A DNA stretch of 64,000 bases, taken from contig REDR01000028.1 of NCBI GenBank assembly GCA_007693385.1, positions 62,001 through 126,000 on the forward strand. Reading direction: 5' to 3'. The notes beneath the pieces were generated by a model. It searched no databases and had not been told where the DNA came from. It worked only from the letters and a program-made list of their open reading frames with translations. The translations under genes were made by a program, and so were the position numbers. Position 1 is the stretch's first letter; every line of letters begins with the position of its first letter. Origin of the DNA: Anaerolineaceae bacterium. GTDB lineage: Bacteria > Chloroflexota > Anaerolineae > Aggregatilineales > Phototrophicaceae. Shown in pieces: positions 1 to 64,000 of the stretch.

Positions 1-3000
1 ATTGTAGCCGAACTCGATCATGTGCGCAGGTATCAGGCCTTCAGGATTGAAGTCTTCGCCACCTTCAACAATAAGCATCACCCCGTGGAACGTCTCGCCA
101 CTCTCGACGCTGAACGTCAGACTGCTAAACGTGCCGGTGATTTCGCCATCGAATGGCGCTCCATTCCGGCCGCTACGCAGTGTTTCGCCGGTTTCGTCGT
201 CACGCAAGAACCAATTCGGTGCCGGGTCTTGCGGGACAGGCTCGCCGCCCACATTCACGAAGCTATAGATGTATGTACCGTTACTGTCCGGCACGCACAG
301 CAGTTCAGGCTGATAGCGTGGCGGGTTGTAGCAGTCCGCATTGTTGGCGGAAACCAGAGCGACATCGGCACTGCTGACTTCAACGCTGACGTTGGAGTAC
401 GGGCCGACGAACGTCTGCTCGAACTGTTCGGTCAGGTCGGTTTCGATGCTGAACATCGCCGTCCCGCCGCCGTTGATGGTATCCAGCGTGATCTCGATTG
501 TGGCTTGGCCGCCGACAATCGCGCCGCCTTCGTTACTGACGCGCACCGTGAACGAGCCGTTGGTGCCTTCCGGTTCACAAACAACCTCTGGCACGTAGAC
601 CGGCGGATCATAGCATTCGTCTAGCGTGAGCGTCGCTTCACCGACGATTGAACCTTCTGTCGTCGAGATTTGCGCCGTCAAGCTTTCAAAGCGGTCAGTC
701 ACGTCGATATTTTGCGATTCACCCGCGCCCAGTGTCAGCGCCACGTTGTTGTGGACTGTCTCGCTGACGCCGTTACGGATGCCGGTTACGGTGTAGCGCA
801 TCGGTTGATTCAGCGCGTCGCCGCCTTCATTGCTGAAGGTGAATTGGAACGCCCCGTTATCTTCCACACACACACCGGAGACGCTGTACGCCGGAGGCGC
901 ATAGCAGGTGTCATTGCTCGCTTCAGCCGAACGGACGCCCGGCGCACTCAGTACCGCGCTAACGCTGGTATAGGTGCCGGTGTACGTGTTGCTGAATAGC
1001 GGGCTAGCCGATAAGTTTTCGATGTCGATGTTGCGCGTGCTGGTTTCGCCGTCCTGATCGGTCAGGGTGATTTCTAGCGCCACGCTCGGATCGCCGTCCA
1101 TCATGACGAACGAACCACCGACGTTACGCGCTACCACGCTGAACTGACCATTCGAGCCGTCAACACACAGGACATCAAGCTCAAGCACCGGCGGGTTGTA
1201 GCATTCTTCAGCCGTAGCGCTCGCCACAGTCTCGCCGCCCGCGTAGACTTCAATCGACACACTGCTATAGCGGCCGGTGATGGTCTGCGGTGCTAGTACA
1301 CCACTCGATAGTTCGATGGGTGATTCGCTCTGCTGTTCGCCATCGATGAAGATCAGATAGCTCGGAACAGTGTCCACGATGTCGCCGCCGGAACGGTTGA
1401 CCGCTACACTGAACACGCCGTTTGAACCGCTCACACATTCGGCCAACGCCTCATATTGCGGCGCCTCGAAGCATGACAGCCCTTCGATGCCGGTCACAGC
1501 TTCACCATCAACCAGCAGGACGAGCGAGTCAAACTCACCGGTCACCGATAGCTCGACAGGGAAGGATGTGCTGGTGTTTAGCGTGCCGCTGAAGCCCGCT
1601 ACCGGCTGGCCTTCGCCAGTCTGGATTGCGTAGGTCATGCTCGGCGTACCGTTATCACCACCCACGAACGCGCCACCAGTATTGCTGATGGAGAAGTCAA
1701 ACACGCCATTGACGCCCTGACGACACACCGCGTTGTAGCTCAGTTGCGGCGGGTTGTAGCAGTCATCCAGCGTTAGCGATGTCTGGTTAACCGTGCCTTC
1801 TGCCAGATCAACGGAGAGCGTCACCGAAGCGAACGCACCCAGGAAGCTCTCAGGCAGGCCTTCCGGCGAACCGACGTATAGCGGATCGGGGTCAGCGCCA
1901 CTGACGGCTTCTGCGGTGACGGTCAAGACCGGCGCCACATTACCCGCAGGCTGGCTACTGTCATCAGTCAAGCCGAAGCTAAAGCTGAATTCACCCTGCG
2001 ACACACACGTACCGCTCAGTTGATACTGCGGCACTTCGTAGCAGTCACTACGCGCCACGCTGACGCTAGAGAAGACACTCTCGCCGTCGCCGTAGATGAT
2101 CTCGGCGGAAACGCTGGTGTAGCCTTCGATCAATGACGGTACATCGTCGCCATCAACCGCGCCCTGATACAGCGTCTCGGCGCTGTCGCTACCAACTTCG
2201 ATGCCGGTCACCGTCAACACGATGGACTCGCCGGGTAGCGGGTCGCCGCCGAAGGTGCTGGCCGACAGTTGGAACGAACCGTTGACATCATCAACACACA
2301 AGAGTTCAAGCGCCAGTGACGGCTCCTGATAACACTCGGTACTGGTCACGGTATTACTGATGTTGGTGCCACTGACTGAGGCTGTCGCACTCAGTTGTTT
2401 GTACTGGCCGAACGCCGGGTTGCTGTACGGGGTGTCGATCGGGCCGTTGAAGACCTCTTCGCCGTCGCCCGTCACTACTAGATTGACCGTCTGGCCGTCC
2501 AGCAGAGCGCCGCCGTCCTGCGTCACGTTCACGGTGAACGTGCCGTTCGGGGCATCCGGTGTACAGACGAGTTCTACGTCGATGGTCGGCGCTTCATAGC
2601 AGTTCGATTGCTTAGCCGTCGATCCGCTAATCGTACCTTCTTCAACGCTGGTGATCTGGATTTGCACCCAGCTTATGTCAAGCGGATCGGTCAGGAACTC
2701 GAACGGCAGGTCGCCGTAAGTGGTCTGGCCGTTGATCGCGTCACGCTCATCGCTGAACGTGATGGTGTAGTTGATGGCCGCGTTCGGGTTGATCGGGCTA
2801 CTGCTACCTTCGGCCAGATCGACGCCTAACGAGAACACACCATTGACCTCTGTACAGTCCGCATACGCTTGAACGCGCGGCGCGGTGTAGCAGACATCGC
2901 TACTGGCTGAACTGGTCACTTCACCACCCAGACCGCTCAGCGTCACAACAGTGCTGACACTGGTCGTCGGCCCGAAGTCCTGCGAGAACGACGTACCGAA

Positions 3001-6000
3001 GTCGGTGAATGTTTGCGCGTCCTGTCCGGCTTCCGTCACCTGTACCGTCAGGGTTTGACCCGGCAACGGCAGACGATTTTCGCTGGAAACACCGGCGTTC
3101 ACGGTGAACACACCGTTCTCGTCAGTACATTCAACGCTCGCGTTCAGCGACGGCGGCGCGTAACAACCCTTCACCATCTTGGCTGGCACGTCTAAGTCGG
3201 TGCCATCCACTGATAGCATCAGGCTACTGGTCGCCCACGACACGCTAATGCCGTTAGCAACGAGATCAGCCAGAGCGCCGCTAGTCACAACCGTGCCATT
3301 CGGATCAATCACGGTGTACGTCGCGCCGTCGGGCAGTTCGCCCTGCGTCAGGTTGGCGGAGAACAGATACGGCACGTTTTGATTGCCGTCCGTCGGATCA
3401 GCACACACACCACCCAGCCTTAACTGCGGCGGGATGTAGCAGGTGTCAACCTGTGTTTGACCATCGCCAGCAACCCGCAGGTTGTCGGACACGCTATCAA
3501 TCGTGATGCGTACCCACTGGATCGTCAGCGGTTCAGTGCTAAAGCTGAACGGCAGGTCGTTGTAAGTGGTCTGACCGGTGATCGAGTCGCGGCCATCGCT
3601 AAACGAGATCGTGTAGTCGATGGTCGTATCGCCAACCGGCGACAGGTTATCGTCAGCGACGATGCCGACGGTGAACACACCGCTTTGCTCAGCACATTCG
3701 CCGGTTGTGGCGACTGCTGGCGGCGCGTAGCAGTTGGCGCGTGTTACAGCGTCAACGCTGATCGGTGCGCCTTCAACGGTCAGGGTCAACGAGGCCAGCG
3801 TGGTGCTGACAGTCGTCGGTAGGGCGCTTAGCGGCCCGGACTCTAACACGTTGTCGGGGTTACCGGTCTCAAAGATCGTGTAAGTCACGCTGTCGAGATC
3901 GATGCCCTGCACGGAGTCAATGGAGAACTGGAAGTCGCCATTGTCAAGACAGGTCGAGCCGATGCTCAGTTGCGCGTTCAGTGTATTGGTGACCATGTGC
4001 TGGCAGAACTTATCCAGCCCATCAACCACGCCACAGGTCAGGTGATCGCCACTCGGACCGAACGTTCCGGTACCGGAGACTGACCAGCCGGGGACGGTGG
4101 TTTCGGTCACGGTGTAGGTCGTATTCGGCGGGACGATCAAGCCACGCGGATCAACCACGTTACCGGGGTTGCTGTATTCACAGCTCAGGCTTTCGCCTGC
4201 CCATGTACACACCGCACTGCTGATCTCGCTCTGAGCGGTGATCTGCCAGCCTTCCGGCAGGTCAGGCAAGACGTTGCTCTGTTCACCGCGAGGCGCTTCG
4301 TCGCCAAACTGCGCGACGACCCACTCTTTGTCAATCAAGATGTGCGTGCCACACGGATTACTGCCGGCGCTAGCGGTTGAACTACGTCCGAACAGACTCC
4401 AGACGAGGTTGCCGCCGTCGAAGTTAACGGTGAACGCGCTATCCGGCCAGAAGCTGGTGCGTCCGGTTTCAAACGTGCTCGGCTGACCACGATCCGCCGG
4501 TGACGGGCTGAAGGTATTGCCCGCAGAACCAGCCGCGATCTCTACCACGCTACCGGAGTTATTGACGTAGCCGAAGTGCGCCACGTATTCACCCGGCCCG
4601 GTTTGCTCGACACATTCGAGGATCGGGCGGACATCCGGCGCGGTACAGGTTGTCTGTGCCGTCACGTCAAAGTCTGCCACGCTCAAGGTCACGAGGCCAT
4701 AAGCGCCCGTTACCGTCACGTTGATCTGCTCATTCGCGTCTAGCTCGATGGATTGCGGCGAGAAGCTCGGTTCGCCCTGTGCCGATGTCACGGTGATGTT
4801 CGCCGCTTCGGTCATCGGACCGCCTTCGTTGACGATGGTGAATGTCGCGCCCGTAGCGTCACATTCGCCAGTCACGGTCAATTCCGGCTCAACGAAACCA
4901 CACGGCCCTTCGATGGTCGCGTTCGGCTCGCTAAAGCCCGGATGTCCCGGACGCTGGTCGGCTTCAAAGCGCAGGTTTTCGCTATCCGCGTATTGCGGGA
5001 ACGCGAATTCAGCAAAGTCGCCATTAGCGCCTAGCTGTACCGTGCCACTTTCAACCAATTCGCCATCTTCAAGCAGACGCCACTCGATCGGGCCCTGCAT
5101 GGCTTCGCTATCTTGGCCGTTGGTGATGGTGAATAACGGGATGCCTTCTGCAGTACACAGGCCATCAACGCTGATGCTGGAGCGATCCCAGCAACTGCGC
5201 TCAAAGACGCGGGTGATGGTCTGCTGGCGGAAGTTAACCTCAATAACGACGCCGTTATTGGGGATGACGTTGGCCTGTAGCGTGAACTGCGCCGATTCAC
5301 CACGCGCTAACGCGGCTTGTTCGGACAAGATCGCGCCCGGCGCACCGGTACGGCGTGTCACTACGACGGAGGCGCTTTCGCCCGCGTCCATGTCGCCGCC
5401 GGAGTTCTGCAACGTGATGAGGATGCTACCATCCGGCTGGCAGGAAGCCGTCAGTTCCACGAACGGGTTCTGCTGGCTGACCGTACCACCAACGGCGCGA
5501 CGTTGCTCGATGACGCCGGTTGATGTGCCACTCTGGATGAACATACGGATGAGATAGCTACCGGGTTGGTCGTAGGTGTAGCAGACCACATCGGCATCTT
5601 CCGGTGTATCTAACTGACCTTCGCCGCCGAAGTCCCAGCCCGTCACGACCACACCTTCAGCCGTTACAGACGACACACAGATTTGATTCCCCTCGGGGAA
5701 CTGCGTGATGAACGTCGAGCTTTCCTCGAATTCGGTGAACACGCGGACGGTATTGGTCGCCGTCAAGCTCAGGCCGATTTCGTTGGTCACAGTCAGACTG
5801 ACTTCAAACTCTTGACCGTCGCCCGTATATGTCGAGCAGACGACGCCTTCGTAGTTATCCGGCGTGAATTCGATGATCGTGCCGTTGGCGAGGTCCCATT
5901 GCCACGACACAATATCAGAACCGGTGCTGGATGATTGGTCATAGAAGCAGATTTGACCGCCACTGATGACCCCATACGGCTCGGCGTAGAAGTCGGCAGA

Positions 6001-9000
6001 GATGGCGCTATCCGCCGGGAAGACCGTCACGACGACTGTCGCTTCGACTTCCATCAACGAACCTTGCCCGCGAACCAGTATGGTGTACTCGGTCGGCTCT
6101 TGCACGCTTTCGCTGAACTGCCAGCTAACCGAAGCGGTGCCCTGTGCGTTGAACTGCACGCCGTTGATGAACCAAACCAGCGAGCTTTCGTCCACGTTGG
6201 TCAGTGTCGCGGTGAAGTTCACCGTCTCGCCGACTAGAACAGCCGTCGAGCTGGCGTCAACGCTGATCGCGTCTTCATCAGCGACGGTGATGCTGACCGT
6301 CTTGTGGCCGCGCAGGTTACGATGCGCACCGACCTCACCATCCAGACGGATGATGTATTCGCCGATTTCATCGTATGTGATGCAGACTTCCGGCTGGAAT
6401 ACGTCGCTGGTCACGGGTGACACACCCTGACCGTCGCCGCCCTGATCGAAGTTCCATGTCCAGACAACCGACGATTCTTCGACATCATCGAAGTTAGTCG
6501 TCGAGAGGTTGGTCACACAAACCTGACCGCCCGGCGGCACGCGGACTTCATCCGTCTCGAAATCAACATTCAAACGCCCAACCGGAATCGAGCGCGTAGC
6601 GGTACAGTATTGCGTACCGTCATCGCCCACAACTTCAACGCTCAGGTCATAGAAACCTGTCGTCAGTTGTTCCGACCAGACCGACGAATTAACCGATAGC
6701 GAATTCGACGAGGTGCGTCCGATTTCAACGCCGCCCAACGTCCAGATCAACGTGACCGGCGTACTGCCGCTTTCCACGTTGTAGTTGAAGTTGTACGTCG
6801 CGTTGGCTAACGGCGCGGTCCTCGAACCGGCGATGAATGTATCACAGGAGACCTGCGTCCCGCGCACAGCGATGTCATGCGAAACCTGACATTCTTCTTC
6901 GTTACCTTGATCGTCGAACGCGACGACGTAGTAAACGATGGTGTAGTTCAGATTGTCGTCGTCGTCAAACGTGAAGCCGAAGCTGGTGCTATCGCTCGAC
7001 GAGCCGACCAGTTGACCGGTTTCACTGTTGAACAGTTCCCAATCCACCGAGAAGCCACGACCACGCAAATTGAAGATTTCGCGGTCAGCGCGGGCGCGGA
7101 ACGTCACGGTTTCATCCAACAACGGGGTGAATGTGCCGTCAGGCGCTTCGCATCGTAGCGGATCGAAGCCGACTTCAACAGATGTGAACGGCGCGTCACA
7201 GGTGACGGTCTGGCCGTCAGCGCTGATCGAGCCTTGAATGGCGAAGCTACCGCCGGACTGCCACGCAACCGTCACCGACTGCTCATCCAGACCGCCCGCG
7301 ATAATTTGCGGGTTGCCGAAGAACTGCCAGCTATAGCTGAGCGCGTTGCCGTAGGCGCTGAGTACGTCCGCCGGAACGTTCAGGGTGTAGGTCACATCCT
7401 GACCGGGGGCGGCGCTACCGCTACCGACTAACTGACACGCCAGATCAGGCGCGGCGACGGTGACGGAGAACGTAGCCTCACACACAGCGCCGTCTTGCAG
7501 TTCAGCGCTGTAGCTGATGCTATACTGTCCGGCTTCACCCCACTCGATGCCCAGTTCGCCCGCGTCGCCACTGGCGATCACGTTGCCGCCGCCATCGACT
7601 ATCTGCCATTGCTGGCTGACGATCTCACGTCCGGCTAGGCCATCGTATCCGGCGCTGTAGCTGGTGCTACTGCCCGGCAGGACGAAATCCGCACCTTGAA
7701 TCACACATGCGAATTCCGGCGCGGTGACGGTAATCACGGCGCTATCTTTAACGCTACTGCCGCCCGCATTGCTGACGGTCAGGCGCACGATGTAGGTTCC
7801 AGCCTGTTCGATCTGGAACGATGTGTTGTAGTTCACGGTATCCGTCGCCACAACGGTATCTTCACCATTGGCGCGGAGGAACAACACCCACTCCCACGCG
7901 GTCACGTTACCCTGACTGGTGTTCGTCAGCGAGATCGTGCCACCGGCGCTGAGTTCCGTCGCGGAGACGGTGAAATCAGCGATGGGCGGTTGCTGGCCGG
8001 AAACGATGTTGACGAAACGGGAGTCCGCCGCCGTCGCACCCTGACCACTGGTGTTCAGTGTGACGCTATAGCGGCCTGCCTCTTCGTATGTGTGGCAGAC
8101 GACTGCATCATTATTCTGAACTGGCTCGCCACCATCGAAGAAAATCCATGTGGCGGTTTCGTAGTTCTGGCTGTTGTTACGCAGACAGACGGTGTACGCG
8201 CCGGTCTCATCGTCGAAGGTGATGCTCTCGACGCTGAAGCTGGCGGTCACGGTACCACCGGTGACGGCAGTCGCGGTCTTGATGACCTGCCCACTGGTCG
8301 CACCACCGGAACCGGAGACGTTCATCTCCACGGTGTACGTGCCGACGTTTTGTAACTCGGCGGTGTGCGGGCCTGGCCCTTCAAACGTGAATAGCACGTC
8401 GCCACTGGAATTCAGCACGCGCCATGACCACGTATCAATCGGGCCGCCGTTATCGGTATCACTGTTATCTTGCACGGTGATGATGAACGGTTGGCTGTCG
8501 CTCCACTCTTGCACGCGGGTCACGGTGAAGTCGGGGATCAACTCGCGTAGCGGCTCGTTGACGGTGACCGTCGCGCTGGCGGTTGCAGTACGCGGATCAC
8601 CTTCACCGGCGCGATCACCGGTCAGCGTCAGCGTGATTTCCCAACGGCCAATTTCGTTAAGTACGAAAGTCGGGTTCTGGTCGGAACTGGTCAGATCATC
8701 CGTCGATCCATCCAGCCACACGGCACGCCACGCATAGCTGAGCGTTTCGCCGCTTAGCGTGCTGGAAGAATTATTGGTGATGACGATTTCTAGCGGGGCG
8801 TCGCCGCTACCACGCGATACGGTGAAGTCCGGCAACAGGAATGTTTCCTGCTCTTCGGAGATTTCCACCGTCACTTCAAACGGTAACGGATCAATCGACT
8901 CCGCGCCTTCTACGACAGCACAGGTCAACGTACCGTTAACCGTGATGGTTTCTTCGTAGTCGCGGGTGAAGTCATCGCTGACGACGACATCGCCGCCGCC

Positions 9001-10101
9001 GAAGTCCCAGCTAAAGCTCTCGACGTTCTCGGACGATTCAATGAAGAAGCGTACCGTCAACGGAACTTCGCCTTCTGGCGACACAAACTCGATATTCGGC
9101 GAACACGAAGCGGAGATCACCTCGACGACTTCGATAGTCACCGAACCGGCGGTCTGCAACGTGCGCCCGAATTCGTCGGTCAGCGTCAAGGTGACGGTAT
9201 ACGTCCCTTCGCCCTCGGGGTAGGTGTGCGACACTTCCGACTGGTCGCCGGCGGTGTTGCCGTCGCCAAAGTCCCAGCTCACAGTGTAACCGACATCGTT
9301 ACTGCTGGTATCGCGGAATGTCACGACATCATCTTCAATCGAGACGACCTCGAATGAAGCGTTAGTCAGTCCCGGCCACGCGGATTCGGTGATCGTCAGG
9401 TTATCACTGACCGACACATCTTCCGCACCGTCGGCGCTGACGGTCAGCGTCACGGTATACGTTATCGGATCATCGCCCGGATACGCATAGGTGTGTTCGA
9501 CGTTTGCACCGCTTGCGGTATTGCCGTCGCCGAAGTCCCATGAATAGGTGAGTTCCAGATCGGACGGTTCAACAGTCGCCGAACCGTTAAACGTATAAAC
9601 ACCGGACGGACCGCCGGAGGCATCAAATGAAACTGAAGTGATGAGCGGGTCAACCTCTACCTGCTGTTGCATAGCGGCTGGCGCTTCTTCTTCAGTCGGC
9701 TCTTCGGTTGGCTCGTCCGTCGGCTCTTCCACTACCGGCTCATCGGTTGGTGGTGGCGGATCAGTCGGCGGAGGCGGCGGATCGGTTGGTGGTGGTGGCG
9801 GATCAGTCGGCGGAGGCGGCGGATCCGTTGGTGCCGGTGGAGGCGGTTGCTCTTCCTCCTGTGGTGGCGGCGGATCGTCTTTATCGTCCGCGTCTTCTGC
9901 TTCGTCGGCGTCGTCTAATCCACGACGGGCGGCGGTGGGTACCGGCGTCGGCACGATTTCAGTCGCAATAACGGCGACTTCTGTCGGCTCGGCGGCGGGT
10001 TCACCCGTACCACTCGTTAGGATGACAACTGCGCCAACCAGCAAGACGGCGACGAATACGACAATCGCCAATATCTGGTTAGTCTTCAAGTTGTTGTTCA
10101 T
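1..10101 (-). CDS. Giant N-anchored PKD/Ig-like repeat surface protein (partial, C-terminus outside window)
   Basis: The reverse strand is open in one frame from an ATG at 10101 to the window edge, giving at least 3367 residues. A GGAG (10109-10112) lies 7 nt before the ATG. The N-terminus is short and polar, followed by one hydrophobic segment (about residues 10-31) that looks like an uncleaved signal anchor. A Pro/Glu/Thr/Asp-rich stalk follows (to about residue 150, including a TDPPPPP repeat). Next come PKD-type modules with WDFGDG motifs (Trp codons at 9540 and 9276, variant at 9009) and more divergent Ig-like modules down to about 5500. A patch with a TVTETTVPGW motif near 4100 resembles SpaA/prealbumin-like repeats. 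The C-terminal part has at least 13 tandem modules starting with CYxPP. No catalytic motif was recognised. I infer an extracellular adhesin or scaffold. PKD and Ig folds are typical of secreted proteins, but the ligand cannot be told from sequence. Confidence 0.88.
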   Translation of the reverse strand, partial: MNNNLKTNQILAIVVFVAVLLVGAVVILTSGTGEPAAEPTEVAVIATEIVPTPVPTAARRGLDDADEAEDADDKDDPPPPQEEEQPPPPAPTDPPPPPTDPPPPPTDPPPPPTDPPPPTDEPVVEEPTDEPTEEPTEEEAPAAMQQQVEVDPLITSVSFDASGGPSGVYTFNGSATVEPSDLELTYSWDFGDGNTASGANVEHTYAYPGDDPITYTVTLTVSADGAEDVSVSDNLTITESAWPGLTNASFEVVSIEDDVVTFRDTSSNDVGYTVSWDFGDGNTAGDQSEVSHTYPEGEGTYTVTLTLTDEFGRTLQTAGSVTIEVVEVISASCSPNIEFVSPEGEVPLTVRFFIESSENVESFSWDFGGGDVVVSDDFTRDYEETITVNGTLTCAVVEGAESIDPLPFEVTVEISEEQETFLLPDFTVSRGSGDAPLEIVITNNSSSTLSGETLSYAWRAVWLDGSTDDLTSSDQNPTFVLNEIGRWEITLTLTGDRAGEGDPRTATASATVTVNEPLRELIPDFTVTRVQEWSDSQPFIITVQDNSDTDNGGPIDTWSWRVLNSSGDVLFTFEGPGPHTAELQNVGTYTVEMNVSGSGGATSGQVIKTATAVTGGTVTASFSVESITFDDETGAYTVCLRNNSQNYETATWIFFDGGEPVQNNDAVVCHTYEEAGRYSVTLNTSGQGATAADSRFVNIVSGQQPPIADFTVSATELSAGGTISLTNTSQGNVTAWEWVLFLRANGEDTVVATDTVNYNTSFQIEQAGTYIVRLTVSNAGGSSVKDSAVITVTAPEFACVIQGADFVLPGSSTSYSAGYDGLAGREIVSQQWQIVDGGGNVIASGDAGELGIEWGEAGQYSISYSAELQDGAVCEATFSVTVAAPDLACQLVGSGSAAPGQDVTYTLNVPADVLSAYGNALSYSWQFFGNPQIIAGGLDEQSVTVAWQSGGSFAIQGSISADGQTVTCDAPFTSVEVGFDPLRCEAPDGTFTPLLDETVTFRARADREIFNLRGRGFSVDWELFNSETGQLVGSSSDSTSFGFTFDDDDNLNYTIVYYVVAFDDQGNEEECQVSHDIAVRGTQVSCDTFIAGSRTAPLANATYNFNYNVESGSTPVTLIWTLGGVEIGRTSSNSLSVNSSVWSEQLTTGFYDLSVEVVGDDGTQYCTATRSIPVGRLNVDFETDEVRVPPGGQVCVTNLSTTNFDDVEESSVVWTWNFDQGGDGQGVSPVTSDVFQPEVCITYDEIGEYIIRLDGEVGAHRNLRGHKTVSITVADEDAISVDASSTAVLVGETVNFTATLTNVDESSLVWFINGVQFNAQGTASVSWQFSESVQEPTEYTILVRGQGSLMEVEATVVVTVFPADSAISADFYAEPYGVISGGQICFYDQSSSTGSDIVSWQWDLANGTIIEFTPDNYEGVVCSTYTGDGQEFEVSLTVTNEIGLSLTATNTVRVFTEFEESSTFITQFPEGNQICVSSVTAEGVVVTGWDFGGEGQLDTPEDADVVCYTYDQPGSYLIRMFIQSGTSTGVIEQRRAVGGTVSQQNPFVELTASCQPDGSILITLQNSGGDMDAGESASVVVTRRTGAPGAILSEQAALARGESAQFTLQANVIPNNGVVIEVNFRQQTITRVFERSCWDRSSISVDGLCTAEGIPLFTITNGQDSEAMQGPIEWRLLEDGELVESGTVQLGANGDFAEFAFPQYADSENLRFEADQRPGHPGFSEPNATIEGPCGFVEPELTVTGECDATGATFTIVNEGGPMTEAANITVTSAQGEPSFSPQSIELDANEQINVTVTGAYGLVTLSVADFDVTAQTTCTAPDVRPILECVEQTGPGEYVAHFGYVNNSGSVVEIAAGSAGNTFSPSPADRGQPSTFETGRTSFWPDSAFTVNFDGGNLVWSLFGRSSTASAGSNPCGTHILIDKEWVVAQFGDEAPRGEQSNVLPDLPEGWQITAQSEISSAVCTWAGESLSCEYSNPGNVVDPRGLIVPPNTTYTVTETTVPGWSVSGTGTFGPSGDHLTCGVVDGLDKFCQHMVTNTLNAQLSIGSTCLDNGDFQFSIDSVQGIDLDSVTYTIFETGNPDNVLESGPLSALPTTVSTTLASLTLTVEGAPISVDAVTRANCYAPPAVATTGECAEQSGVFTVGIVADDNLSPVGDTTIDYTISFSDGRDSITGQTTYNDLPFSFSTEPLTIQWVRITIDSVSDNLRVAGDGQTQVDTCYIPPQLRLGGVCADPTDGNQNVPYLFSANLTQGELPDGATYTVIDPNGTVVTSGALADLVANGISVSWATSSLMLSVDGTDLDVPAKMVKGCYAPPSLNASVECTDENGVFTVNAGVSSENRLPLPGQTLTVQVTEAGQDAQTFTDFGTSFSQDFGPTTSVSTVVTLSGLGGEVTSSASSDVCYTAPRVQAYADCTEVNGVFSLGVDLAEGSSSPINPNAAINYTITFSDERDAINGQTTYGDLPFEFLTDPLDISWVQIQITSVEEGTISGSTAKQSNCYEAPTIDVELVCTPDAPNGTFTVNVTQDGGALLDGQTVNLVVTGDGEEVFNGPIDTPYSNPAFGQYKQLSATASVSGTNISNTVTSTECYQEPSLALELLCVDDVNGSFQLSASTFGGDPLPGESIVLTVTGIEVGSDSAETLYQGAVDGDDVPSLIEGYTSVSAEIIYGDGESVFSSVSVARSDCYEVPQYQLSGTCVSQGEFSFSFGLTDDSSQPAGNVAPVLTVTAEAVSGADPDPLYVGSPEGLPESFLGAFASVTLSVDLAEGTVNQTSLTLDDCYNPPQLSYNAVCRQGVNGVFDFSISNTGGAFVGGDNGTPSMTYAIQTGEGQPVAGFSGTLNTSTSFPVELSVTGEFDSLVLLVDGEAVTGIEGLSCFEAPQYEALAECVSGSNGVFSVAVNRSGGDIVDTVPSYLIFIDGEQQSESPIELSSGVLAPQTITGRYSSVSIEVYAGGETVASATAEECYNPPVLELDVLCVDGSNGQFSVVARNVGGSFVMMDGDPSVALEITLTDQDGETSTRNIDIENLSASPLFSNTYTGTYTSVSAVLSAPGVRSAEASNDTCYAPPAYSVSGVCVEDNGAFQFTFSNEGGDALNQPMRYTVTGIRNGVSETVHNNVALTLGAGESQNIDVTDRFESLTAQISTTEGSIVGEATLTLDECYDPPVYVPEVVCEPEGTNGSFTVRVSNEGGAIVGGQATIEITLDTINGGGTAMFSIETDLTEQFEQTFVGPYSNVSVEVSSADVALVSANNADCYNPPRYQPELLCVPDSNGTYIYSFVNVGGEPVPQDPAPNWFLRDDETGETLRSGRNGAPFDGEITGTFSSLTFSVESGETFHGVMLIVEGGEDFNPEGLIPAHMIEFGYN
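333..3732 (-). repeat. Thirteen tandem protein modules of 89-99 residues starting with CYxPP
   Basis: Inside the giant gene a Cys-Tyr-x-x-Pro motif recurs in frame, with Cys codons starting at 3732, 3441, 3165, 2892, 2601, 2334, 2043, 1761, 1473, 1203, 906, 615 and 333. Spacings are 267-297 bp, all multiples of three. Variants include CYNPP, CYDPP, CYAPP, CYEVP and CFEAP. Each motif is followed 7-10 residues later by a second Cys and then usually an NGxF motif, and many modules go on to NxGG. One disulfide per module is a plausible inference. The modules are alike at protein level but clearly diverged at DNA level. Confidence 0.85.
9742..9832 (-). repeat. 21-bp tandem repeat encoding TDPPPPP stalk units
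   Basis: About four copies of a 21-nt unit encode Thr-Asp-Pro(4-5) in the giant surface protein, between its membrane anchor and first PKD domain. Pro-rich stalks of this kind commonly hold a surface domain away from the membrane. The plus-strand Gly-rich frame through it is a mirror of the Pro codons. Confidence 0.8.
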
Positions 10102-10516
10102 CAATTATCTCCAGAAAGCTTCCAACATGATTTACGAAACCGGTGCGGCTCGCAATTTGGGCGGAACCACAACGCGGTTCTTCCCCCGTGATTACAGATC
10201 ACACGTACACGAAATAGTCACTACTATGGTCGATCACAACCTCCTGTAAGGTCTATCCATGATTTCCGTACAGTAACTCTACGATCAAGTGTAGCGTATT
10301 TACGATTTAATCAAACTCAATATAAAAGCTTTTTTATAAAGGACGGGGGGATTAGCGGCGGTGTAACGAGAATATATCGTTTATCTGACGAACGCCAACT
10401 TTGCTCAAATATTCACTTATCTAGCTTTAATGTCAGGGCGGTATTGACTTTAATCGTGTGTGATACCATGATTTTTGAAGTTTAGTTTGTTCTAAATCGC
10501 ACAAAAGGATCGTAGC
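10102..10516. other. Divergent intergenic region between the giant surface gene and the ABC importer operon
   Basis: No gene was found. The region holds the upstream sequences of two divergent genes. An A/T palindrome with arms TATAAAA (10321-10327) and TTTTATA (10332-10338) sits in the middle. On the minus strand an isolated AGGAGG (10240-10245) has no usable start at proper spacing, and a weak hairpin GAACC/GGTTC lies in the presumed leader of the giant gene. A weak minus-strand promoter (TTGATT, 15 nt, TACACT) may lie near 10285-10312, which would give a leader of about 180 nt. Confidence 0.5.
10444..10472 (+). promoter_or_regulatory. Candidate sigma-70-type promoter of the ABC importer operon
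   Basis: TTGACT (10444-10449) is followed after 17 nt by CATGAT (10467-10472). The -35 is good and the -10 is weak (4 of 6). The site is about 45 bp upstream of the binding-protein start, which has an AAAGGAT ribosome binding site at 10503-10509. Confidence 0.4.
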
Positions 10517-11884
10517 ATGATTCGCAAAACATTGACCATCGCACTATTGATTGCCCTGAGCGTCATCCTCTCCGCGCAGATGTTACAGGCGCAGGACGAA
10601 GATGATCTGCCCGTCTTACGCATCGGCGTTCTGCCGGTGTTGAACACCCTGCCGCTTTACGTCGCACAGGCCGAAGGCTTCTATGAAGAAGCTGGCGTCA
10701 GCGTGGAGTTAATCAACTTCAACAGCGCCCGCGAACAGCAAATCGCCATTACCGCCGGTGAGATTGACGGCCTGAATACCGATATGGCGGTGCAGGCGTT
10801 GATCGCCGGTAGCGGACGCGATTTGATCGCGGTGCGCCACGAGCCGATACGCGGCGCTTATTTCTCCATCGTGGCCGGCGCGGATAGCGGCATCGAATCC
10901 ATTGATGATCTGGTCGGCGCGGAAATCGCCATCGCCGAGAATACCATCATTGAATACCTGACGACGGCGATGCTGGCCTCCGCCGGATTGAGCGCTGATG
11001 ATGTCGTCTATGAGGAAGTGCCGGAAATCCCGCGCCGCCTGCAACTACTCGGCACCGGCGAGCTACAAGCCGCCACCCTGCCGGAGCCGCTGACCACACT
11101 CGCCACCGCATTACAGGGCGGGACGGTCATCGCCAGCGATAGCGAACTGGACTTCGTGCCCACCGTACTCGCTTTCACCGGTGACATCATCGCCGAACAG
11201 CCGGAAGCCATCACCGCGTTCTTGAGCGCGTACGAGAGCGCCGTGAACGCCATCAACGCCGACGGCGAAGCGTTCCGCGATGTGATGAACGCCAACCTCA
11301 TCATCCCTGAACCGCTACGGCCAACCTATCCGGTGCCCGCCTTCCCGACGGCGCAAGTGCCGACGCCGGAACAGGTGGCGCTGGTGGTCGATTGGATGGT
11401 CGAGCGTGGCTTGCTGGCCGAAGCGCTGAGTTACGAAGCGCTGGTTAATGGCGAATTCCTGCCGCTACCCACTATTGCTGAGATCGCCGTCGCCGAGGGC
11501 AACTTCGAGACGCTGGTCAATGCGCTGGTTTCCGTCGGGCTGGTCGATGCGCTAGCCTCCACCGCGACGCAATCCACCGTGTTCGCGCCGACTGATTCGG
11601 CCTTCGACGGCGTAGACCTCGCCGCGCTGGTCGATTCCGACGATGCGCTGGCCGAGATTTTGCTATATCATGTGATCGCCGGACAGGTGAGCGCCGCCGA
11701 CATCATCGCGGCGGGAAGCGGGGCGCTGACCACGTTAGCAGGCGCGGACATCGCGTTTGAAGTGGTCGATGGCGTCGTCGTGCTCAATGGCGAAATCACG
11801 GTGACGCTGGCCGACATCGACGCCAGCAACGGCATCATTCACGTCATCGACGGCGTACTGCTTCCGGCTGGAACGGACGAATAA
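10517..11884 (+). CDS. ABC transporter substrate-binding protein (NMT1/SsuA-like) fused to a fasciclin (FAS1) domain
   Basis: This 455-residue secreted protein starts with a signal peptide (cleavage near residue 25, after the AQ-rich end). Residues about 35-310 read as a periplasmic-binding fold of the NMT1/nitrate-sulfonate-taurine type: the early LRIGVLPVLNTLPLYVAQ stretch matches how these proteins begin, followed by an FYEEAGVSVELI motif. Residues about 318-455 form a FAS1 domain, with TVFAPTDSAF (H1) and YHVIAGQ plus an ending of the form IIHVIDGVLLP (H2). Fasciclin domains mediate adhesion or protein and polysaccharide contacts. Such a tail is unusual on a binding protein. The gene leads an operon with an ATPase (18 bp downstream) and a permease. 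The substrate is unknown: aromatic/pyrimidine precursors, sulfonates and nitrate are all possible for the family. Confidence 0.88.
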   Translation: MIRKTLTIALLIALSVILSAQMLQAQDEDDLPVLRIGVLPVLNTLPLYVAQAEGFYEEAGVSVELINFNSAREQQIAITAGEIDGLNTDMAVQALIAGSGRDLIAVRHEPIRGAYFSIVAGADSGIESIDDLVGAEIAIAENTIIEYLTTAMLASAGLSADDVVYEEVPEIPRRLQLLGTGELQAATLPEPLTTLATALQGGTVIASDSELDFVPTVLAFTGDIIAEQPEAITAFLSAYESAVNAINADGEAFRDVMNANLIIPEPLRPTYPVPAFPTAQVPTPEQVALVVDWMVERGLLAEALSYEALVNGEFLPLPTIAEIAVAEGNFETLVNALVSVGLVDALASTATQSTVFAPTDSAFDGVDLAALVDSDDALAEILLYHVIAGQVSAADIIAAGSGALTTLAGADIAFEVVDGVVVLNGEITVTLADIDASNGIIHVIDGVLLPAGTDE

Positions 11885-11902
11885 AACACGCAAAGACCAC
11901 CC

Positions 11903-12697
11903 ATGACGATCACGCAACAAACATCTGCCCGCCATTCGGCGGGCAATCGACAACAGACGCCCATCCTATCGCTGGAGGGCGTCACATTCGGTTATGCCCG
12001 CACGCCCCTGCTGGATAACTTCACGTGGCATATCGCGCGCGGCGAGACGTGGAGCGTGCTGGGGCCATCCGGAAGCGGCAAGACCACTCTGCTGTATCTG
12101 CTGGCCGGTTTGCGCCGCCCGCAGGCTGGCCGCATCACATTCAAAGGGCAGGCTGTCACCAAGCCGAACCCCGCTATCGGCCTGATGCTTCAAGCGTATG
12201 GCCTGCTCCCGTGGCTGACCGCCGAGCGCAACGTGCAACTCGGCCTGAAAATCCGCCGCGTACTTAAAAAGGAACGTCACCGCATCCGCGCCGAGTGGAT
12301 GGAGCGAATGCAGATCAGCCACATCGCCGGTAAATATCCGGCGCAACTATCCGGCGGGCAACGTCAGCGCGTGGCGCTGGCGCGGGTGCTGGCCTTGCAA
12401 ACCGAAGTCCTCCTGCTCGATGAGCCGCTGAGCGCCGTCGATGAGTTGACGCGGGAACGGCTACAAAAGACCCTGCGCGAGATCACCGCCGAACTGAATA
12501 GCACGATGGTGCTGGTGACGCACAGCGTCGAAGAGGCCGCCTTGCTGACGCAAAACGTGCTCATCTTTCCGGAGGAGGGCACATTACGAGCGTCCCGCGT
12601 GCTGTGTAGCCCGTTCAGCGCCGATAAGCCGCCACACCGCACCGATCCCGATTTTCAAGCATTCTGCGCGGAAATTCGCGCCGAACTCGGCCTATAA
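11903..12697 (+). CDS. ABC transporter ATP-binding protein, nitrate/sulfonate/taurine type
   Basis: This 264-residue ATPase should energise the adjacent importer. Walker A GPSGSGKT is at residues 54-61, a Q-loop near 97, the signature LSGGQ at 149-153, Walker B VLLLDEP at 169-175, and the H-loop His at 207. The FTWHIARGE start of the nucleotide-binding fold and the length fit the SsuB/TauB/ThiZ group. The first 20 residues are an extra polar N-terminus. The ribosome binding site is weak, consistent with coupling to the preceding gene. It lies between the binding protein and permease genes on the same strand, so all three components form one system. Confidence 0.93.
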   Translation: MTITQQTSARHSAGNRQQTPILSLEGVTFGYARTPLLDNFTWHIARGETWSVLGPSGSGKTTLLYLLAGLRRPQAGRITFKGQAVTKPNPAIGLMLQAYGLLPWLTAERNVQLGLKIRRVLKKERHRIRAEWMERMQISHIAGKYPAQLSGGQRQRVALARVLALQTEVLLLDEPLSAVDELTRERLQKTLREITAELNSTMVLVTHSVEEAALLTQNVLIFPEEGTLRASRVLCSPFSADKPPHRTDPDFQAFCAEIRAELGL

Positions 12698-12707
12698 GGT
12701 TAGCGCC

Positions 12708-13559
12708 ATGTCACCGAACGCCCCCGCACCCCCGCATGACCGCTTCTTCGGCTGGCTGAATATACGCGCTGGCGCGTTGCTCATCCTGCTGGTTGATCTG
12801 CTGATTCTGGCCGCGCTGTGGCATGTGGCGGCGGTCAACGCCGATTCCGCATTTCTGCCGACGCCCGGCGTCGTGATGGAGCGCTTCTGGGAAGAATTGC
12901 AATTCGAAGACATCCACAACCTACCGCCCAACCACCTGCTGAACCAGACGTTCATCAGCACGCGGCGCGTCGTCCTCAGCGTCGGGATCGGCGTCGGGCT
13001 GGCCGTGCCGTTGGCGCTCCTGCTGGTACAGGTCAAAGCGCTCAACGCGATCTTGACGCCTCTGCTGTACTTCCTGTTCCCCGCGCCGAAAGTGGTTTTT
13101 CTGCCGTTGATTATCCTGTTTCTAGGGCTGGGCGATAACGCCCGCGTTTTCCTCATTACGCTGGTCATCTTCTTTCAGGTATTCGTCATCGTGCATGACG
13201 CCACCGGACAGGTACCCACCGAAACGCTGGAGTCGCTCAGTTCGCTCGGCGCGGGGCGCTGGCATTTCCTGCGTTATGTGTATCTCCCGATCAGCATTCC
13301 GGCGGTTTTCACCGCATTGAAGATCAGCACCGGCACGGCTATCGCGGTCTTATTCATCGCGGAAACCATCGCCGGACGCACCGGACTCGGCTACTACATC
13401 AAAGCCGCCGATCAAACATTCGTGTATCCGACGATGTACGTCGGCGTGTTGATGCTGTGTTTGGTGGGGCTGGTGTTGTTCGTGTTCTTCTGGGTGGCGG
13501 AGCAATATCTGAATCGCTGGCAGAATAGCGACCAGACCGGCCACAAAGTCGGCGGTTAG
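12708..13559 (+). CDS. ABC transporter permease, SsuC/TauC family
   Basis: This 283-residue inner-membrane permease has about six hydrophobic segments and a BPD_transp_1-type cytoplasmic loop around residues 175-205, including SLGAGRWHFLRYVYLPISIP, the EAA-like coupling motif that contacts the ATPase. It begins 10 bp after the ATPase stop with an AAGG 8 nt before the ATG. The long PxxFxPxPKxxxLPLxxxxxGxGDxAR pattern (around residues 125-145) is characteristic of the nitrate/sulfonate/taurine permeases. It completes the three-gene importer operon. Confidence 0.92.
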   Translation: MSPNAPAPPHDRFFGWLNIRAGALLILLVDLLILAALWHVAAVNADSAFLPTPGVVMERFWEELQFEDIHNLPPNHLLNQTFISTRRVVLSVGIGVGLAVPLALLLVQVKALNAILTPLLYFLFPAPKVVFLPLIILFLGLGDNARVFLITLVIFFQVFVIVHDATGQVPTETLESLSSLGAGRWHFLRYVYLPISIPAVFTALKISTGTAIAVLFIAETIAGRTGLGYYIKAADQTFVYPTMYVGVLMLCLVGLVLFVFFWVAEQYLNRWQNSDQTGHKVGG

Positions 13560-13990
13560 ATCAACACAAAACAAAAACCCGACGATTGTCGGGTCTCTGT
13601 CCACGTTGTTCATGATGTATGATGGCGATGCAAAGCCGGGTGATCGGCCATCTGCGGTGCGCGTCAGCGATGTGCGATGTAATGGTACGAATGACAGCTA
13701 CAATGCGGCATCAATGTGAAGGCATGGTGATCGTTCATATTGCATGAGTACGTAGGTCAATGTCGGCTTCGTTGTGCCTTATGATTTCGCCAACTGTGGT
13801 CGCTGGTTATAGTTGATGTTGTGTTAAGCTACAATGAGTGCGTCGAAAAACCACAGCGAATGAATTCGGTTAGGATGTGGCGACGGTGTATCTTTGATGT
13901 CACCCGGCTACCTGAAACTATCTTAACACAGCGCTGACAAAAATGGTCTGAAGCTTTTCCGAAAAAAGTCTGAAAAACGTATAAAAAGCG
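13560..13990. other. Gene-free region between convergent operons, with one hairpin terminator
   Basis: No reading frame with coding character was found on either strand, and no tRNA or rRNA signature. At its left end is a strong hairpin (13577-13594). Next to the sigma-factor stop the minus strand is rich in short T runs (TTTTT, TTTTTT), with only a weak hairpin. Its function is unknown. Confidence 0.5.
13571..13594 (-). terminator. Intrinsic terminator, best oriented for minus-strand transcription
   Basis: Arms ACCCGAC (13577-13583) and GTCGGGT (13588-13594) pair perfectly around a GATT loop. Read on the minus strand the stem is followed by TTTTTGTTTTGTT, a classic U-tract. Read on the plus strand it is followed by CTCTGT only. 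It may still act on the importer operon that ends at 13559, but the better fit is a transcript coming from the sigma-factor side. Confidence 0.7.
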
Positions 13991-14668
13991 TTAACGTCCG
14001 AACAGTTCCATCATGTAATCCATCGAAAGCCCCTGTTCTTCCAGATGAGCGCGGAGCTTGCGGCGGGCATCGTGCATCAGCTTGTACAGCGCGTTACGGT
14101 TGGTGTCCATCTGCTCCGCGACGACATCCATCGGCACGCCACGCAACGCCACCGCCTGAATCACCTGATACTGGCGCTCGGTCAGCGCTTCGCGCATGGC
14201 GGCGTCGATGCGGTGCAGTACGTCGCGCCGTTCGGTGCTGGTTTCCGGGCCGGGCGGGTTATCATTCAAGCCGGAGCTAAGATCAGTGTTGGTGGGGAAC
14301 AGTTCGCCGTCGGCGGTGATGTTTTCCAGACTAAAATCTTTGTGGCGGGCGCGACGCAGATCGCTGATCGCCAGCCGAACCGCGATGCGGCTCGCCCATG
14401 TGGTGAACTTGCTCTCGCCGCGAAACATATCCTTGCTAGCGATCACGCGCAAGGTGGCATCCTGTGCCAGATCATCCGCCATACGCTCGATTTCACGGTA
14501 CGCCAGCGAGCGCAAATCACTACGATCCTGACTCAAATAATACAGAATACTGCGCCGCACATGGCGCTGTAAGTCTTCGATGGCGTTAGCCTGCGTCTCG
14601 CCATCAGCGCGGAGGTCAGCCAGCCATTGCTCGTTGGTGCGGTCCGTGCGGGTTTGGCCGTCGGTCAT
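13991..14668 (-). CDS. Sigma-70 family (ECF-like) RNA polymerase sigma factor
   Basis: This 225-residue protein has a sigma region 2 (about residues 60-110, with the ADDLAQDATLRV and KFTTWASRIAVRLAISDLRR core-binding and -10 recognition features). After a 45-residue linker comes a region 4 helix-turn-helix (about 160-205: LTERQYQVIQAVALRG...MDVVAEQMDTNRNALYKLMH). There is no region 1.1 or 3, so it is of the ECF type. Its ATG overlaps the stop of the FHA gene by 4 bp (ATGA), so the two are translationally coupled. No anti-sigma gene adjoins. Coupling to a phosphothreonine-binding protein suggests control by the nearby Ser/Thr kinases, which is an inference. Confidence 0.88.
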   Translation of the reverse strand: MTDGQTRTDRTNEQWLADLRADGETQANAIEDLQRHVRRSILYYLSQDRSDLRSLAYREIERMADDLAQDATLRVIASKDMFRGESKFTTWASRIAVRLAISDLRRARHKDFSLENITADGELFPTNTDLSSGLNDNPPGPETSTERRDVLHRIDAAMREALTERQYQVIQAVALRGVPMDVVAEQMDTNRNALYKLMHDARRKLRAHLEEQGLSMDYMMELFGR

Positions 14669-15195
14669 GAGTCTGTGTTGGTATCCTCTTGATAGGTGAT
14701 CCGCATGACCAGCTTGCCCAGCCGTAAGTCGTCACCATCGCGCAGGATGCGCGGCTGATTGGGCACAAGGCGCTGGCCGTTGAGGTATGTCCCGTTACGA
14801 CTATCGTTATCCACCAGTTGCAACGAGCCATCACGCCGCACGATGCGGGCATGATCGCGGGAGACGCCTTTTTCCAACGCGCCGTATTGGGTTAAATTGA
14901 TCGCGGGGGTGTTACCGGTACGCGAGTCTTCGCGCCCGATGATGAGTTCGTCGATGTCTTCCGCCACAAACTGAAACGTCGTCGGGTTAGAATCCACACC
15001 CAGCATCAACAGAGTACGCGCATTAAACCGCGCCGACCCCCACTTCGCCCGCCCTTCTTCATAATCGGCATCTTCCAATGATTTGGTTGAAGTCTGCTGG
15101 GTGGTATCCGCCAGCAAAGCGCCGCATATCACGCAAATTTGCGCGTCAGGTTGATTAACCTGCCCGCAGTCTTTACATTTTCGGATTTCTTCCAT
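14665..15195 (-). CDS. Zinc-ribbon plus FHA domain protein
   Basis: This 176-residue protein has an N-terminal double CxxC zinc ribbon (CKDC at about 7-10, CVIC at about 21-24). After a linker comes a forkhead-associated domain at about 80-170 with the usual GRE, SRDHARI and NGTYLNG motifs (Arg, Ser-Arg-x-His, Asn-Gly). FHA domains bind phosphothreonine peptides. The product is soluble and cytoplasmic. A GAGAG lies just upstream of the ATG. It is the first gene of a two-gene operon with the sigma factor, so a plausible role is phosphorylation-dependent scaffolding or control of that sigma factor. Two Ser/Thr kinases in the window (17159 and 37960) could supply the phosphate. Confidence 0.87.
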   Translation of the reverse strand: MEEIRKCKDCGQVNQPDAQICVICGALLADTTQQTSTKSLEDADYEEGRAKWGSARFNARTLLMLGVDSNPTTFQFVAEDIDELIIGREDSRTGNTPAINLTQYGALEKGVSRDHARIVRRDGSLQLVDNDSRNGTYLNGQRLVPNQPRILRDGDDLRLGKLVMRITYQEDTNTDS

Positions 15196-15322
15196 TGTCT
15201 CTCAACTTTACAAGATACACCGCATGATCTACGTTAATTGTACCATTGTCTGAGCGTGGCGCGAAAGCGCATAAACACTGTACAATATGTGCTGGCTAAA
15301 AAGCAAAAGGGGAATGAGAGTC

Positions 15323-16078
15323 GTGGTTTACGCTTTTCAAATACGGCTTGAAGCGCTCTGGCGGGCGATTGGTGACCGCCACTTCATCAAACAGATGCTA
15401 TGGGTCGGCCCGATATGGGTACTGACAATGCTCATTATCTATCTCAACATTCAGTTTCTCAACGCCCGCTATCCTGATCCGGTGCGCCCCGATGATCTCC
15501 TGCTCGACCTGATACCGGAAACCGAAGCGTTCATCTTCATCGGCGATCTAGCGACAACCGGACTATTCGCGGTGACGATCCTGTATTTCGGCTTCTGGCA
15601 ACAGGCCATGCACCGCCTGCCGAAGTTGTTATTCCTGCTGGCGGTGATGTACACCATCCGCGCCTTCGTCATCAACCTGACGCCACTGGCACAGATTCAA
15701 GCACCGGCGGATAACTTCCACGAATCGCATTTCATCGCACAGACGTTCTATCACGGCATGTACTTTAGCGGCCACACCGCCAGCGCCTTCATGCAGGCGT
15801 TTTTCTTTCGCGGTTACGCGCATCGCTGGGTACTTTTCGTGCTGGCGGGCACGGCGGCCTTCTCGTTGATCGCCAGCCACAGCCACTATACGATTGACAT
15901 TGTCGGCGGCTTCTTCGTGGCCTACTTCGTGGTCAATTTCGAGTGGATGCGGCTGGTACCGCGTCGCTGGCACGAAGCAGAATGGGCGCCATGGCACGAT
16001 GTCCGGCAGGCGCAAGCGGAACGCGCCGCCCCGATGCCGGAAGCCGTCGCCTCGATCAACGAAGCGCCGCCTCGATGA
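15323..16078 (+). CDS. PAP2-like / sphingomyelin-synthase-like membrane phosphotransferase
   Basis: This membrane protein of about 251 residues has roughly six transmembrane segments and two motifs of the PAP2_C (sphingomyelin-synthase-like) family: YFSGHTAS and HSHYTIDIVGG, supplying the His-His-Asp catalytic set. Such enzymes act on lipid phosphates or move head groups between lipids. The substrate here is unknown. Start choice: an in-frame ATG at 15287 directly abuts a TACAAT -10-like box (15281-15286) and lacks a ribosome binding site. An ATG at 15314 has AGGGG only 1 nt away. The GTG at 15323 has AGGGG at 10 nt and is preferred. The C-terminal end overlaps the convergent methyltransferase gene by 23 bp. 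The last 35 residues are Ala/Pro-rich and cytoplasmic. Confidence 0.75.
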   Translation: MVYAFQIRLEALWRAIGDRHFIKQMLWVGPIWVLTMLIIYLNIQFLNARYPDPVRPDDLLLDLIPETEAFIFIGDLATTGLFAVTILYFGFWQQAMHRLPKLLFLLAVMYTIRAFVINLTPLAQIQAPADNFHESHFIAQTFYHGMYFSGHTASAFMQAFFFRGYAHRWVLFVLAGTAAFSLIASHSHYTIDIVGGFFVAYFVVNFEWMRLVPRRWHEAEWAPWHDVRQAQAERAAPMPEAVASINEAPPR

Positions 16079-17120
16079 TCTTGTATTTTTGCGCCTCGTC
16101 GATGGTGGTCCTGGCCTCCGCGAAATCGGCGAGCAATTCGTCGTATTTGAGGAAGGCATTCGCCACCAGCACCAACCGCCCGCCCGCGTTCAGATGCGCG
16201 GGCGCATCTTTGATGATGCGATGCGCGACGTTGGTATGCACATCAAACGAGCGATGAAACGGCGGATTGCACAGGATGAAATCGAAGCGTCGATCCGCCG
16301 CTAACGCGCTGTACACATCCCCGGCCAGCGCCTCCGCCGTGATGCCGTGATCGTCGAACGTGGCGCGGGCGCAATCCACCGCCAGCAGATTGTCGTCAAC
16401 CGCGCACACCGTCGCGCCGTGTCGCGCCGCCATCAACCCGATGATCCCCACGCCGCAACCCATATCCAGCACGTCTGCGCCGCGCACGCGCTCCCAATCG
16501 AACGTCCGCAGAAGATACGCCGTGCCCGCGTCCAGCGCTTCCCAGCTAAACACGCCGGGCTGTGTCTGCACCGTCACCGCGCCCTGCGGCGTCTGGTAGA
16601 TGGCCGGGCGGATCGCATCCGGCGGCGGATCACCCCACGACGACGGATAAACCGGCGCGGAGTCTTTATACGCCACACCGACGCGATGCCGCCATTTATA
16701 CGTCAACGTCTGCGCCCCGTCCAGCAGATCACCGGCGTCGCTGATGAGGGTCTTGGTGGCACGCTGGCTTTCGCCGACGATGTAGACCGCGCCGCCATCT
16801 TTGAGCGACTGCGCCGCCCGCCATAATATCCCGCGACTGTGTTCTCTGCTTTTGTCGGCCAGCATGATGACGACATCATAGCCGCCGTCCGGTGGCGGGT
16901 ACGGCGTTTGATGCAGGTGCATATTGCCCGCCCGCCCCTTGACCACGCGCTGGAGCGTGTGCAAGGCGCTATGGTGCAGGTCGAACACGTCCACATGCGC
17001 CACGCTCCGCGCCAGTAGATACGCGAAGGCCGGATCACCGGCGAAGCACAGCGCGACACTCTGCGACGATTCCAGATTGATGACCGTCTCCAAAAGACGG
17101 GTACAGGTTTTGATGTCCAT
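16056..17120 (-). CDS. Class I SAM-dependent methyltransferase, RsmC/RlmG-like
   Basis: This 354-residue protein has two related halves, as in RsmC/RlmG rRNA guanine-N2 methyltransferases. The N-terminal half is a degenerate Rossmann domain. The C-terminal half has the SAM motif VLDMGCGVGIIG (about 222-233), an acidic loop (VDDN), and the catalytic NPPFH motif (about 289-293) typical of N-methyltransferases acting on bases. A GAGG lies 5 nt before the ATG. It follows the kinase gene by 38 bp on the same strand and may be cotranscribed with it. The precise rRNA target (16S G1207, 23S G1835 or other) cannot be decided. Its 3' end overlaps the convergent PAP2-like gene. Confidence 0.83.
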   Translation of the reverse strand: MDIKTCTRLLETVINLESSQSVALCFAGDPAFAYLLARSVAHVDVFDLHHSALHTLQRVVKGRAGNMHLHQTPYPPPDGGYDVVIMLADKSREHSRGILWRAAQSLKDGGAVYIVGESQRATKTLISDAGDLLDGAQTLTYKWRHRVGVAYKDSAPVYPSSWGDPPPDAIRPAIYQTPQGAVTVQTQPGVFSWEALDAGTAYLLRTFDWERVRGADVLDMGCGVGIIGLMAARHGATVCAVDDNLLAVDCARATFDDHGITAEALAGDVYSALAADRRFDFILCNPPFHRSFDVHTNVAHRIIKDAPAHLNAGGRLVLVANAFLKYDELLADFAEARTTIDEAQKYKIIEAALR

Positions 17121-17158
17121 TTGAACCTCTAGCTTTATCTATGTCGGTCTGCTCGCGC

Positions 17159-18739
17159 CTATCCATCATCGGGCGGCGGCGTGATGGTGGTGGTGGGCGT
17201 CGGCGTTGCTGTGCGCGTCGGCGTACCTTCGCCAACCGGACGCTCCTCACCGAGCGCCGACTGCGGCAACCAGCCAGCATCGCCCCGCGTCGGGATGACA
17301 TACCACCAGCGCCCCTCTGACGTGTTGAACCATTCGCGCCGCGCCCCACCTTCCACGATGCCGCGCCCGATAGTGATGATGTCGCCGGGCTGTAGCTGGG
17401 TGGAGTCGGCGGGGTCGCCACCGACAAAAGGCCGCACGCCGGTTTCAATCTGCACATACAGCCGCGTCGTCTCCACCCAATCATAAGGCACGGTGGCCGT
17501 CGGGGAGGGCGACGCGGGCGAACTCTGCGGGCGCGGCGTGGCGGTGAGTTGATCCGGCGCGGCGGTGGGGAAGATCGCATCGACGCCCATGATCGGCGTC
17601 GGCGTGAACGGCAGATTGCTGATCGGTGGCGCGATTTCCGGCGGCGCGACGGTAAAGAACGGCGTGACCGTCGGCAGGGGAGTCAACGATGGCGTCGCGC
17701 TGACTTCGCGCACGATGACCGCTGGATCGTCACTACTGCCGCCGCCGGTCAATAAGGTGAACCCCAGCGCCAGAATCGCCCCGATGGAGGCCATCATGCC
17801 CAGCGTAATCAGCCCCGCGAACCAGCGTCCGGGGGAGCGCCGGACGTGCGCGTAAGGCGTCGGCGTGATGACATCGGGGCGGCTGTGATCTGTCGGCGGC
17901 CTGTCCGTCTCGATGCCGAGCGCGGTGGCGAACGCGGCGGCGAATTCACCGGCGGAGTCGTAGCGGCTGGCCGGATTCTTCGCCAGCCCGCGCAGGATGA
18001 CTTTATCCAGCGTGCGCGGCAATTGCGGGTTGCGTCCGTTGGGGCGCGGCGGCTGGCCGTTGATGTGTTGCATGATGATAGCGACATCGTTCGCGCCGTC
18101 GAACGGATACGTCCCCACGCACAGCGTATAGGTCAGCACCGCCAGCGAGTAAATATCACTGCGATGGTCGATCTGTTTGCCGATGGCCTGCTCCGGCGAC
18201 ATAAACCGCGCCGTGCCCGGCATGGAAACGTCGGTGCGCGTCAGCTTGGCGGCATCCATCACCCGCGCAATGCCGAAGTCAGTCAGTGAAGCGTCGCCGT
18301 CGGCGTTCAATAGCACATTGCCCGGCTTAATGTCGCGGTGAATGACGCCGCGCCGGTGCGCGTAATCCAGCGCGGAAGCGATCTGCGTCAGCCATTTAGC
18401 GGTATCCGGCAACGACACGCCGCCGCGTTTCATCGCGTCATCCAGCGTGCCACCGGGTAGATACTTCAGCGAGATGTACGGCGTGCCGTCCACCGTGCCA
18501 AAGCCGAAGAACGGCACAATATGGGTGTGGTGTAGCTCCTTCGCCAGTTCGATCTCGCGCTGGAAGCGTTCCACCACTTCGGGATGATTGATGTAGCGGT
18601 CATGCAATATCTTGACGACCACATCCTGCCGTCGATGTGTGTCATAGCCCCGATACACCATCGACATCCCGCCATCTTGCAGACGCGATTGTATGATGAT
18701 GTTGTCGATTGTGCGGTTAATCAGCCGTTCGTGCGCCAT
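17159..18739 (-). CDS. Membrane Ser/Thr protein kinase with extracytoplasmic SH3-like domain
   Basis: This 526-residue protein has a Hanks-type kinase domain (residues 10-275): Gly-rich loop near 20-28, ATP-binding Lys43, catalytic HRDIKPGN with Asp136, and DFG Asp154; the APE motif appears as SPE near 181-183. A juxtamembrane segment, one transmembrane helix (about 306-331) and a Pro/Thr-rich linker follow. The C-terminus is a bacterial SH3-like domain (about 450-525), likely outside the cell and possibly sensing wall material. The frame extends upstream to a TTG at 18802, but the ATG at 18739 starts right before the kinase fold and is preferred. A TATGAT box sits only 6 nt before it. It lies between gamma-glutamyltransferase and methyltransferase genes on the same strand. 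Confidence 0.9.
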   Translation of the reverse strand: MAHERLINRTIDNIIIQSRLQDGGMSMVYRGYDTHRRQDVVVKILHDRYINHPEVVERFQREIELAKELHHTHIVPFFGFGTVDGTPYISLKYLPGGTLDDAMKRGGVSLPDTAKWLTQIASALDYAHRRGVIHRDIKPGNVLLNADGDASLTDFGIARVMDAAKLTRTDVSMPGTARFMSPEQAIGKQIDHRSDIYSLAVLTYTLCVGTYPFDGANDVAIIMQHINGQPPRPNGRNPQLPRTLDKVILRGLAKNPASRYDSAGEFAAAFATALGIETDRPPTDHSRPDVITPTPYAHVRRSPGRWFAGLITLGMMASIGAILALGFTLLTGGGSSDDPAVIVREVSATPSLTPLPTVTPFFTVAPPEIAPPISNLPFTPTPIMGVDAIFPTAAPDQLTATPRPQSSPASPSPTATVPYDWVETTRLYVQIETGVRPFVGGDPADSTQLQPGDIITIGRGIVEGGARREWFNTSEGRWWYVIPTRGDAGWLPQSALGEERPVGEGTPTRTATPTPTTTITPPPDDG

Positions 18740-18745
18740 AAGTCC

Positions 18746-18751
18746 ATCATA
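18746..18751 (-). promoter_or_regulatory. TATGAT -10-like box immediately upstream of the kinase start
   Basis: On the minus strand TATGAT ends 6 nt before the kinase ATG (18739). If used, transcription would begin at or near the start codon, giving a leaderless message. No convincing -35 is seen. Confidence 0.25.
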
Positions 18752-18798
18752 GCATGTTACCGCGCCGATTGCAGAGATAGAATCAGCGCCCCACGCGA

Positions 18799-20421
18799 TC
18801 AAAACGCGGCGACCAGCCCATCCTTGCGCGGATCGCTCCCGCCGTACAGCACACCGGCGGAATCGCGGCGGATGATCTGCCCGCTACCAAACAACGCCCG
18901 CCCGCGTCCGCTAACCGGCGCGATCTGGTGTCCCATCTCCGCCAGCCGTGCCATCGTGCGGAACGAGAAGCCGTCCTCAATCGCTAATGTACTGCCCGCC
19001 GTGCCCGCGCTCAAGCACCAGCGCGGACGGTCTAGCGCTTCCTGCGGATTGATTTCATCATCCACCATCGCGCTGATGACCTGTAGATGCCCCTGCGGTT
19101 GCATGAAGCCACCCATCACGCCGAAGGCCGCCCACAATTCGCCGTCCCGCGTCGCCATGCCGGGGATGATGGTGTGATACGGGCGCTTGTTCGGCGCGAG
19201 TCCGTTGGGGTGGTCGGCGGCTAACTCGAAGTTCGCGCCGCGATTCTGCAAGAAGACGCCCGTCCCCCGCGCCACAATGCCGCTACCGAATCCCATGTAC
19301 AGGCTATTGATGAACGAGCAAGCGTTCCCCGCGCCATCCACCACGCACAAATAAATGGTATCCGATGAATTCGGCGGCACGCCGAATGACGGATGCGCGG
19401 CGCGTTGCGGGTCGATCAACTGGCGGCGCGAATCAGCGTAGGCGCGATCCAGTAGCGCTTCGACGCGGACATCCATCGTCGCCGGATCAGCGATATAGCG
19501 CCGCGCATCCGCGAACGCTAAGCGCATCGCCTCCACCATCAGATGCACGCGCTCCGCGTCGTCCCATGCCCGCTCGCGCATGTCGAAGCCGTCCAATATT
19601 TGCATCGCCATCAGCGCCGCCAACCCCTGACCGTTGGGCGGATGCTCATGCACGGTCACGTCGCCATACGTCGCGCTGATCGCTGATCCCCATGTGGACG
19701 TATGCGCCCGCAGATCGTCGAGCGACATCACGCCGCCCAATGCCTGCACCGTCTCCACGATGGCGCGGGCGGTCTCGCCTTCGTAGAAAGCCGCCGCGCC
19801 GCCTTCGGCAATCGCCCGCAGAGTCCGCGCCAAGCCGCGCAACCGCACCACCTCCCCGACACGCGGCGGCGCACCGTCCGGCAGATAATCCTCTGTGTTC
19901 GGGCTTTCCGCTAAAAATCGGGCGGTGTTCGGTGCGCCCCACGCCGCGCCAAACACCGGCGACACCGCATAGCCATCTTCGGCGTAATGGATGGCGTCCG
20001 CCAGCACATCGGCCAGCCCCATTGAGCCGTGCCGCGCCAGCAAATCCTCCCAGCCGCGCACCGCGCCGGGCACCGTGACCGCGTGGACACTGCGCTCCGG
20101 TATCGCGTCGGTGATGCCTTGCGCCGCCAGATGCTCAATGCTCAGCGCGGACGGGGCGCGGCCACTGCCGTTTAACGCGCTGATCTGGCCGGTGGCCGCG
20201 TCGTAATACAGCGCGAAGCAGTCGCCACCGATGCCGGTGGAGGCCGGCGCGGTGACGTTCATCACGGCGGCTGAGGCGATGGCGGCGTCGGCGGCGTTGC
20301 CGCCCTGCCGTAAGATGTGCAGACCGGCCTGTGATGCTAGCGGATTGCTGGCGGCCACCATGCCGCGCCGTCCCAATACCATCGAACGCCGCGAGTTAAA
20401 ATCAAATGACATCGGCTTCAT
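18799..20421 (-). CDS. Gamma-glutamyltransferase family protein
   Basis: This 540-residue N-terminal-nucleophile hydrolase cleaves gamma-glutamyl bonds (glutathione or related peptides) or transfers the glutamyl group. Visible family motifs are the N-terminal GGNAADAAIA and STGIGGDCF (about 40-70), the autoprocessing region SSDTIYLCVVD with the likely nucleophile Thr355, and the downstream NxxFxxxADHPNxLAPxKRPYHT pattern. Cleavage before Thr355 would give large and small subunits. No signal peptide is seen, so it is probably cytoplasmic, unlike the exported E. coli enzyme. A GAGGAG at 7 nt supports the ATG at 20421. It may be the first gene of an operon with the kinase (59-bp gap). Confidence 0.9.
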   Translation of the reverse strand: MKPMSFDFNSRRSMVLGRRGMVAASNPLASQAGLHILRQGGNAADAAIASAAVMNVTAPASTGIGGDCFALYYDAATGQISALNGSGRAPSALSIEHLAAQGITDAIPERSVHAVTVPGAVRGWEDLLARHGSMGLADVLADAIHYAEDGYAVSPVFGAAWGAPNTARFLAESPNTEDYLPDGAPPRVGEVVRLRGLARTLRAIAEGGAAAFYEGETARAIVETVQALGGVMSLDDLRAHTSTWGSAISATYGDVTVHEHPPNGQGLAALMAMQILDGFDMRERAWDDAERVHLMVEAMRLAFADARRYIADPATMDVRVEALLDRAYADSRRQLIDPQRAAHPSFGVPPNSSDTIYLCVVDGAGNACSFINSLYMGFGSGIVARGTGVFLQNRGANFELAADHPNGLAPNKRPYHTIIPGMATRDGELWAAFGVMGGFMQPQGHLQVISAMVDDEINPQEALDRPRWCLSAGTAGSTLAIEDGFSFRTMARLAEMGHQIAPVSGRGRALFGSGQIIRRDSAGVLYGGSDPRKDGLVAAF

Positions 20422-20593
20422 GATTGCTCCTCATAATCTGGTGTTGTCGGTTCAAACTGTCCCGATTATAACGCGGCGGGCGGTCTGTATGGCCTGCAAA
20501 GGTTATTTACCGCCCGTTTAGGTGGCTATATCGTTGATCTTATGTGGCGGTGATAGACTGTCCTTTAGTGGCGATATATTTCGACATTTTGAC

Positions 20594-20625
20594 GGCGCAA
20601 TACATCAGGCGCAATCCGTTGCGCC
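20594..20625. repeat. Dispersed palindrome, GCGCAA family
   Basis: GGCGCAA occurs at 20594-20600 and 20608-20614 and pairs with TTGCGCC at 20619-20625 (4-nt loop from the second copy). Related elements lie at 30473, 48633 and 52191. Confidence 0.6.
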
Positions 20626-20643
20626 GTGACGCGGATTGTAACC

Positions 20644-20670
20644 GTAGGGGCGTAGCGTCGTGCTACGTCC
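20644..20670. repeat. Dispersed palindrome, GGGGCGTAGC family
   Basis: GGGCGTAGC (20648-20656) pairs with GCTACGTCC (20662-20670), with one G-T wobble and a 5-nt loop GTCGT. The leading GTAGGGG matches other members. Confidence 0.65.
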
Positions 20671-20720
20671 GCGATACATGCCGCACAAAACCATCGCCAA
20701 CGATACAAAACGTATCTTTG

Positions 20721-20729
20721 TGATAGAAT
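20721..20729 (+). promoter_or_regulatory. Extended -10 promoter candidate for the LolD-like ATPase gene
   Basis: TGATAGAAT (TG, one nt, TAGAAT) lies 31 bp upstream of the ATG at 20761. No good -35 is seen, as is usual for extended -10 promoters. Confidence 0.4.
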
Positions 20730-20760
20730 CAATAGTATGTGATGAAAGCTAAAGTGGCCG

Positions 20761-21504
20761 ATGACCAAACCTATCGTTCGTGTACGTTCATTGACAAAGA
20801 CGTTTATTGAGGGCGAGCGCCCCCTCCGTGTGCTGGATGGCGTCGATCTCGACATCACCGAAGGCGAATTCTTCGTGATACTGGGCAAAAGCGGCAGTGG
20901 AAAATCCACCTTGCTCAACTTGCTCAGCGGCATCGACAAACCAGACGCGGGCACATCGCCGCAGATCACTGTCGGACAGACCGACATCACCACACTGGAC
21001 GAGACACGGCAGACGCTTTTCCGCCGTGACAATATCGGCGTCGTGTTTCAGTTCTTCAACCTGATCCCGACGCTAACCGTGCTAGAGAACGTCACCATGC
21101 CGCTAGAATTGCGCGGCGTTAAACGCAAAGAGGCGGAAAGCGCCGGTTTGCGGATGCTGGAACGTGTCGGGTTAGGGGATCGCGGTGATGGCTTTCCGGA
21201 TAAACTGAGTGGTGGGGAACAACAGCGCGTCGCAATCGCGCGGGCGCTCATCCACCAGCCGCTAGTCGTCCTCGCCGACGAGCCGACGGGTAATCTGGAC
21301 GAAGATACCGGACAGGTGATTCTCGATCTGCTCTTGGAATTGACGCGGGATGCTGGTAAAACGCTGATAATGGCGACACACAGCCCTGAGATCGTCCCCC
21401 GCGCTGACCGTGTGTGCCGCATCGTGGACGGCCAGTTGATTATCACCCGCGAGCATGGCGAACTAACCGCCGCCGGTCAAACGCTGGTTGCTTCTTCGGC
21501 ATAA
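20761..21504 (+). CDS. ABC transporter ATP-binding protein, LolD/MacB-like
   Basis: This 247-residue ATPase has Walker [10 protein letters not shown] (about 42-50), an [17 protein letters not shown]-loop region, signature LSGGEQQR, Walker [13 protein letters not shown] and an H-loop His in MATHSPE. The [14 protein letters not shown] and ADEPTGNLD forms are typical of the LolD/MacB/FtsE/SalX cluster, which works with MacB-FtsX type permeases in lipoprotein release, peptide efflux or division. No such permease is present on either side (next gene: a HEAT-repeat protein), so the partner must be encoded elsewhere. The ribosome binding site is weak. Confidence 0.88.
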
Positions 21505-21600
21505 TGCTCTATGATTAGACTCAATGGTTGTGGGAATGTGCCGATGTTATGATAAGTACAATCAGGGATTATCGGCCGATGAGCATGAAAGGTTAACTTC

Positions 21601-22032
21601 ATGGGAGACCCAGACCCGATGATCGTTAAACAACTTTTAGCAGAATTACGCGATGTTAGCAAAGAGAAACGTCGCACCGCCGTGATGAAACTCGGCATGT
21701 TAGGCGGCGATCAAGCGCTACGGGCGCTGATGATGGCCGTGCAGAATGATTATGAAGACTTGATCGTGCGGGGACGCGCCGCCATGATGCTCGGAAAATT
21801 GCGCGATCCCCGCGCAGTTGATCCGCTTATCCGTGCGTTGAACGCGCCCGGCCACCAGACGCCGCTACAGGCGGCGCAGGCACTCGGCAAGATCGGCGAC
21901 CCGCGAGCGATAGAGCCGCTTCTGATGCTGGCCGCCAACGGGCGCGACAAAACCCGCGAAGCCGCACTCGAAGCGCTCGACAGGCTCGGCTACACCGAAG
22001 AGAACTCCGAGCTAGAGCCGGAGATTAACTAA
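21601..22032 (+). CDS. Small HEAT / PBS-lyase-like repeat protein
   Basis: This 143-residue soluble protein is made of about four helical HEAT-like repeats, with recurring motifs such as LGKLRDPRAVDPLIRAL and LGKIGDPRAIEPLLMLA. Repeats of this type mediate protein-protein contacts and also occur in phycobilin lyases, but nothing here argues for lyase function. An AAAGG lies 8 nt before the ATG at 21601. The gene stands alone between the ABC ATPase and tRNA-Phe. Confidence 0.8.
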   Translation: MGDPDPMIVKQLLAELRDVSKEKRRTAVMKLGMLGGDQALRALMMAVQNDYEDLIVRGRAAMMLGKLRDPRAVDPLIRALNAPGHQTPLQAAQALGKIGDPRAIEPLLMLAANGRDKTREAALEALDRLGYTEENSELEPEIN

Positions 22033-22147
22033 CGCGGGGGCGCAATCGAAAGAACGGGGTGCATCGCCGCATCGCGTCGCACGCCGCATTATCGGGCTTG
22101 ACACAACACCGCCAAACGCCCTATAATTCAGCTCACGCTACGCACCC

Positions 22148-22220
22148 GCCGCGGTAGCTCAGTTGGTAGAGCAACGCACTGAAAATGCGTGGGTCGCCGG
22201 TTCGAGTCCGGCCTGCGGCA
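22148..22220 (+). tRNA. tRNA-Phe (GAA)
   Basis: A 73-nt cloverleaf. The acceptor stem is GCCGCGG with CTGCGGC (one G-T pair). The D arm contains TAGCTCAGTTGGTAGAGC. The anticodon arm is ACGCA, loop CTGAAAA, TGCGT, giving anticodon GAA. The T arm is GCCGG, TTCGAGT, CCGGC, and the discriminator is A. CCA is not encoded. An intrinsic terminator follows at once. Confidence 0.97.
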
Positions 22221-22224
22221 ATTA

Positions 22225-22254
22225 CGCCCGATCTCGCTTGAGATCGGGCGTTTT
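22225..22254 (+). terminator. Intrinsic terminator of tRNA-Phe
   Basis: An 11-bp perfect stem CGCCCGATCTC (22225-22235) / GAGATCGGGCG (22240-22250) with loop GCTT is followed by TTTT. It starts 4 nt after the tRNA. Confidence 0.92.
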
Positions 22255-22372
22255 GATTCAGCCTACGGTATCCCAACGCGCCCCCGTCGCAACGAATTTT
22301 TAACGGAATCTTAGCCGCTTTGTACAGTAACCTGTTCTGCACAGAGATGTATTCCATGCTAAACTGATTCCG

Positions 22373-22378
22373 TATAAT
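22373..22378 (+). promoter_or_regulatory. Consensus -10 box upstream of the LysM/SH3 protein gene
   Basis: A perfect TATAAT lies 36 bp before the ATG at 22415. No clear -35 is present at 16-18 nt. Confidence 0.45.
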
Positions 22379-22414
22379 ATCAGTAGACCGAAAATGTCTG
22401 CGGGAGAGATCGAC

Positions 22415-24310
22415 ATGAAAAAGCTAGGTTTAATGTATGCTGGCCTGCTGGCTTGTCTGGCGATGATCGTATCGCCGGTGTTATCACAGGCGGATTGTCC
22501 GCTTGTCGTGACGCAAGCGCTGGCCGCCATCGACGACAACTGTCAGGAATTGGGGCGCAATACCGCCTGTTATGGCTATCGGTTGGTCGAAGCCGACTTT
22601 TTCGACGGCGCGACAGCCTCATTCGACGCCCCATCAGACCGTGCCGATTTAGTCACGCTCCGCAGTTTACGCACCGCCGCGCTCGATGAAGCGACGCAAC
22701 AATGGGGCGTCGCGTTGATGCACCTGCAAGCCGACATCCCCAATCTGTCGCCCGGACAGGCGGTGACATTCATCGTCATGGGCGATGCCAGCATCGAGAA
22801 CCGCGTCCCGCCCGATCAGGCGCAACAGACCGGCCCGCCGATTACCGCCACGCTAGCGGCGGACACCACCGCCCGCGAGCGCCCGTCCATTGACTCCACC
22901 GCATTGCTGAATTTACCGAGCGGTAGCGCGTGGCCTGCGGACGCCATCGCGCCGGATGGCGACTGGGTGCGTATGTGGGTGGGGACGGATATTAGCGATA
23001 CCGCGTGGGTGCCGCGAAGCGCCGTCGCTGGCGATCAGGTCATGAACTTGGCCGTCGTTGATCCCGATGCTTACGCGCCGATGCAGGCGTTTTATTTCAC
23101 CACCGGCATCGGCGCGCCGCGTTGCCGCGAAGCGCCGGATTCCATCACCATCCGTAGCCCACAAGATCAGTTCGTCACGCTGAACATCAACGGCGCGGAC
23201 GTTCGCATCGGCTCAACGATCACGCTACGCAGTAGCGCGGAAAATACCGCCGTTTTCACCGTGCTAGAAGGCACGCTCGAATTACCGGATGGGCGCATCA
23301 TCGACGAATGGGAATCGGTGGATGTCGCAACCGGCGAAGATGGCACCGTCACCAGCTTCGGCGAAGCGCGTCCGGCCTCAGATGATGAGCGCGATGTCGC
23401 GCACGGCATTGACGAGCGCTTAGCCAGCAATCGCGGCGAAGGTCGTCGCCTGCACGCCATCACCGACATGGACGGCATGGATGACATGGATGACATGAAC
23501 GGCATGAGCGATATGGACGATGAAGTGATCCATATCGTGCAACAGGGCGATACGCTGTTCGACATCGCCATGCAATACCGCGCCAGTATGCAGGCTATCG
23601 TTGACGTGAACGGCGTGCAAAATCCCAGCCGGATACCCGCCGGAACGCGGCTCGTCATCCCCGATGCCGGTAGCGGCTTCGCCGGTCTGCGCCAGCCGGA
23701 ACGCCCACCGGCGACACGCCCACCGTCGCAACCACCAGCCACCGGTGCCGGATGCGAGGGCTTCCGCGCCACATCGCCATTGCAGGGGCTAGCCTACGGC
23801 GATAACCGCTTCTTCTGGGACGCCGCGCCGAACGCGGACGCTTACCGCGTGACGGTGGTCAATAACGAGAATGGCCGCACCGTATCGGCTAATACCACCG
23901 CGCCAACCACCAACGTATCAATCAACACTGACGGGCGGGCGCTCGGCCCGGGATTCAGCTTCGGGTGGTATGTCGAGGCTTTGCGCGGCCGCTCGGTGAT
24001 CTGTACGACTGATCGCGTCAGCATTCCCAGAGAAGCACCGCCGCAGACCGGGCCGCCGATAGATGGCCTGACGGCCAGCGTCAACTGTTCCAACTTATCG
24101 CCTTACGACTACGCGACGGTGACATGGAGCAATGCCGCCGGTGGTAGCATCGATATTATGGTGAGCGATATGGGCAGTGGCACTAGCTACACCAAGATGG
24201 GCACAAGCGGCTCGGAGACGGTGTACTCATCTTACTACAGTTACAGCATCGACGGTCTCATCGTGACGGATGGCGTCAGCACGATCAGCTTTGGCGGATG
24301 CGTGCCGTAG
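22415..24310 (+). CDS. Secreted multidomain protein with SH3-like, FecR-like and LysM domains
   Basis: The frame can open at 22394, but the ATG at 22415 has GGGAG 8 nt upstream and begins directly with a signal peptide (MKKLGLMYAGLL...), giving 631 residues. After the signal come a conserved region with two Cys (about 25-125), an SH3-like domain (about 140-200), and a FecR-like beta segment (about 235-320, ending in the WESVDV and SFGEA motifs). A Met/Asp-rich linker follows, then one LysM domain (about 375-420: VIHIVQQGDTLFDIAMQYRA) that should bind peptidoglycan or another glycan. A Pro-rich spacer leads to two Ig/fibronectin-like segments with paired Cys. It is most likely a wall-associated exported protein. 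No enzymatic motif was seen. Confidence 0.82.
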   Translation: MKKLGLMYAGLLACLAMIVSPVLSQADCPLVVTQALAAIDDNCQELGRNTACYGYRLVEADFFDGATASFDAPSDRADLVTLRSLRTAALDEATQQWGVALMHLQADIPNLSPGQAVTFIVMGDASIENRVPPDQAQQTGPPITATLAADTTARERPSIDSTALLNLPSGSAWPADAIAPDGDWVRMWVGTDISDTAWVPRSAVAGDQVMNLAVVDPDAYAPMQAFYFTTGIGAPRCREAPDSITIRSPQDQFVTLNINGADVRIGSTITLRSSAENTAVFTVLEGTLELPDGRIIDEWESVDVATGEDGTVTSFGEARPASDDERDVAHGIDERLASNRGEGRRLHAITDMDGMDDMDDMNGMSDMDDEVIHIVQQGDTLFDIAMQYRASMQAIVDVNGVQNPSRIPAGTRLVIPDAGSGFAGLRQPERPPATRPPSQPPATGAGCEGFRATSPLQGLAYGDNRFFWDAAPNADAYRVTVVNNENGRTVSANTTAPTTNVSINTDGRALGPGFSFGWYVEALRGRSVICTTDRVSIPREAPPQTGPPIDGLTASVNCSNLSPYDYATVTWSNAAGGSIDIMVSDMGSGTSYTKMGTSGSETVYSSYYSYSIDGLIVTDGVSTISFGGCVP

Positions 24311-24331
24311 GCCGCCCGCACCGCACGCACA

Positions 24332-25618
24332 TCAAATGATATGGAAGGCTTCCTGCCGCCCGTCCAGCCAGTAAACACGGCCACCGGTCAGCAGGATGTC
24401 TTCCTCTAGCGCGATGCGGACGATCTGATCGTCCCATTCGGCAACCGGCGCGGTGACGTTCAACTCATTGGAATACGCGGTATCATCATACACCGGATAA
24501 TCGCCCGCGCCCGGTACGCCGTCCTGTTGATCCCACAGGCCGATTGTCGGCCCGGCGGCGTGGCCGTGATAGCCCAACGGATGACAGTAGATATGCGGCG
24601 CGATGCCCGCTTCGCGTCCCTGCGCCAATGACGCTTTCAGCACTTCGTTTCCGGTGCGCCCGACGGTCAAATTCGCGTTCACGATGTCCTGTAGCGCGTT
24701 GCCCTGTTTGAGTACCGCCTTCAGACCTTCCGGCGCGTCCGTCTCGCCGCGCCGCAACACGTAAGCGTGCTGTTGCTGGTCAGTCGCCAGCCCCAGATAG
24801 TAGAAGCCCATATCGCAATGGAGCAGGTCGCCGGGCTGGATCACCGTCCGCATACTATCTTTATCCTGTAGCGCGTTGAACGGCTCGCCGGGCGCTTGCA
24901 GTTCGCACGTCGGATGAAACCATGCAGAAAGCCCGATGTCGTGCATCGTCTGGCGCATCCACCAGATGACATCGTGCGTGGTGGTGATGTTCGGCGTGAT
25001 GACATAACCGGAGAAAGCGCGGGCGATGATCGCGTGGCCGATCTCGACAATCGACGGATAAACGCTCATCTCCGGCGCGATGCGGCGCTCCAACCAGCCG
25101 ACGGCCACCGCCTCCGCGCTGACCAGCCGTTCGGCATACTCCGCGCCTAATGCGCCGATCAAGTTCTCCGCTTCGGTGTGCGATAGGCCGTCAGCGAAGG
25201 CCGTCACCTGCGACGTGTTAATGCCGATGCTCTGCGGGTCATATTCGCGGATCGTCCGCGCCAGACATTCATACTGCCCTTCGCGCTCCGGATTCCAGCC
25301 GCTTTCGTAGAAGCCCGGTATCCCGTACCGGCTGATCGTCAGCCGGTCTATTCCGCCATCCGCCCGCCGCGCAAAGACTAATATCGTCCGCCGCCGCGCC
25401 GACATCGCCGGTTGCGGTAGCAGGCTCATGATAACCGGGTCTTCGTTGTATTCGCGGGCGATCACCAGCCACATATCCAGACCAGCCCGCGCCATGACTT
25501 CCGGCAAAACAGTCTCTAATCGTTGCTGTAACCACCCGTTACGGATGTCGTTCTGCTGGCGTAGCGGCAAGATTTTGTGCCGGTAGGCTTCCAGTGGGGC
25601 GTATGTTCTGCGCGTCAT
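24332..25618 (-). CDS. M24 family metallopeptidase (Xaa-Pro aminopeptidase-like)
   Basis: This 428-residue protein has a creatinase/prolidase N-terminal domain and a C-terminal pita-bread domain. Likely metal ligands are the two Asp in HCDMGFYYLGLATD, the His in the HPLGYHGHAAGP region, the Glu in SNELNVTAP, and the Glu in LEEDILL near the end. This matches the D-D-H-E-E set of dinuclear M24 peptidases. It should cleave the Xaa-Pro bond at peptide N-termini or a similar substrate in the cytoplasm. An AAGGAGA about 10 nt upstream supports the ATG. The convergent LysM gene ends 21 bp away with no terminator between. The monooxygenase-like gene lies upstream on the same strand. Confidence 0.86.
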   Translation of the reverse strand: MTRRTYAPLEAYRHKILPLRQQNDIRNGWLQQRLETVLPEVMARAGLDMWLVIAREYNEDPVIMSLLPQPAMSARRRTILVFARRADGGIDRLTISRYGIPGFYESGWNPEREGQYECLARTIREYDPQSIGINTSQVTAFADGLSHTEAENLIGALGAEYAERLVSAEAVAVGWLERRIAPEMSVYPSIVEIGHAIIARAFSGYVITPNITTTHDVIWWMRQTMHDIGLSAWFHPTCELQAPGEPFNALQDKDSMRTVIQPGDLLHCDMGFYYLGLATDQQQHAYVLRRGETDAPEGLKAVLKQGNALQDIVNANLTVGRTGNEVLKASLAQGREAGIAPHIYCHPLGYHGHAAGPTIGLWDQQDGVPGAGDYPVYDDTAYSNELNVTAPVAEWDDQIVRIALEEDILLTGGRVYWLDGRQEAFHII

Positions 25619-25670
25619 CGCGTGGTTCTCCTTACGTTTTTTGTTTGGGTAGGGGTGATCTTATCGTTCT

Positions 25671-26834
25671 TCAAATCGCGTTCAGGTGCGCCTGAATCTC
25701 CGCGACGGCCTGCGCCGCTTCCACGTTGAAATTATACATCGCGCCTTTGCCAGTGTAGAACACGCCGACCAGATACAGCCCCGCATGGCCGAGAATCTGC
25801 CGTTTGCCGGTATCCTGCCGGTGATAGTCACCGTCAACGCGCATCGGCCAGCCCTGATTGTCACGCTGGACGGGTTCATGAAAATAATGGTCAATCACCG
25901 GCCCGTAGCCGGTGCCCATGATGACCGCATCGACGGCCACCCGCGAGCCATCCTGCAATTCGACATCGTGCGGATAGAAGCGCACCGGCGCATCCACACA
26001 GCGCACATGACCGCTTTTCACCACGTCGATCAACTCGTGGCCGCGTGTGCCGCCCGCCGCGCTACTCTCTTCTTCGGTGCGCGGCGCTTTGATGCCGATA
26101 GCGTCCAGATTCTCGAACTTCAAGCTGTTGATACGCGCCATCAACGGCTCGGCGAGGCGGCGCGGCAGTCTCTCGCTGATAATCACCCAGAGATGTTTGG
26201 GCAGGCCATACGGGTAACGCGGGCGAAGCATAACGCCGGTGCGCTGTGCCAGCAGAACCGGATGCACCACGTCGCTATCGCGCCCTAACTCGGTGGCGAT
26301 GTCTACGCCACTCGGCCCATTGCCGACCACCATCACACGGCATCCGGCGAACGGCTCCGCGCCGAGATAATCCGCCGCGTGCAAAATCCGCCCGCAGAAG
26401 GACTCCATGCCGTCAATGTGCGGCATATAACGGTTGCCGAATCGTCCGGTAGCGGTGATGACCGCCGCGTACCACGCATCACCGGAATCCATCCACACGC
26501 GCCAGCCGCCGCGCTCCGGCTTGATGCGATGCACGCGCACCCCCAGCCGGACATTCAGCGCGTTCTCGCGCACGTAATCGACCAGATAGCGGTGATATTG
26601 CTTGGCAGTCGGGAACAGGCCGAAGCGCAACGGGAAGCGTTTGCCCGGCAGATGCGAAAAAAAGCGCGTGGTATTCAAGCGCAGAGAAGGGTATAGGCTG
26701 TTCCATGTAGACGCGATTTCGTCGGCACTATCGACCACTTCATAGCGGATGCCGGCCTGTTGTAAAAAATACGCGCTGGCGATTCCGGCGGGACCGGCGC
26801 CAATCACAAGCACATCAGGGGTCGGTGTTGTCAT
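25671..26834 (-). CDS. Flavin-dependent monooxygenase-like NAD(P)/FAD oxidoreductase
   Basis: This 387-residue protein opens with a dinucleotide-binding motif VLVIGAGPAGIASA (FAD), carries the FMO-type fingerprint FCGRILHAADY (the FxGxxxHxxxY/F form), and then a second motif VMVVGNGPSGVD for NADPH. This order is that of class B flavoprotein monooxygenases (FMO, Baeyer-Villiger and YUC-like enzymes). The late motif VIMGTGY also fits. It is probably soluble. The substrate is unknown. The gene precedes the M24 peptidase gene (52-bp gap) on the minus strand and may be cotranscribed. Confidence 0.82.
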   Translation of the reverse strand: MTTPTPDVLVIGAGPAGIASAYFLQQAGIRYEVVDSADEIASTWNSLYPSLRLNTTRFFSHLPGKRFPLRFGLFPTAKQYHRYLVDYVRENALNVRLGVRVHRIKPERGGWRVWMDSGDAWYAAVITATGRFGNRYMPHIDGMESFCGRILHAADYLGAEPFAGCRVMVVGNGPSGVDIATELGRDSDVVHPVLLAQRTGVMLRPRYPYGLPKHLWVIISERLPRRLAEPLMARINSLKFENLDAIGIKAPRTEEESSAAGGTRGHELIDVVKSGHVRCVDAPVRFYPHDVELQDGSRVAVDAVIMGTGYGPVIDHYFHEPVQRDNQGWPMRVDGDYHRQDTGKRQILGHAGLYLVGVFYTGKGAMYNFNVEAAQAVAEIQAHLNAI

Positions 26835-26916
26835 ATAGTGGTTTGTCTCTCTACAAATTTGATCGTCTAGCTGAAACTAGCTTACTACATCACGGCGCAG
26901 ACCGCACAACCCCACG

Positions 26917-27792
26917 CTAAGACCGCCGGTGTCGCCGCGTCAACCCGCCACCCAGCAATGCCAGCAGAGCGAACAACACCCCCGCGATCAACAAGAACGG
27001 CGCGATGTCGCGGGCGGGACGGCTGACCGGCGGCGGATCATCCGCTACGATGGGCGCGTCTGCTGAGGCTTCGGCCTGCTCCGGCGCGGGTGGGGCGGCT
27101 TCCGGCTCGATGGTTAACGCCTCTATGCCGTCCATCTGCTCTATGATGGCCTCTGCCGCCTGCTCAACGTCATCAGCCGCCATCGCGTCCGCCATATCAG
27201 CCTGCATCACCGCTTCCGGCAGTTCCGGCTCGGCTTCTTCGTCGGCTGGCGCTGAAAAAGCCCGCATCGCGCCGATCCCGTCGGCGTCATCGACTTCAGC
27301 ATCCGGCAAGGGCGCGAACGCTTCTTCGGCCATCCCGTCGAATACGTCATCGGGCGGCGCGTCGAACGTGACCGGCGGCGTGGTCGGCATGGAAGCGACG
27401 GCGGGAATCGGCGTCATGATGGGTGAGGTATCCGGCGCATCGGATAGCCACAACACCGCGCCCAGCACGATGAAAATGAACGAAGCCGCCGCGCTCAATA
27501 GCGCCATCGCCGGAAATTGTGTGATGCGGCGCGAATCACGGCGCGGCGGAGTCAGCGACGGTTGCGCCGGACGCCCGACCATCGCCGGGGTCAACGAGAA
27601 ATCACGCGGCGCTTTCAGCGCGGGCAAGCGGCGCACCAGCGCGACGGTATCGCGCAGGGCGTCCAACTCAGCGCGGAGCGCATCATCCGTCCGCAAGCGA
27701 GCCTCTAGCGCGGCGCGTTCAGAAGCCGGTAGCGTCCCGTCGATATATTCTGATAGTTGCTGGTATTCCTGTTCGCTGAAGTCTGGCATCAT
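26917..27792 (-). CDS. Probable membrane anti-sigma factor
   Basis: This 291-residue protein lies 65 bp downstream of an ECF sigma gene on the same strand. Its N-terminus (YQQLSEYIDGTLPASERAAL...) resembles the helical anti-sigma domain that usually carries a zinc site. A transmembrane helix (about 94-115) is followed by a long Pro/Ala/acidic segment with many Asp/Glu-Ala stretches. A second hydrophobic segment near the C-terminus (about 264-283) is followed by Arg/His residues. The zinc-binding HxxxCxxC motif is not evident, so it would be a zinc-free type. It probably holds the sigma factor at the membrane until a signal releases it. Confidence 0.75.
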   Translation of the reverse strand: MMPDFSEQEYQQLSEYIDGTLPASERAALEARLRTDDALRAELDALRDTVALVRRLPALKAPRDFSLTPAMVGRPAQPSLTPPRRDSRRITQFPAMALLSAAASFIFIVLGAVLWLSDAPDTSPIMTPIPAVASMPTTPPVTFDAPPDDVFDGMAEEAFAPLPDAEVDDADGIGAMRAFSAPADEEAEPELPEAVMQADMADAMAADDVEQAAEAIIEQMDGIEALTIEPEAAPPAPEQAEASADAPIVADDPPPVSRPARDIAPFLLIAGVLFALLALLGGGLTRRHRRS

Positions 27793-27857
27793 AACGTTAA
27801 ATCAATCGCTTGGCTGGCAGGGCGCGGAGACAGCGCATCGCGTCTCATCGCATCACA

Positions 27858-28454
27858 TTACAGACGATAAACCGACGGCAGAAGTTCCCGAAAACCTTGC
27901 AAACAACCGCGCAAGGCGGCGCGGGCGCGGCTGATGCGCGACTTGACCGTGCCCAGTTGTACGCCCACCGCCTCCGCGATTTCCTGATAGCTGAAGTCTT
28001 CGACATCGCTCATAATCAGCGCCACACGCTGATCGGCTTGCAGGCCGTCGATGCAAGACTGAATAGCGCGGCTTAATTCGGCGGATTGCGCGGCCTGTTC
28101 CGGCGTCGGCGTCGATTGGTCGGGCAACGGTGCGCCGTCCGCATAATCTTCACTGACCAGATCATCCAGCGCGGTAGCGGGGCGGCGCTTCTCGTAACGC
28201 AGATGGTCATAACAGGTATTGGCGGCAATCCGCATCAACCATGCGCGGAAATTCCCGCCGTTGTACGTCTCAAGACGACGAAACGCCGTGATGAAAGCAT
28301 CCTGCGCGGCATCGGCGGCGCGGGCGGGTTCGCCCATGATGCGATAGGTCAGCGTGTATACTGCGTCCTGATAATTCCGTACCAGCCCGTTGAAGGCTTC
28401 CAGATCACCATTCTGTGCATTTTGAATCAGCGTCTGTTCGTCGGCCATTGACAT
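27858..28454 (-). CDS. ECF RNA polymerase sigma factor (RpoE/SigW-like)
   Basis: This 198-residue protein has sigma region 2 (about 20-90, with AADAAQDAFITAFRRLETYNGG-NFRAWLMRIAANTCYDHLR features) and region 4 (about 135-185, with ADQRVALIMSDVEDFSYQEIAEAVGVQLGTVKSRISRAR), the standard ECF layout. An AGGG is 5 nt before the first ATG (28454); a second ATG is 6 nt further. The product should direct RNA polymerase to a stress or envelope regulon. Its partner anti-sigma gene is immediately downstream. Confidence 0.93.
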   Translation of the reverse strand: MSMADEQTLIQNAQNGDLEAFNGLVRNYQDAVYTLTYRIMGEPARAADAAQDAFITAFRRLETYNGGNFRAWLMRIAANTCYDHLRYEKRRPATALDDLVSEDYADGAPLPDQSTPTPEQAAQSAELSRAIQSCIDGLQADQRVALIMSDVEDFSYQEIAEAVGVQLGTVKSRISRARAALRGCLQGFRELLPSVYRL

Positions 28455-28545
28455 TTATGCCCTGCGTGGGTAAGATGTTCAGCAGATAATCATACCACAA
28501 TCCGCCGCCAAAATCGCGTGCTGGATGCCGTATAAAACATAAAAC

Positions 28546-28626
28546 GCCGAGATGGTGGAATGGTATACACGGATGTCTCAAACACATCTGCCTTCGGGCT
28601 TGTGGGTTCGAATCCCACTCTCGGCA
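28546..28626 (+). tRNA. tRNA-Leu (CAA)
   Basis: An 81-nt tRNA with a short variable arm hairpin. The acceptor stem is GCCGAGA/TCTCGGC. The anticodon arm is GATGT, loop CTCAAAC, ACATC, giving anticodon CAA. The variable arm includes TGCCTTCGGGCT. The T arm is GTGGG, TTCGAAT, CCCAC, and the discriminator is A. CCA is not encoded. Confidence 0.96.
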
Positions 28627-28629
28627 TGA

Positions 28630-28661
28630 AAAAAGACAGGCCAGCGCTGGCCTGTCTTTTT
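28630..28661. terminator. Bidirectional terminator between tRNA-Leu and sat-cysC
   Basis: A perfect 32-bp palindrome: AAAAAGACAGGCCAGC (28630-28645) mirrored by 28646-28661 ending in TTTTT. With A runs on one side and T runs on the other it works on both strands, ending tRNA-Leu (+) and the sulfate adenylyltransferase gene (-). Confidence 0.93.
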
Positions 28662-28684
28662 GATTCACCCGTTGCAGATCACCA

Positions 28685-30409
28685 CTAGGTAATCGCGGTC
28701 AGCGCCCGCGCTTCGATCAACAGGCCGCGTTCCAGCAACAGCTTAACGATGCGCTCGGCGTTCTGGCGCGGCGTACAGCGCACGGTATCCAGCACGATCT
28801 CCGCATTGGGTGGCGCTTCATACGGATCATCAATGCCGGTGAACCCTTTGATCTCGCCGCGCCGCGCCTTCGCGTACATGCCTTTGATGTCGCGCTCCTC
28901 GCATACTTCAAGCGGCGTATCGACGAACACCTCAACGAACGCGCCATCGCGCATCATGCCGCGCACCTCGTTGCGCGTGGCGGTATACGGGCTGACCGCC
29001 GCGCAGACCGCTACGCCGCCATGCCGCACCACCTCCGCCGCCACAAACCCGATGCGGCGAATGTTGGTGTCGCGGTCTTCTTTGCTGAATCCCAGCCCTT
29101 TCGATAGATGCGTGCGGACGACATCGCCATCCAGCATCGTGACCTGACGGCCATACTCCAAGATCAACGTAATCAGCAATTCGGCGGTGGTCGATTTGCC
29201 CGATCCACTCAAGCCGGTGAACCAGATGCACACGCCCTGACGATGGCGCGGCGGATGCGCCTCCGCGAGAATCGACGCCACCTCCGGACGGCTGAACCAG
29301 TCCGGCAGAAGACGCCCCGCCGCCAGATACTCGTCTCGAACCTGCGTGCCGCTAATGTTCAGCGTGCGCTGGCCGTTGAGCCTGTCGGATTCTTCATAGC
29401 GGCCTTCATCCGGCAGATAGGATAGCATCTTAAACGGCACCATCTTGACGCCTAGCTCGGCCTCGTGTTCGCGCAGAAGTTCCTGCGCGTCATACGGCCC
29501 ATAAATCGGCTGGCCGTGACTGTCGTTGCCCGGCCCGGCATGGTCACGCCCGACGATCAAGTGATTCGCGCCGTAATTGCGGCGGATGATCGCGTGCCAT
29601 AACGCCTCACGCGGGCCGCCCATCCGCATCGCCAACGGCAACAGCGACAGCACGATGCGGTCTGGTTCGTAGTATTTTTCGGCCAGCGCCTTGTAGGTGC
29701 GAACCCGCGTGTAATGATCCACATCGCCCGGCTTGGTCATGCCGACCACCGGATGCAACAGCAAAACGCCGTCCACCGCAGACGCCGCCCGCTTGGTCAG
29801 TTCTTCGTGGACGCGGTGCATCGGGTTGCGCGTCTGGAAGGCGACCACGTTCGCCCGTCCGCTAGCTTCCAGCAAGGCGCGAGTCTCGGCGGGGGTGCGA
29901 CGCAGATCGAGAAAGTCGAAGTATTGCGGCGTCTGCAACACGCGCAACGCGCCAGACAGGTTGACACGCCCCCAGCGTGCCATCTCCGCCACGATGGGAT
30001 GCGCCGCATCCGTCGTGCCAAACGCCTTCCGCGCCATCTCCTCCCGATCCCATTCGTACATCTCATCAATCCGCATGATCGCCAGCAGGTTATTGCGGCG
30101 GTCACGCAGGGCGATCTCCGCGCCGATTTGCATGTCGGGCGTCGGCTCAACCGGTAGCGTAATCGGCATAGGAAACAGCGTGCCGTCACTCAACCGCATA
30201 TCATCCAGCACGCGCCGATAGTCGGCTTCACCCATGAAGCGATCAAGCGGCGAAAAACCGCCGACGGCCAGCAATTCGAGATCGCAAATCTGGCGCTCGC
30301 TCAGTTGGCAAGATGGCAACGTGGCGGCGTGTGTTCTAGCGACTTCCAGTTCATCCGGCGCGACGCGCAGATCAACCAGCCGCCCCCCATACGGTGTAAT
30401 CAATTGCAT
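28685..30409 (-). CDS. sat-cysC: Bifunctional sulfate adenylyltransferase / adenylylsulfate kinase
   Basis: This 574-residue protein activates sulfate in two steps: sulfate plus ATP to APS (N-terminal ATP sulfurylase), then APS to PAPS (C-terminal APS kinase). The sulfurylase part (about 1-385) shows QTRNPMHRVHEEL (the HxxH motif) and GRDHAGPGND. The kinase part (about 392-574) has the P-loop GLSGSGKST, the DGDVVRTHLSKGLGFSKEDR motif and IKGMYAKARRGEIKGFTGIDDPYE. The order sulfurylase then kinase is known from some bacterial fusion enzymes. PAPS could feed assimilatory reduction or sulfotransferases; neither is encoded nearby. A GGGGA about 8 nt before the ATG supports the start. Confidence 0.95.
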   Translation of the reverse strand: MQLITPYGGRLVDLRVAPDELEVARTHAATLPSCQLSERQICDLELLAVGGFSPLDRFMGEADYRRVLDDMRLSDGTLFPMPITLPVEPTPDMQIGAEIALRDRRNNLLAIMRIDEMYEWDREEMARKAFGTTDAAHPIVAEMARWGRVNLSGALRVLQTPQYFDFLDLRRTPAETRALLEASGRANVVAFQTRNPMHRVHEELTKRAASAVDGVLLLHPVVGMTKPGDVDHYTRVRTYKALAEKYYEPDRIVLSLLPLAMRMGGPREALWHAIIRRNYGANHLIVGRDHAGPGNDSHGQPIYGPYDAQELLREHEAELGVKMVPFKMLSYLPDEGRYEESDRLNGQRTLNISGTQVRDEYLAAGRLLPDWFSRPEVASILAEAHPPRHRQGVCIWFTGLSGSGKSTTAELLITLILEYGRQVTMLDGDVVRTHLSKGLGFSKEDRDTNIRRIGFVAAEVVRHGGVAVCAAVSPYTATRNEVRGMMRDGAFVEVFVDTPLEVCEERDIKGMYAKARRGEIKGFTGIDDPYEAPPNAEIVLDTVRCTPRQNAERIVKLLLERGLLIEARALTAIT

Positions 30410-30472
30410 GAATCATGTCCCCCTATAGACGATTATTCGTTATTTCACGGGCGCATCGTCGTTTTTGTGGGA

Positions 30473-30488
30473 GCGCAACGCATTGCGC
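30473..30488. repeat. Dispersed palindrome, GCGCAA family
   Basis: GCGCAACG followed by CATTGCGC, nearly perfect (GCGCAA/TTGCGC arms), in the gap upstream of sat-cysC. Confidence 0.55.
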
Positions 30489-30560
30489 CCGCCGACTGCA
30501 CCCGATTGTATGGAGATTAGGATAGGCCGAATCGCGGCAATTGTGAATAGTTGAACAATC

Positions 30561-30587
30561 AAAAAGGGGCGTAGCACGCTACGCCCC
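30561..30587 (-). terminator. Terminator of the PPC-repeat protein gene, built from a dispersed palindrome
   Basis: GGGGCGTAGC (30566-30575) and GCTACGCCCC (30578-30587) pair perfectly around a 2-nt loop. On the minus strand the stem is followed by TTTTT, 35 bp after the stop at 30623. It is a perfect member of the GGGGCGTAGC repeat family. Confidence 0.85.
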
Positions 30588-30622
30588 CCGTTATTACTAT
30601 GGATGCTACGCGGTATCCAGCG

Positions 30623-33052
30623 TTACGGTATGGTAGCGCCGATGATGTCGCGCACCAGCGCATCATGGCTGGAGAAGTCATCGTTCGGGCCGAACTGCAC
30701 CGCGAACGCGATTAACACGCCATCAATCGAAGCCGCGATCAAGGCCGCATCTTGCGGCGCGAAGCCGCCGTCGATGATCGTCAGCGCGGCGGAGATGCTG
30801 TCACTGACTTCATAGGCCATGACATCACCCGCCGATTCCAGCAAGGCGGCGAACGCGGTCAGCGTCAGCACCGGATCATTCACGTCATAATCCATGAACA
30901 TGGCGAACTCTTCGTCGATCACGAATATCGTCACGCCGACTTCACCATCAACCAGCGTGCCGAAGCCGTCCGCATCGCGCAGGATGCTGAGTGTCGCGGA
31001 GTCAGTCGCCAGCAGAATCTCTTCGCCCTGCGTGTCCGCCATCCAACCATCGGGCACCGGCGCTTGCATACCGGATTCACCCACCACAAAATCGCTGAAT
31101 GCGGTGTCGGTGGTCGCAGTGGTTTCCGGCGGACGCGGCACGAAGCCGGTGCGTCCACTACCCGCCGCTTCTTCCTCTTCTTCTTCTATCACGACGGCTA
31201 CACTATCACCGTATAGCGGCACACCTTCGTACAGCACACCGCTCAGGATGTCGGCCACGATGTCGGCGTAATCGTCGAAGGCGTCGCCCCGACCATATTG
31301 CACCGCCCACAACACGAAGCCATTCGGGAATTCAGTCGCCAGCAAGACGGCGTTTTCCGGCACATCCTCACCGGCATCGGCGAAGTAGATCGCCGCCGGA
31401 AAATCAACCAGATCGAACGTATCTTGCACGCCGGTCAAACCGGAAAGCACGGTGAACTCGTTCAGAAGATCAGCCGGATTATCCGATGTCAGACCTTCCA
31501 TCTGCAACACATCGAACGATAACGGCCAGAAGCTAACGCCCACCTGCCCGCTTGCTGGCACGCCCATGAACTCATCACGCACCAGTTCCAGCGTCGCTTG
31601 ATTGCTGGCGATATAGCCCAGATCGAACATGACATCAGCCGCCCAACCTTCAGGAACACCCACCGAGAATCCGTCAACGCCGATGGTATCGCCTTCCGGC
31701 AGTGGGGGCGGCTCAAGCGGCGGCGCTAGCACCGGCAGATCGAACACCGACTCGCCCTGATATTGCTTGGTCGATACGATGTCGATGATGACATCGCTGT
31801 AATCCGAGAACGGATCGTCCCCGCCGTAACGCGCCGACCACAACACGAAGCCATCAGGATATTCGGTCAGCATCACCACCGTGTTTCGCAGTTCGCCATC
31901 GGACGGCAAGACAAAGGCGAACATAATCTGAACGTTGCCATCATCGAACGGCTCAATGCTGGCGTTCAATTCCAGCAATTCGAGCAGTTCCGGCATCATC
32001 TGATCTAGCGGCAAATCCGGCAAACCGATAGAAGCCTGCAACATCGGCGAAAGCACGATGAAGCTCATGCCGAGATCACCATCAGGCGGTATCCGTTCTA
32101 TTTGATTGTTCACCATGATGTCGCGTGCCGCCGCGCTAGTGGCGAAGAACACACTCTCACCGGTATTCAACGTCACCCAATCCGACGGGATTTCGACATC
32201 AATGCCGTTATAGCCGAAGCGGACGAAATCGCCGGTGGGGGTGACATCAGCGCGATGTTCCGCCGTCTCCAACGAGAGCGTATAACCGCCCGTGCCCAGA
32301 CTGCCCCAGCGCGACGCGCCGATCAAGTACGTGCCATCCTGCGGGATGACGTAACCGACGATCTGCGAATTCAACCGGCCAATGCTGGAGTCTAGCGCGT
32401 CGTCATTGCGTGCTAGCTCGATGCCAATCGCATCATACAGATAAAGATAGGTGTCAAGCTGGTTCATGTCATCCGCGATCATGGTGATCGTCACCGTGTC
32501 GCCCGCCTGCGCTTCAAATGCGTACAGTTGCTCGTCCTGTCCGTCGGTGATCTCGCCGCGCACGGAGTCGCCATAGTTCAGCGTGCCGACCACCCGCGCA
32601 TCACTCGACGGATCAATCGGCTCCAGTGGTTGGGCCAATTCCAGCGTCAGCGCAAAATCGCCGTTCCCCCGCGTGCCCCAATGTGAGGCGCGGATGACGT
32701 ATTGATCGGTGGCAGGCAACACGAAGCGGTCAATCTGCGAATTCAAGCCAAGCGTTCCGCCCGCCGCGTCATCATTGCGTATCAGTTCCGTCTCGCCGTC
32801 CGCCTCATATAGATACAGGTACGGGTCTAACGTGCTGGTATCGTCGGCGATCATGGTGATGATTACCGCGTCACCCGCCTCGCCGAAAAAGGTGTAATAG
32901 ATGGAAGACTTGCCTTCGGACTCGGCGAGTGTTCCGCGCACCGTGTCCCCGTAGCTGATAGTCGTGGCATCCTCGACCTGTGCCGCGACGGGCAAGATCG
33001 ACCACAACATCAGCAGAACCAAAGATAAAAGCCCTACCGCTTTGTGTTTCAT
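30623..33052 (-). CDS. Secreted protein with two PPC domains and three related C-terminal modules
   Basis: This 809-residue protein has a signal peptide (about 1-25). Residues about 30-245 hold two pre-peptidase C-terminal (PPC) type beta domains with matching motifs (GDTVRGTL / GDSVRGEI, VIITMIADD / VTITMIADD, DPYLYLYEADG / DTYLYLYDAIG). The rest contains three diverged modules of about 150-170 residues, each starting with a motif like VEIPSDW, VGVPEGW or APVPDGW and ending in FVLWSARYG, FVLWAVQYG or LIAFAVQFG. They recall PsbP-like or stress-type extracellular folds, but this is not certain. An acidic linker (EEEEEE) precedes the third. No catalytic residues were recognised. It is transcribed alone, with a terminator at its end and a GGAAG before the ATG. 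Confidence 0.8.
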   Translation of the reverse strand: MKHKAVGLLSLVLLMLWSILPVAAQVEDATTISYGDTVRGTLAESEGKSSIYYTFFGEAGDAVIITMIADDTSTLDPYLYLYEADGETELIRNDDAAGGTLGLNSQIDRFVLPATDQYVIRASHWGTRGNGDFALTLELAQPLEPIDPSSDARVVGTLNYGDSVRGEITDGQDEQLYAFEAQAGDTVTITMIADDMNQLDTYLYLYDAIGIELARNDDALDSSIGRLNSQIVGYVIPQDGTYLIGASRWGSLGTGGYTLSLETAEHRADVTPTGDFVRFGYNGIDVEIPSDWVTLNTGESVFFATSAAARDIMVNNQIERIPPDGDLGMSFIVLSPMLQASIGLPDLPLDQMMPELLELLELNASIEPFDDGNVQIMFAFVLPSDGELRNTVVMLTEYPDGFVLWSARYGGDDPFSDYSDVIIDIVSTKQYQGESVFDLPVLAPPLEPPPLPEGDTIGVDGFSVGVPEGWAADVMFDLGYIASNQATLELVRDEFMGVPASGQVGVSFWPLSFDVLQMEGLTSDNPADLLNEFTVLSGLTGVQDTFDLVDFPAAIYFADAGEDVPENAVLLATEFPNGFVLWAVQYGRGDAFDDYADIVADILSGVLYEGVPLYGDSVAVVIEEEEEEAAGSGRTGFVPRPPETTATTDTAFSDFVVGESGMQAPVPDGWMADTQGEEILLATDSATLSILRDADGFGTLVDGEVGVTIFVIDEEFAMFMDYDVNDPVLTLTAFAALLESAGDVMAYEVSDSISAALTIIDGGFAPQDAALIAASIDGVLIAFAVQFGPNDDFSSHDALVRDIIGATIP

Positions 33053-33310
33053 TACTGCTTCCTTTCATCCTGAGATAATCAACAGGTCACCATAAGCGCA
33101 TCTACGCCAACGTATGATGCGCCGCTAGCCACCCGCGAATGTGGCGGAAAGCGTTCTAGGCAACGTCTCATATATACAGCATAAACCAAAAACGCGCACA
33201 GCGCACACCGGGACGCGGCGGGATCAGGGCGCGATTCCGTAGGGGCATAGCAGGCTACGCCCCTTTTTTGAAAAACATCACACGGTCAATCAGCGCTCTA
33301 CATCCCGCGC
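33053..33310. other. Intergenic region with one dispersed palindrome
   Basis: No gene was seen. It contains the palindrome at 33242-33263 and is otherwise featureless to the eye. Confidence 0.5.
33242..33269. repeat. Dispersed palindrome, GGGGCGTAGC family, with plus-strand T run
   Basis: GGGGCATAGC (33242-33251) and GCTACGCCCC (33254-33263) pair with one mismatch and a 2-nt loop, and TTTTTT follows on the plus strand. Both flanking genes are on the minus strand, so the T run points the wrong way for them. This suggests that the element is a repeat first and a terminator only by chance. Confidence 0.7.
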
Positions 33311-34738
33311 CTACTGCATCGCGGCGCGGAGCGTCGCGCACGCCGGACAACTACCATCCGGGCGCACAATGGCGAATCCGGCCATCGGGTCCGCGCCGTA
33401 ATTGGTGAAATCAACATTCCACACGATAATCATGCGAATATCGCCGCGCTGACGGGCGATGCGAACCGCGCTATTCAGATATTCCGCTTGATCCTGCACC
33501 GTCATATTGGCCGCCCACTCGAAGCCCGGCGGCAACGGCCCGAAGCCCTCACCGGTCAGATAACCGAGTTCGGTGAAGCATAGCGGCCTGTTGCCGACGA
33601 TGCTCCGGTACGTGTCGATCATCCCCAGATAGTAACGCGAATAGTGGCCGCTGTTGCCGCGTGGATCGCCACTACGCGCCGACGGTGGCAGGATGCCTTC
33701 GTTGTAGTGAATGCCGACGCAATCCAGCACATTACCCGCGCCCGCCGCCATCATCTCCCGCACGAAGCGGTCATCGTTCATCACCCGCGCCACGCCGAAC
33801 GCGCCTTCCGCGCCAGTGGGGGCGGGGGCGGCGCTGATGACCAGCACATTCGGGTTCGCCGCTTTGATGGCGTTATACGAAGCGCGGAGCATCTCGGTAT
33901 AGTTCGCGCCGCTGATCTGTCCCTGCGGCCATTCGCGGTCAATGTTCGGCTCGTTCCATACTTCGATGGCGTCCGGGCCGAGCGCGGCCACGCCACCCAA
34001 AAACGTCGCAAACTCCTGTATGTACTGGGCACGATTCTGCCCGAGTTCCGCCGGATTGCCGACCACGCCCAGCAGAATCTTGAAGCCAGCGCCCTGCGCC
34101 TGCTCGATGATGCCGCGTGCGATCTCTGGACTTTGCCCGCGATTCCAGCGCACCTGCCGCTTGACCCACGTCATGCCGCTATTACGCATCAGATCGGGGT
34201 AGGCGAAGCTCTGCACGTGGCCGCCTAGCTCAAAACCACCGGCAATCGGTGATGTTGGCGGCGGTTGGGGCGCGGGTGGAACTGGCAGGGTTGATCCGGG
34301 CGGCGGTGCATCACCGGAGATGACCAGCCGTTGCCCGACGAAGATCAGGTTCACGTTGGCGATGCCGTTGGCCTGCGCGATGACCGCCACGCTGGTATTA
34401 AAGCGGCGGGCGATATTGCCCAGCGTATCGCCCCGCACGACGGTATAGGTCGTCTGTTGTGGCGGCGCGTCCGGTGGCGGCGGTGGCGGTGGCGGTGGCG
34501 CGTCGCCGGTTGGTATCGCTAATTGCTGGCCGGGAAAGATCAAATTCACATTGCTGATGCCGTTGGCCTGTGCGATGGCCTGTATGCTGACTCCGTAGCG
34601 CACCGAGATGCGATACAGATTTTCGCCGCGCTGGACGACGTGTACGGTTTGGCCGTCTTCCTGTTCCTGTGCGCTGACCCACGTACTAAAGCTCAACGTG
34701 AGCGTCATCAAGAAGACCAGCAGAATAATTCGGCGCAT
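33311..34738 (-). CDS. Secreted glycoside hydrolase-like protein with two LysM domains
   Basis: The frame opens at 34816, but the ATG at 34738 has AAAGGAAG just upstream and starts a clear signal peptide (about 1-23), giving 475 residues. Two LysM domains follow (about 30-77 and 97-141), separated by an all-Pro linker and followed by another Pro-rich linker. Both carry the same QANGI-NVNLIF-GQ motif. Residues about 168-475 form a TIM-barrel glycosidase of the clan GH-A type, with EVWNEPN holding the likely acid/base Glu263 and LCFTELGY holding the likely nucleophile Glu390. The C-terminus carries two Cys (CPAC). It probably cuts or remodels a polysaccharide while bound to the wall. The exact GH family and substrate are unknown. 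Confidence 0.86.
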   Translation of the reverse strand: MRRIILLVFLMTLTLSFSTWVSAQEQEDGQTVHVVQRGENLYRISVRYGVSIQAIAQANGISNVNLIFPGQQLAIPTGDAPPPPPPPPPDAPPQQTTYTVVRGDTLGNIARRFNTSVAVIAQANGIANVNLIFVGQRLVISGDAPPPGSTLPVPPAPQPPPTSPIAGGFELGGHVQSFAYPDLMRNSGMTWVKRQVRWNRGQSPEIARGIIEQAQGAGFKILLGVVGNPAELGQNRAQYIQEFATFLGGVAALGPDAIEVWNEPNIDREWPQGQISGANYTEMLRASYNAIKAANPNVLVISAAPAPTGAEGAFGVARVMNDDRFVREMMAAGAGNVLDCVGIHYNEGILPPSARSGDPRGNSGHYSRYYLGMIDTYRSIVGNRPLCFTELGYLTGEGFGPLPPGFEWAANMTVQDQAEYLNSAVRIARQRGDIRMIIVWNVDFTNYGADPMAGFAIVRPDGSCPACATLRAAMQ

Positions 34739-34995
34739 GATGCTTCCTTTCGTCAATCGGTGGCTATTAAGGCTTTTTGTTAGTTTAGCATAGGGTGAAA
34801 AATCGCGCTCATTCATTACCCTACGCTTTGTACAATATAGCGCGGATTCGACGCTTTACGGCCTGATTTTGTCAGTTTTTGCTACTTTTTATCGCCTGAT
34901 TTTAGTCAGTTTTTCCGCATAACGTGTCGCACTATTTTTTATATTATATGGTGTGTGTTGCTGAATTGGTAAAAGTGACTAAATGGAGTACATCA
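34739..34995 (+). promoter_or_regulatory. glnA upstream region with tandem operator-like repeats
   Basis: The gap between the LysM glycosidase and glnA holds two direct repeats (34861-34880 and 34894-34914), exactly 33 bp apart. Further down is an A/T-rich stretch with TATTAT (34942-34947), which may be the -10 box. The upstream frame through this stretch (from 34924) is not considered coding. Confidence 0.5.
34861..34914 (+). repeat. Two direct repeats of GCCTGATTTT(A)GTCAGTTTTT, 33 bp apart
   Basis: Copies at 34861-34880 and 34894-34914 differ by one inserted A. Each contains CTGA...TCAG inverted arms followed by TTTTT. A 33-bp period equals about three helical turns, as seen for pairs of regulator sites on one DNA face. 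They might instead be two weak hairpin terminators in tandem. Confidence 0.75.
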
Positions 34996-36429
<1,434 letters not shown>

Positions 36430-36473
36430 GCGGCAAAAAACGCAGTAAAATCAACAACAAAGCAAAACCATAA

Positions 36474-36498
36474 GGGCGTAGCGTGCTACGCCCTTTTT
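36474..36498 (+). terminator. glnA terminator, built from a dispersed palindrome
   Basis: GGGCGTAGC (36474-36482) and GCTACGCCC (36485-36493) pair perfectly around a 2-nt loop and are followed by TTTTT. It lies 45 bp after the glnA stop and 30 bp from the convergent CoA-transferase stop. It is a member of the GGGGCGTAGC family. Confidence 0.88.
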
Positions 36499-36528
36499 AC
36501 GTGCAATCGTGTGCTGTGCCCTCTGCCG

Positions 36529-37836
36529 CTATAACGCGCCTTTGAAAACCCGCCCGATGTAATTCTGCTCACGGGCATAAGCCAGCAATTCTTCGCGGAA
36601 ATCCGGATGTGCGATGCTGACCAGACCGTGTACACGCTCCGCGATGCTCCGCCCCCATAGATCAACCGCGCCGTACTCGGTAGCGATGTAATGCACATCG
36701 TAGCGCGTCGTCACCACGCCCGCGCCCGGCTTCAATTGCTTGGCGATACGGCTAATCTTGCCGCCCATCGCGGTACTCGGTAGCGCGATGACGCTCACCC
36801 CGCCCTGACTGCGAACCGCGCCGCGCACAAAATCGAGCTGGCCGCCCGCGCCGGAATAGAACTTCGTGCCGATGCTATCCGCGCACACCTGACCGGTAAT
36901 GTCCACCTCTAGCGCCGAATTGATCGACACCATCTTGTAATTCTGCGCGATGATGTACGGGTCATTGACGTATTCGGTGGGGTGCATCTCGAAGATCGGG
37001 TTATCGTTGACGTAATCATATAGCGCGTGCGTGCCCAATATGAAACCGGCCACCACCTTGCCCGGATGGATGCTCTTCATCGCGTTGGTAATAACGCCGG
37101 ATTCGATCATGTCCATCACACCGTCGGAGAATAGCTCGGTATGCACGCCGAGATTGTTATGATCGCCCAACTGACGCAATACCGCGTCCGGGATGCCGCC
37201 GATGCCTAGCTGTAACGTCGCGCCGTCCGGCACCAGTTCGGCCACATGGCGGGCGATCTGTTGCTGTTCCGGCGATGGCGGCGGTGAGGGCACTTCCGGC
37301 AACGGGTAATCAACTTCAACAACGTAGTCGATCTGGTTGAGATGGATGAAACTATCGCCCAGCGTGCGCGGCATGTTGGGGTTCACCTCCGCGATGACCA
37401 TCCCCGCCGATTCCGCCGCGCTCTTGGTGACGCCGACTTCCACGCCATACGAGCAATAACCGCGTGCATCCGGCGGGCTGACTTGAATCACCGCCACATC
37501 CAGCACCAGACGCCCCTCACGGAATAAGCGCGGAATTTCTGACAGGAAGACCGGCGTAAAATCGGCCAGACCTTCGCTGAGTGCTTTTCGCACGTTCGGC
37601 GCGATGAATAAGCTGTTGATGCGGATGTGTTCTGCCATTTCCGGCGTGATATAGTTGCCCGGCCCCAGCCCTAACAACTGCACGATCTCGACATTTTGCA
37701 ATGTCTCGTAGCGGTCAACCAGCGCTTCCAGAAAGCGTAATGGCGTTGAGCAGTTACCGGTCAAAAAAACGCGCTGACCACTTTTGATGAGGCCAGCCGC
37801 CTGTTCAGCGCTGATCGAGTTATATTTCAAATCCAT
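36529..37836 (-). CDS. Acetyl-CoA hydrolase/transferase family (4-hydroxybutyrate CoA-transferase-like)
   Basis: This 435-residue class I-type CoA-transferase moves CoA between acyl-CoA and a free acid (acetate, butyrate, 4-hydroxybutyrate) or hydrolyses acetyl-CoA. Motifs include LQLGIGGIPDAVLRQL (oxyanion region), HTELFSDG with the likely catalytic Glu, and the late YSGAGGQLDFVRGA...GGVSVIALPST and TRYDVHYIATEYGAVDLWG stretches conserved in this family. It is cytoplasmic. A GGGG lies close before the ATG. No partner genes of a fermentation pathway lie next to it. Confidence 0.9.
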   Translation of the reverse strand: MDLKYNSISAEQAAGLIKSGQRVFLTGNCSTPLRFLEALVDRYETLQNVEIVQLLGLGPGNYITPEMAEHIRINSLFIAPNVRKALSEGLADFTPVFLSEIPRLFREGRLVLDVAVIQVSPPDARGYCSYGVEVGVTKSAAESAGMVIAEVNPNMPRTLGDSFIHLNQIDYVVEVDYPLPEVPSPPPSPEQQQIARHVAELVPDGATLQLGIGGIPDAVLRQLGDHNNLGVHTELFSDGVMDMIESGVITNAMKSIHPGKVVAGFILGTHALYDYVNDNPIFEMHPTEYVNDPYIIAQNYKMVSINSALEVDITGQVCADSIGTKFYSGAGGQLDFVRGAVRSQGGVSVIALPSTAMGGKISRIAKQLKPGAGVVTTRYDVHYIATEYGAVDLWGRSIAERVHGLVSIAHPDFREELLAYAREQNYIGRVFKGAL

Positions 37837-37959
37837 CTTACCCCCTGCGAATAAGGTATCTTCTGATCTGTATACCTACGAAGATACCCCGAATCACGGG
37901 AATCGTAACAGTATCATTTGCTGTACGTCCCTATGTCAAACGTCACGGGATAGCCGGAT

Positions 37960-39441
37960 TCACGCCGCGTCGCCGTCGATGGCTGGCAATGTGATGTCGC
38001 ATGTCACGCCGTCACCATCGGCATCAGTCAACGGACAATCCACCGTCGCGCCGTCCGGCAGATTCACGCGAAAATCCCCGTCCTCGCCGCGCCAGAACAG
38101 ACCATCGCCATAACGCAAGATCAGATTGCGTACACGCCCGCATTCCCATTCAGACGGCAACGCGACGCGGCTCTCGGCGGTCTGCACCACCACGCACTCA
38201 CCAGGGAGCAGGCGTTGTGCGTTGACCTGCGCTGTGCCGTCGAAGCCCAGCACGCCGCCCCGCGTGATCTGTAATTGATGCACCGATAGCGCCACGTCCG
38301 CCGGATTGTACAGCGCCAGCGCTTCGCGGTTATAGCGGATTTGCGCCGACTGCGCCGCGCCCAGTTCAACCGGCGCGACGATGGGGACGATCCCCGCGCC
38401 GGATGGCACCAGTCCGGCGGGATCATCGCCGCCGGTCATCAGGGCGACAGCCGCCACCAGCACCGCCAACACCACGCCGACCAGCGCCAGCAGTGGCAGA
38501 CTGGATTTCTTGCGCGAACCGGCGGGCAAATCATCTAATGGCTGGGTGTCTGGCCTGTGCGCTGAACTGGCGACGGGCGATTTCGCCATGCCGTAAGCCT
38601 CTGCCAGCGCTTCGATGAACTGTGACGCCCGCTCGTGACGTGCGTCGGGGTCTTTGCTCAGCGCCTTCAAGATTTCATATTCCACCGCTTTCGGGATGTC
38701 GGCCTTGATGGTGGTGGGTGGCGGTGGCGGGTCGCTGATGTGGCTCAGCGCGATCTGCATGGCGGTATCCGCCTTAAAGACCTGCTGACCGGTGACGATC
38801 TCGTACACGATCACCGCCAGCGAATACACATCACTCTGCGGGACGACGCTCTCGCTAGCTAGCGCTTGCTCCGGCGAGATATAGCGCGGCGTGCCGAAAG
38901 CCGTGCCCATCGTCTTATCAATCTCGGTCTGTTGCAACACCAGCCCGAAGTCGGTCAGGATGGCGCGGTCAGTCGATTCTTCGATCAGCACGTTAGACGG
39001 CTTCACGTCACGGTGAATGATGCCGTGACTGTGCGCGTGATCCAGCGCGTCGGCAATCTGCCGCAAAATCGCCAGCATACGCTGTACCGGCAGAAACGCG
39101 CCCGCTTTCTGAATCGCCTTGATCTCGTCGGCGAGATCGCGCCCGCGTACCAGCTTCATCGCCAGAAAGAACACCTCATCTTGCTGGCCGTATTGATAAA
39201 TCGGGATGATGTTGGGATGATCCAGACGGGCGACGGCTCGCGCTTCACGCTCGAAGCGTTGCGCCAGCACCGAATCCGATTCGACCATCTCCTGCGTCAA
39301 TACTTTGACGGCGGCCTCGCGGTCTAGTTTGTCGTCCTTGCCGACGTAAATCCGCGCCATGCCGCCCGTCGCCAGCACGCGCTCGATACGATAATCGCCC
39401 AGACGCTGGCCGATGCGCTCATCTTTCAATGGGTTCGCCAT
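37960..39441 (-). CDS. Membrane Ser/Thr protein kinase with extracytoplasmic C-terminal domain
   Basis: This 493-residue protein has a Hanks-type kinase domain (about 16-285) with ATP-binding Lys46, HRDVKPSN with Asp145, DFG Asp164, and SPE near 189-191. One transmembrane helix (about 314-336) follows. The C-terminal domain of about 150 residues probably lies outside the cell. It carries conserved Cys (CVV, CGR, CPL, CD) and a DADGDG acidic motif near the end resembling calcium-binding loops of the Excalibur/EF-hand type. A GAGGAGG about 10 nt before the ATG supports the start. It is the last gene of a minus-strand operon with the NIF3-type protein (31-bp gap) and the STAND-like protein. Confidence 0.9.
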   Translation of the reverse strand: MANPLKDERIGQRLGDYRIERVLATGGMARIYVGKDDKLDREAAVKVLTQEMVESDSVLAQRFEREARAVARLDHPNIIPIYQYGQQDEVFFLAMKLVRGRDLADEIKAIQKAGAFLPVQRMLAILRQIADALDHAHSHGIIHRDVKPSNVLIEESTDRAILTDFGLVLQQTEIDKTMGTAFGTPRYISPEQALASESVVPQSDVYSLAVIVYEIVTGQQVFKADTAMQIALSHISDPPPPPTTIKADIPKAVEYEILKALSKDPDARHERASQFIEALAEAYGMAKSPVASSAHRPDTQPLDDLPAGSRKKSSLPLLALVGVVLAVLVAAVALMTGGDDPAGLVPSGAGIVPIVAPVELGAAQSAQIRYNREALALYNPADVALSVHQLQITRGGVLGFDGTAQVNAQRLLPGECVVVQTAESRVALPSEWECGRVRNLILRYGDGLFWRGEDGDFRVNLPDGATVDCPLTDADGDGVTCDITLPAIDGDAA

Positions 39442-39472
39442 AAGCGGCTCGCCTCCTCAAATTTTCGCTTAA

Positions 39473-39796
39473 TCAAATATCCAGTAGCGGCATGACGTAC
39501 ACCACCGGCTCCTCGTAGGGATGCGCGGTGCGGATCGCGGCGACCACATCGCGGGCGATGGCGTGGCGGCAAAACGTCTCGATGCGCCATTCGTCCTCCG
39601 CGTTGATCTGGCCGATCTCGCCGCTATGCGGATCAGCTTCCGCCGATGGCTTGAAGCGCCCGACTCCGGCGTTGGTGAACGCACAATGCGAATAATGCCC
39701 GACGATGCCGCCGCCCGCGCCGGAAATCGCGTCCAGCACCGCTTCCAGATGATCCTCCGGCACCGTCGTGACGATGTACACGTTTTCAAAATCCAT
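39473..39796 (-). CDS. Stand-alone NIF3/YqfO-type domain protein
   Basis: This protein of about 107 residues matches the small PII/CutA-like domain inserted in NIF3/YqfO proteins: VYIVTTVPEDHLEAVLDAI, GGGIVGHYSHCAFTNAGVGRF and the ending AHPYEEPVVYVMPL are hallmark motifs. It is not attached to a NIF3 metal-binding core. A TTG two codons upstream could also serve as start, but the ATG at 39796 is preferred. Its function is unknown; the fold suggests trimers and small-molecule or metal binding. It sits between the STAND-like gene (35-bp gap) and a kinase gene (31-bp gap), all on the minus strand. Confidence 0.85.
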   Translation of the reverse strand: MDFENVYIVTTVPEDHLEAVLDAISGAGGGIVGHYSHCAFTNAGVGRFKPSAEADPHSGEIGQINAEDEWRIETFCRHAIARDVVAAIRTAHPYEEPVVYVMPLLDI

Positions 39797-39831
39797 AGTC
39801 AACCGTCCGTCTGACTGCTTCGCTCAATCGT

Positions 39832-42468
39832 CTAATCGCTCAACATCTGATAGGCGTTCTGCGCGTAATCCAGCGCCGAGCCTTTGGCCGGCTTCAACGC
39901 CTTGCCGGACGCCTGCACGGAGGCGATAGCCGCCTCGACATCCGCCCGTAGTTGTACCAGATCGCGGTCATTCGGTTCGTACTGCGTCGCCGCGTCGATC
40001 AACATGCCAGCGATGGCGGCATACGATTTACTCCGTAACAGCAGACGCGCCAGATCAACCACCAGACTCACGATGTTGTCCTTGTCCTCCATCACCAGCG
40101 CCAGATACAACGCCTGCCGATAACGCAACACCGCATCGCCCAATTCGCCCGCTTGCACGGCGGCATAGGCCAGACTGTTGAGCTGTAACGCCTCTTCTTC
40201 CTGATCGCCCACTTCGCGGGCGATGTACAGCGCCGACGTGTGGAAGCGCATCGCCTCCGACCAGCGCTGAAGATCGCTAAACGCGCTCCCCAGCCCGCCC
40301 ATCACGCGCCCTTCATAGTCGCGCTTCTCCTGCGCTTTGAACAACGCCAGCGCTTGCTCTAGCGTGTCGATGGCGGTTTCGGCGTCGCCGTCATCCAGTT
40401 GCGCGTAACCGAGTTTGAATAGCACGATAGCTTCGTGTTGCTGGTCGTCGGTGCGCCGCGTCAACGTCAGCGCCGAGCTATAATCCTGTATCGCCTGCCC
40501 GGATTCGCCCAGCAATTGCCGCGCATCGCCCAGCGTCATATACAGTTGAATCAGCGTGATGTCGTCGGCCAGCGATTGCGCGATACGCACGCCCCGCGCC
40601 GCGTGCATGATGGCCGGTTGCGGGTTGGCCGTCTTGACCATCAACGCGGAGAGCATGTCTTCCGCTTCCAGTATGCCCTCTTGATCGTCAATGGACTCAT
40701 ACGCCGATAGCACTTCGGTATACGCGGCGATGGCTTCGTTATCCATACCGGCGGATACCTGACGCGCCGACATCTCTTTTAACAGCGCGATCTGCTCGTC
40801 CGTGTCGCCGGATTGCCGCGCCGCGCCTAGCGCATTGCGTAGCGCCACATCGTCCATCGTCTCGATTGTCTGCGGGGCGGCGGGCGGCGGTGGGGGAGGC
40901 GGCTCACTCATCATGTCTTCCGGCGACACTTCCGGCGCGGGTGGCGGCGGCGGCATAGCGATCACGTCCTCCGGCGCAGATGGTGGCGCGGCCACATCGT
41001 CCATGCCGAGCAGGTCGTCGTCATCGTCGGCATAGTCATCATCGAACGCTTCATCGTCGTCTTCGTCATCAACGCTGACCACGTTGTACAGACGGCGAGC
41101 GCCGGTATCGTCATCTTCCACCGGCTCCAGCGCGTCCTCATCGACGGCGTATTCGTCGGAGTCCGGCGCGTCGTCGTCATCGTCCAGCACCGGCACGACG
41201 GGGCGCTCCTCTTCGGGATAGGCGGGGAACGGCGAACCACCGGCGCTGACATCGCGCATCCGCATCAGGTCGTAGACGTAGCCGCGTTCGTGCGCGAAGT
41301 CGCCCGCGTCGTTCAACACGGCGGCCAGATCGAGCGCGGTCTGCCGATCCCCTTGCTTTTGCGCCCACAGCGCCAGCGCTAAAAATGTGTCCATCTCCGC
41401 CGCGAGTTTATCGTATTGCGGCGCGTCGGCGTATTTGTCGGCGTAATCGTTGATGGCGGTCTGCGCTTTCTGGCGCAAGCCGTCCAGCTTACCGGCGTTA
41501 CTCAAATAACGGTGCGCGAATTGATAAACGACGGGGTGCATCCGGTAGTGATAACCGCCGTAGCGCGTGGTGCGCTCGACCATGTGCAACTGCGTCAAAA
41601 TGTTCATCGCCTGCTCAACAGAGGCCGACTGTGCGCCGCTGACCATGCTCAATAGCTCGCCCGTCGCGCCATTGGGGAACAGCGCCCCCATAATCAGCAT
41701 CAAACCCTGTAGCGCGTTATTCAAAGCGCGGAAGCTGACCGTCAACGCCAGCGTGACGCCGGTCGCGCCACTGGATGCCGCCACCTGACCGACCAGCTTG
41801 AGGAAGGTATCCGGCGTTTGCTTGCTGGCGACCATCGCCCGCGCCGCGATGATGACGCTCAACGGCGATGTGCCGATAGTCTGCACGATCTCGAACACGT
41901 CGTCGTCGTACTCATTGACCGCGACGCGCCCCTCCCGCTTGAACAGGGCGGCGGCCTGATCGTCTTGCAGTGAGGGGACGTGTACCGTCTCCCACGGGCC
42001 GCTATATGCTTCCGGCGCGACGATCAACAACGGCAGACCATCAGCGCACCGGCTGATGAAGCGCGATAGCACGCCGGCGTCAATCGTGCCGTCAATGACG
42101 ATGAACGGCTTGTGCGTGCGTAGCGTGTTCTCCACCGCGCCGACCATGCCTAGCGGCGTGTCCGCGTTGGCGATCTCCGCGATGCCATACGCCCGCCCGA
42201 CGCGCACCAGCAATTCCTCCAGACGCGGCTCATCAACATTCATCCATAGCACCCCCGCCGGTTGCTGGACGTAAGCGCTGGCGAGTGTCGCGGCGAGCGC
42301 GGTACGTCCGGCACCAGCCGCGCCATACAGCAGTACCGCTTCATTGGCTTTGAGGTGCGTGTATACCTTCGCTAGAATAGCCTCCCGTCCGATCAGCTTT
42401 CCCGCGCTCATCACCGGGAGCTGTTTGGCGTCCTTTGCAATCGCTTCATGTGGCGTGTCTACGGCCAT
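39832..42468 (-). CDS. STAND-type NTPase-like protein with acidic linker and TPR repeats
   Basis: This protein of about 878 residues starts with an NB-ARC-like domain. The P-loop reads GAAGAGRT (49-56), with Arg where Lys is expected. The Walker B-like stretch is PFIVIDGT (Asp126) with no second acid. ARC/winged-helix-like regions follow up to about 340 (MHPVVYQFAHRYL). Residues about 425-545 are a very acidic Asp/Glu-rich and Pro-rich linker. Residues about 555-855 hold about seven TPR-like helical repeats. STAND proteins act as signal-dependent switches, but the changed P-loop suggests binding without efficient hydrolysis (inference). Start: a GAGG is 9 nt before the ATG at 42468, though ATGs at 42486 and 42474 are possible. 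It is the first gene of the operon with the NIF3-type and kinase genes. Confidence 0.82.
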   Translation of the reverse strand: MAVDTPHEAIAKDAKQLPVMSAGKLIGREAILAKVYTHLKANEAVLLYGAAGAGRTALAATLASAYVQQPAGVLWMNVDEPRLEELLVRVGRAYGIAEIANADTPLGMVGAVENTLRTHKPFIVIDGTIDAGVLSRFISRCADGLPLLIVAPEAYSGPWETVHVPSLQDDQAAALFKREGRVAVNEYDDDVFEIVQTIGTSPLSVIIAARAMVASKQTPDTFLKLVGQVAASSGATGVTLALTVSFRALNNALQGLMLIMGALFPNGATGELLSMVSGAQSASVEQAMNILTQLHMVERTTRYGGYHYRMHPVVYQFAHRYLSNAGKLDGLRQKAQTAINDYADKYADAPQYDKLAAEMDTFLALALWAQKQGDRQTALDLAAVLNDAGDFAHERGYVYDLMRMRDVSAGGSPFPAYPEEERPVVPVLDDDDDAPDSDEYAVDEDALEPVEDDDTGARRLYNVVSVDDEDDDEAFDDDYADDDDDLLGMDDVAAPPSAPEDVIAMPPPPPAPEVSPEDMMSEPPPPPPPAAPQTIETMDDVALRNALGAARQSGDTDEQIALLKEMSARQVSAGMDNEAIAAYTEVLSAYESIDDQEGILEAEDMLSALMVKTANPQPAIMHAARGVRIAQSLADDITLIQLYMTLGDARQLLGESGQAIQDYSSALTLTRRTDDQQHEAIVLFKLGYAQLDDGDAETAIDTLEQALALFKAQEKRDYEGRVMGGLGSAFSDLQRWSEAMRFHTSALYIAREVGDQEEEALQLNSLAYAAVQAGELGDAVLRYRQALYLALVMEDKDNIVSLVVDLARLLLRSKSYAAIAGMLIDAATQYEPNDRDLVQLRADVEAAIASVQASGKALKPAKGSALDYAQNAYQMLSD

Positions 42469-42810
42469 TTGCATGATCCTCAACATGACGAAAACCGATT
42501 AAGATGGCACGGTTTGCTTTTAACCGTTAACGATAGGGGTGACGCCCGTCATTATAGCGCGTGCCCCCTAACAGTATAACCCGCCACAAGCTAAGCGGCA
42601 ATTTTCCCTTTGAATACAGTTATATTTCAATTGTGTGCGCGGTGGGCATCCCACCATACCGCAGATGCCAAAAACAAGAAACACACCGTTTAGATGCACC
42701 GGACGATATGCGCCTAATTGCACGCAAAATCAATCAATCTGTGTTATACTCTGTCGTAATTATGGCACATTTCATATTTCATCGATTGAGTTTTCATCGG
42801 AGGTAGCACC
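42469..42810. other. Divergent intergenic region between STAND operon and coaE fusion
   Basis: No gene was accepted. It holds an extended -10 site for the coaE fusion (42742-42750) and a short perfect hairpin GGTGGG/CCCACC (42641-42655) of unknown role. An 81-codon plus-strand frame (42561-42806) lacks coding character. Confidence 0.5.
42742..42750 (+). promoter_or_regulatory. Extended -10 promoter of the coaE fusion gene
   Basis: TGTTATACT (TG, one nt, TATACT) lies 60 bp upstream of the GTG start. A -35 is not needed for this promoter type and none is clear. Confidence 0.5.
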
Positions 42811-44064
42811 GTGAGTCGTTGGGGAAATAAGTACGTGATCGGCCTCACGGGGAACATCGCGGTTGGTAAGAGCGTTGTGCGTCAAATGTTACAGCATCTC
42901 GGCGCGGTGACGATTGACGCCGACGGACTAGCACATCAGGCGATGTCCCCGGGCGCACCGGCCTACAAGCCGGTTGTCGAAACATTCGGCCAGATCATCT
43001 TGAACCCGGATAAGACGATCAACCGCGCCATGCTGGGCAGTATGGTCTTTTCTAATCCGATGCTATTGGAAAAACTGGAGGCGATCACCCATCCGGTGAT
43101 CGGTGGCGCGATTGATACGCTGGTCATGCGAGCCAAGCAGAAGGTAGTCGTCATCGAGGCGATCAAGCTACTGGAGGGCGATCTCGCCAAGAGCGTTAAT
43201 GAGGTCTGGGTGGTGGACGCCAGCCCGAAATCGCAGTATGCCCGCCTGACCGGAAAACGCAAGATGTCGCCCGACGACGCCAAGCGGCGCATCCAGTCAC
43301 AGAATCCGCAAGAAGAGAAGCGGGCGGCGGCCGATGTCATCATCAACAACGATGGCAACGTAGAGCAGACATGGCAACAGGTACAGGCCGCATGGAACAA
43401 GATCAAAGCTAAGCTTCAGCCCAAACCCGCGCCGGACGACACGCAACCCGCCGCACCCACACGGCCATCCAAACCGGCAACGCCGCCTGAACCGGCGACA
43501 CCCGCGCCCGCCCAGCAGACGACACCGCCCGCGCCGCAGACTCCCGCCGTCACGTCGGGCACCGACGCCATCGACACCAGCGAGATTAACGTCAAGCGCG
43601 GGATGCCCAACCACGCCGAGATCATCGCCGATTTCATGCGTAAAGAGACCGGTAACGATGTCGGGCGCATGGACGTTATCATGTCGTTCGGGCAGAAGAG
43701 CTATCTCATCGCCCAGCACGGCGATGCCGTCGTCGGCGTCATCGGCTGGCAGGTGGAAAACCTCATCACCCGCGCCGACGAGCTATACGTCGAGGACGTG
43801 CCGCAGAAATCATCGGTGATCTACGCGCTATCGGAATCCATCGAAGAAGCATCGCGTGAACTGCAAAGCGAAGTCAGCTTCGTGTTCTTGCCACCGGACA
43901 GTCAGGAACGCGCCGCCGTATTCGTGCAGGCAGGCTATGAAATGACCACCATCGAGCAGATCAAGATTCCGGCATGGCGCGAAGCGGTGCAGGAACTCAT
44001 GGATGAGGGCACGCTGGTCTTACAAAAGCGCCTGCGCGATGATCGCGTGTTGAAGCCGATCTAA
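42811..44064 (+). CDS. coaE: Dephospho-CoA kinase fused to an acetyltransferase-like domain
   Basis: This 417-residue protein starts with GTG, with a strong GGAGG 7 nt upstream (42799-42803). Residues 1-200 are a dephospho-CoA kinase: P-loop GNIAVGKS (14-21), the DADGLAHQ motif, HPVI, and the lid Arg-rich segment around RLTGKRKMSPDDAKRR. This enzyme performs the last step of CoA synthesis. Residues about 206-255 are a Pro/Ala/Thr-rich linker. Residues about 262-410 resemble a GNAT-type N-acetyltransferase fold (ISWxVxx-like GVIGWQVENLI, YVEDVPQKSSV, a C-terminal GYEMTTIEQIKIPAW). Joining the CoA-making enzyme to a CoA-using type of domain is unusual. The acetyltransferase call is tentative. 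Confidence 0.85.
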   Translation: MSRWGNKYVIGLTGNIAVGKSVVRQMLQHLGAVTIDADGLAHQAMSPGAPAYKPVVETFGQIILNPDKTINRAMLGSMVFSNPMLLEKLEAITHPVIGGAIDTLVMRAKQKVVVIEAIKLLEGDLAKSVNEVWVVDASPKSQYARLTGKRKMSPDDAKRRIQSQNPQEEKRAAADVIINNDGNVEQTWQQVQAAWNKIKAKLQPKPAPDDTQPAAPTRPSKPATPPEPATPAPAQQTTPPAPQTPAVTSGTDAIDTSEINVKRGMPNHAEIIADFMRKETGNDVGRMDVIMSFGQKSYLIAQHGDAVVGVIGWQVENLITRADELYVEDVPQKSSVIYALSESIEEASRELQSEVSFVFLPPDSQERAAVFVQAGYEMTTIEQIKIPAWREAVQELMDEGTLVLQKRLRDDRVLKPI

Positions 44065-44148
44065 GCCATGATCGGCGATCTAAACCTGTGATCGTCCGCA
44101 ATGATCGACTAGAATAACGTCCATGTGCCGCATAATTTGAGGGACGCT

Positions 44149-44454
44149 ATGCAAATTCGCACTTTTCCGCCCCTGTCATGGGCGCTCAGTTACCCGCGCC
44201 TCAGCGCGTGGGTCATCCTCTCGGCAGGCATGATCGCCCTGCTGGTCATCGAAGCACGCGACATCGGCTTATCCGCCGGTAACTGGCTGGCGCTGATCGT
44301 GGCGACGGTACTGGTCGCCGGTGCGTGCGTGTGGATCGTTAGCTGGGAAGATGCCGACGACAGCGCCGACTCTGCCGACGACGCGCCAGCAGACGATACC
44401 GACGCGCCAGCAGACTCTGCCGACGCCGAAAAATCTGCCGAGACAACCACCTGA
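44149..44454 (+). CDS. Small two-helix membrane protein with acidic tail
   Basis: A 101-residue protein, start chosen at 44149 because GAGGG lies 5 nt upstream; a GTG at 44125 is less likely. Two hydrophobic helices (about 20-37 and 43-64) are followed by a low-complexity tail made of Asp/Ala/Ser repeats (DSADSADD, ADDTDAPADSAD). No known function. It lies downstream of the coaE fusion and is followed by an intrinsic terminator. Confidence 0.65.
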   Translation: MQIRTFPPLSWALSYPRLSAWVILSAGMIALLVIEARDIGLSAGNWLALIVATVLVAGACVWIVSWEDADDSADSADDAPADDTDAPADSADAEKSAETTT

Positions 44455-44484
44455 ACCCGCACCCGACAGGCAAGAATATGCTAA

Positions 44485-44516
44485 AAACAGCCGGTAAAAT
44501 CCTATACCGGCTGTTT
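44485..44516 (+). terminator. Intrinsic terminator after the small membrane protein gene
   Basis: A 12-bp perfect stem AAACAGCCGGTA (44485-44496) / TACCGGCTGTTT (44505-44516) with an 8-nt loop. The 3' T run is short, but A/T pairing closes the stem. Confidence 0.8.
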
Positions 44517-44535
44517 CGTGTACATTTGTAACAAT

Positions 44536-44562
44536 TTTACACCGTCAAATTTCCCCTATAAT
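44536..44562 (+). promoter_or_regulatory. Candidate promoter of the peptide ABC importer
   Basis: TTTACA (44536-44541) and a perfect TATAAT (44557-44562) are separated by a short 15-nt spacer. The binding-protein ATG lies about 155 bp downstream, so the leader would be long. Confidence 0.35.
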
Positions 44563-44718
44563 CGCCAATATAAAAAACTTGTGGGATAACGTTATATATG
44601 TTAAATTCCTGCATGTGTTCGCGCATGTCATCATCTGTTGGCGTGGATACAGCGTGTACGCGCCCTTTGTGTGTATGCGTCGGAAAGTTAGTTCTTCTTA
44701 TTTCAGGAGGAAAGTGAC

Positions 44719-46461
44719 ATGAGTAAAGCTATTCGCCTTGCGGTACTCAGCAGTCTGCTGATTATCGTCACCTCGTTGTCCGGTGCGCTCGCCGTTCGTG
44801 CCCAGCAAAGCACGCTGGTCATCGGCTTCTCACAGGAACCGCCCAATCTGTTCCCGCTTAATAACCTCGCCTATGGCGGCCTGCTAGAGAATTTCTACGT
44901 CCGTAACCTGTGGGAGTTCGATGTCGAGAACACCGCCTATCCGGTTATGGCAACGGAAATCCCGTCCGAAGAAAACGGGCGCGTGGTATTCACCGAAGAC
45001 GGTGACACCGCCGTGACCGTCACCCTGCGCGAAGGGATGCTGTGGTCTGACGGTACGCCGATCACCGCCGCCGACTGCGAAGTGTGGCACACCATCCGTA
45101 GCGACTCCAGCACGTCAGCCAGCGTCAACCGCGCCGCCTACCCGTCGGCCGTCAGCAGTTTTGAAATCGACGCTGAAGACCCCCTCACGTTCACCATCAC
45201 CTACAACGGTCTGTTCCCCGACTATGTAGGCGCTAACGAGCGTGCCGAATGCCAGTACCCCGGCCATATCTTCGGCCCGATGATCGAAGACGGTGGCGTG
45301 CTGGAAGATAACGACTACTTCCTCGGCGGTGCGGACTTCGACGGCCTCAAGACCGTCGGCTATGGCCCGTACGCGATGGAAAGCTGGGACATCGGTAGCG
45401 TGGCGACCTTCGTCCGCAATCCGTTCTGGGATGGCCCCGAACCGGCATGGGATCGCGTTGTCGTGCCGTTCATCGCCGAAAGCGCCCAGATGCGTAACGC
45501 GCTACAGCAGGGCGAAATCGACGTTGCCTTCAACTGGGGCGACGATCAATTCGACAACTACGCCAGCATCGCCGATGTTGAGGTCTTCAACGTGCCCAGC
45601 GTGTTCGCTGATGCGCTGTGGATCCGTAGCGGTGAGCTGGGCAACAGCGACAATCACGGCGGCGACGCGCTGATGGACGTGAGCGTACGTCAGGCCATCG
45701 CCCACGCGATTGACCGCATCAACCTCGCCGAAGAACTGGTCGCGCCCGGCATCCCGGTGCCGCCCGCATGGTATCCGTCGCAATTCTGGCCGGATGATCT
45801 GGTCTTCCTCGAGTACAACCCCGACGGCGCCCGCGCCCTGCTGGACGAAGCCGGCTGGGTCGAGACTGGCGCTCCGTTGATTGACGGCGGCGACGGCGTC
45901 CGCGCCAAAGACGGCGTTGAACTAAGCAACCTGCGCCTCGTCAGCACGCAAGACGAACTACGCAACAACTACCAGATTTTCATTCAGGACTATCTGGCGG
46001 AAATCGGTATCGGCGTTGACGTGCAGATCATCCCGGCGACCACGCTGTTCGCCAGCTTCGTTGACGGCGGCACGCTGACCAACTACGAGTGGGACCTGGC
46101 GGTCTTCGCTTACAGCGTCAACCCGCTAACACCGGTAGGCATCCCAACCGCCTTCGGTTGTGAGGGTGTCCCGACCACCGACAACCCCGACGGCTTCAAC
46201 CCGTGGCAGTTCTGCGATCCGGAATACGATGAAATTGATCGCCTGCTCGCCAACACCTTGCCCGGGCCGGAGCGTGAAGAGTTGACCCATGAAGCGGTAC
46301 GCCTTCACACCGACTTCGCCTTCTGGAACGGCCTGCGCACCCGCGTGACGTGGTACGCGGTGTACGACACCGTTGTGAATCCGGAAAGCGTGGCGGCCAA
46401 CGTCGGCGCTCTTAGCTCCAACTGGTTCGCCATGATCGAGCTGTGGGAACCGGCGGGTTAA
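44719..46461 (+). CDS. ABC transporter substrate-binding protein, family 5 (oligopeptide/dipeptide type)
   Basis: This 580-residue exported protein has a signal peptide (about 1-28, ending in VRAQ) and no lipobox. The body shows family 5 features: EPPNLFPLNNLAYGG near the start, the ITAADCEVWHT domain, GYGPYAMESWDIGSVATFVRNPFWDG, VRQAIAHAIDRINLAEELV, and LLDEAGWVETG. It binds oligopeptides, nickel complexes or sugars outside the membrane. The exact ligand is unknown. A strong AGGAGG 8 nt upstream fixes the start. It is followed by a hairpin and two permease genes. Confidence 0.93.
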   Translation: MSKAIRLAVLSSLLIIVTSLSGALAVRAQQSTLVIGFSQEPPNLFPLNNLAYGGLLENFYVRNLWEFDVENTAYPVMATEIPSEENGRVVFTEDGDTAVTVTLREGMLWSDGTPITAADCEVWHTIRSDSSTSASVNRAAYPSAVSSFEIDAEDPLTFTITYNGLFPDYVGANERAECQYPGHIFGPMIEDGGVLEDNDYFLGGADFDGLKTVGYGPYAMESWDIGSVATFVRNPFWDGPEPAWDRVVVPFIAESAQMRNALQQGEIDVAFNWGDDQFDNYASIADVEVFNVPSVFADALWIRSGELGNSDNHGGDALMDVSVRQAIAHAIDRINLAEELVAPGIPVPPAWYPSQFWPDDLVFLEYNPDGARALLDEAGWVETGAPLIDGGDGVRAKDGVELSNLRLVSTQDELRNNYQIFIQDYLAEIGIGVDVQIIPATTLFASFVDGGTLTNYEWDLAVFAYSVNPLTPVGIPTAFGCEGVPTTDNPDGFNPWQFCDPEYDEIDRLLANTLPGPEREELTHEAVRLHTDFAFWNGLRTRVTWYAVYDTVVNPESVAANVGALSSNWFAMIELWEPAG

Positions 46462-46497
46462 GCTGACCATCTTTCTGTAGTGTATGCAATACTGCTG

Positions 46498-46520
46498 GGC
46501 GGGGACGTTGTGTCCCCGCC
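46498..46520 (+). terminator. Hairpin between binding-protein and permease genes
   Basis: GGCGGGGAC (46498-46506) and GTCCCCGCC (46512-46520) pair perfectly around a 5-nt loop; no T run follows. Such hairpins often cap the 3' end of the binding-protein message, giving more binding protein than permease. Confidence 0.6.
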
Positions 46521-46564
46521 TAGTTCATTCTGTTACCGCGAGACGATGATAGGTTGCGTTGCTT

Positions 46565-47599
46565 ATGACCCAATACATCATACGCCGAGTCATGCAGGCG
46601 ATCCCGTTATTATTCTTGATTAGCGTCTTCGTTTTCTTCCTCATCCGGCAGGCGGGCGACCCGTTCGCCGGACGTATTCTGGAAGCAGGCACCAGCGCCG
46701 AAGACCTCTCCCGACAAAGACGCGCCGCCGGACTAACTGATCCGGTCTGGCTACAGTTCATCCACTGGTATCTGGGCGATGACTGGTATCAGCGCGATTT
46801 AAGCGGCGACGGCGAGCCGGATACATTCGGCAGGCGACAGGGCATCCTGCGCGGCGATCTGGGCGTTTCGGTGCAACGCAATGAGCCAGTCGTCAAGACC
46901 ATCCGGCGCTTCTTACCGTGGACGTTGCTACTCGGCGCAACCGCGCTGACGACGACCATCGTATTCGGCGTCGCCATCGGCATGTTAGCCTCGCTACGAC
47001 CTTATTCCATATTTGATAACATCGTCACCACACTCTCATTCGTCACCTTCTCGACGCCGATTTTCTTGATCGCGCTATTGAGCGTGTTCATCTTCTCCGT
47101 CAAGTTTCGAGAATGGGGCTTGCCCTATCTACCAACCGGCGGCACATCCGACTGGCGTGCCGGTGGCGCGACATTCGGCGACGTTGCCCAGCGACTGATC
47201 CTGCCGACGGTCAGCCTCGCCGCCATTCAGATCGCGGCTTATTCGCGCTTCATCCGCGCCAGCATGTTGGACGTGCTGAATTCGGACTACATCCGCACCG
47301 CCCACGCCAAAGGACTCAAGCGGCGGCGCGTGGTCATGCTTCATGCGTTCAAGAACGCCTCGTTCCCGCTTATCACGCTGGTGGCGCTGGACATTCCGGT
47401 TTTCCTCAGTGGGGCAGTCGTCACGGAGACCATCTTCTCGTGGCCGGGCATGGGCAAGCTGTTCATCGACAGCCTCAACCAGCTCGACCCGCCGATCCTG
47501 TTGGCCTTCACGCTGTTCGTCGCGCTGACGGTGGTCACAATGCAGTTGATCGCCGATATTGTTTACGCATGGGTTGACCCGCGAGTCCGCTATACATAG
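46565..47599 (+). CDS. ABC transporter permease, DppB/OppB type
   Basis: This 344-residue membrane protein has the typical N-terminus (YIIRRVMQAIPLLFLISVFV) and about six transmembrane segments. The EAA loop is ARTAHAKGLKRRRVVMLHAFKNA in form (around residues 240-265), followed by the SGAVVTETIFSWPGMGKL motif characteristic of DppB/OppB proteins. The ATG at 46565 is preferred over a TTG two codons upstream. It pairs with the DppC-type permease that starts 12 bp downstream. Confidence 0.93.
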   Translation: MTQYIIRRVMQAIPLLFLISVFVFFLIRQAGDPFAGRILEAGTSAEDLSRQRRAAGLTDPVWLQFIHWYLGDDWYQRDLSGDGEPDTFGRRQGILRGDLGVSVQRNEPVVKTIRRFLPWTLLLGATALTTTIVFGVAIGMLASLRPYSIFDNIVTTLSFVTFSTPIFLIALLSVFIFSVKFREWGLPYLPTGGTSDWRAGGATFGDVAQRLILPTVSLAAIQIAAYSRFIRASMLDVLNSDYIRTAHAKGLKRRRVVMLHAFKNASFPLITLVALDIPVFLSGAVVTETIFSWPGMGKLFIDSLNQLDPPILLAFTLFVALTVVTMQLIADIVYAWVDPRVRYT

Positions 47600-47611
47600 G
47601 GAAGTGTGAAA

Positions 47612-48598
47612 ATGGCAGTCGATACGATCAACAACGCGCCCATCGTGGCGCTGAAAAGTGAACCCAAGCCGCGCTCTTTGATACAAATCGCGATCCGCCG
47701 TTACCTGCGGCATCGCATGGCGGTTTTCGGCACGTTTCTATTGCTCGGCGTGATCTTGTTCATCACGCTCGGCTCGTTGTTCTACCGCGAATCCGAAGGC
47801 AACATGACGCGCTTGCGTGGCCGCGAAGCCCCGCCCGGCACGCTCATCACGGTAGACCGGCGCGGCGATAGTGGCGAGATGAAAACCGCGATTCTCGGCA
47901 CCGACATTAGCGGGCGCGATGTGTTCATCCGTCTGATCTACGGCGGGCAAATCTCCATCGCCATCGGCGTGACTTCGGTCACTATCGCGGTCACGCTCGG
48001 CACGATCATCGGGCTGGTAGCCGGTTATTTTGGCGGCTGGGTGGATGGCATCCTCAGTCGAATAACGGAGGTCTTTCTCGCCATCCCCGCGCTGATCTTA
48101 CTGCTTGTGTTGTCGGCGGTATTCTCCAAAGATACCGCCACCGTCGAATTGTTCGGACGAACGTTAAGCCGGACGGTCATCTACATCGTGCTATTGATCG
48201 GCTTCACAAGCTGGATGCCGCTGTCGCGCATCGTGCGGAGTCAGGTCTTGTCGATCAAAGAGCAAGAGTACATCCTCGCGGCGCGGGCGATTGGCGTGCG
48301 TAATTTCGCCATCATCTTCCGCCATCTGTTGCCGAACGTGGTCGCGCCGATTGTGGTCGCGGCGACTCTCGGCGTCGGCACCGCCATCATCACCGAAGCC
48401 TACCTCAGCTTTCTCGGCTTCGGCGTGCAACCGCCGACGGCGACATGGGGCAACATCATCGACGGCGCACGCGGCCACATTGACAATCGCTGGTGGCTGT
48501 GGGTGTTTCCCGGCTCGATGATCGTCATGACCGTGCTGGCGATCAATTTCATCGGCGACGGCCTGCGCGACGCACTCGATCCGCGCTCCATCGAATGA
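47612..48598 (+). CDS. ABC transporter permease, DppC/OppC type
   Basis: This 328-residue permease has the DppC N-terminal pattern (one helix near residues 36-56, then an extracytoplasmic loop). Motifs include LGTDISGRDVFIRLIYGGQISIAIG and the EAA loop VLSIKEQEYILAARAIGVRNFAIIFRHLLPNV, plus the C-terminal EAYLSFLGFGVQPPTATWGN. A GTG two codons upstream is an alternative start. No oligopeptide-type ATPase gene follows; the next gene is a sortase. The ATPase subunits must come from elsewhere. Confidence 0.93.
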   Translation: MAVDTINNAPIVALKSEPKPRSLIQIAIRRYLRHRMAVFGTFLLLGVILFITLGSLFYRESEGNMTRLRGREAPPGTLITVDRRGDSGEMKTAILGTDISGRDVFIRLIYGGQISIAIGVTSVTIAVTLGTIIGLVAGYFGGWVDGILSRITEVFLAIPALILLLVLSAVFSKDTATVELFGRTLSRTVIYIVLLIGFTSWMPLSRIVRSQVLSIKEQEYILAARAIGVRNFAIIFRHLLPNVVAPIVVAATLGVGTAIITEAYLSFLGFGVQPPTATWGNIIDGARGHIDNRWWLWVFPGSMIVMTVLAINFIGDGLRDALDPRSIE

Positions 48599-48600
48599 AC

Positions 48601-48630
48601 CAGCGTAGGCGCAATTCAGCGTAGGCGCAA
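48601..48630. repeat. Direct repeat CAGCGTAGGCGCAA, two copies
   Basis: Copies at 48601-48614 and 48617-48630 lie directly before the GCGCAA-family palindrome at 48633, so this looks like a composite of repeat fragments. Confidence 0.7.
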
Positions 48631-48632
48631 AA

Positions 48633-48656
48633 TCGGGCGCAATACGTTGCGCCCGA
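48633..48656. repeat. Dispersed palindrome, GCGCAA family
   Basis: TCGGGCGCAA (48633-48642) and TTGCGCCCGA (48647-48656) pair perfectly with a TACG loop, 35 bp after the DppC-type gene. CGGCTTTT follows, so it may act as a terminator. Confidence 0.75.
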
Positions 48657-48680
48657 CGGCTTTTCACCGCGTTCAATGTA

Positions 48681-48708
48681 TTGGCGTCTGCGGCGGAGCG
48701 TGTATAAT
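48681..48708 (+). promoter_or_regulatory. Promoter of the sortase gene cluster
   Basis: TTGGCG (48681-48686), 16-nt spacer, perfect TATAAT (48703-48708). It lies 65 bp before the sortase ATG. Confidence 0.55.
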
Positions 48709-48773
48709 ATAAAGATGTCGTCCGCCTCCCATGCGGACGGCAACCTGACGCAAAATAAGCAGGCATACAAATC

Positions 48774-49457
48774 ATGCTGACAAGACGCAACGGAAATTTA
48801 ATAGGCCGGTTGTTCGCGTTGACTTTATTCGCCGCCATCTTCGGCGTCGGCTTACTGATATTTGACGCACTGACCACCACGCCCGACACCGATACATCCA
48901 CCGCCACTGCCACGCCGCGCTATGCTGACCCCGCGCTCGGCGTGATGGCGACAGCCGCCCCCGTTGACAGTCCGGCAGACGCGGAACTCGCCTCAGCGCA
49001 GACCGTACAACTGCCGGGCACGTTCCCGCTAGACGGGGCGCAAATCGTCATCCCGTCCATCGCGGTCAATTCGCCCATCATACAGGTCTATCTCAGCGGC
49101 AATAGCTGGGATGTGGATTCGCTCGGCCTCAACGTCGGCCACTTGCAGGGCACGACATGGCTTAGCGGCAGGCCGGGCAATATCGTACTCAGCGGCCATG
49201 TCGAGATGGGCGACGGGCGGCGCGGCGTATTCACCAATCTCGGCGAACTAGAGGACGGCGCACTCATCATCCTGCAACAGGGCGACACCGAACGGCGCTA
49301 TATCGTCACCGAGAAATCAGTCGTCACGCCCGATAATCTCGATCCGGTGCGCCCGACCAGCGACGAACGGCTGACGCTCATCACCTGTGATGACTATGAC
49401 TTCTTCAGCGACGCTTACGCGACCCGAACCGTCATCGTGGCCGAACCGATCAACTAG
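48774..49457 (+). CDS. Sortase
   Basis: This 227-residue protein has an N-terminal membrane anchor (about 10-32), a Thr/Ala/Pro linker, and a sortase beta-barrel (about 85-227). The catalytic triad is visible: His142 in LSGHVE, Cys205 in LTLITCDDY, and Arg218 in YATRTVIV. Sortases cut an LPxTG-like sorting signal in exported proteins and join them to the cell wall or to each other. The class cannot be fixed by eye. The neighbours are not obvious substrates. It leads a cluster with a membrane protein (2-bp gap) and a lipoprotein. Confidence 0.92.
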   Translation: MLTRRNGNLIGRLFALTLFAAIFGVGLLIFDALTTTPDTDTSTATATPRYADPALGVMATAAPVDSPADAELASAQTVQLPGTFPLDGAQIVIPSIAVNSPIIQVYLSGNSWDVDSLGLNVGHLQGTTWLSGRPGNIVLSGHVEMGDGRRGVFTNLGELEDGALIILQQGDTERRYIVTEKSVVTPDNLDPVRPTSDERLTLITCDDYDFFSDAYATRTVIVAEPIN

Positions 49458-49459
49458 CC

Positions 49460-50134
49460 GTGATCGCAGGACGTATCCGGCGTTACGTGCTGGCGCGGGT
49501 GTGGTATGTGCATCCGCAGACGGTGCTATTCCTGCAAACCACCGCGACGGCCTCCGTGCAGACCATGAAGACCGCCGCCCAGCCCAGCACGCAACGCCTG
49601 CACCTGCGGAATCTATTCGCTGATGGCCGCCGCTATTTCATCGAAGCGCGGGCGGGCGGCTTCCGCATGATGACCACCAGCAAGGTACTATTCCGCGCCC
49701 GCCGTCGCACCAACGCCACCGCCATCCTACGCGGGCAATTCGCCCCGTTCGGCGACCTGACGCGGCTCGACCTGATCGCCCGTATAACCGTCGGCCACCT
49801 GCTCAGTAGCCTTCTGCTACCGTCGTTCATGGCGTCTCTGCTGGTGGCGATGCCGTGGCCACCGCCTCTCATCGCGCTGTTGATCGCTTCGCTATACGCG
49901 CTCTCGTGGTTCGGCCATCGCTACAACGCCCGCCTACAGGCGCACGATATGGTGTGGTTCGTGCAGAAATCACTGGAAGATGTCACCGTGTCCGATATTC
50001 CGTCGCTGGAAGCCAACCAGCCGGATATTCTCGAACATCAACGCGACTTTGAAGACGAATGGGAACGCTTTCTCGACCATCTCAAGCATCAGCACACGCC
50101 GGAAGGCCACGCGCCACCCGACGAAAGGAGCTAA
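49460..50134 (+). CDS. Hypothetical membrane protein
   Basis: This 224-residue protein is of unknown function. It begins with GTG 2 bp after the sortase stop, so it is probably translationally coupled. The N-terminal half is basic with a Thr/Arg-rich beta-like region (about 20-100). Two closely spaced hydrophobic segments follow (about 110-150). The C-terminal cytoplasmic part is amphipathic and charged. The MTTSKVLFRARRR and LFADGRRYFIEARAGGFRM motifs suggest a small DNA- or membrane-facing beta domain, but no family was recognised. Confidence 0.65.
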   Translation: MIAGRIRRYVLARVWYVHPQTVLFLQTTATASVQTMKTAAQPSTQRLHLRNLFADGRRYFIEARAGGFRMMTTSKVLFRARRRTNATAILRGQFAPFGDLTRLDLIARITVGHLLSSLLLPSFMASLLVAMPWPPPLIALLIASLYALSWFGHRYNARLQAHDMVWFVQKSLEDVTVSDIPSLEANQPDILEHQRDFEDEWERFLDHLKHQHTPEGHAPPDERS

Positions 50135-50139
50135 ACGCC

Positions 50140-51114
50140 ATGTACAAATACCCCGCGATCATCGCTTTCGTGATCTTGCTGGCACTTTCCGCCTGTAGCC
50201 CGTACCTCAACACCGCCGATCAAGTGGACATCCGCCGCGTTAATCACGCGCTGGAGCGCTTCAACCAGCTTGACAGCTTCACCACACAACTCGAAGGCCA
50301 CATCGAGCAGGATTTGCGCGTGTCTTTCGCCCGACAATCAGAAAGCATGACCAGCGATATGCAAATTAGCGGCACCGGACGCTCACAGCGCAACGCGGGC
50401 GGCAGTTTCGACATTGATATGCAGATGACGATGGCGCTTGACATCCGCGAAGACCGCAACACCATGCGCGGCGATGTCAGCTTCGAGATGGTCATGATCG
50501 GCACCGGCATCTATATGCGGATGAATGAAGAGGCCGGACTAACCGAAGCCGGATTGATTGACGCGCCATTGGGACAATGGGTTTTCGTTGATTTCGACCA
50601 GATGACGACGTTACTGCCCGCCGAAGCGCTGGAAATGGTCGATTCCTTCACGTATGACGGGCTGACCGAATACCCGATCACCGCGAACACCGTGCGCTCG
50701 ATCAGCCGCCCATCACCGATCACATCGGGCGGCGCTCAGTTGCGCGGCTATCGCTTCGATCTGGACATGCTGGCCGTGCTGGATGAGATCGGGTTGGCAG
50801 ACATAGACCAGATGTTCGCGGAGTTGCTCATGCTGGATGATTTGAGCGGTTTCGATGAGATGGGCGGGCTAAGCGCGTTCGGCGGGATGTTGCCCCAGAT
50901 GGAGCGCCTGATACGCGATATGTATGAGGACACCACCGTGACCATCACCGCATGGCTGGACGAGAACGACACCCTGCGCCGTCTGGATACCGACATCACC
51001 ATGCGCTATGACATCGAGATGATGGGGGTACGGATGCAGATGACGCAATCCAGCAGGGAGACGGCCACCTATGCCGATTTCAACCAGCCGATGACCATCG
51101 TCGCGCCGTTTTGA
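50140..51114 (+). CDS. Lipoprotein, LppX/LolA-like fold suspected
   Basis: This 324-residue lipoprotein has the signal sequence MYKYPAIIAFVILLALSAC with a lipobox ending LSAC (Cys19). An AAAGGAG 9 nt upstream fixes the start; the longer frame from 50059 is not used. The mature part is beta-rich with alternating Met/Asp strands (IDMQMTMALDI, MRYDIEMMGVRMQM), in the manner of LppX/LprG or LolA type lipid-binding half-barrels. That family call is tentative. It overlaps no neighbour and lies 5 bp after the preceding gene. The next gene encodes a protein of similar layout. Confidence 0.75.
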   Translation: MYKYPAIIAFVILLALSACSPYLNTADQVDIRRVNHALERFNQLDSFTTQLEGHIEQDLRVSFARQSESMTSDMQISGTGRSQRNAGGSFDIDMQMTMALDIREDRNTMRGDVSFEMVMIGTGIYMRMNEEAGLTEAGLIDAPLGQWVFVDFDQMTTLLPAEALEMVDSFTYDGLTEYPITANTVRSISRPSPITSGGAQLRGYRFDLDMLAVLDEIGLADIDQMFAELLMLDDLSGFDEMGGLSAFGGMLPQMERLIRDMYEDTTVTITAWLDENDTLRRLDTDITMRYDIEMMGVRMQMTQSSRETATYADFNQPMTIVAPF

Positions 51115-51189
51115 CGGTTTGCCATAAATTCACAGTCAGAAGCCGCCAATATCCGGCTAATGGTCACAATTTCATGCGTTGTACACGTC

Positions 51190-51198
51190 TGCTATAAT
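51190..51198 (+). promoter_or_regulatory. Extended -10 promoter of the secreted protein gene at 51242
   Basis: TGCTATAAT is a perfect extended -10 (TGnTATAAT), 43 bp before the ATG. Confidence 0.6.
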
Positions 51199-51241
51199 GA
51201 CGACAAATTGACATCAGATCGACTCTAAAAAGGCGAAAAAT

Positions 51242-52183
51242 ATGAAGAGGTTAGTTCTGCTTTTAATCGCCCTGTTGCTGATGGTCACGCCGACCTTCGC
51301 GCAGGATGAACCCGAAGACCCATCTGCCGAATTGCTGGCTGTCGTCACCGGCGTACTGGAAGATATGGCGGCGCTGACCGCTTTTCGCATTGACGGCAAC
51401 CTCAGCGTTGACCAGCGCTTGCAGACCGGCGATACACAGGTTCGCACGCGCTTCTCGCAAGCGCTCGACATGAACATCGCCCGCAACGATGACGGCGTGG
51501 AGAAGATGCGCGCCGACATGGAACAGACCATCAATCTCGGTCTGGGCATCGGAAGCGGCGGCTTGCGGCTGGAATTGCTCATGCCATCGCGTGCTGACGG
51601 CATCATCTACGCCCGCGCCAGCGAATTCAGAGGCTTGATGCTCAACGTGGCCGGCGATGAATGGGTGATATTGGGCGAAGACGTGGACGAAGCCGCTTTC
51701 CTCAACGAAGCGTTCCCCTCCACCGAAGCGCTGATTACATCGCTCAGCCGCATCATCGACTACCCGATCACAGAGGAGACCGTCGTCGAAGTGCGCGAAC
51801 GCCGCGCCCAGACCATCCGCTACGAACGCGGCCAATATCCCAGCCGCAGAATCGAGATTGTGTTCGATGTGCCGGTACTGCTGGAAATGGGCGTGCTGGA
51901 TTCCGCGTTGCGGACGGTTGACGCGCCCGCGCTCGGCCTGACCAACGCAGAGTTAATCGACGCGCTGATGGAAGGCTCGCGGCTGGCAGTCAACTTCTTC
52001 ATTGACGATGAAATACAGATGTTGCGCCGCATCGAGACGGAATTCAGCTATAATGCGTCGTTCGTCGCCGTCGGGGAAGAAATCTTGCTCGATCAGGTCA
52101 GCGAATCACGCTTCACCTACACGCAATTCGACGAGGATTTTGAAGTCGCCGCTCCGGAGCGCTTTCTGACGGCTAGCGACTAA
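51242..52183 (+). CDS. Secreted protein similar in layout to the preceding lipoprotein
   Basis: A 313-residue protein with a signal peptide (about 1-21, MKRLVLLLIALLLMVTPTFA, then Q). It has no lipobox Cys. The mature part has the same order of features as the 50140 lipoprotein: an initial helix, a beta region with RADMEQTINLGL, a strand set YARASEFRGLML...WVILGEDVD (compare GIYMRMN...QWVFVDFDQ), and C-terminal strands before a TY-rich end (SRFTYTQFDEDFEV / TATYADFNQPMTIV). I infer distant paralogy and the same lipid-binding type of fold. AAAGGCG lies 7 nt before the ATG. It has its own promoter and is followed by two dispersed palindromes. Confidence 0.75.
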   Translation: MKRLVLLLIALLLMVTPTFAQDEPEDPSAELLAVVTGVLEDMAALTAFRIDGNLSVDQRLQTGDTQVRTRFSQALDMNIARNDDGVEKMRADMEQTINLGLGIGSGGLRLELLMPSRADGIIYARASEFRGLMLNVAGDEWVILGEDVDEAAFLNEAFPSTEALITSLSRIIDYPITEETVVEVRERRAQTIRYERGQYPSRRIEIVFDVPVLLEMGVLDSALRTVDAPALGLTNAELIDALMEGSRLAVNFFIDDEIQMLRRIETEFSYNASFVAVGEEILLDQVSESRFTYTQFDEDFEVAAPERFLTASD

Positions 52184-52190
52184 ATACAGA

Positions 52191-52229
52191 CGTGTAGGGG
52201 CGCAATACATTGCGATTGCGCCCCACGTG
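52191..52229. repeat. Dispersed palindrome, GCGCAA family
   Basis: GGGGCGCAAT (52197-52206) pairs with ATTGCGCCCC (52215-52224); flanks CGTG and CACGTG extend the symmetry. It directly follows the gene ending at 52183. Confidence 0.7.
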
Positions 52230-52235
52230 TTTCAG

Positions 52236-52264
52236 GTAGGCGTAGCGTCGTGCTACGCCCCTAC
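52236..52264. repeat. Dispersed palindrome, GGGGCGTAGC family
   Basis: GTAGGCGTAGC (52236-52246), loop GTCGT, then GCTACGCCCCTAC (52252-52264). The pairing is nearly perfect (one G missing in the left arm). It sits next to a member of the other family, as at 20594-20670. Confidence 0.75.
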
Positions 52265-52302
52265 AAAATCTACGCCATTTTGACGCAACGCCCGCAAAAA
52301 CA

Positions 52303-52695
52303 TCATTCCTCGTCGCCGACGCGCACCAATCCGGCCAGCCTGTCGGCGACGGCTTTCACGTCATAGCCACCCTTAGCGATCTCCAGAATCAGCGTGTACG
52401 CTTGCTCATCCGTCCACGTGATCGTGCCGCCGTGCAGATGCAGAAAGCGCTGTACCGCGCGGCGGGCGGTGCGCTTATTGCCGTCCGCGAATAGGTGATC
52501 GTGTGCCAACGAATGCAACAGCGCCGCCGCTTTATCGGCCAGCGTCGGATACGCTTCCTGTCCGAATAGCCGCGTATAAGGGCGGCTCACCGCCACCCGC
52601 AACAGATGGCGGTTGATGACGGTTGGCCGCTTGCCCAGCACATCCTCATTGATGCTGTACACATCCGCCGCCGACAGGAACTCGTCGGCGTTCAT
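52303..52695 (-). CDS. Doc/Fic-family toxin (second of two)
   Basis: This 130-residue protein is of death-on-curing type. The Fic motif is HLFADGNKRTA (His67, Asp71, Asn73, Lys74, Arg75). As in Doc, a Lys follows Asn where AMPylating Fic enzymes have Gly. Doc is known to phosphorylate EF-Tu and block translation. The ATG overlaps the stop of the preceding Doc gene by 4 bp (ATGA). The first half is strongly similar to that neighbour (both contain AYPTLADKAAAL). Its C-terminus is longer and ends VRVGDEE. Confidence 0.88.
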   Translation of the reverse strand: MNADEFLSAADVYSINEDVLGKRPTVINRHLLRVAVSRPYTRLFGQEAYPTLADKAAALLHSLAHDHLFADGNKRTARRAVQRFLHLHGGTITWTDEQAYTLILEIAKGGYDVKAVADRLAGLVRVGDEE

Positions 52696-53078
52696 GTCGC
52701 CTGCGCCTCGCTGACATGCTCAGCGATCCACAGCGCGATCTGCTCCGGCGTATGGTCGCCGGTGGCGCTGGCGACGATAAAATCCAGCGCCGCCTCATCA
52801 TTCCAGCGCACCGTATACCCGTTCAATTCCAGAAACAGGATCGTGGCGACGGTGGCCGTCCGCTTGTTGCCATCGACAAACGCATGATTCCGCGCCAGCG
52901 AATGGAACAGCGCCGCCGCCTTATCCGCCAGCGTCGGGTAAGCGTCCGCGCCGAACGCGCTCGACTGCGGGCGGATGGCCGCCGCTTCCAGCAGATCGAC
53001 ATCGCGCAGGCTCGCCCGCTTTCCGACGATCTGCTCGTTGATGATGATGAGTTCGACCAGCGTCAAATAGCGCGTCAT
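52692..53078 (-). CDS. Doc/Fic-family toxin (first of two)
   Basis: This 128-residue death-on-curing protein has the Fic motif HAFVDGNKRTA (His65, Asp69, Asn71, Lys72, Arg73). The N-terminal region LTLVELIIINEQIVGKR matches the start of Doc proteins (family: phosphorylation of EF-Tu). The ATG overlaps the stop of the putative antitoxin gene (ATGA) and its own stop overlaps the next Doc ATG. All three genes are therefore translationally coupled. Confidence 0.88.
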   Translation of the reverse strand: MTRYLTLVELIIINEQIVGKRASLRDVDLLEAAAIRPQSSAFGADAYPTLADKAAALFHSLARNHAFVDGNKRTATVATILFLELNGYTVRWNDEAALDFIVASATGDHTPEQIALWIAEHVSEAQAT

Positions 53079-53275
53079 CGCTTGTCCAGCTCATCCAACA
53101 GCCAGCGATGGCCGTCGATTGTCTGCTGAACGCGCCCGCGAAATTCACGCTCGCCCGCCTGCGCCTCGACGTATTCGGTGATGGCGCTCATGATGACCTC
53201 GCCGATCTCGCGCTCTTGCTGGCGGGCGATCTCCTGCAATTGCAAATTCAGCAGAATCGGGATGTGTATATCCAC
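53075..53275 (-). CDS. Putative antitoxin of the tandem Doc module
   Basis: This 66-residue protein starts with GTG, with GAGGGG 5 nt upstream. The first part (IHIPILLNLQLQEIARQQEREIGEVIMSAITEYVEAQ in pattern: beta strand, helix, helix) resembles a ribbon-helix-helix DNA-binding antitoxin. The C-terminal part is charged and could bind the toxin. It precedes the two doc genes with a 4-bp overlap, the usual antitoxin-toxin order. It is called by position and size; no direct similarity to Phd is evident. Confidence 0.75.
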   Translation of the reverse strand: MDIHIPILLNLQLQEIARQQEREIGEVIMSAITEYVEAQAGEREFRGRVQQTIDGHRWLLDELDKR

Positions 53276-53287
53276 CGTCGCCCCTCG

Positions 53288-54373
53288 CTACTTGGTGGCC
53301 GCGCCACTGGTGCGATATTCGCCGGAGCTATGCACGTAAACATAGTTCAAGATGTTGCCGTCCTCGTCGCGCAAGTCGGTATCGCGCAACCAGCGATACA
53401 CATACGACGCATCGCTGATGCTCATGTTGACACAGCCGCGACTCTGCCGGTAGCCGAAGTTATCGTGCCAGTACGTCCCGTGCAGGCTGATGTCCTGATC
53501 GAAGTACATCACAAACGGCACGCTCTGCAAATCCCAGCCAGTCGGCGCACCGGTCGCGCCCGACATGCCATCGACCTCTAGCCGCGCCCATATCTCGAAC
53601 AGGCCTTCGCGGGTGTCCCAACCGGGCACGCCAGTAGCGATCAGCGTCGCATAGACCGGCGTATCGCCTTCATAGGCGACCAGCGTCTGCTCGTATAGGT
53701 CAATCGCCACCCAGCGCCCCTCCGCGCCTTCTGGACGCTCAATGCGGAACGCCTTCGCCACCATGCGTTGCTCAATCCACTGATCCGGGCCGATCATGTA
53801 CCAGCGCCAGTCGTTATCGTCATAAGCCTCCGCAAACACATTGACGCGATCATAGCGGAACAGCAAGCGGCCATTCTCGCGGTCTTGTGATGCGCCCGGA
53901 CGCGGTGAGGTGAACAGCGTGCCCAGCACCCACGCGAATTCGTTGTCTAGCCCGTCCAGAATGCGCACACCGGTGAAGAATGACGGATCGTTATATTCGA
54001 CCACAGCCGACTGCAACCATTCGCCGCGCTCGGTCTGCACCCAGCCGTCCACGCCGGTATTGACCACGTTCACGAAGTTGAAGCCGGGCGGCATGTGCCG
54101 CACGACATCGCCGCCCGGCGCGTTGAACACCGGCGGCTCGGTATTCTGCACGCGCCAGAAGTTATAAGAATTCAGCGTCACGCCGTCCACGTTGATCGGC
54201 AGGACACGCGGCGCGGGGAAATCTTCCATCAAGCGCAGGCATTCATCGGCGATAGGCTCGCCGGGTACGGTATCATAGCAAATCGAAACATCAAAAGCGG
54301 CGTGGGTTGGCCGCACACCAAAAGAGACGAAGGCTAGCGTCAGCGCGAATATCGTCACAAGCGGTTTTATCAT
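53288..54373 (-). CDS. L,D-transpeptidase (YkuD) with SH3-like domain
   Basis: This exported protein of about 361 residues has its start chosen at 54373 because TGGAG lies 10 nt upstream and a signal peptide follows (MIKPLVTIFALTLAFVSFG...). A frame from 54463 also exists. An SH3-like segment (about 65-125) precedes the YkuD catalytic domain (about 210-345), with the conserved HGTYWH and SRGCVN motifs (His and Cys catalytic). These enzymes make 3-3 crosslinks in peptidoglycan or attach proteins to it. Three operator-like repeats lie right upstream (54388-54429), pointing to regulated expression. The antitoxin gene begins 12 bp after its stop. Confidence 0.9.
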   Translation of the reverse strand: MIKPLVTIFALTLAFVSFGVRPTHAAFDVSICYDTVPGEPIADECLRLMEDFPAPRVLPINVDGVTLNSYNFWRVQNTEPPVFNAPGGDVVRHMPPGFNFVNVVNTGVDGWVQTERGEWLQSAVVEYNDPSFFTGVRILDGLDNEFAWVLGTLFTSPRPGASQDRENGRLLFRYDRVNVFAEAYDDNDWRWYMIGPDQWIEQRMVAKAFRIERPEGAEGRWVAIDLYEQTLVAYEGDTPVYATLIATGVPGWDTREGLFEIWARLEVDGMSGATGAPTGWDLQSVPFVMYFDQDISLHGTYWHDNFGYRQSRGCVNMSISDASYVYRWLRDTDLRDEDGNILNYVYVHSSGEYRTSGAATK

Positions 54374-54387
54374 TGTTTTCAAACTCC

Positions 54388-54429
54388 ATAACATAGTTAT
54401 GCCTATAACATGGTTATATAACATAGTTG
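54388..54429 (-). promoter_or_regulatory. Three copies of ATAACATRGTT, operator-like array
   Basis: ATAACATAGTTAT (54388-54400), ATAACATGGTTAT (54405-54417) and ATAACATAGTTG (54418-54429) lie 15-56 bp upstream of the L,D-transpeptidase ATG. The first two are perfect palindromes of the form ATAAC, 3 nt, GTTAT. The third is degenerate in its last bases. The array overlaps the likely promoter or ribosome-binding region, so a repressor bound there would block expression. Confidence 0.7.
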
Positions 54430-54540
54430 CATCTATACGGTAAATTCGATGAAATGATACCACAATCTAACGATGCGCCGTATATCGCTTAACCGACGAT
54501 TGCTCGGCGTTTGGCGTGTCAAATCAGCGCGGATAATGGT

Positions 54541-54546
54541 TATAAT
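54541..54546 (+). promoter_or_regulatory. TATAAT -10 box for the gene pair at 54582
   Basis: A perfect TATAAT lies 35 bp upstream of the ATG at 54582. A GTGTCA 19 nt upstream is a poor -35 candidate. Confidence 0.4.
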
Positions 54547-54581
54547 AGGCGGACGTGTTCGTGCGGAGGCCGTCGAGAAGT

Positions 54582-54902
54582 ATGGATTTACTGACTTGGA
54601 TTTATGCGCTGTGCGCGTTGACCGGTGGCGCGTCCCTGCTGATATTGGCGGGGCGGGCATTCCCGATCATCACCGATCTGCCACCAGCCGGACGGCAAGC
54701 CATCCTCAACCGAATGCTATTGGCGTCGGCGCTGGTATCGTTCGGCAGTATCGGCCTGCTAGCCGTCGGCCTGTTCGACTTCGACGCGCCCCACAGCTTA
54801 CTGAGCGCGGCATTCTTCGCGCTATTGTTCACGCGCACATCATTTGCGACGCTCAAATGGATGTTACAGCGCAAAATATCACAGGAAAGGGACGCCCCAT
54901 GA
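54582..54902 (+). CDS. Small hypothetical membrane protein
   Basis: A 106-residue protein with three hydrophobic segments (about 5-24, 46-66 and 72-92) and a basic/acidic C-terminus. A GGAGG (54565-54569) lies 12 nt before the ATG; a GAGAAG is nearer. Its last bases overlap the ATG of the next gene (ATGA), so the two are coupled. No family was recognised. Confidence 0.65.
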   Translation: MDLLTWIYALCALTGGASLLILAGRAFPIITDLPPAGRQAILNRMLLASALVSFGSIGLLAVGLFDFDAPHSLLSAAFFALLFTRTSFATLKWMLQRKISQERDAP

Positions 54903-55855
54903 CCGCCTACCCGCCCATCCGCTTGCCCCTCATCGGGCTATATGCCGATCTGGAATCGCTGTTCGAGACGCGGGACGTGCGCCCGTGCCAGCAAGCGCTG
55001 GTACAACTCGGCCCGCAATACAGCCAGCAAGGAGTCGTATCGCTCAAAGACTTCCCGACGGTGCTCTATTTCCCCGACAAGCGCACGTTCAATCATTTTC
55101 TGGACGACATGAAGAAGGGCGGATGCACCATCCGCCGCGACGCCGCGCCCAGTGGCTACGGCAAACGCGCCACCCTGCGCGATGAGGTCAGCGCGGAGGG
55201 CTATTTCTCCGGCGACGGGGGGCTAGACATCGCCATCGGCTTTCAACTGATCCCGGAGCCGGAACTGGACGGCGTGCTATTCGAGAATATGTTGCCGCAG
55301 AAAAACGCGCCCGACCAGCTCATCAAGCTGATTTATCGCTATGTGGCGCGGGCGTGCGTGCGCGGCGTGGACGGCATCCCGCTAACCGGCTTCTATGTCG
55401 CGCTCGGCCTGCTGGATTTCAACCGGCAAGCACAGGCCGCCCGCCCCGAAGGACAGAACCAGATTTTCACGGTGTTTGACCGCATCTTCGACATGATAGA
55501 CCGCGCCTTCGCCGGTGGTAGCGGGCAGGACTTCGCAACGATGGCGACCAACATCACACCGGCGATGGCCGACGCCATCGGCCGCGCCACGCAAGCCGCG
55601 TTCGATGACGCGCTCGGCGGGCAGACGCGCATCGAAGAGCCGCCGGTCAATATCCGCGTCCGCTTTCCGATGGACGAGCGCGAAGCGGTGACGCCGGTCT
55701 TTACCGCTAGCGGCGGGACGGTGGAAGATGAGACGCACGACGGCACATTCTGGACGCTGACCGGCACGATTCCGGCCAGCGCCTTTCACACTGATCCTTC
55801 GCTACTGGCGGAGAAGCTCCGCGAAACCGGCGCCACCGTCGAAATCAAAGATTGA
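54899..55855 (+). CDS. Hypothetical soluble protein
   Basis: A 318-residue protein of unknown function, start at the ATG overlapping the previous stop and preceded by GGAAAGGG. The longer frame from 54473 only reads through the neighbouring gene. There is no signal peptide or membrane segment. Features seen: an N-terminal region with LPLIGLYADLESLFETRDVRP, a central hydrophobic helix region around LIKLIYRYVARACVRG, and a C-terminal alpha/beta part. An amylosucrase gene follows 30 bp downstream, possibly cotranscribed. Confidence 0.65.
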   Translation: MTAYPPIRLPLIGLYADLESLFETRDVRPCQQALVQLGPQYSQQGVVSLKDFPTVLYFPDKRTFNHFLDDMKKGGCTIRRDAAPSGYGKRATLRDEVSAEGYFSGDGGLDIAIGFQLIPEPELDGVLFENMLPQKNAPDQLIKLIYRYVARACVRGVDGIPLTGFYVALGLLDFNRQAQAARPEGQNQIFTVFDRIFDMIDRAFAGGSGQDFATMATNITPAMADAIGRATQAAFDDALGGQTRIEEPPVNIRVRFPMDEREAVTPVFTASGGTVEDETHDGTFWTLTGTIPASAFHTDPSLLAEKLRETGATVEIKD

Positions 55856-55885
55856 ATTGTCACGCATAGAAAGGGCACAACCAAC

Positions 55886-57808
55886 ATGAATGACTGGGCA
55901 CAACAGGCCGCCGAACTCACCATCACGCGCCTTCTGCCGCGCCTTGAGCCACTGCTGAAAGACGACGCGCACCGCGAAGGCTTCATGCGCCGCCTGCACA
56001 TGCACCTGCCGCGTGCGCTGTGGCATCTGCACCGCATCTACGGCGATCAATTCGATTTCTTCTACCATCTGGAGCAGTTGCTACACACCGCCGCCAGTTA
56101 TCACGGCGAACGCCGCGAGGCGCTCAAGCAGTTGGATGCACAACGCGAAGCCGATCCGCTATGGTTCAAGCGCGAGGACGCGATAGGGGCGGTGTGCTAC
56201 GTCGATCTGTTCGCCGGTGATCTGCGCCGCCTGCACGATAAAATAGACTACTTCAAATCGCTGAAAATCCGCTACCTGCATCTGATGCCGCTATTCATGA
56301 CGCCGGAAGGCAACAGCGACGGCGGCTATGCTATCAGCGACTTCCGGCAGGTGCACCCCGATCTCGGCACGATGGACGACCTGCGCGAGCTGACCGACGC
56401 GCTACGCGCCGAGAATATCAGCGTCGTGCTGGATTTCGTGTTCAATCACACATCCGACGAGCATATCTGGGCACGCAAAGCGCTAGAAGGCGATCCGCAT
56501 TACAAGCGCTTTTTCTATATGTTTCCGGATCGCACCATCCCCGACCAGTACGAGCTGAACCTGCGCGAAATCTTCCCGGAGCAAGCGCCGGGCTGTTTCA
56601 CCTACCGCGCCGAAGTCGATCAATGGGTGTGGACGACGTTCAATAACTTCCAGTGGGATTTGAACTACGGCAATCCTGACGTATTCAACGCCATGCTCGG
56701 CGAGATGCTGTTTCTAGCGAATCAAGGCGTGGAGGTGTTGCGGTTGGATGCCGTCGCGTTCATCTGGAAACAGATGGGGACGCCGTGCGAGAACCTGCCG
56801 CAGGTACACGACATCATTCGCGGCCTGAACGCGATGGTACGCATCGCCGCGCCCGCCATGCTATTCAAGTCCGAAGCTATCGTGCATCCCGATGATGTCG
56901 CCAGTTATATCGACTGGGACGAAGCGCCGATCAGCTACAACCCGACGATGATGGCGCTCCTGTGGGAAGCGCTGGCGACCCGTCAGGTCGGGCTATTGCG
57001 CCATTCCATGACCAAGCGCTATGAATTGCCGCCGGATTCCGCGTGGGTGAATTACGTGCGCGTGCATGACGACATCGGCTGGTCATTCGCCGATGAGGAC
57101 GCCGCCGAGCTAGGCATCAACGGCTTCGATCATCGCCAATTCCTCAATCAATTCTACACCGGACGTTTCGACGGCAGTTTCGCCAGTGGTCTACCGTTCA
57201 ACTACAATCCGATCAATCGCGATATGCGAATCAGCGGCATGTGTGCGTCGCTGGCCGGACTGGAACGGGCGGAAGAATCCGGCGACGCCGAGCAGATCGA
57301 CCACGCCATCAAGCGCGTCATCCTGCTCTATAGCGTGATTATCGCGGCGGGCGGCATCCCGTTGATCTATCTCGGCGACGAGATCGCCATGCTCAACGAT
57401 TACAGCTACCGCGATGATCCGGTCAAGGCTGATGATAGCCGCTGGGTGCATCGCCCGCGCTTCGACTGGGAACGCGCCGCCGGACGCCACGACACCGCCA
57501 CCGCGCAAGGCCGCGTATTCACCGCCATCCGCGACCTGATCGACGCCCGCCGCGCCCATCCCGCCTTCAGCGATCACAGCACGCTATTCTTCGATACGCA
57601 AAACGAGAGCGTGCTGGGCTTCGTCCGCAATCACCGCGCTATGATCCTGTGCAACTTCAGCGAGCAACCGCAAAAACTGCGCCGTGACGTGCTGGCCGCC
57701 TACTGGAATATCCCGACCGCCACCCGCGATCTGTTGACAGGGGAGGCGTTCAAAATACCGAATCTGTTCACACTCGCGCCTTATGATTTCCTATGGTTGG
57801 CCGATTGA
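55886..57808 (+). CDS. Amylosucrase (GH13)
   Basis: This 640-residue enzyme makes an alpha-1,4-glucan (amylose-like) from sucrose with release of fructose. The helical N-terminal domain (about 1-95), the TIM barrel and the C-terminal beta domain are in the order found in Neisseria amylosucrase (about 636 residues). Active-site motifs: LRLDAVAF with nucleophile Asp288, FKSEAIVHP with acid/base Glu330, VRVHDDIGW with His394 and Asp395. These align with the known Asp/Glu/Asp triad with an offset of about two residues. AAAGGG lies 10 nt before the ATG. Sucrose hydrolase or trehalulose-forming relatives cannot be excluded by eye. No signal peptide: cytoplasmic. Confidence 0.9.
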   Translation: MNDWAQQAAELTITRLLPRLEPLLKDDAHREGFMRRLHMHLPRALWHLHRIYGDQFDFFYHLEQLLHTAASYHGERREALKQLDAQREADPLWFKREDAIGAVCYVDLFAGDLRRLHDKIDYFKSLKIRYLHLMPLFMTPEGNSDGGYAISDFRQVHPDLGTMDDLRELTDALRAENISVVLDFVFNHTSDEHIWARKALEGDPHYKRFFYMFPDRTIPDQYELNLREIFPEQAPGCFTYRAEVDQWVWTTFNNFQWDLNYGNPDVFNAMLGEMLFLANQGVEVLRLDAVAFIWKQMGTPCENLPQVHDIIRGLNAMVRIAAPAMLFKSEAIVHPDDVASYIDWDEAPISYNPTMMALLWEALATRQVGLLRHSMTKRYELPPDSAWVNYVRVHDDIGWSFADEDAAELGINGFDHRQFLNQFYTGRFDGSFASGLPFNYNPINRDMRISGMCASLAGLERAEESGDAEQIDHAIKRVILLYSVIIAAGGIPLIYLGDEIAMLNDYSYRDDPVKADDSRWVHRPRFDWERAAGRHDTATAQGRVFTAIRDLIDARRAHPAFSDHSTLFFDTQNESVLGFVRNHRAMILCNFSEQPQKLRRDVLAAYWNIPTATRDLLTGEAFKIPNLFTLAPYDFLWLAD

Positions 57809-57823
57809 TGCGCGGTCGTGCGG

Positions 57824-57847
57824 CCGGCAATGTATATACATTGCCGG
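57824..57847. repeat. Perfect 24-bp palindrome
   Basis: CCGGCAATGTAT followed by ATACATTGCCGG, a perfect dyad 16 bp after the amylosucrase stop. It does not belong to the two dispersed families. Without a T run it is an unusual terminator; it may be an operator. Confidence 0.65.
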
Positions 57848-57888
57848 TAATCTGAATTGCGCCGCTGATCGCCGCGCTGTCCAATTGC

Positions 57889-57918
57889 TTGACAACCCTA
57901 TTCAAACTGAATTATGCT
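57889..57918 (+). promoter_or_regulatory. Promoter of the unknown gene at 57968
   Basis: A perfect TTGACA (57889-57894), 18-nt spacer, then TATGCT (57913-57918, 4 of 6). Confidence 0.55.
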
Positions 57919-57967
57919 CATATTGATATGTAAAACAGAAGATAATCGGAACTAAGGACGAACAACT

Positions 57968-58414
57968 ATGACGGATCAAGACGCGACGAACCATCTACAA
58001 ATACCGGTCAACGTATGGGTCGAGCTACACGCCGACGACCGCGACGCCCGCGATGTGCTGGTCAAAATGGAGGACGGCAACCTCTATACATCCGTCTTCG
58101 TGACGCCGAGCTACATCACGCGCCAGATGGAACTGACATTTGAATTCAGCAAGCACATTGAGGACACCATCCCCGCACGTTTTTGTACGCTGGATGTGCC
58201 CCACATCGTCGTCGAGTCCCTCAACCGTGAGGCCATCGAAGACACCATCGACAACCTGCTGGCGATGGGCTTATTCGGTAGCGCCTTCACACAGGTAACA
58301 GACCCGCCCGAAGACCCCGCCAACAGCCAGCCGACAACTAGCAACGGCGGCACCCGCGCCACACAGGAAGTCGCGGCTGTCGTCCTGTCGGATGTCCTCG
58401 TCGTGGAAGATTAG
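57968..58414 (+). CDS. Hypothetical acidic protein
   Basis: A 148-residue protein of unknown function. AAGGA lies 8 nt before the ATG and a recognisable promoter lies upstream. The N-terminal 105 residues look like a folded beta/alpha domain (VNVWVELHADDRDARDVLVKMEDGN..., LTFEFSKHIEDTIPARFCTLDVP). The last 35 residues are Asn/Thr/Pro-rich and then hydrophobic-acidic. Single gene between amylosucrase and thrS. Confidence 0.65.
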   Translation: MTDQDATNHLQIPVNVWVELHADDRDARDVLVKMEDGNLYTSVFVTPSYITRQMELTFEFSKHIEDTIPARFCTLDVPHIVVESLNREAIEDTIDNLLAMGLFGSAFTQVTDPPEDPANSQPTTSNGGTRATQEVAAVVLSDVLVVED

Positions 58415-58639
58415 CTCGCGCTACAGATCGCCAGCACATCATCCCAACAAATAGCGCCCGATACACGCGCAAAAACACGGGGACACACGATCTATTCACG
58501 ATCCTGTGATGCCGGAGCGTTTTTGGCGTGTTTTCGTTTTGCGGTTGAACATCATCCCGCCACACGCCATAATTGCCAGCAGAAGCGGCCAAGCCCGCCC
58601 AATCCTAAAATCAGACGCAAAACAACACACGGAGTAATC

Positions 58640-60445
58640 ATGTCCGCACAATCCTATCAAGACAGCGAACTGTACCGCATCCGCCACAGCCTCGCGCATG
58701 TGATGGCCGAAGCGGTGTTAGAGCGCTTTCCGGGCGCGAAAATCGCCATCGGCCCGCCCATCGAAGACGGCTTCTATTACGATTTCGATCTGCCGCAAGC
58801 CCCCACAGACGACGATCTGAAGTGGATCGAGAAGCGCATGAAGAAGATCATCGGCGGCAATCACGCCTTTGAACAGCAGGAGATCAGCGCCGAAGACGCC
58901 CGCCAGCTTTTCAAAGACCAGCCCTATAAGCTGGAATTGATTGATGATCTGGTCAACGGGCGCGTCGATGAAAACGGCGAGCAAATCGCCGAACCCGCCG
59001 AAACGCTCACCATCTACACGCAGAATAAATTCGTCGATCTGTGTCGCGGCCCGCACGTCGAAAGCACGAAAAACCTGAACGCCAACGCTTTCAGCATCCG
59101 CCATCGTCCGGTAGCCGGTGCGTACTGGCGCGGCGACGAGAAGCGCGAGCAACTGACGCGCATCTACGGCACGGCATGGCCGACGCCCGACGAGTTAAAA
59201 GACTACCTGCACCAGCTCGAAGAAGCCCGCAAGCGCGATCATCGCGTGCTGGGCGAACAACTCGACCTGTTCATCATTGATCCGCTTGTCGGCAAAGGCT
59301 TGCCGCTGTGGAAGCCCAACGGCGCTATCCTGCGCGATACGCTGGAACGCTGGTTGCGGCAATTGCAGATTGATAGCGGCTATCAGCCGGTCATCTCGCC
59401 CCACATCGGCAATCTGGAGCTATACAAGACATCCGGCCATTACCCGTACTACAAAGAGAGCCAGTACACGCCGGTTGATGTCGATGAGGAGAAATATCTC
59501 ATCAAGCCGATGAACTGCCCGCATCACATCATGATCTACAAGAATGACCTGCGGAGCTACCGCGATCTGCCGGTGCGCTTCGCGGAATTCGGCACGGTGT
59601 ACCGCTACGAGAAATCCGGCCAGCTTAGCGGGTTGGTGCGCGTGCGCGGCTTCACGCAGGACGACGCCCACATCTTCGTCACGCCGGATCAACTGCTCGA
59701 TGAATTCAAAGGCGTGGTGAAGCTATTCCAGACGGTATTCGACACGCTCGGCATGACCGACTTCCGCGCCCGCGTCGGCATACGCGGCGAAGGCGACAAA
59801 TATCAGGGCAGTGATGATCTATGGCAGAAAGCGACGGACGCCATCCTCGCCGCCTGTCAGGACTTGAACCTGAATCACACCGTCGAAGAAGGGGAGGCCG
59901 CCTTCTACGGCCCGAAGCTCGATTTCGTCCTGCGCGACGCGCTCAAGCGCGAATGGCAACTCGGCACGGTACAGGTCGATTACAACCTGCCAGAACGCTT
60001 TGAACTGGAATACGTCGGCGAAGATAACGCCCGCCATCGTCCGGTGATGATCCATCGCGCCCTGTTCGGCAGTGTGGAGCGCTTCGTCGGCATCCTGATA
60101 GAGCATTTCGCCGGTAAATTCCCCGCGTGGCTCGCGCCGGTGCAGGCGATGGTGATTCCGGTGGCCGATGGGCACAACGAATACGCGCACAGCATCGCCG
60201 CCGAACTGCGCGAAGCCGGTCTGCGCGTCGGCGTGGATGATGGCAAAGGCCGCATGAACAAGAAAATCCGTGAGGCGCGGGGATTGCACATCCCCTATAT
60301 GCTGATCGTCGGCGATAAAGACATCGAGGCCGGCACGGTCAGCGTGCGCCTACGCACCGACGAAGACCTCGGCGCTCTGCCCCGCGCAGACTTCAAGGCG
60401 CTTCTACTAGAGAAAGACCGCACCCGCGCCCTAGAGTTGGCGTAA
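58640..60445 (+). CDS. thrS: Threonyl-tRNA synthetase lacking the TGS domain
   Basis: This 601-residue enzyme charges tRNA-Thr. Start at 58640: GGAG lies 5 nt upstream; the longer frame from 58523 is not supported. The protein begins almost at once with the editing domain (HSLAH near residues 16-20, CRGPH near 141-145), so the usual 60-residue N-terminal TGS domain is absent. The class II core has motif 1, the zinc/catalytic residues in MNCPHH, in DDAHIF and in MIHRALFGSVERF, and a C-terminal anticodon-binding domain (about 505-601). Editing residues are present, so proofreading of Ser-tRNA-Thr should be kept. Confidence 0.96.
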   Translation: MSAQSYQDSELYRIRHSLAHVMAEAVLERFPGAKIAIGPPIEDGFYYDFDLPQAPTDDDLKWIEKRMKKIIGGNHAFEQQEISAEDARQLFKDQPYKLELIDDLVNGRVDENGEQIAEPAETLTIYTQNKFVDLCRGPHVESTKNLNANAFSIRHRPVAGAYWRGDEKREQLTRIYGTAWPTPDELKDYLHQLEEARKRDHRVLGEQLDLFIIDPLVGKGLPLWKPNGAILRDTLERWLRQLQIDSGYQPVISPHIGNLELYKTSGHYPYYKESQYTPVDVDEEKYLIKPMNCPHHIMIYKNDLRSYRDLPVRFAEFGTVYRYEKSGQLSGLVRVRGFTQDDAHIFVTPDQLLDEFKGVVKLFQTVFDTLGMTDFRARVGIRGEGDKYQGSDDLWQKATDAILAACQDLNLNHTVEEGEAAFYGPKLDFVLRDALKREWQLGTVQVDYNLPERFELEYVGEDNARHRPVMIHRALFGSVERFVGILIEHFAGKFPAWLAPVQAMVIPVADGHNEYAHSIAAELREAGLRVGVDDGKGRMNKKIREARGLHIPYMLIVGDKDIEAGTVSVRLRTDEDLGALPRADFKALLLEKDRTRALELA

Positions 60446-60461
60446 TCAGCCGTATAAACGA

Positions 60462-60521
60462 TTTGGTGTCACCTTTTTTGAAAGGGTTTTTGTCACCTTT
60501 TTGAAAAAAGGTGACACCAAA
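60462..60521. terminator. Long bidirectional terminator between thrS and the YfhO-like gene
   Basis: TTTGGTGTCACCTTTTTT (60462-60479) pairs perfectly over 18 bp with 60504-60521. The 24-nt loop contains a second partial copy (GTCACCTTTTT at 60492-60502) that could pair with the same right arm. Both neighbours end here (thrS + at 60445, YfhO-like - at 60549). Confidence 0.85.
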
Positions 60522-60548
60522 AACTTTTGGCAGGGTTTTTGAGAGGAT

Positions 60549-63329
60549 TCAAAAGTCTTTTTTGGTTCTTCTTTCTACAGAAAAAAGAACGAAGAAAACA
60601 AAGAGAATCACTGCCGGAAACACCCCCCACGCGATCAACATCAGCCACCACAGATAATCGATGTCATACGTGAACACCACGACGCTATCGCCCGCCGGTA
60701 TCGCCACCGCCCGAAACGCGACATCCGCCCGCAATACCTCAGCCGATTCGCCGTTCACCGTCACCGACCATCCGGGATAGAAAGAGTCCGTCAAGACCAG
60801 ATAAGACCGCTCCTGACGTGCCCTGACCGCAATTTCCACCCGCGTATCATCGTAGGCCACTACCTGCGCCCGCCCGCCTACCGCCCGCATATTGAACGGC
60901 GCGGCGTCTTCCGCGTCGGCCATGTACGGCTGATGAATCACGGTATGCACCGCCGGATCGTAGCGCGACGAGCGCATGATGTTCAGCGCCCGCGCCGTAC
61001 CCGCCCACATCGAATCCGCGACGTACCACCCCGCATCGACCACGCGGGCGCGGGGTAGGGCGGTCTGATTTTCGTACAGCTTGACCTCCGCCGAGTAGAT
61101 GCGCCGCCAACCGTCCGGCGTCATCTGCCAGAAGTCGCCCGTCCGCGCATCGACCAGCGTCACCGCAACCACCACGACGCCGCCATCCGCCGCGCTCAGG
61201 CGCACCACATCCGGCGCGGTGAAATCCGATGCGGTGTATTGCATCAGTTGGAATGATTCAACCGACCGCGCCGACTCTGCGGGCGACAACGCGACATCAT
61301 CGAAATAGGCGGCAGGTAAAGAACATACGTTCTCATTTGTACAGATGTACAACAGGTGCAATTCATCCGCCGCGAATCCGTCATAGTTGCGGAACGTTGC
61401 GTCGCCCGCGTCTAGCGGCGTGCTGAACGCAGTATCGAAGAAAACGCCGGATTCGACCACATCATACACCTTATCCAGCAGGAGATAGCGCACCCCACTC
61501 AGATCAAGCCAGCGTCGCGGCGGGATGCACGCCCCGCGACAGTCCGGCAACGCCAGATATTCGCGCAAGCGTCCGTCGGTGGTGCGCGGCGCGTCCGGCG
61601 GCGTCAGCAATTCCGCGAACGCCGAATAGTAGATCGTCGGCAATACGCCACCGTCGAAGCCGTCCACCGTCGGGATGCCCCACGTCAGCGGCAGATTAGG
61701 CGCGGCGACTTCATTCAGCTTCACGGCGGTGAACGCATGATCCACCGCCACGCGCCCCATACCCCGCGCCGACCAGCGTTCGCGCAAGGTCGCCTCATCG
61801 CCCAGATCAAACGCCTGACGGCTGATGCTCAAGAAGCGTTGCGGCGCTGAGGATTGTTCGGCGGATTCCTCCGCGAAGGCGCGTAACTGCTGAATCGGGA
61901 AGCGCGGCTCACGGTACACCGCCGGATCAACCAGATCGTTATAAGGCAACGTCGCGGAAGCCAGCCACAACTCCGCGACGACGGCGAACACGATCACGGC
62001 GGAGATAGCCCGCGCCCGCGCCGACCACATCAGCACGCCAAACGCGATGAACGCGCCCGCCCACAGCGCCAGCGTCGGCAAAGTGGGCTGTGCTGGCTCT
62101 GTGATGCGTTCTGCGCCGCTTTCCGCCAGAAAAGATGCACCGGCCAGCACAGCGATCAAAAAGCCGTGAATCGCCAATATCGGAAGCGGACGCACGCGCC
62201 GCGCCATCAATGCGGCGGTACCCAGCGCCGCCAGCAGAGCGCCGCCCAGCGCGAACAGCGCCAACCACCGCGCCGGAACGCGGAACAGGTTAAAGCCCGG
62301 CGCACCGGCCAGCAATTCGTAATAAAGCGGGTTGTGCCGTCCCAGCGCAAGGAAGAAGCCCGCACCGGCGATTAACCCCCACGCTAGCCGCGCCCGTCCC
62401 GCACCAGCTATCACGCCGATCACCGCCAGCCCCAGACCGACCACGCCGAGATAGGCCACATATTCGCTGAACGGCTGACCGGCGGCGCTGGGGAGCAAGC
62501 CGCGCCCGATGATCGCCGGATCGAGCGAGAACGCGGTGGCTTCCTGCCGGTTCAGGCCGTCGCCGCGATTGGATACCGCGATCAATTCCTGCGTCGGGGC
62601 CAACTGCGGCAGGGCGATCACCACCGCGCCGAATGCCGCCACCGCCACCAGCGCCAACGGCTTTATCAGCGCCCGCGCACTATGTAACATAGTCTGACCG
62701 CCTTCATCGTGCAAATAGGGCAGACACAGCGCATACAATCCCAGCCCGACGCCCGATATAAACGCGGTCTGCGTGTGGCCGGTCAACAACTGCAATCCCC
62801 ACATCAAGCCCAATAGCGGCAGGTAACGCGCCGGACGCTTGTAAGCGACATGAAGCGTCAAGAACAGGAACGGCATCCACGCCAACCCCTGCAACTGGTT
62901 GATCTGCTCCGACTGTGCGCCGAAGTATCCGCCGAACGCGAAAACCACGCCGCCCACCAGTGCCGCCAATACCGGCACGCGCAGAGTCACCCGCGCCAGC
63001 CAGAACGCACCCAGCGCCGCCCACAGCGTATGCAATAGAATGCTGACGCGCACCGCGTCCGGCGCGGCGAGCGGGATCGTCAACCAGTTCGGCGGGTAAA
63101 ACGTCCCGATCTGGCTATTGGCGAGAAGCGGCACGCCCATGAACAGATCGGGCGACCATAGCGGCAATCGCCCGTCCAGCAGTGCCGCGTCGCGGGCGTC
63201 CCAGTACGGATAGAAGTAAGCGAACGTATCGCCGCGCCCCAATATCAAATCGGTGAACGTCAGCTTGTACAGGAAGCCCGCCGTCAACGCGACGAGCAAC
63301 AACGCGATCAGCCCGTGCCAGCGCCTCAT
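60549..63329 (-). CDS. YfhO-like large membrane protein
   Basis: This 926-residue polytopic protein has about 12 transmembrane helices in the first 470 residues, a large outside domain (about 475-885), and one or two helices at the C-terminus (IDYLWWLMLIAWGVFPAVILFVFFVLF). The first outside loop (DTFAYFYPYWDARDAALLDGRLPLWSPDLFMGVPLLANSQIGTFYPPNWL in pattern, about 33-80) has the Asp and Asn/Pro residues seen in YfhO/GT-C type glycosyltransferases. The late domain includes DSFYPGWSVTVNGE, a motif typical of YfhO proteins. YfhO is known in Gram-positives for glycosylating lipoteichoic acid; here the acceptor is unknown. It begins 3 bp after the glpD stop. Confidence 0.83.
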   Translation of the reverse strand: MRRWHGLIALLLVALTAGFLYKLTFTDLILGRGDTFAYFYPYWDARDAALLDGRLPLWSPDLFMGVPLLANSQIGTFYPPNWLTIPLAAPDAVRVSILLHTLWAALGAFWLARVTLRVPVLAALVGGVVFAFGGYFGAQSEQINQLQGLAWMPFLFLTLHVAYKRPARYLPLLGLMWGLQLLTGHTQTAFISGVGLGLYALCLPYLHDEGGQTMLHSARALIKPLALVAVAAFGAVVIALPQLAPTQELIAVSNRGDGLNRQEATAFSLDPAIIGRGLLPSAAGQPFSEYVAYLGVVGLGLAVIGVIAGAGRARLAWGLIAGAGFFLALGRHNPLYYELLAGAPGFNLFRVPARWLALFALGGALLAALGTAALMARRVRPLPILAIHGFLIAVLAGASFLAESGAERITEPAQPTLPTLALWAGAFIAFGVLMWSARARAISAVIVFAVVAELWLASATLPYNDLVDPAVYREPRFPIQQLRAFAEESAEQSSAPQRFLSISRQAFDLGDEATLRERWSARGMGRVAVDHAFTAVKLNEVAAPNLPLTWGIPTVDGFDGGVLPTIYYSAFAELLTPPDAPRTTDGRLREYLALPDCRGACIPPRRWLDLSGVRYLLLDKVYDVVESGVFFDTAFSTPLDAGDATFRNYDGFAADELHLLYICTNENVCSLPAAYFDDVALSPAESARSVESFQLMQYTASDFTAPDVVRLSAADGGVVVVAVTLVDARTGDFWQMTPDGWRRIYSAEVKLYENQTALPRARVVDAGWYVADSMWAGTARALNIMRSSRYDPAVHTVIHQPYMADAEDAAPFNMRAVGGRAQVVAYDDTRVEIAVRARQERSYLVLTDSFYPGWSVTVNGESAEVLRADVAFRAVAIPAGDSVVVFTYDIDYLWWLMLIAWGVFPAVILFVFFVLFSVERRTKKDF

Positions 63330-63332
63330 CGC

Positions 63333-64000
63333 CTAATCCATCTGCACGCCATAAAGCGACGCCAGCACGTCCAGCGCATTCGCCGTCTGCTCGGCGATGA
63401 CATCCTCCGACCAGCCCAGCGCCGCGCCCGTCCACGTCGCCAACTCCGCAACACCAGCGCGACTCAGCACGCCGCGCATCGCTAGCGCGGTGCGTCGCAA
63501 CAATATATCTTCCAGCCGCACCACCTTCTCATGCGCCGCAATGAACATGATCTCGCGCCGCGTGTAGTCCGGCAAGCTGTCCAACGGCGCATCATCTTCC
63601 ATCCCACAGAACGCGACGACCTCCAGCGCCCGCGTGCCGTAGCGCTCCAACAAAGTCTCCAGACGTTGGCGACTGTAGCCGGTCTCGACCTGATATTTCG
63701 CCAGCCAGCCATCACGCCCGCGCACCGGATAATCCGCGCCGCCACCGATGGGAATCTGCGCTGTATGGCCGCGCCGCGCCACATCCAACCGATGAAGAAC
63801 GTCATCCGTCACTTTCTCCGCGAAGGCGCGGAACGTCGTCCACTTGCCGCCCACCAGCGACAGGATCGGGTAATCGCCACGCACGCCAGCCTCTATGGTG
63901 CGGATGCTGTGGTCGCGGCTGATCTGGCCGGGCGTCGCCGCCGTGCTAGCCGGTAACGGACGCACACCGCTATAGCGAAAGACGATATGTTCCCGTCCGA
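63333..64000 (-). CDS. glpD: Glycerol-3-phosphate dehydrogenase, C-terminal part (partial)
   Basis: The frame runs off the window's right edge; at least 222 residues are present. The visible start of this part reads GREHIVFRYSGVRPLPAS, then SRDHSI and LVGGKWTTFRAFAEKVTDDVL, hallmarks of the FAD-dependent GlpD family (membrane-associated, oxidising glycerol-3-phosphate to dihydroxyacetone phosphate). The last 120 residues form the C-terminal helical domain (RREIMFIAAHEKVVRLEDILLRRTALA). It is upstream of and almost touching the YfhO-like gene, so the two are probably in one operon. Confidence 0.92.
   Translation of the reverse strand, partial: GREHIVFRYSGVRPLPASTAATPGQISRDHSIRTIEAGVRGDYPILSLVGGKWTTFRAFAEKVTDDVLHRLDVARRGHTAQIPIGGGADYPVRGRDGWLAKYQVETGYSRQRLETLLERYGTRALEVVAFCGMEDDAPLDSLPDYTRREIMFIAAHEKVVRLEDILLRRTALAMRGVLSRAGVAELATWTGAALGWSEDVIAEQTANALDVLASLYGVQMD

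Follow-up and report, generated by a model that had tools for sequence, protein, structure and literature searches.

Organization of the locus

The window analyzed here, that is, the whole 64-kb stretch of DNA, carries a single ORF of 455 residues on its forward strand at 10517-11884, with an ATG start, a TAA stop and no internal stops. Judging from its domain matches, the product is a secreted NMT1/SsuA-like substrate-binding protein (SBP) that continues into a complete FAS1 domain. Genes for an ATPase and a permease follow after intergenic gaps of 18 and 10 bases, so that the SBP, ATPase and permease of an SBP-dependent ABC importer are found together in one operon:

10517..10594 (+), signal sequence, residues 1-26 (sequence; AlphaFold helix 2-26)
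10616..11461 (+), NMT1/SsuA-like substrate-binding domain, residues 34-315 (Pfam NMT1_2 and NMT1; AlphaFold; VIA fold match)
11501..11866 (+), complete FAS1 domain, residues 329-450 (Pfam PF02469; PDB FAS1 chains)
11903..12697 (+), ABC ATPase (PF00005, 5.4e-32)
12708..13559 (+), ABC permease, BPD_transp_1 (PF00528, 1.9e-18)

In the Pfam search of the window protein, NMT1_2 (PF13379) matched residues 32-252 with 64.1 bits against a cut-off of 24.7, and NMT1 (PF09084) matched residues 43-248 with 58.6 bits against 20.5. The Fasciclin model (PF02469) scored 101.3 bits against a cut-off of 22 (E 5.4e-29) and was covered from position 2 to 123 of 123, which is why the FAS1 domain is regarded as complete. 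MqnA/MqnD (PF02621) was not among the Pfam matches at E <= 0.01. The N-terminal region contains no lipobox Cys in the sequence, and the protein does not fall among lipoprotein SBPs. The best NCBIfam model was the SsuA family (SsuA_fam, TIGR01728) with 117.6 bits (5.7e-34), under its cut-off of 163.5, and no NCBIfam model exceeded its cut-off for the window SBP or for the four homologs scanned. For the permease, the nearest NCBIfam models were SaoP, TauC and SsuC, all under cut-off. Both observations of the first-pass annotation on gene structure, namely a binding fold followed directly by a complete FAS1 domain and an operon with one ATPase, one permease and this protein as the sole receptor, were thus borne out by the intact ORF, the neighboring ORFs and the Pfam scores.

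Related SBPs stop where FAS1 starts here. For example, the homolog at L047 ends in ...SVNGSFLP, and the window protein has ...VNGEFLP ending at residue 316, followed by PDB FAS1 matches from residues 318-320 and by the Pfam FAS1 match from residue 329; the join is therefore short and in frame. Composition is even across it (GC/GC3 of 0.604/0.746 for the SBP part, 0.631/0.764 for the FAS1 part and 0.621/0.739 for the ATPase). Among the matches listed, the exact pair of an NMT1-like SBP and FAS1 was found in one draft genome only, which might suggest an assembly or sequencing artefact, and an error merging two genes had been raised before. However, the in-frame join at the usual SBP end, the even composition, the intact downstream operon and the presence of other SBP-FAS1 pairs in the same bacterial family (see below) make such an artefact extremely improbable.

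A predicted structure, as proposed in the first-pass annotation, was obtained with AlphaFold. The SBP part was modeled well (block mean pLDDT 86-98 for residues 31-320). Confidence stayed low for the FAS1 part, with pLDDT 31-65 in the first model, whose alignment held no FAS1 rows and for that reason gave little confidence there, and a mean of 45.4 in a second model with four FAS1 rows. The FAS1 assignment consequently comes from sequence. The top VIA fold match of the SBP part was SsuA (2x26; Z 28.2, rmsd 2.6, 279 aligned), tied with others down to Z of about 27.3, and the model lies near SsuA, CmpA, TauA, PqqT and Thi5-type structures, among which ties are frequent. In phmmer searches against PDB, the SBP part matched PqqT (9b1u, 1.2e-5) and SsuA (2x26, 3.2e-4), whereas a profile of the SBP family placed SsuA nearest among solved SBPs (4.2e-16) and PqqT weaker (9.4e-9).

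Several known systems therefore invite comparison. SsuA/NMT1-like SBPs with SsuBC-type ATPase and permease (TIGR01728, PF13379, PF09084) share Pfam domains, operon make-up and fold with the window system, but the window SBP is under the NCBIfam cut-off and has the additional FAS1 domain, and many of its relatives adjoin menaquinone genes. PqqT, a PQQ-binding SBP of Methylobacterium whose cargo is described in an excerpt of PMC12124388 as a redox quinone acid, shares the SBP fold (Z 25.5), although identity in the fold alignment is 19% and the PqqT chain lacks FAS1. MqnA and MqnD (PF02621) are menaquinone enzymes of SBP fold, and MqnD (2czl) matches the window SBP model with Z 21.1; the window protein differs from them by its signal sequence, its ABC operon and the lack of a PF02621 match. 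As for the FAS1 part, it shares its domain by sequence with TGFBI (phmmer 3.4e-27), CupS (1.4e-17) and the astaxanthin-binding AstaP, which by name are not SBPs, unlike the window protein.

Elsewhere in the 64-kb window, no matches were found for menG, menA, mqnP, mqnL or ubiX queries, and thus the operon is not located beside menaquinone genes. A search for a riboswitch or RNA leader that could give a clue to the cargo returned just two tRNAs at gathering scores. A sigma-70-like factor adjoining an FHA protein that weakly matches a zinc ribbon is located downstream of the permease on the opposite strand (13991-15195), and a 3996-residue ORF with PKD domains and PD40 repeats occupies 1-10104 (-) and extends beyond the window (L081:115-12105).

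Homologs of the receptor and menaquinone genes

Strong homologs of the window SBP (30-52% identity) were identified in 102 of 396 genomes of the class among the matches listed; the weakest match kept was 1.4e-35, and with matches listed to about 1e-24 and no more than four candidates scored per genome, weak homologs may be missed. We examined the neighborhoods of 98 loci, representing 97 of these 102 genomes plus G464. A late menaquinone gene (menG, menA, mqnP- or mqnL-like) was found near 65 of them, including 36 of the 47 loci flanked by 5 kb or more on each side, and 16 of 24 families had one or more such loci. The relatives, though not the window operon itself, thus show the gene context expected for an importer of a menaquinone precursor. 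Two arrangements are usual: mqnL-mqnP-SBP-ATPase-permease-menG, and SBP-ATPase-permease facing a convergent menA, with menG on its far side. When ten neighbors were sampled against NCBIfam, MenA, MenG, MqnL (TIGR03701) and UbiX were over a cut-off; the MqnP-like prenyltransferase stayed under the MqnP cut-offs, and one neighbor was MTAP. As a control, none of 26 loci of PF13416 SBPs, all from two genomes (G000, the window's own, and G178), had a late gene within 1.5 kb, compared with 15 of 29 homolog loci.

No late gene was found at the remaining 33 of the 98 loci, and eight of the 24 families (f16, f50, f40, f21, f37, f25, f43 and f4) had no locus with one in this set; further f4 loci outside the set do have mqn genes. 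The ATPase was present at 67 of the 98 loci. Thermoflexus records are among the homolog bearers, and all seven loci of that family (f16) lack both a late gene and such an ATPase nearby. A scan of named genomes yielded 80 loci, mostly from Chloroflexota and many overlapping with the 98-locus set, of which 62 had a late gene; the few titled as other phyla may be misbinned contigs. Two homologs with menA adjoining (L214 and L223) are on contigs titled Rokuibacteriota and Deltaproteobacteria, which would reflect either gene transfer or misbinning. F420 genes, named by eye, were noticed near two f32 loci. Residues separating menA-linked (16) from mqn-linked (77) SBPs were also listed, but ancestry was uncontrolled and the list supports no claim.

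The SBP nearest to that of the window was found in G178 (52% identity), between menA and the ATPase/permease genes. At this locus (L043:2831-10441), menA is separated from one ATPase/permease pair by a tandem array of seven SBP domains; two ORFs contain two SBPs each, and one copy is frameshifted. In G464, too, menA lies beside the SBP, which is truncated at the end of the contig. A phylogenetic tree of the SBPs (93 rows, thinned by family) grouped the G000 and G178 copies in one clade (100/100) on a long branch apart from the rest. At positions 56, 74, 75, 97, 140, 151, 207 and 289, where a single residue accounts for 86-97% of the sequences elsewhere, G000 deviates; the G178 copies are also altered at conserved sites, such as 75 and 151. 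Considering this long-branched clade and its altered sites, the cargo of the window copy may differ from that of the other homologs, and, as far as sequences can indicate, the evidence for the probable role of the family is stronger than that for the precise cargo of this divergent member.

The window genome itself (96.85% complete) has menA (contig C112) and menG (C97), both over cut-off, and no match was found in it for menD (E 1e-40), menB (1e-70) or mqnA/D (1e-10). Its menG is adjoined by a UbiD-like gene under the MqnL cut-off, and the transporter operon lies apart from both menA and menG. More generally, strong homologs and early menaquinone genes are nearly mutually exclusive. We detected menD in only 2 of the 102 homolog genomes (G383 and G214) versus 105 of the 294 others (Fisher p 8e-14, uncorrected for descent). 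Even within single genera (g45, g105 and g182), menD without a strong homolog is seen in some genomes and the homolog without menD in others. We then compared 80 chosen genomes with completeness of at least 85%, 50 with and 30 without a strong homolog, the latter picked for weaker matches or family kinship rather than randomly, with hits of 1e-20 to 1e-24 partly unlisted. In the homolog and comparison genomes, respectively, menB was present in 1/50 and 15/30, mqnA/D (PF02621) in 0/50 and 3/30, any early gene in 1/50 and 19/30, and menA or mqnL over cut-off in 49/50 and 26/30. In all these counts species are not independent, and absence in draft genomes may reflect incompleteness. On the other hand, 11 of the 30 comparison genomes, eight of them with menA, had neither an early gene nor a strong homolog. 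This argues against a simple one-to-one exclusion, and there must be either a different route of uptake or an importer that has diverged further.

Domains fused to ABC receptors

The first-pass annotation had suggested a search for the same domain pair in Chloroflexota. Using the whole window protein as query and scoring a limited number of candidates, we found no second protein with an NMT1-like SBP and FAS1 among the matches listed in 396 class, 98 family and 154 order genomes, which are overlapping sets. A separate check of FAS1 proteins, however, revealed FAS1 on two other types of SBP in the same bacterial family. In G000, an ORF on contig C33 (L001:1066-2916) encodes FAS1 (105.4 bits) followed by a Bmp/PnrA-like SBP (172.3 bits) and is a lipoprotein by its N-terminus (lipobox by eye). 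This ORF runs to the contig end, and another contig starts with the same residues and continues with two more FAS1 domains. In G412 (L073:1498-3228), a Peripla_BP_6 (LivK-type) SBP (146.8 bits) is followed by FAS1 (91.0 bits); a lipobox is absent, and a gene for a branched-chain-type permease adjoins. FAS1 of G412 is 49% identical to that of the window protein, and the best G000 copies are 46-47% identical. Like the window protein, both are ABC receptors carrying FAS1, but their SBP families are unlike that of the window, and the Bmp protein has FAS1 ahead of the SBP. FAS1 is thus present on three SBP types, and the idea that an SBP-FAS1 fusion in general is unique to the window protein could be ruled out.

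Other scans were negative. Six large FAS1 ORFs from as many genomes other than that of the window, five belonging to other families and one to the family of the window genome, were scanned and contained no SBP domain. They came from 20 regions, 18 of which represented new sites (other genomes plus G000). Single-protein scans of the window protein against genome contigs and of its FAS1 part against viral contigs found no relatives, and of the 32 plasmid records matching the window protein, none matched across more than 80% of the query in the best 10 of 32 listed. Among the FAS1 ORFs, one of 985 residues (L301:2132-5086, G279) has three FAS1 domains and a choice-of-anchor I domain.

A different module was found on other members of the SBP family. 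Homologs were collected as 190 rows, from which N-rich or short cores and duplicates were dropped to give 143 unique proteins, and five incomplete ORFs were then removed. In 12 of the resulting 138 unique complete homologs, a C-terminal monohaem cytochrome c occupies the same position as FAS1 in the window protein:

L228:4862-6020, SBP with C-terminal monohaem cytochrome c (also L230, L218, L242 and others; 12 unique complete cases)

Eleven of these belong to f4 and one to f61, both families of the window genome's order, and PF00034 was over cut-off in all four fusions scanned. The cytochrome label requires at least two changes on the SBP tree, and the C-terminal end therefore appears to be a repeated fusion site of this family. 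Haem on the receptor would fit a redox-active cargo.

A lipobox was recognized by pattern in 106 of the 138 homologs, none of which has an add-on domain, and in none of the 12 cytochrome c fusions. The pattern misses some cases: among the 20 rows classed as non-lipoprotein without a module, six have a fitting Cys by eye, seven have long linkers (start out of view) and seven have none. Compared with these homologs, 18 of 19 PF13416-type SBPs in G000 lack a lipobox. It was also absent in five control SBPs of G178, two of the seven having been read in the wrong frame and left out.

FAS1 is most likely an add-on that docks or retains the receptor. The same module is carried by three unlike receptors, which makes a role at the receptor level, such as docking, retention or clustering, likelier than assistance with one particular cargo. 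The first-pass annotation had already suggested that FAS1 could tether the receptor to the envelope or to a partner, which would be compatible with any cargo. This stays plausible, at a little short of even chances, and its odds were raised by the finding of FAS1 on two other SBP types; the absence of a lipobox from the receptors of the window and G412 points the same way. Other observations speak against FAS1 as a needed anchor. The 18 lipobox-free SBPs of G000 are all away from FAS1 matches, the Bmp fusion has both a lipobox and FAS1, and the G178 copies of the window SBP have neither FAS1 nor a clear lipobox (one being ambiguous). The first two of these observations indicate that FAS1 is not simply a substitute for a lipid anchor. 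By analogy with AstaP, a carotenoid-binding FAS1 protein, contact between FAS1 and the cargo may also occur.

Candidate cargo and its implications

Based on the gene neighborhoods of the relatives, we propose a menaquinone precursor as the cargo. The window operon is probably an SsuABC/NitT-TauT-type ABC importer for a soluble late precursor, a dihydroxynaphthoate, with both the cargo and import itself being what we infer from gene context. That PqqT, as a related SBP, binds a redox quinone acid is in favor of such a cargo. The SBP would capture the precursor outside the membrane and the ATPase and permease would import it, after which the prenyltransferase and MenG could complete menaquinone, and the early pathway would become dispensable. 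The cargo would be 1,4-dihydroxy-2-naphthoate (DHNA) where menA is kept, as in G000, and 1,4-dihydroxy-6-naphthoate where mqnP/mqnL-like genes are kept.

Two other types of cargo should be considered. If the menaquinone linkage of the relatives does not extend to the divergent window copy, the operon could be an ordinary sulfonate/taurine or nitrate-type importer, as might be expected from the SsuA family as best NCBIfam model, from SsuA as the (tied) top fold match and nearest solved SBP by profile, and from the changed conserved sites in G000. However, neither the window SBP nor the four homologs reach the NCBIfam cut-off, the closest relatives in G178 and G464 adjoin menA, and G000 keeps menA and menG in spite of having no match for menD, menB or mqnA/D, so we consider this possibility unlikely. 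It is also conceivable that another pathway or redox compound is imported, for example o-succinylbenzoate, a naphthoquinone such as menadione, PQQ or another aromatic acid. PqqT as the best SBP match by phmmer and as a fold match is in line with such a compound, and the cytochrome c fusions would suit any redox-active cargo. Nevertheless, menB was not found in 49 of 50 homolog genomes, and thus o-succinylbenzoate could not be completed by the known route there. The enzymes of the neighboring menA, menG and mqn genes, moreover, presumably act on dihydroxynaphthoates, and a cargo of this other kind seems to us quite unlikely.

With import of a dihydroxynaphthoate as the preferred reading, a more speculative and rather doubtful extension is that this importer family has one C-terminal site on the receptor for swappable tools. 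In that case, cytochrome c might adjust the redox state of the bound dihydroxynaphthoate prior to its import, and FAS1, in the window lineage, might place this and unlike ABC receptors in the envelope.

Such an importer would match a gap noted in excerpts of several previous studies. Transporters for menaquinone or DHNA had not been described according to PMC5738691, importers of menaquinone precursors were still to be annotated and needed prediction and testing (excerpt of PMC4746308), and yet unidentified quinone uptake routes were expected in L. plantarum (excerpt of PMC10746273). Bacteria with only the last two menaquinone genes have been reported to grow on DHNA from neighbors (excerpt of PMC9704088). 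For Thermoflexus hugenholtzii, an excerpt of PMC8129789 mentions a NitT/TauT-type system and the lack of a defined medium. Among the papers listed in literature searches, none described an importer of this kind or an SBP fused to FAS1 or to cytochrome c, and later or subscription work may exist.

SBP-dependent ABC importers as such are a known kind of system, and the present one is of interest chiefly as part of a candidate family of menaquinone-precursor importers with unusual receptor fusions. This family offers a concrete and cloneable candidate in Chloroflexota for an import function described as missing. If the proposed role is true, it would explain the loss of early menaquinone genes within a genus, and adding DHNA to the medium would be worth trying for Anaerolineae that are difficult to culture.
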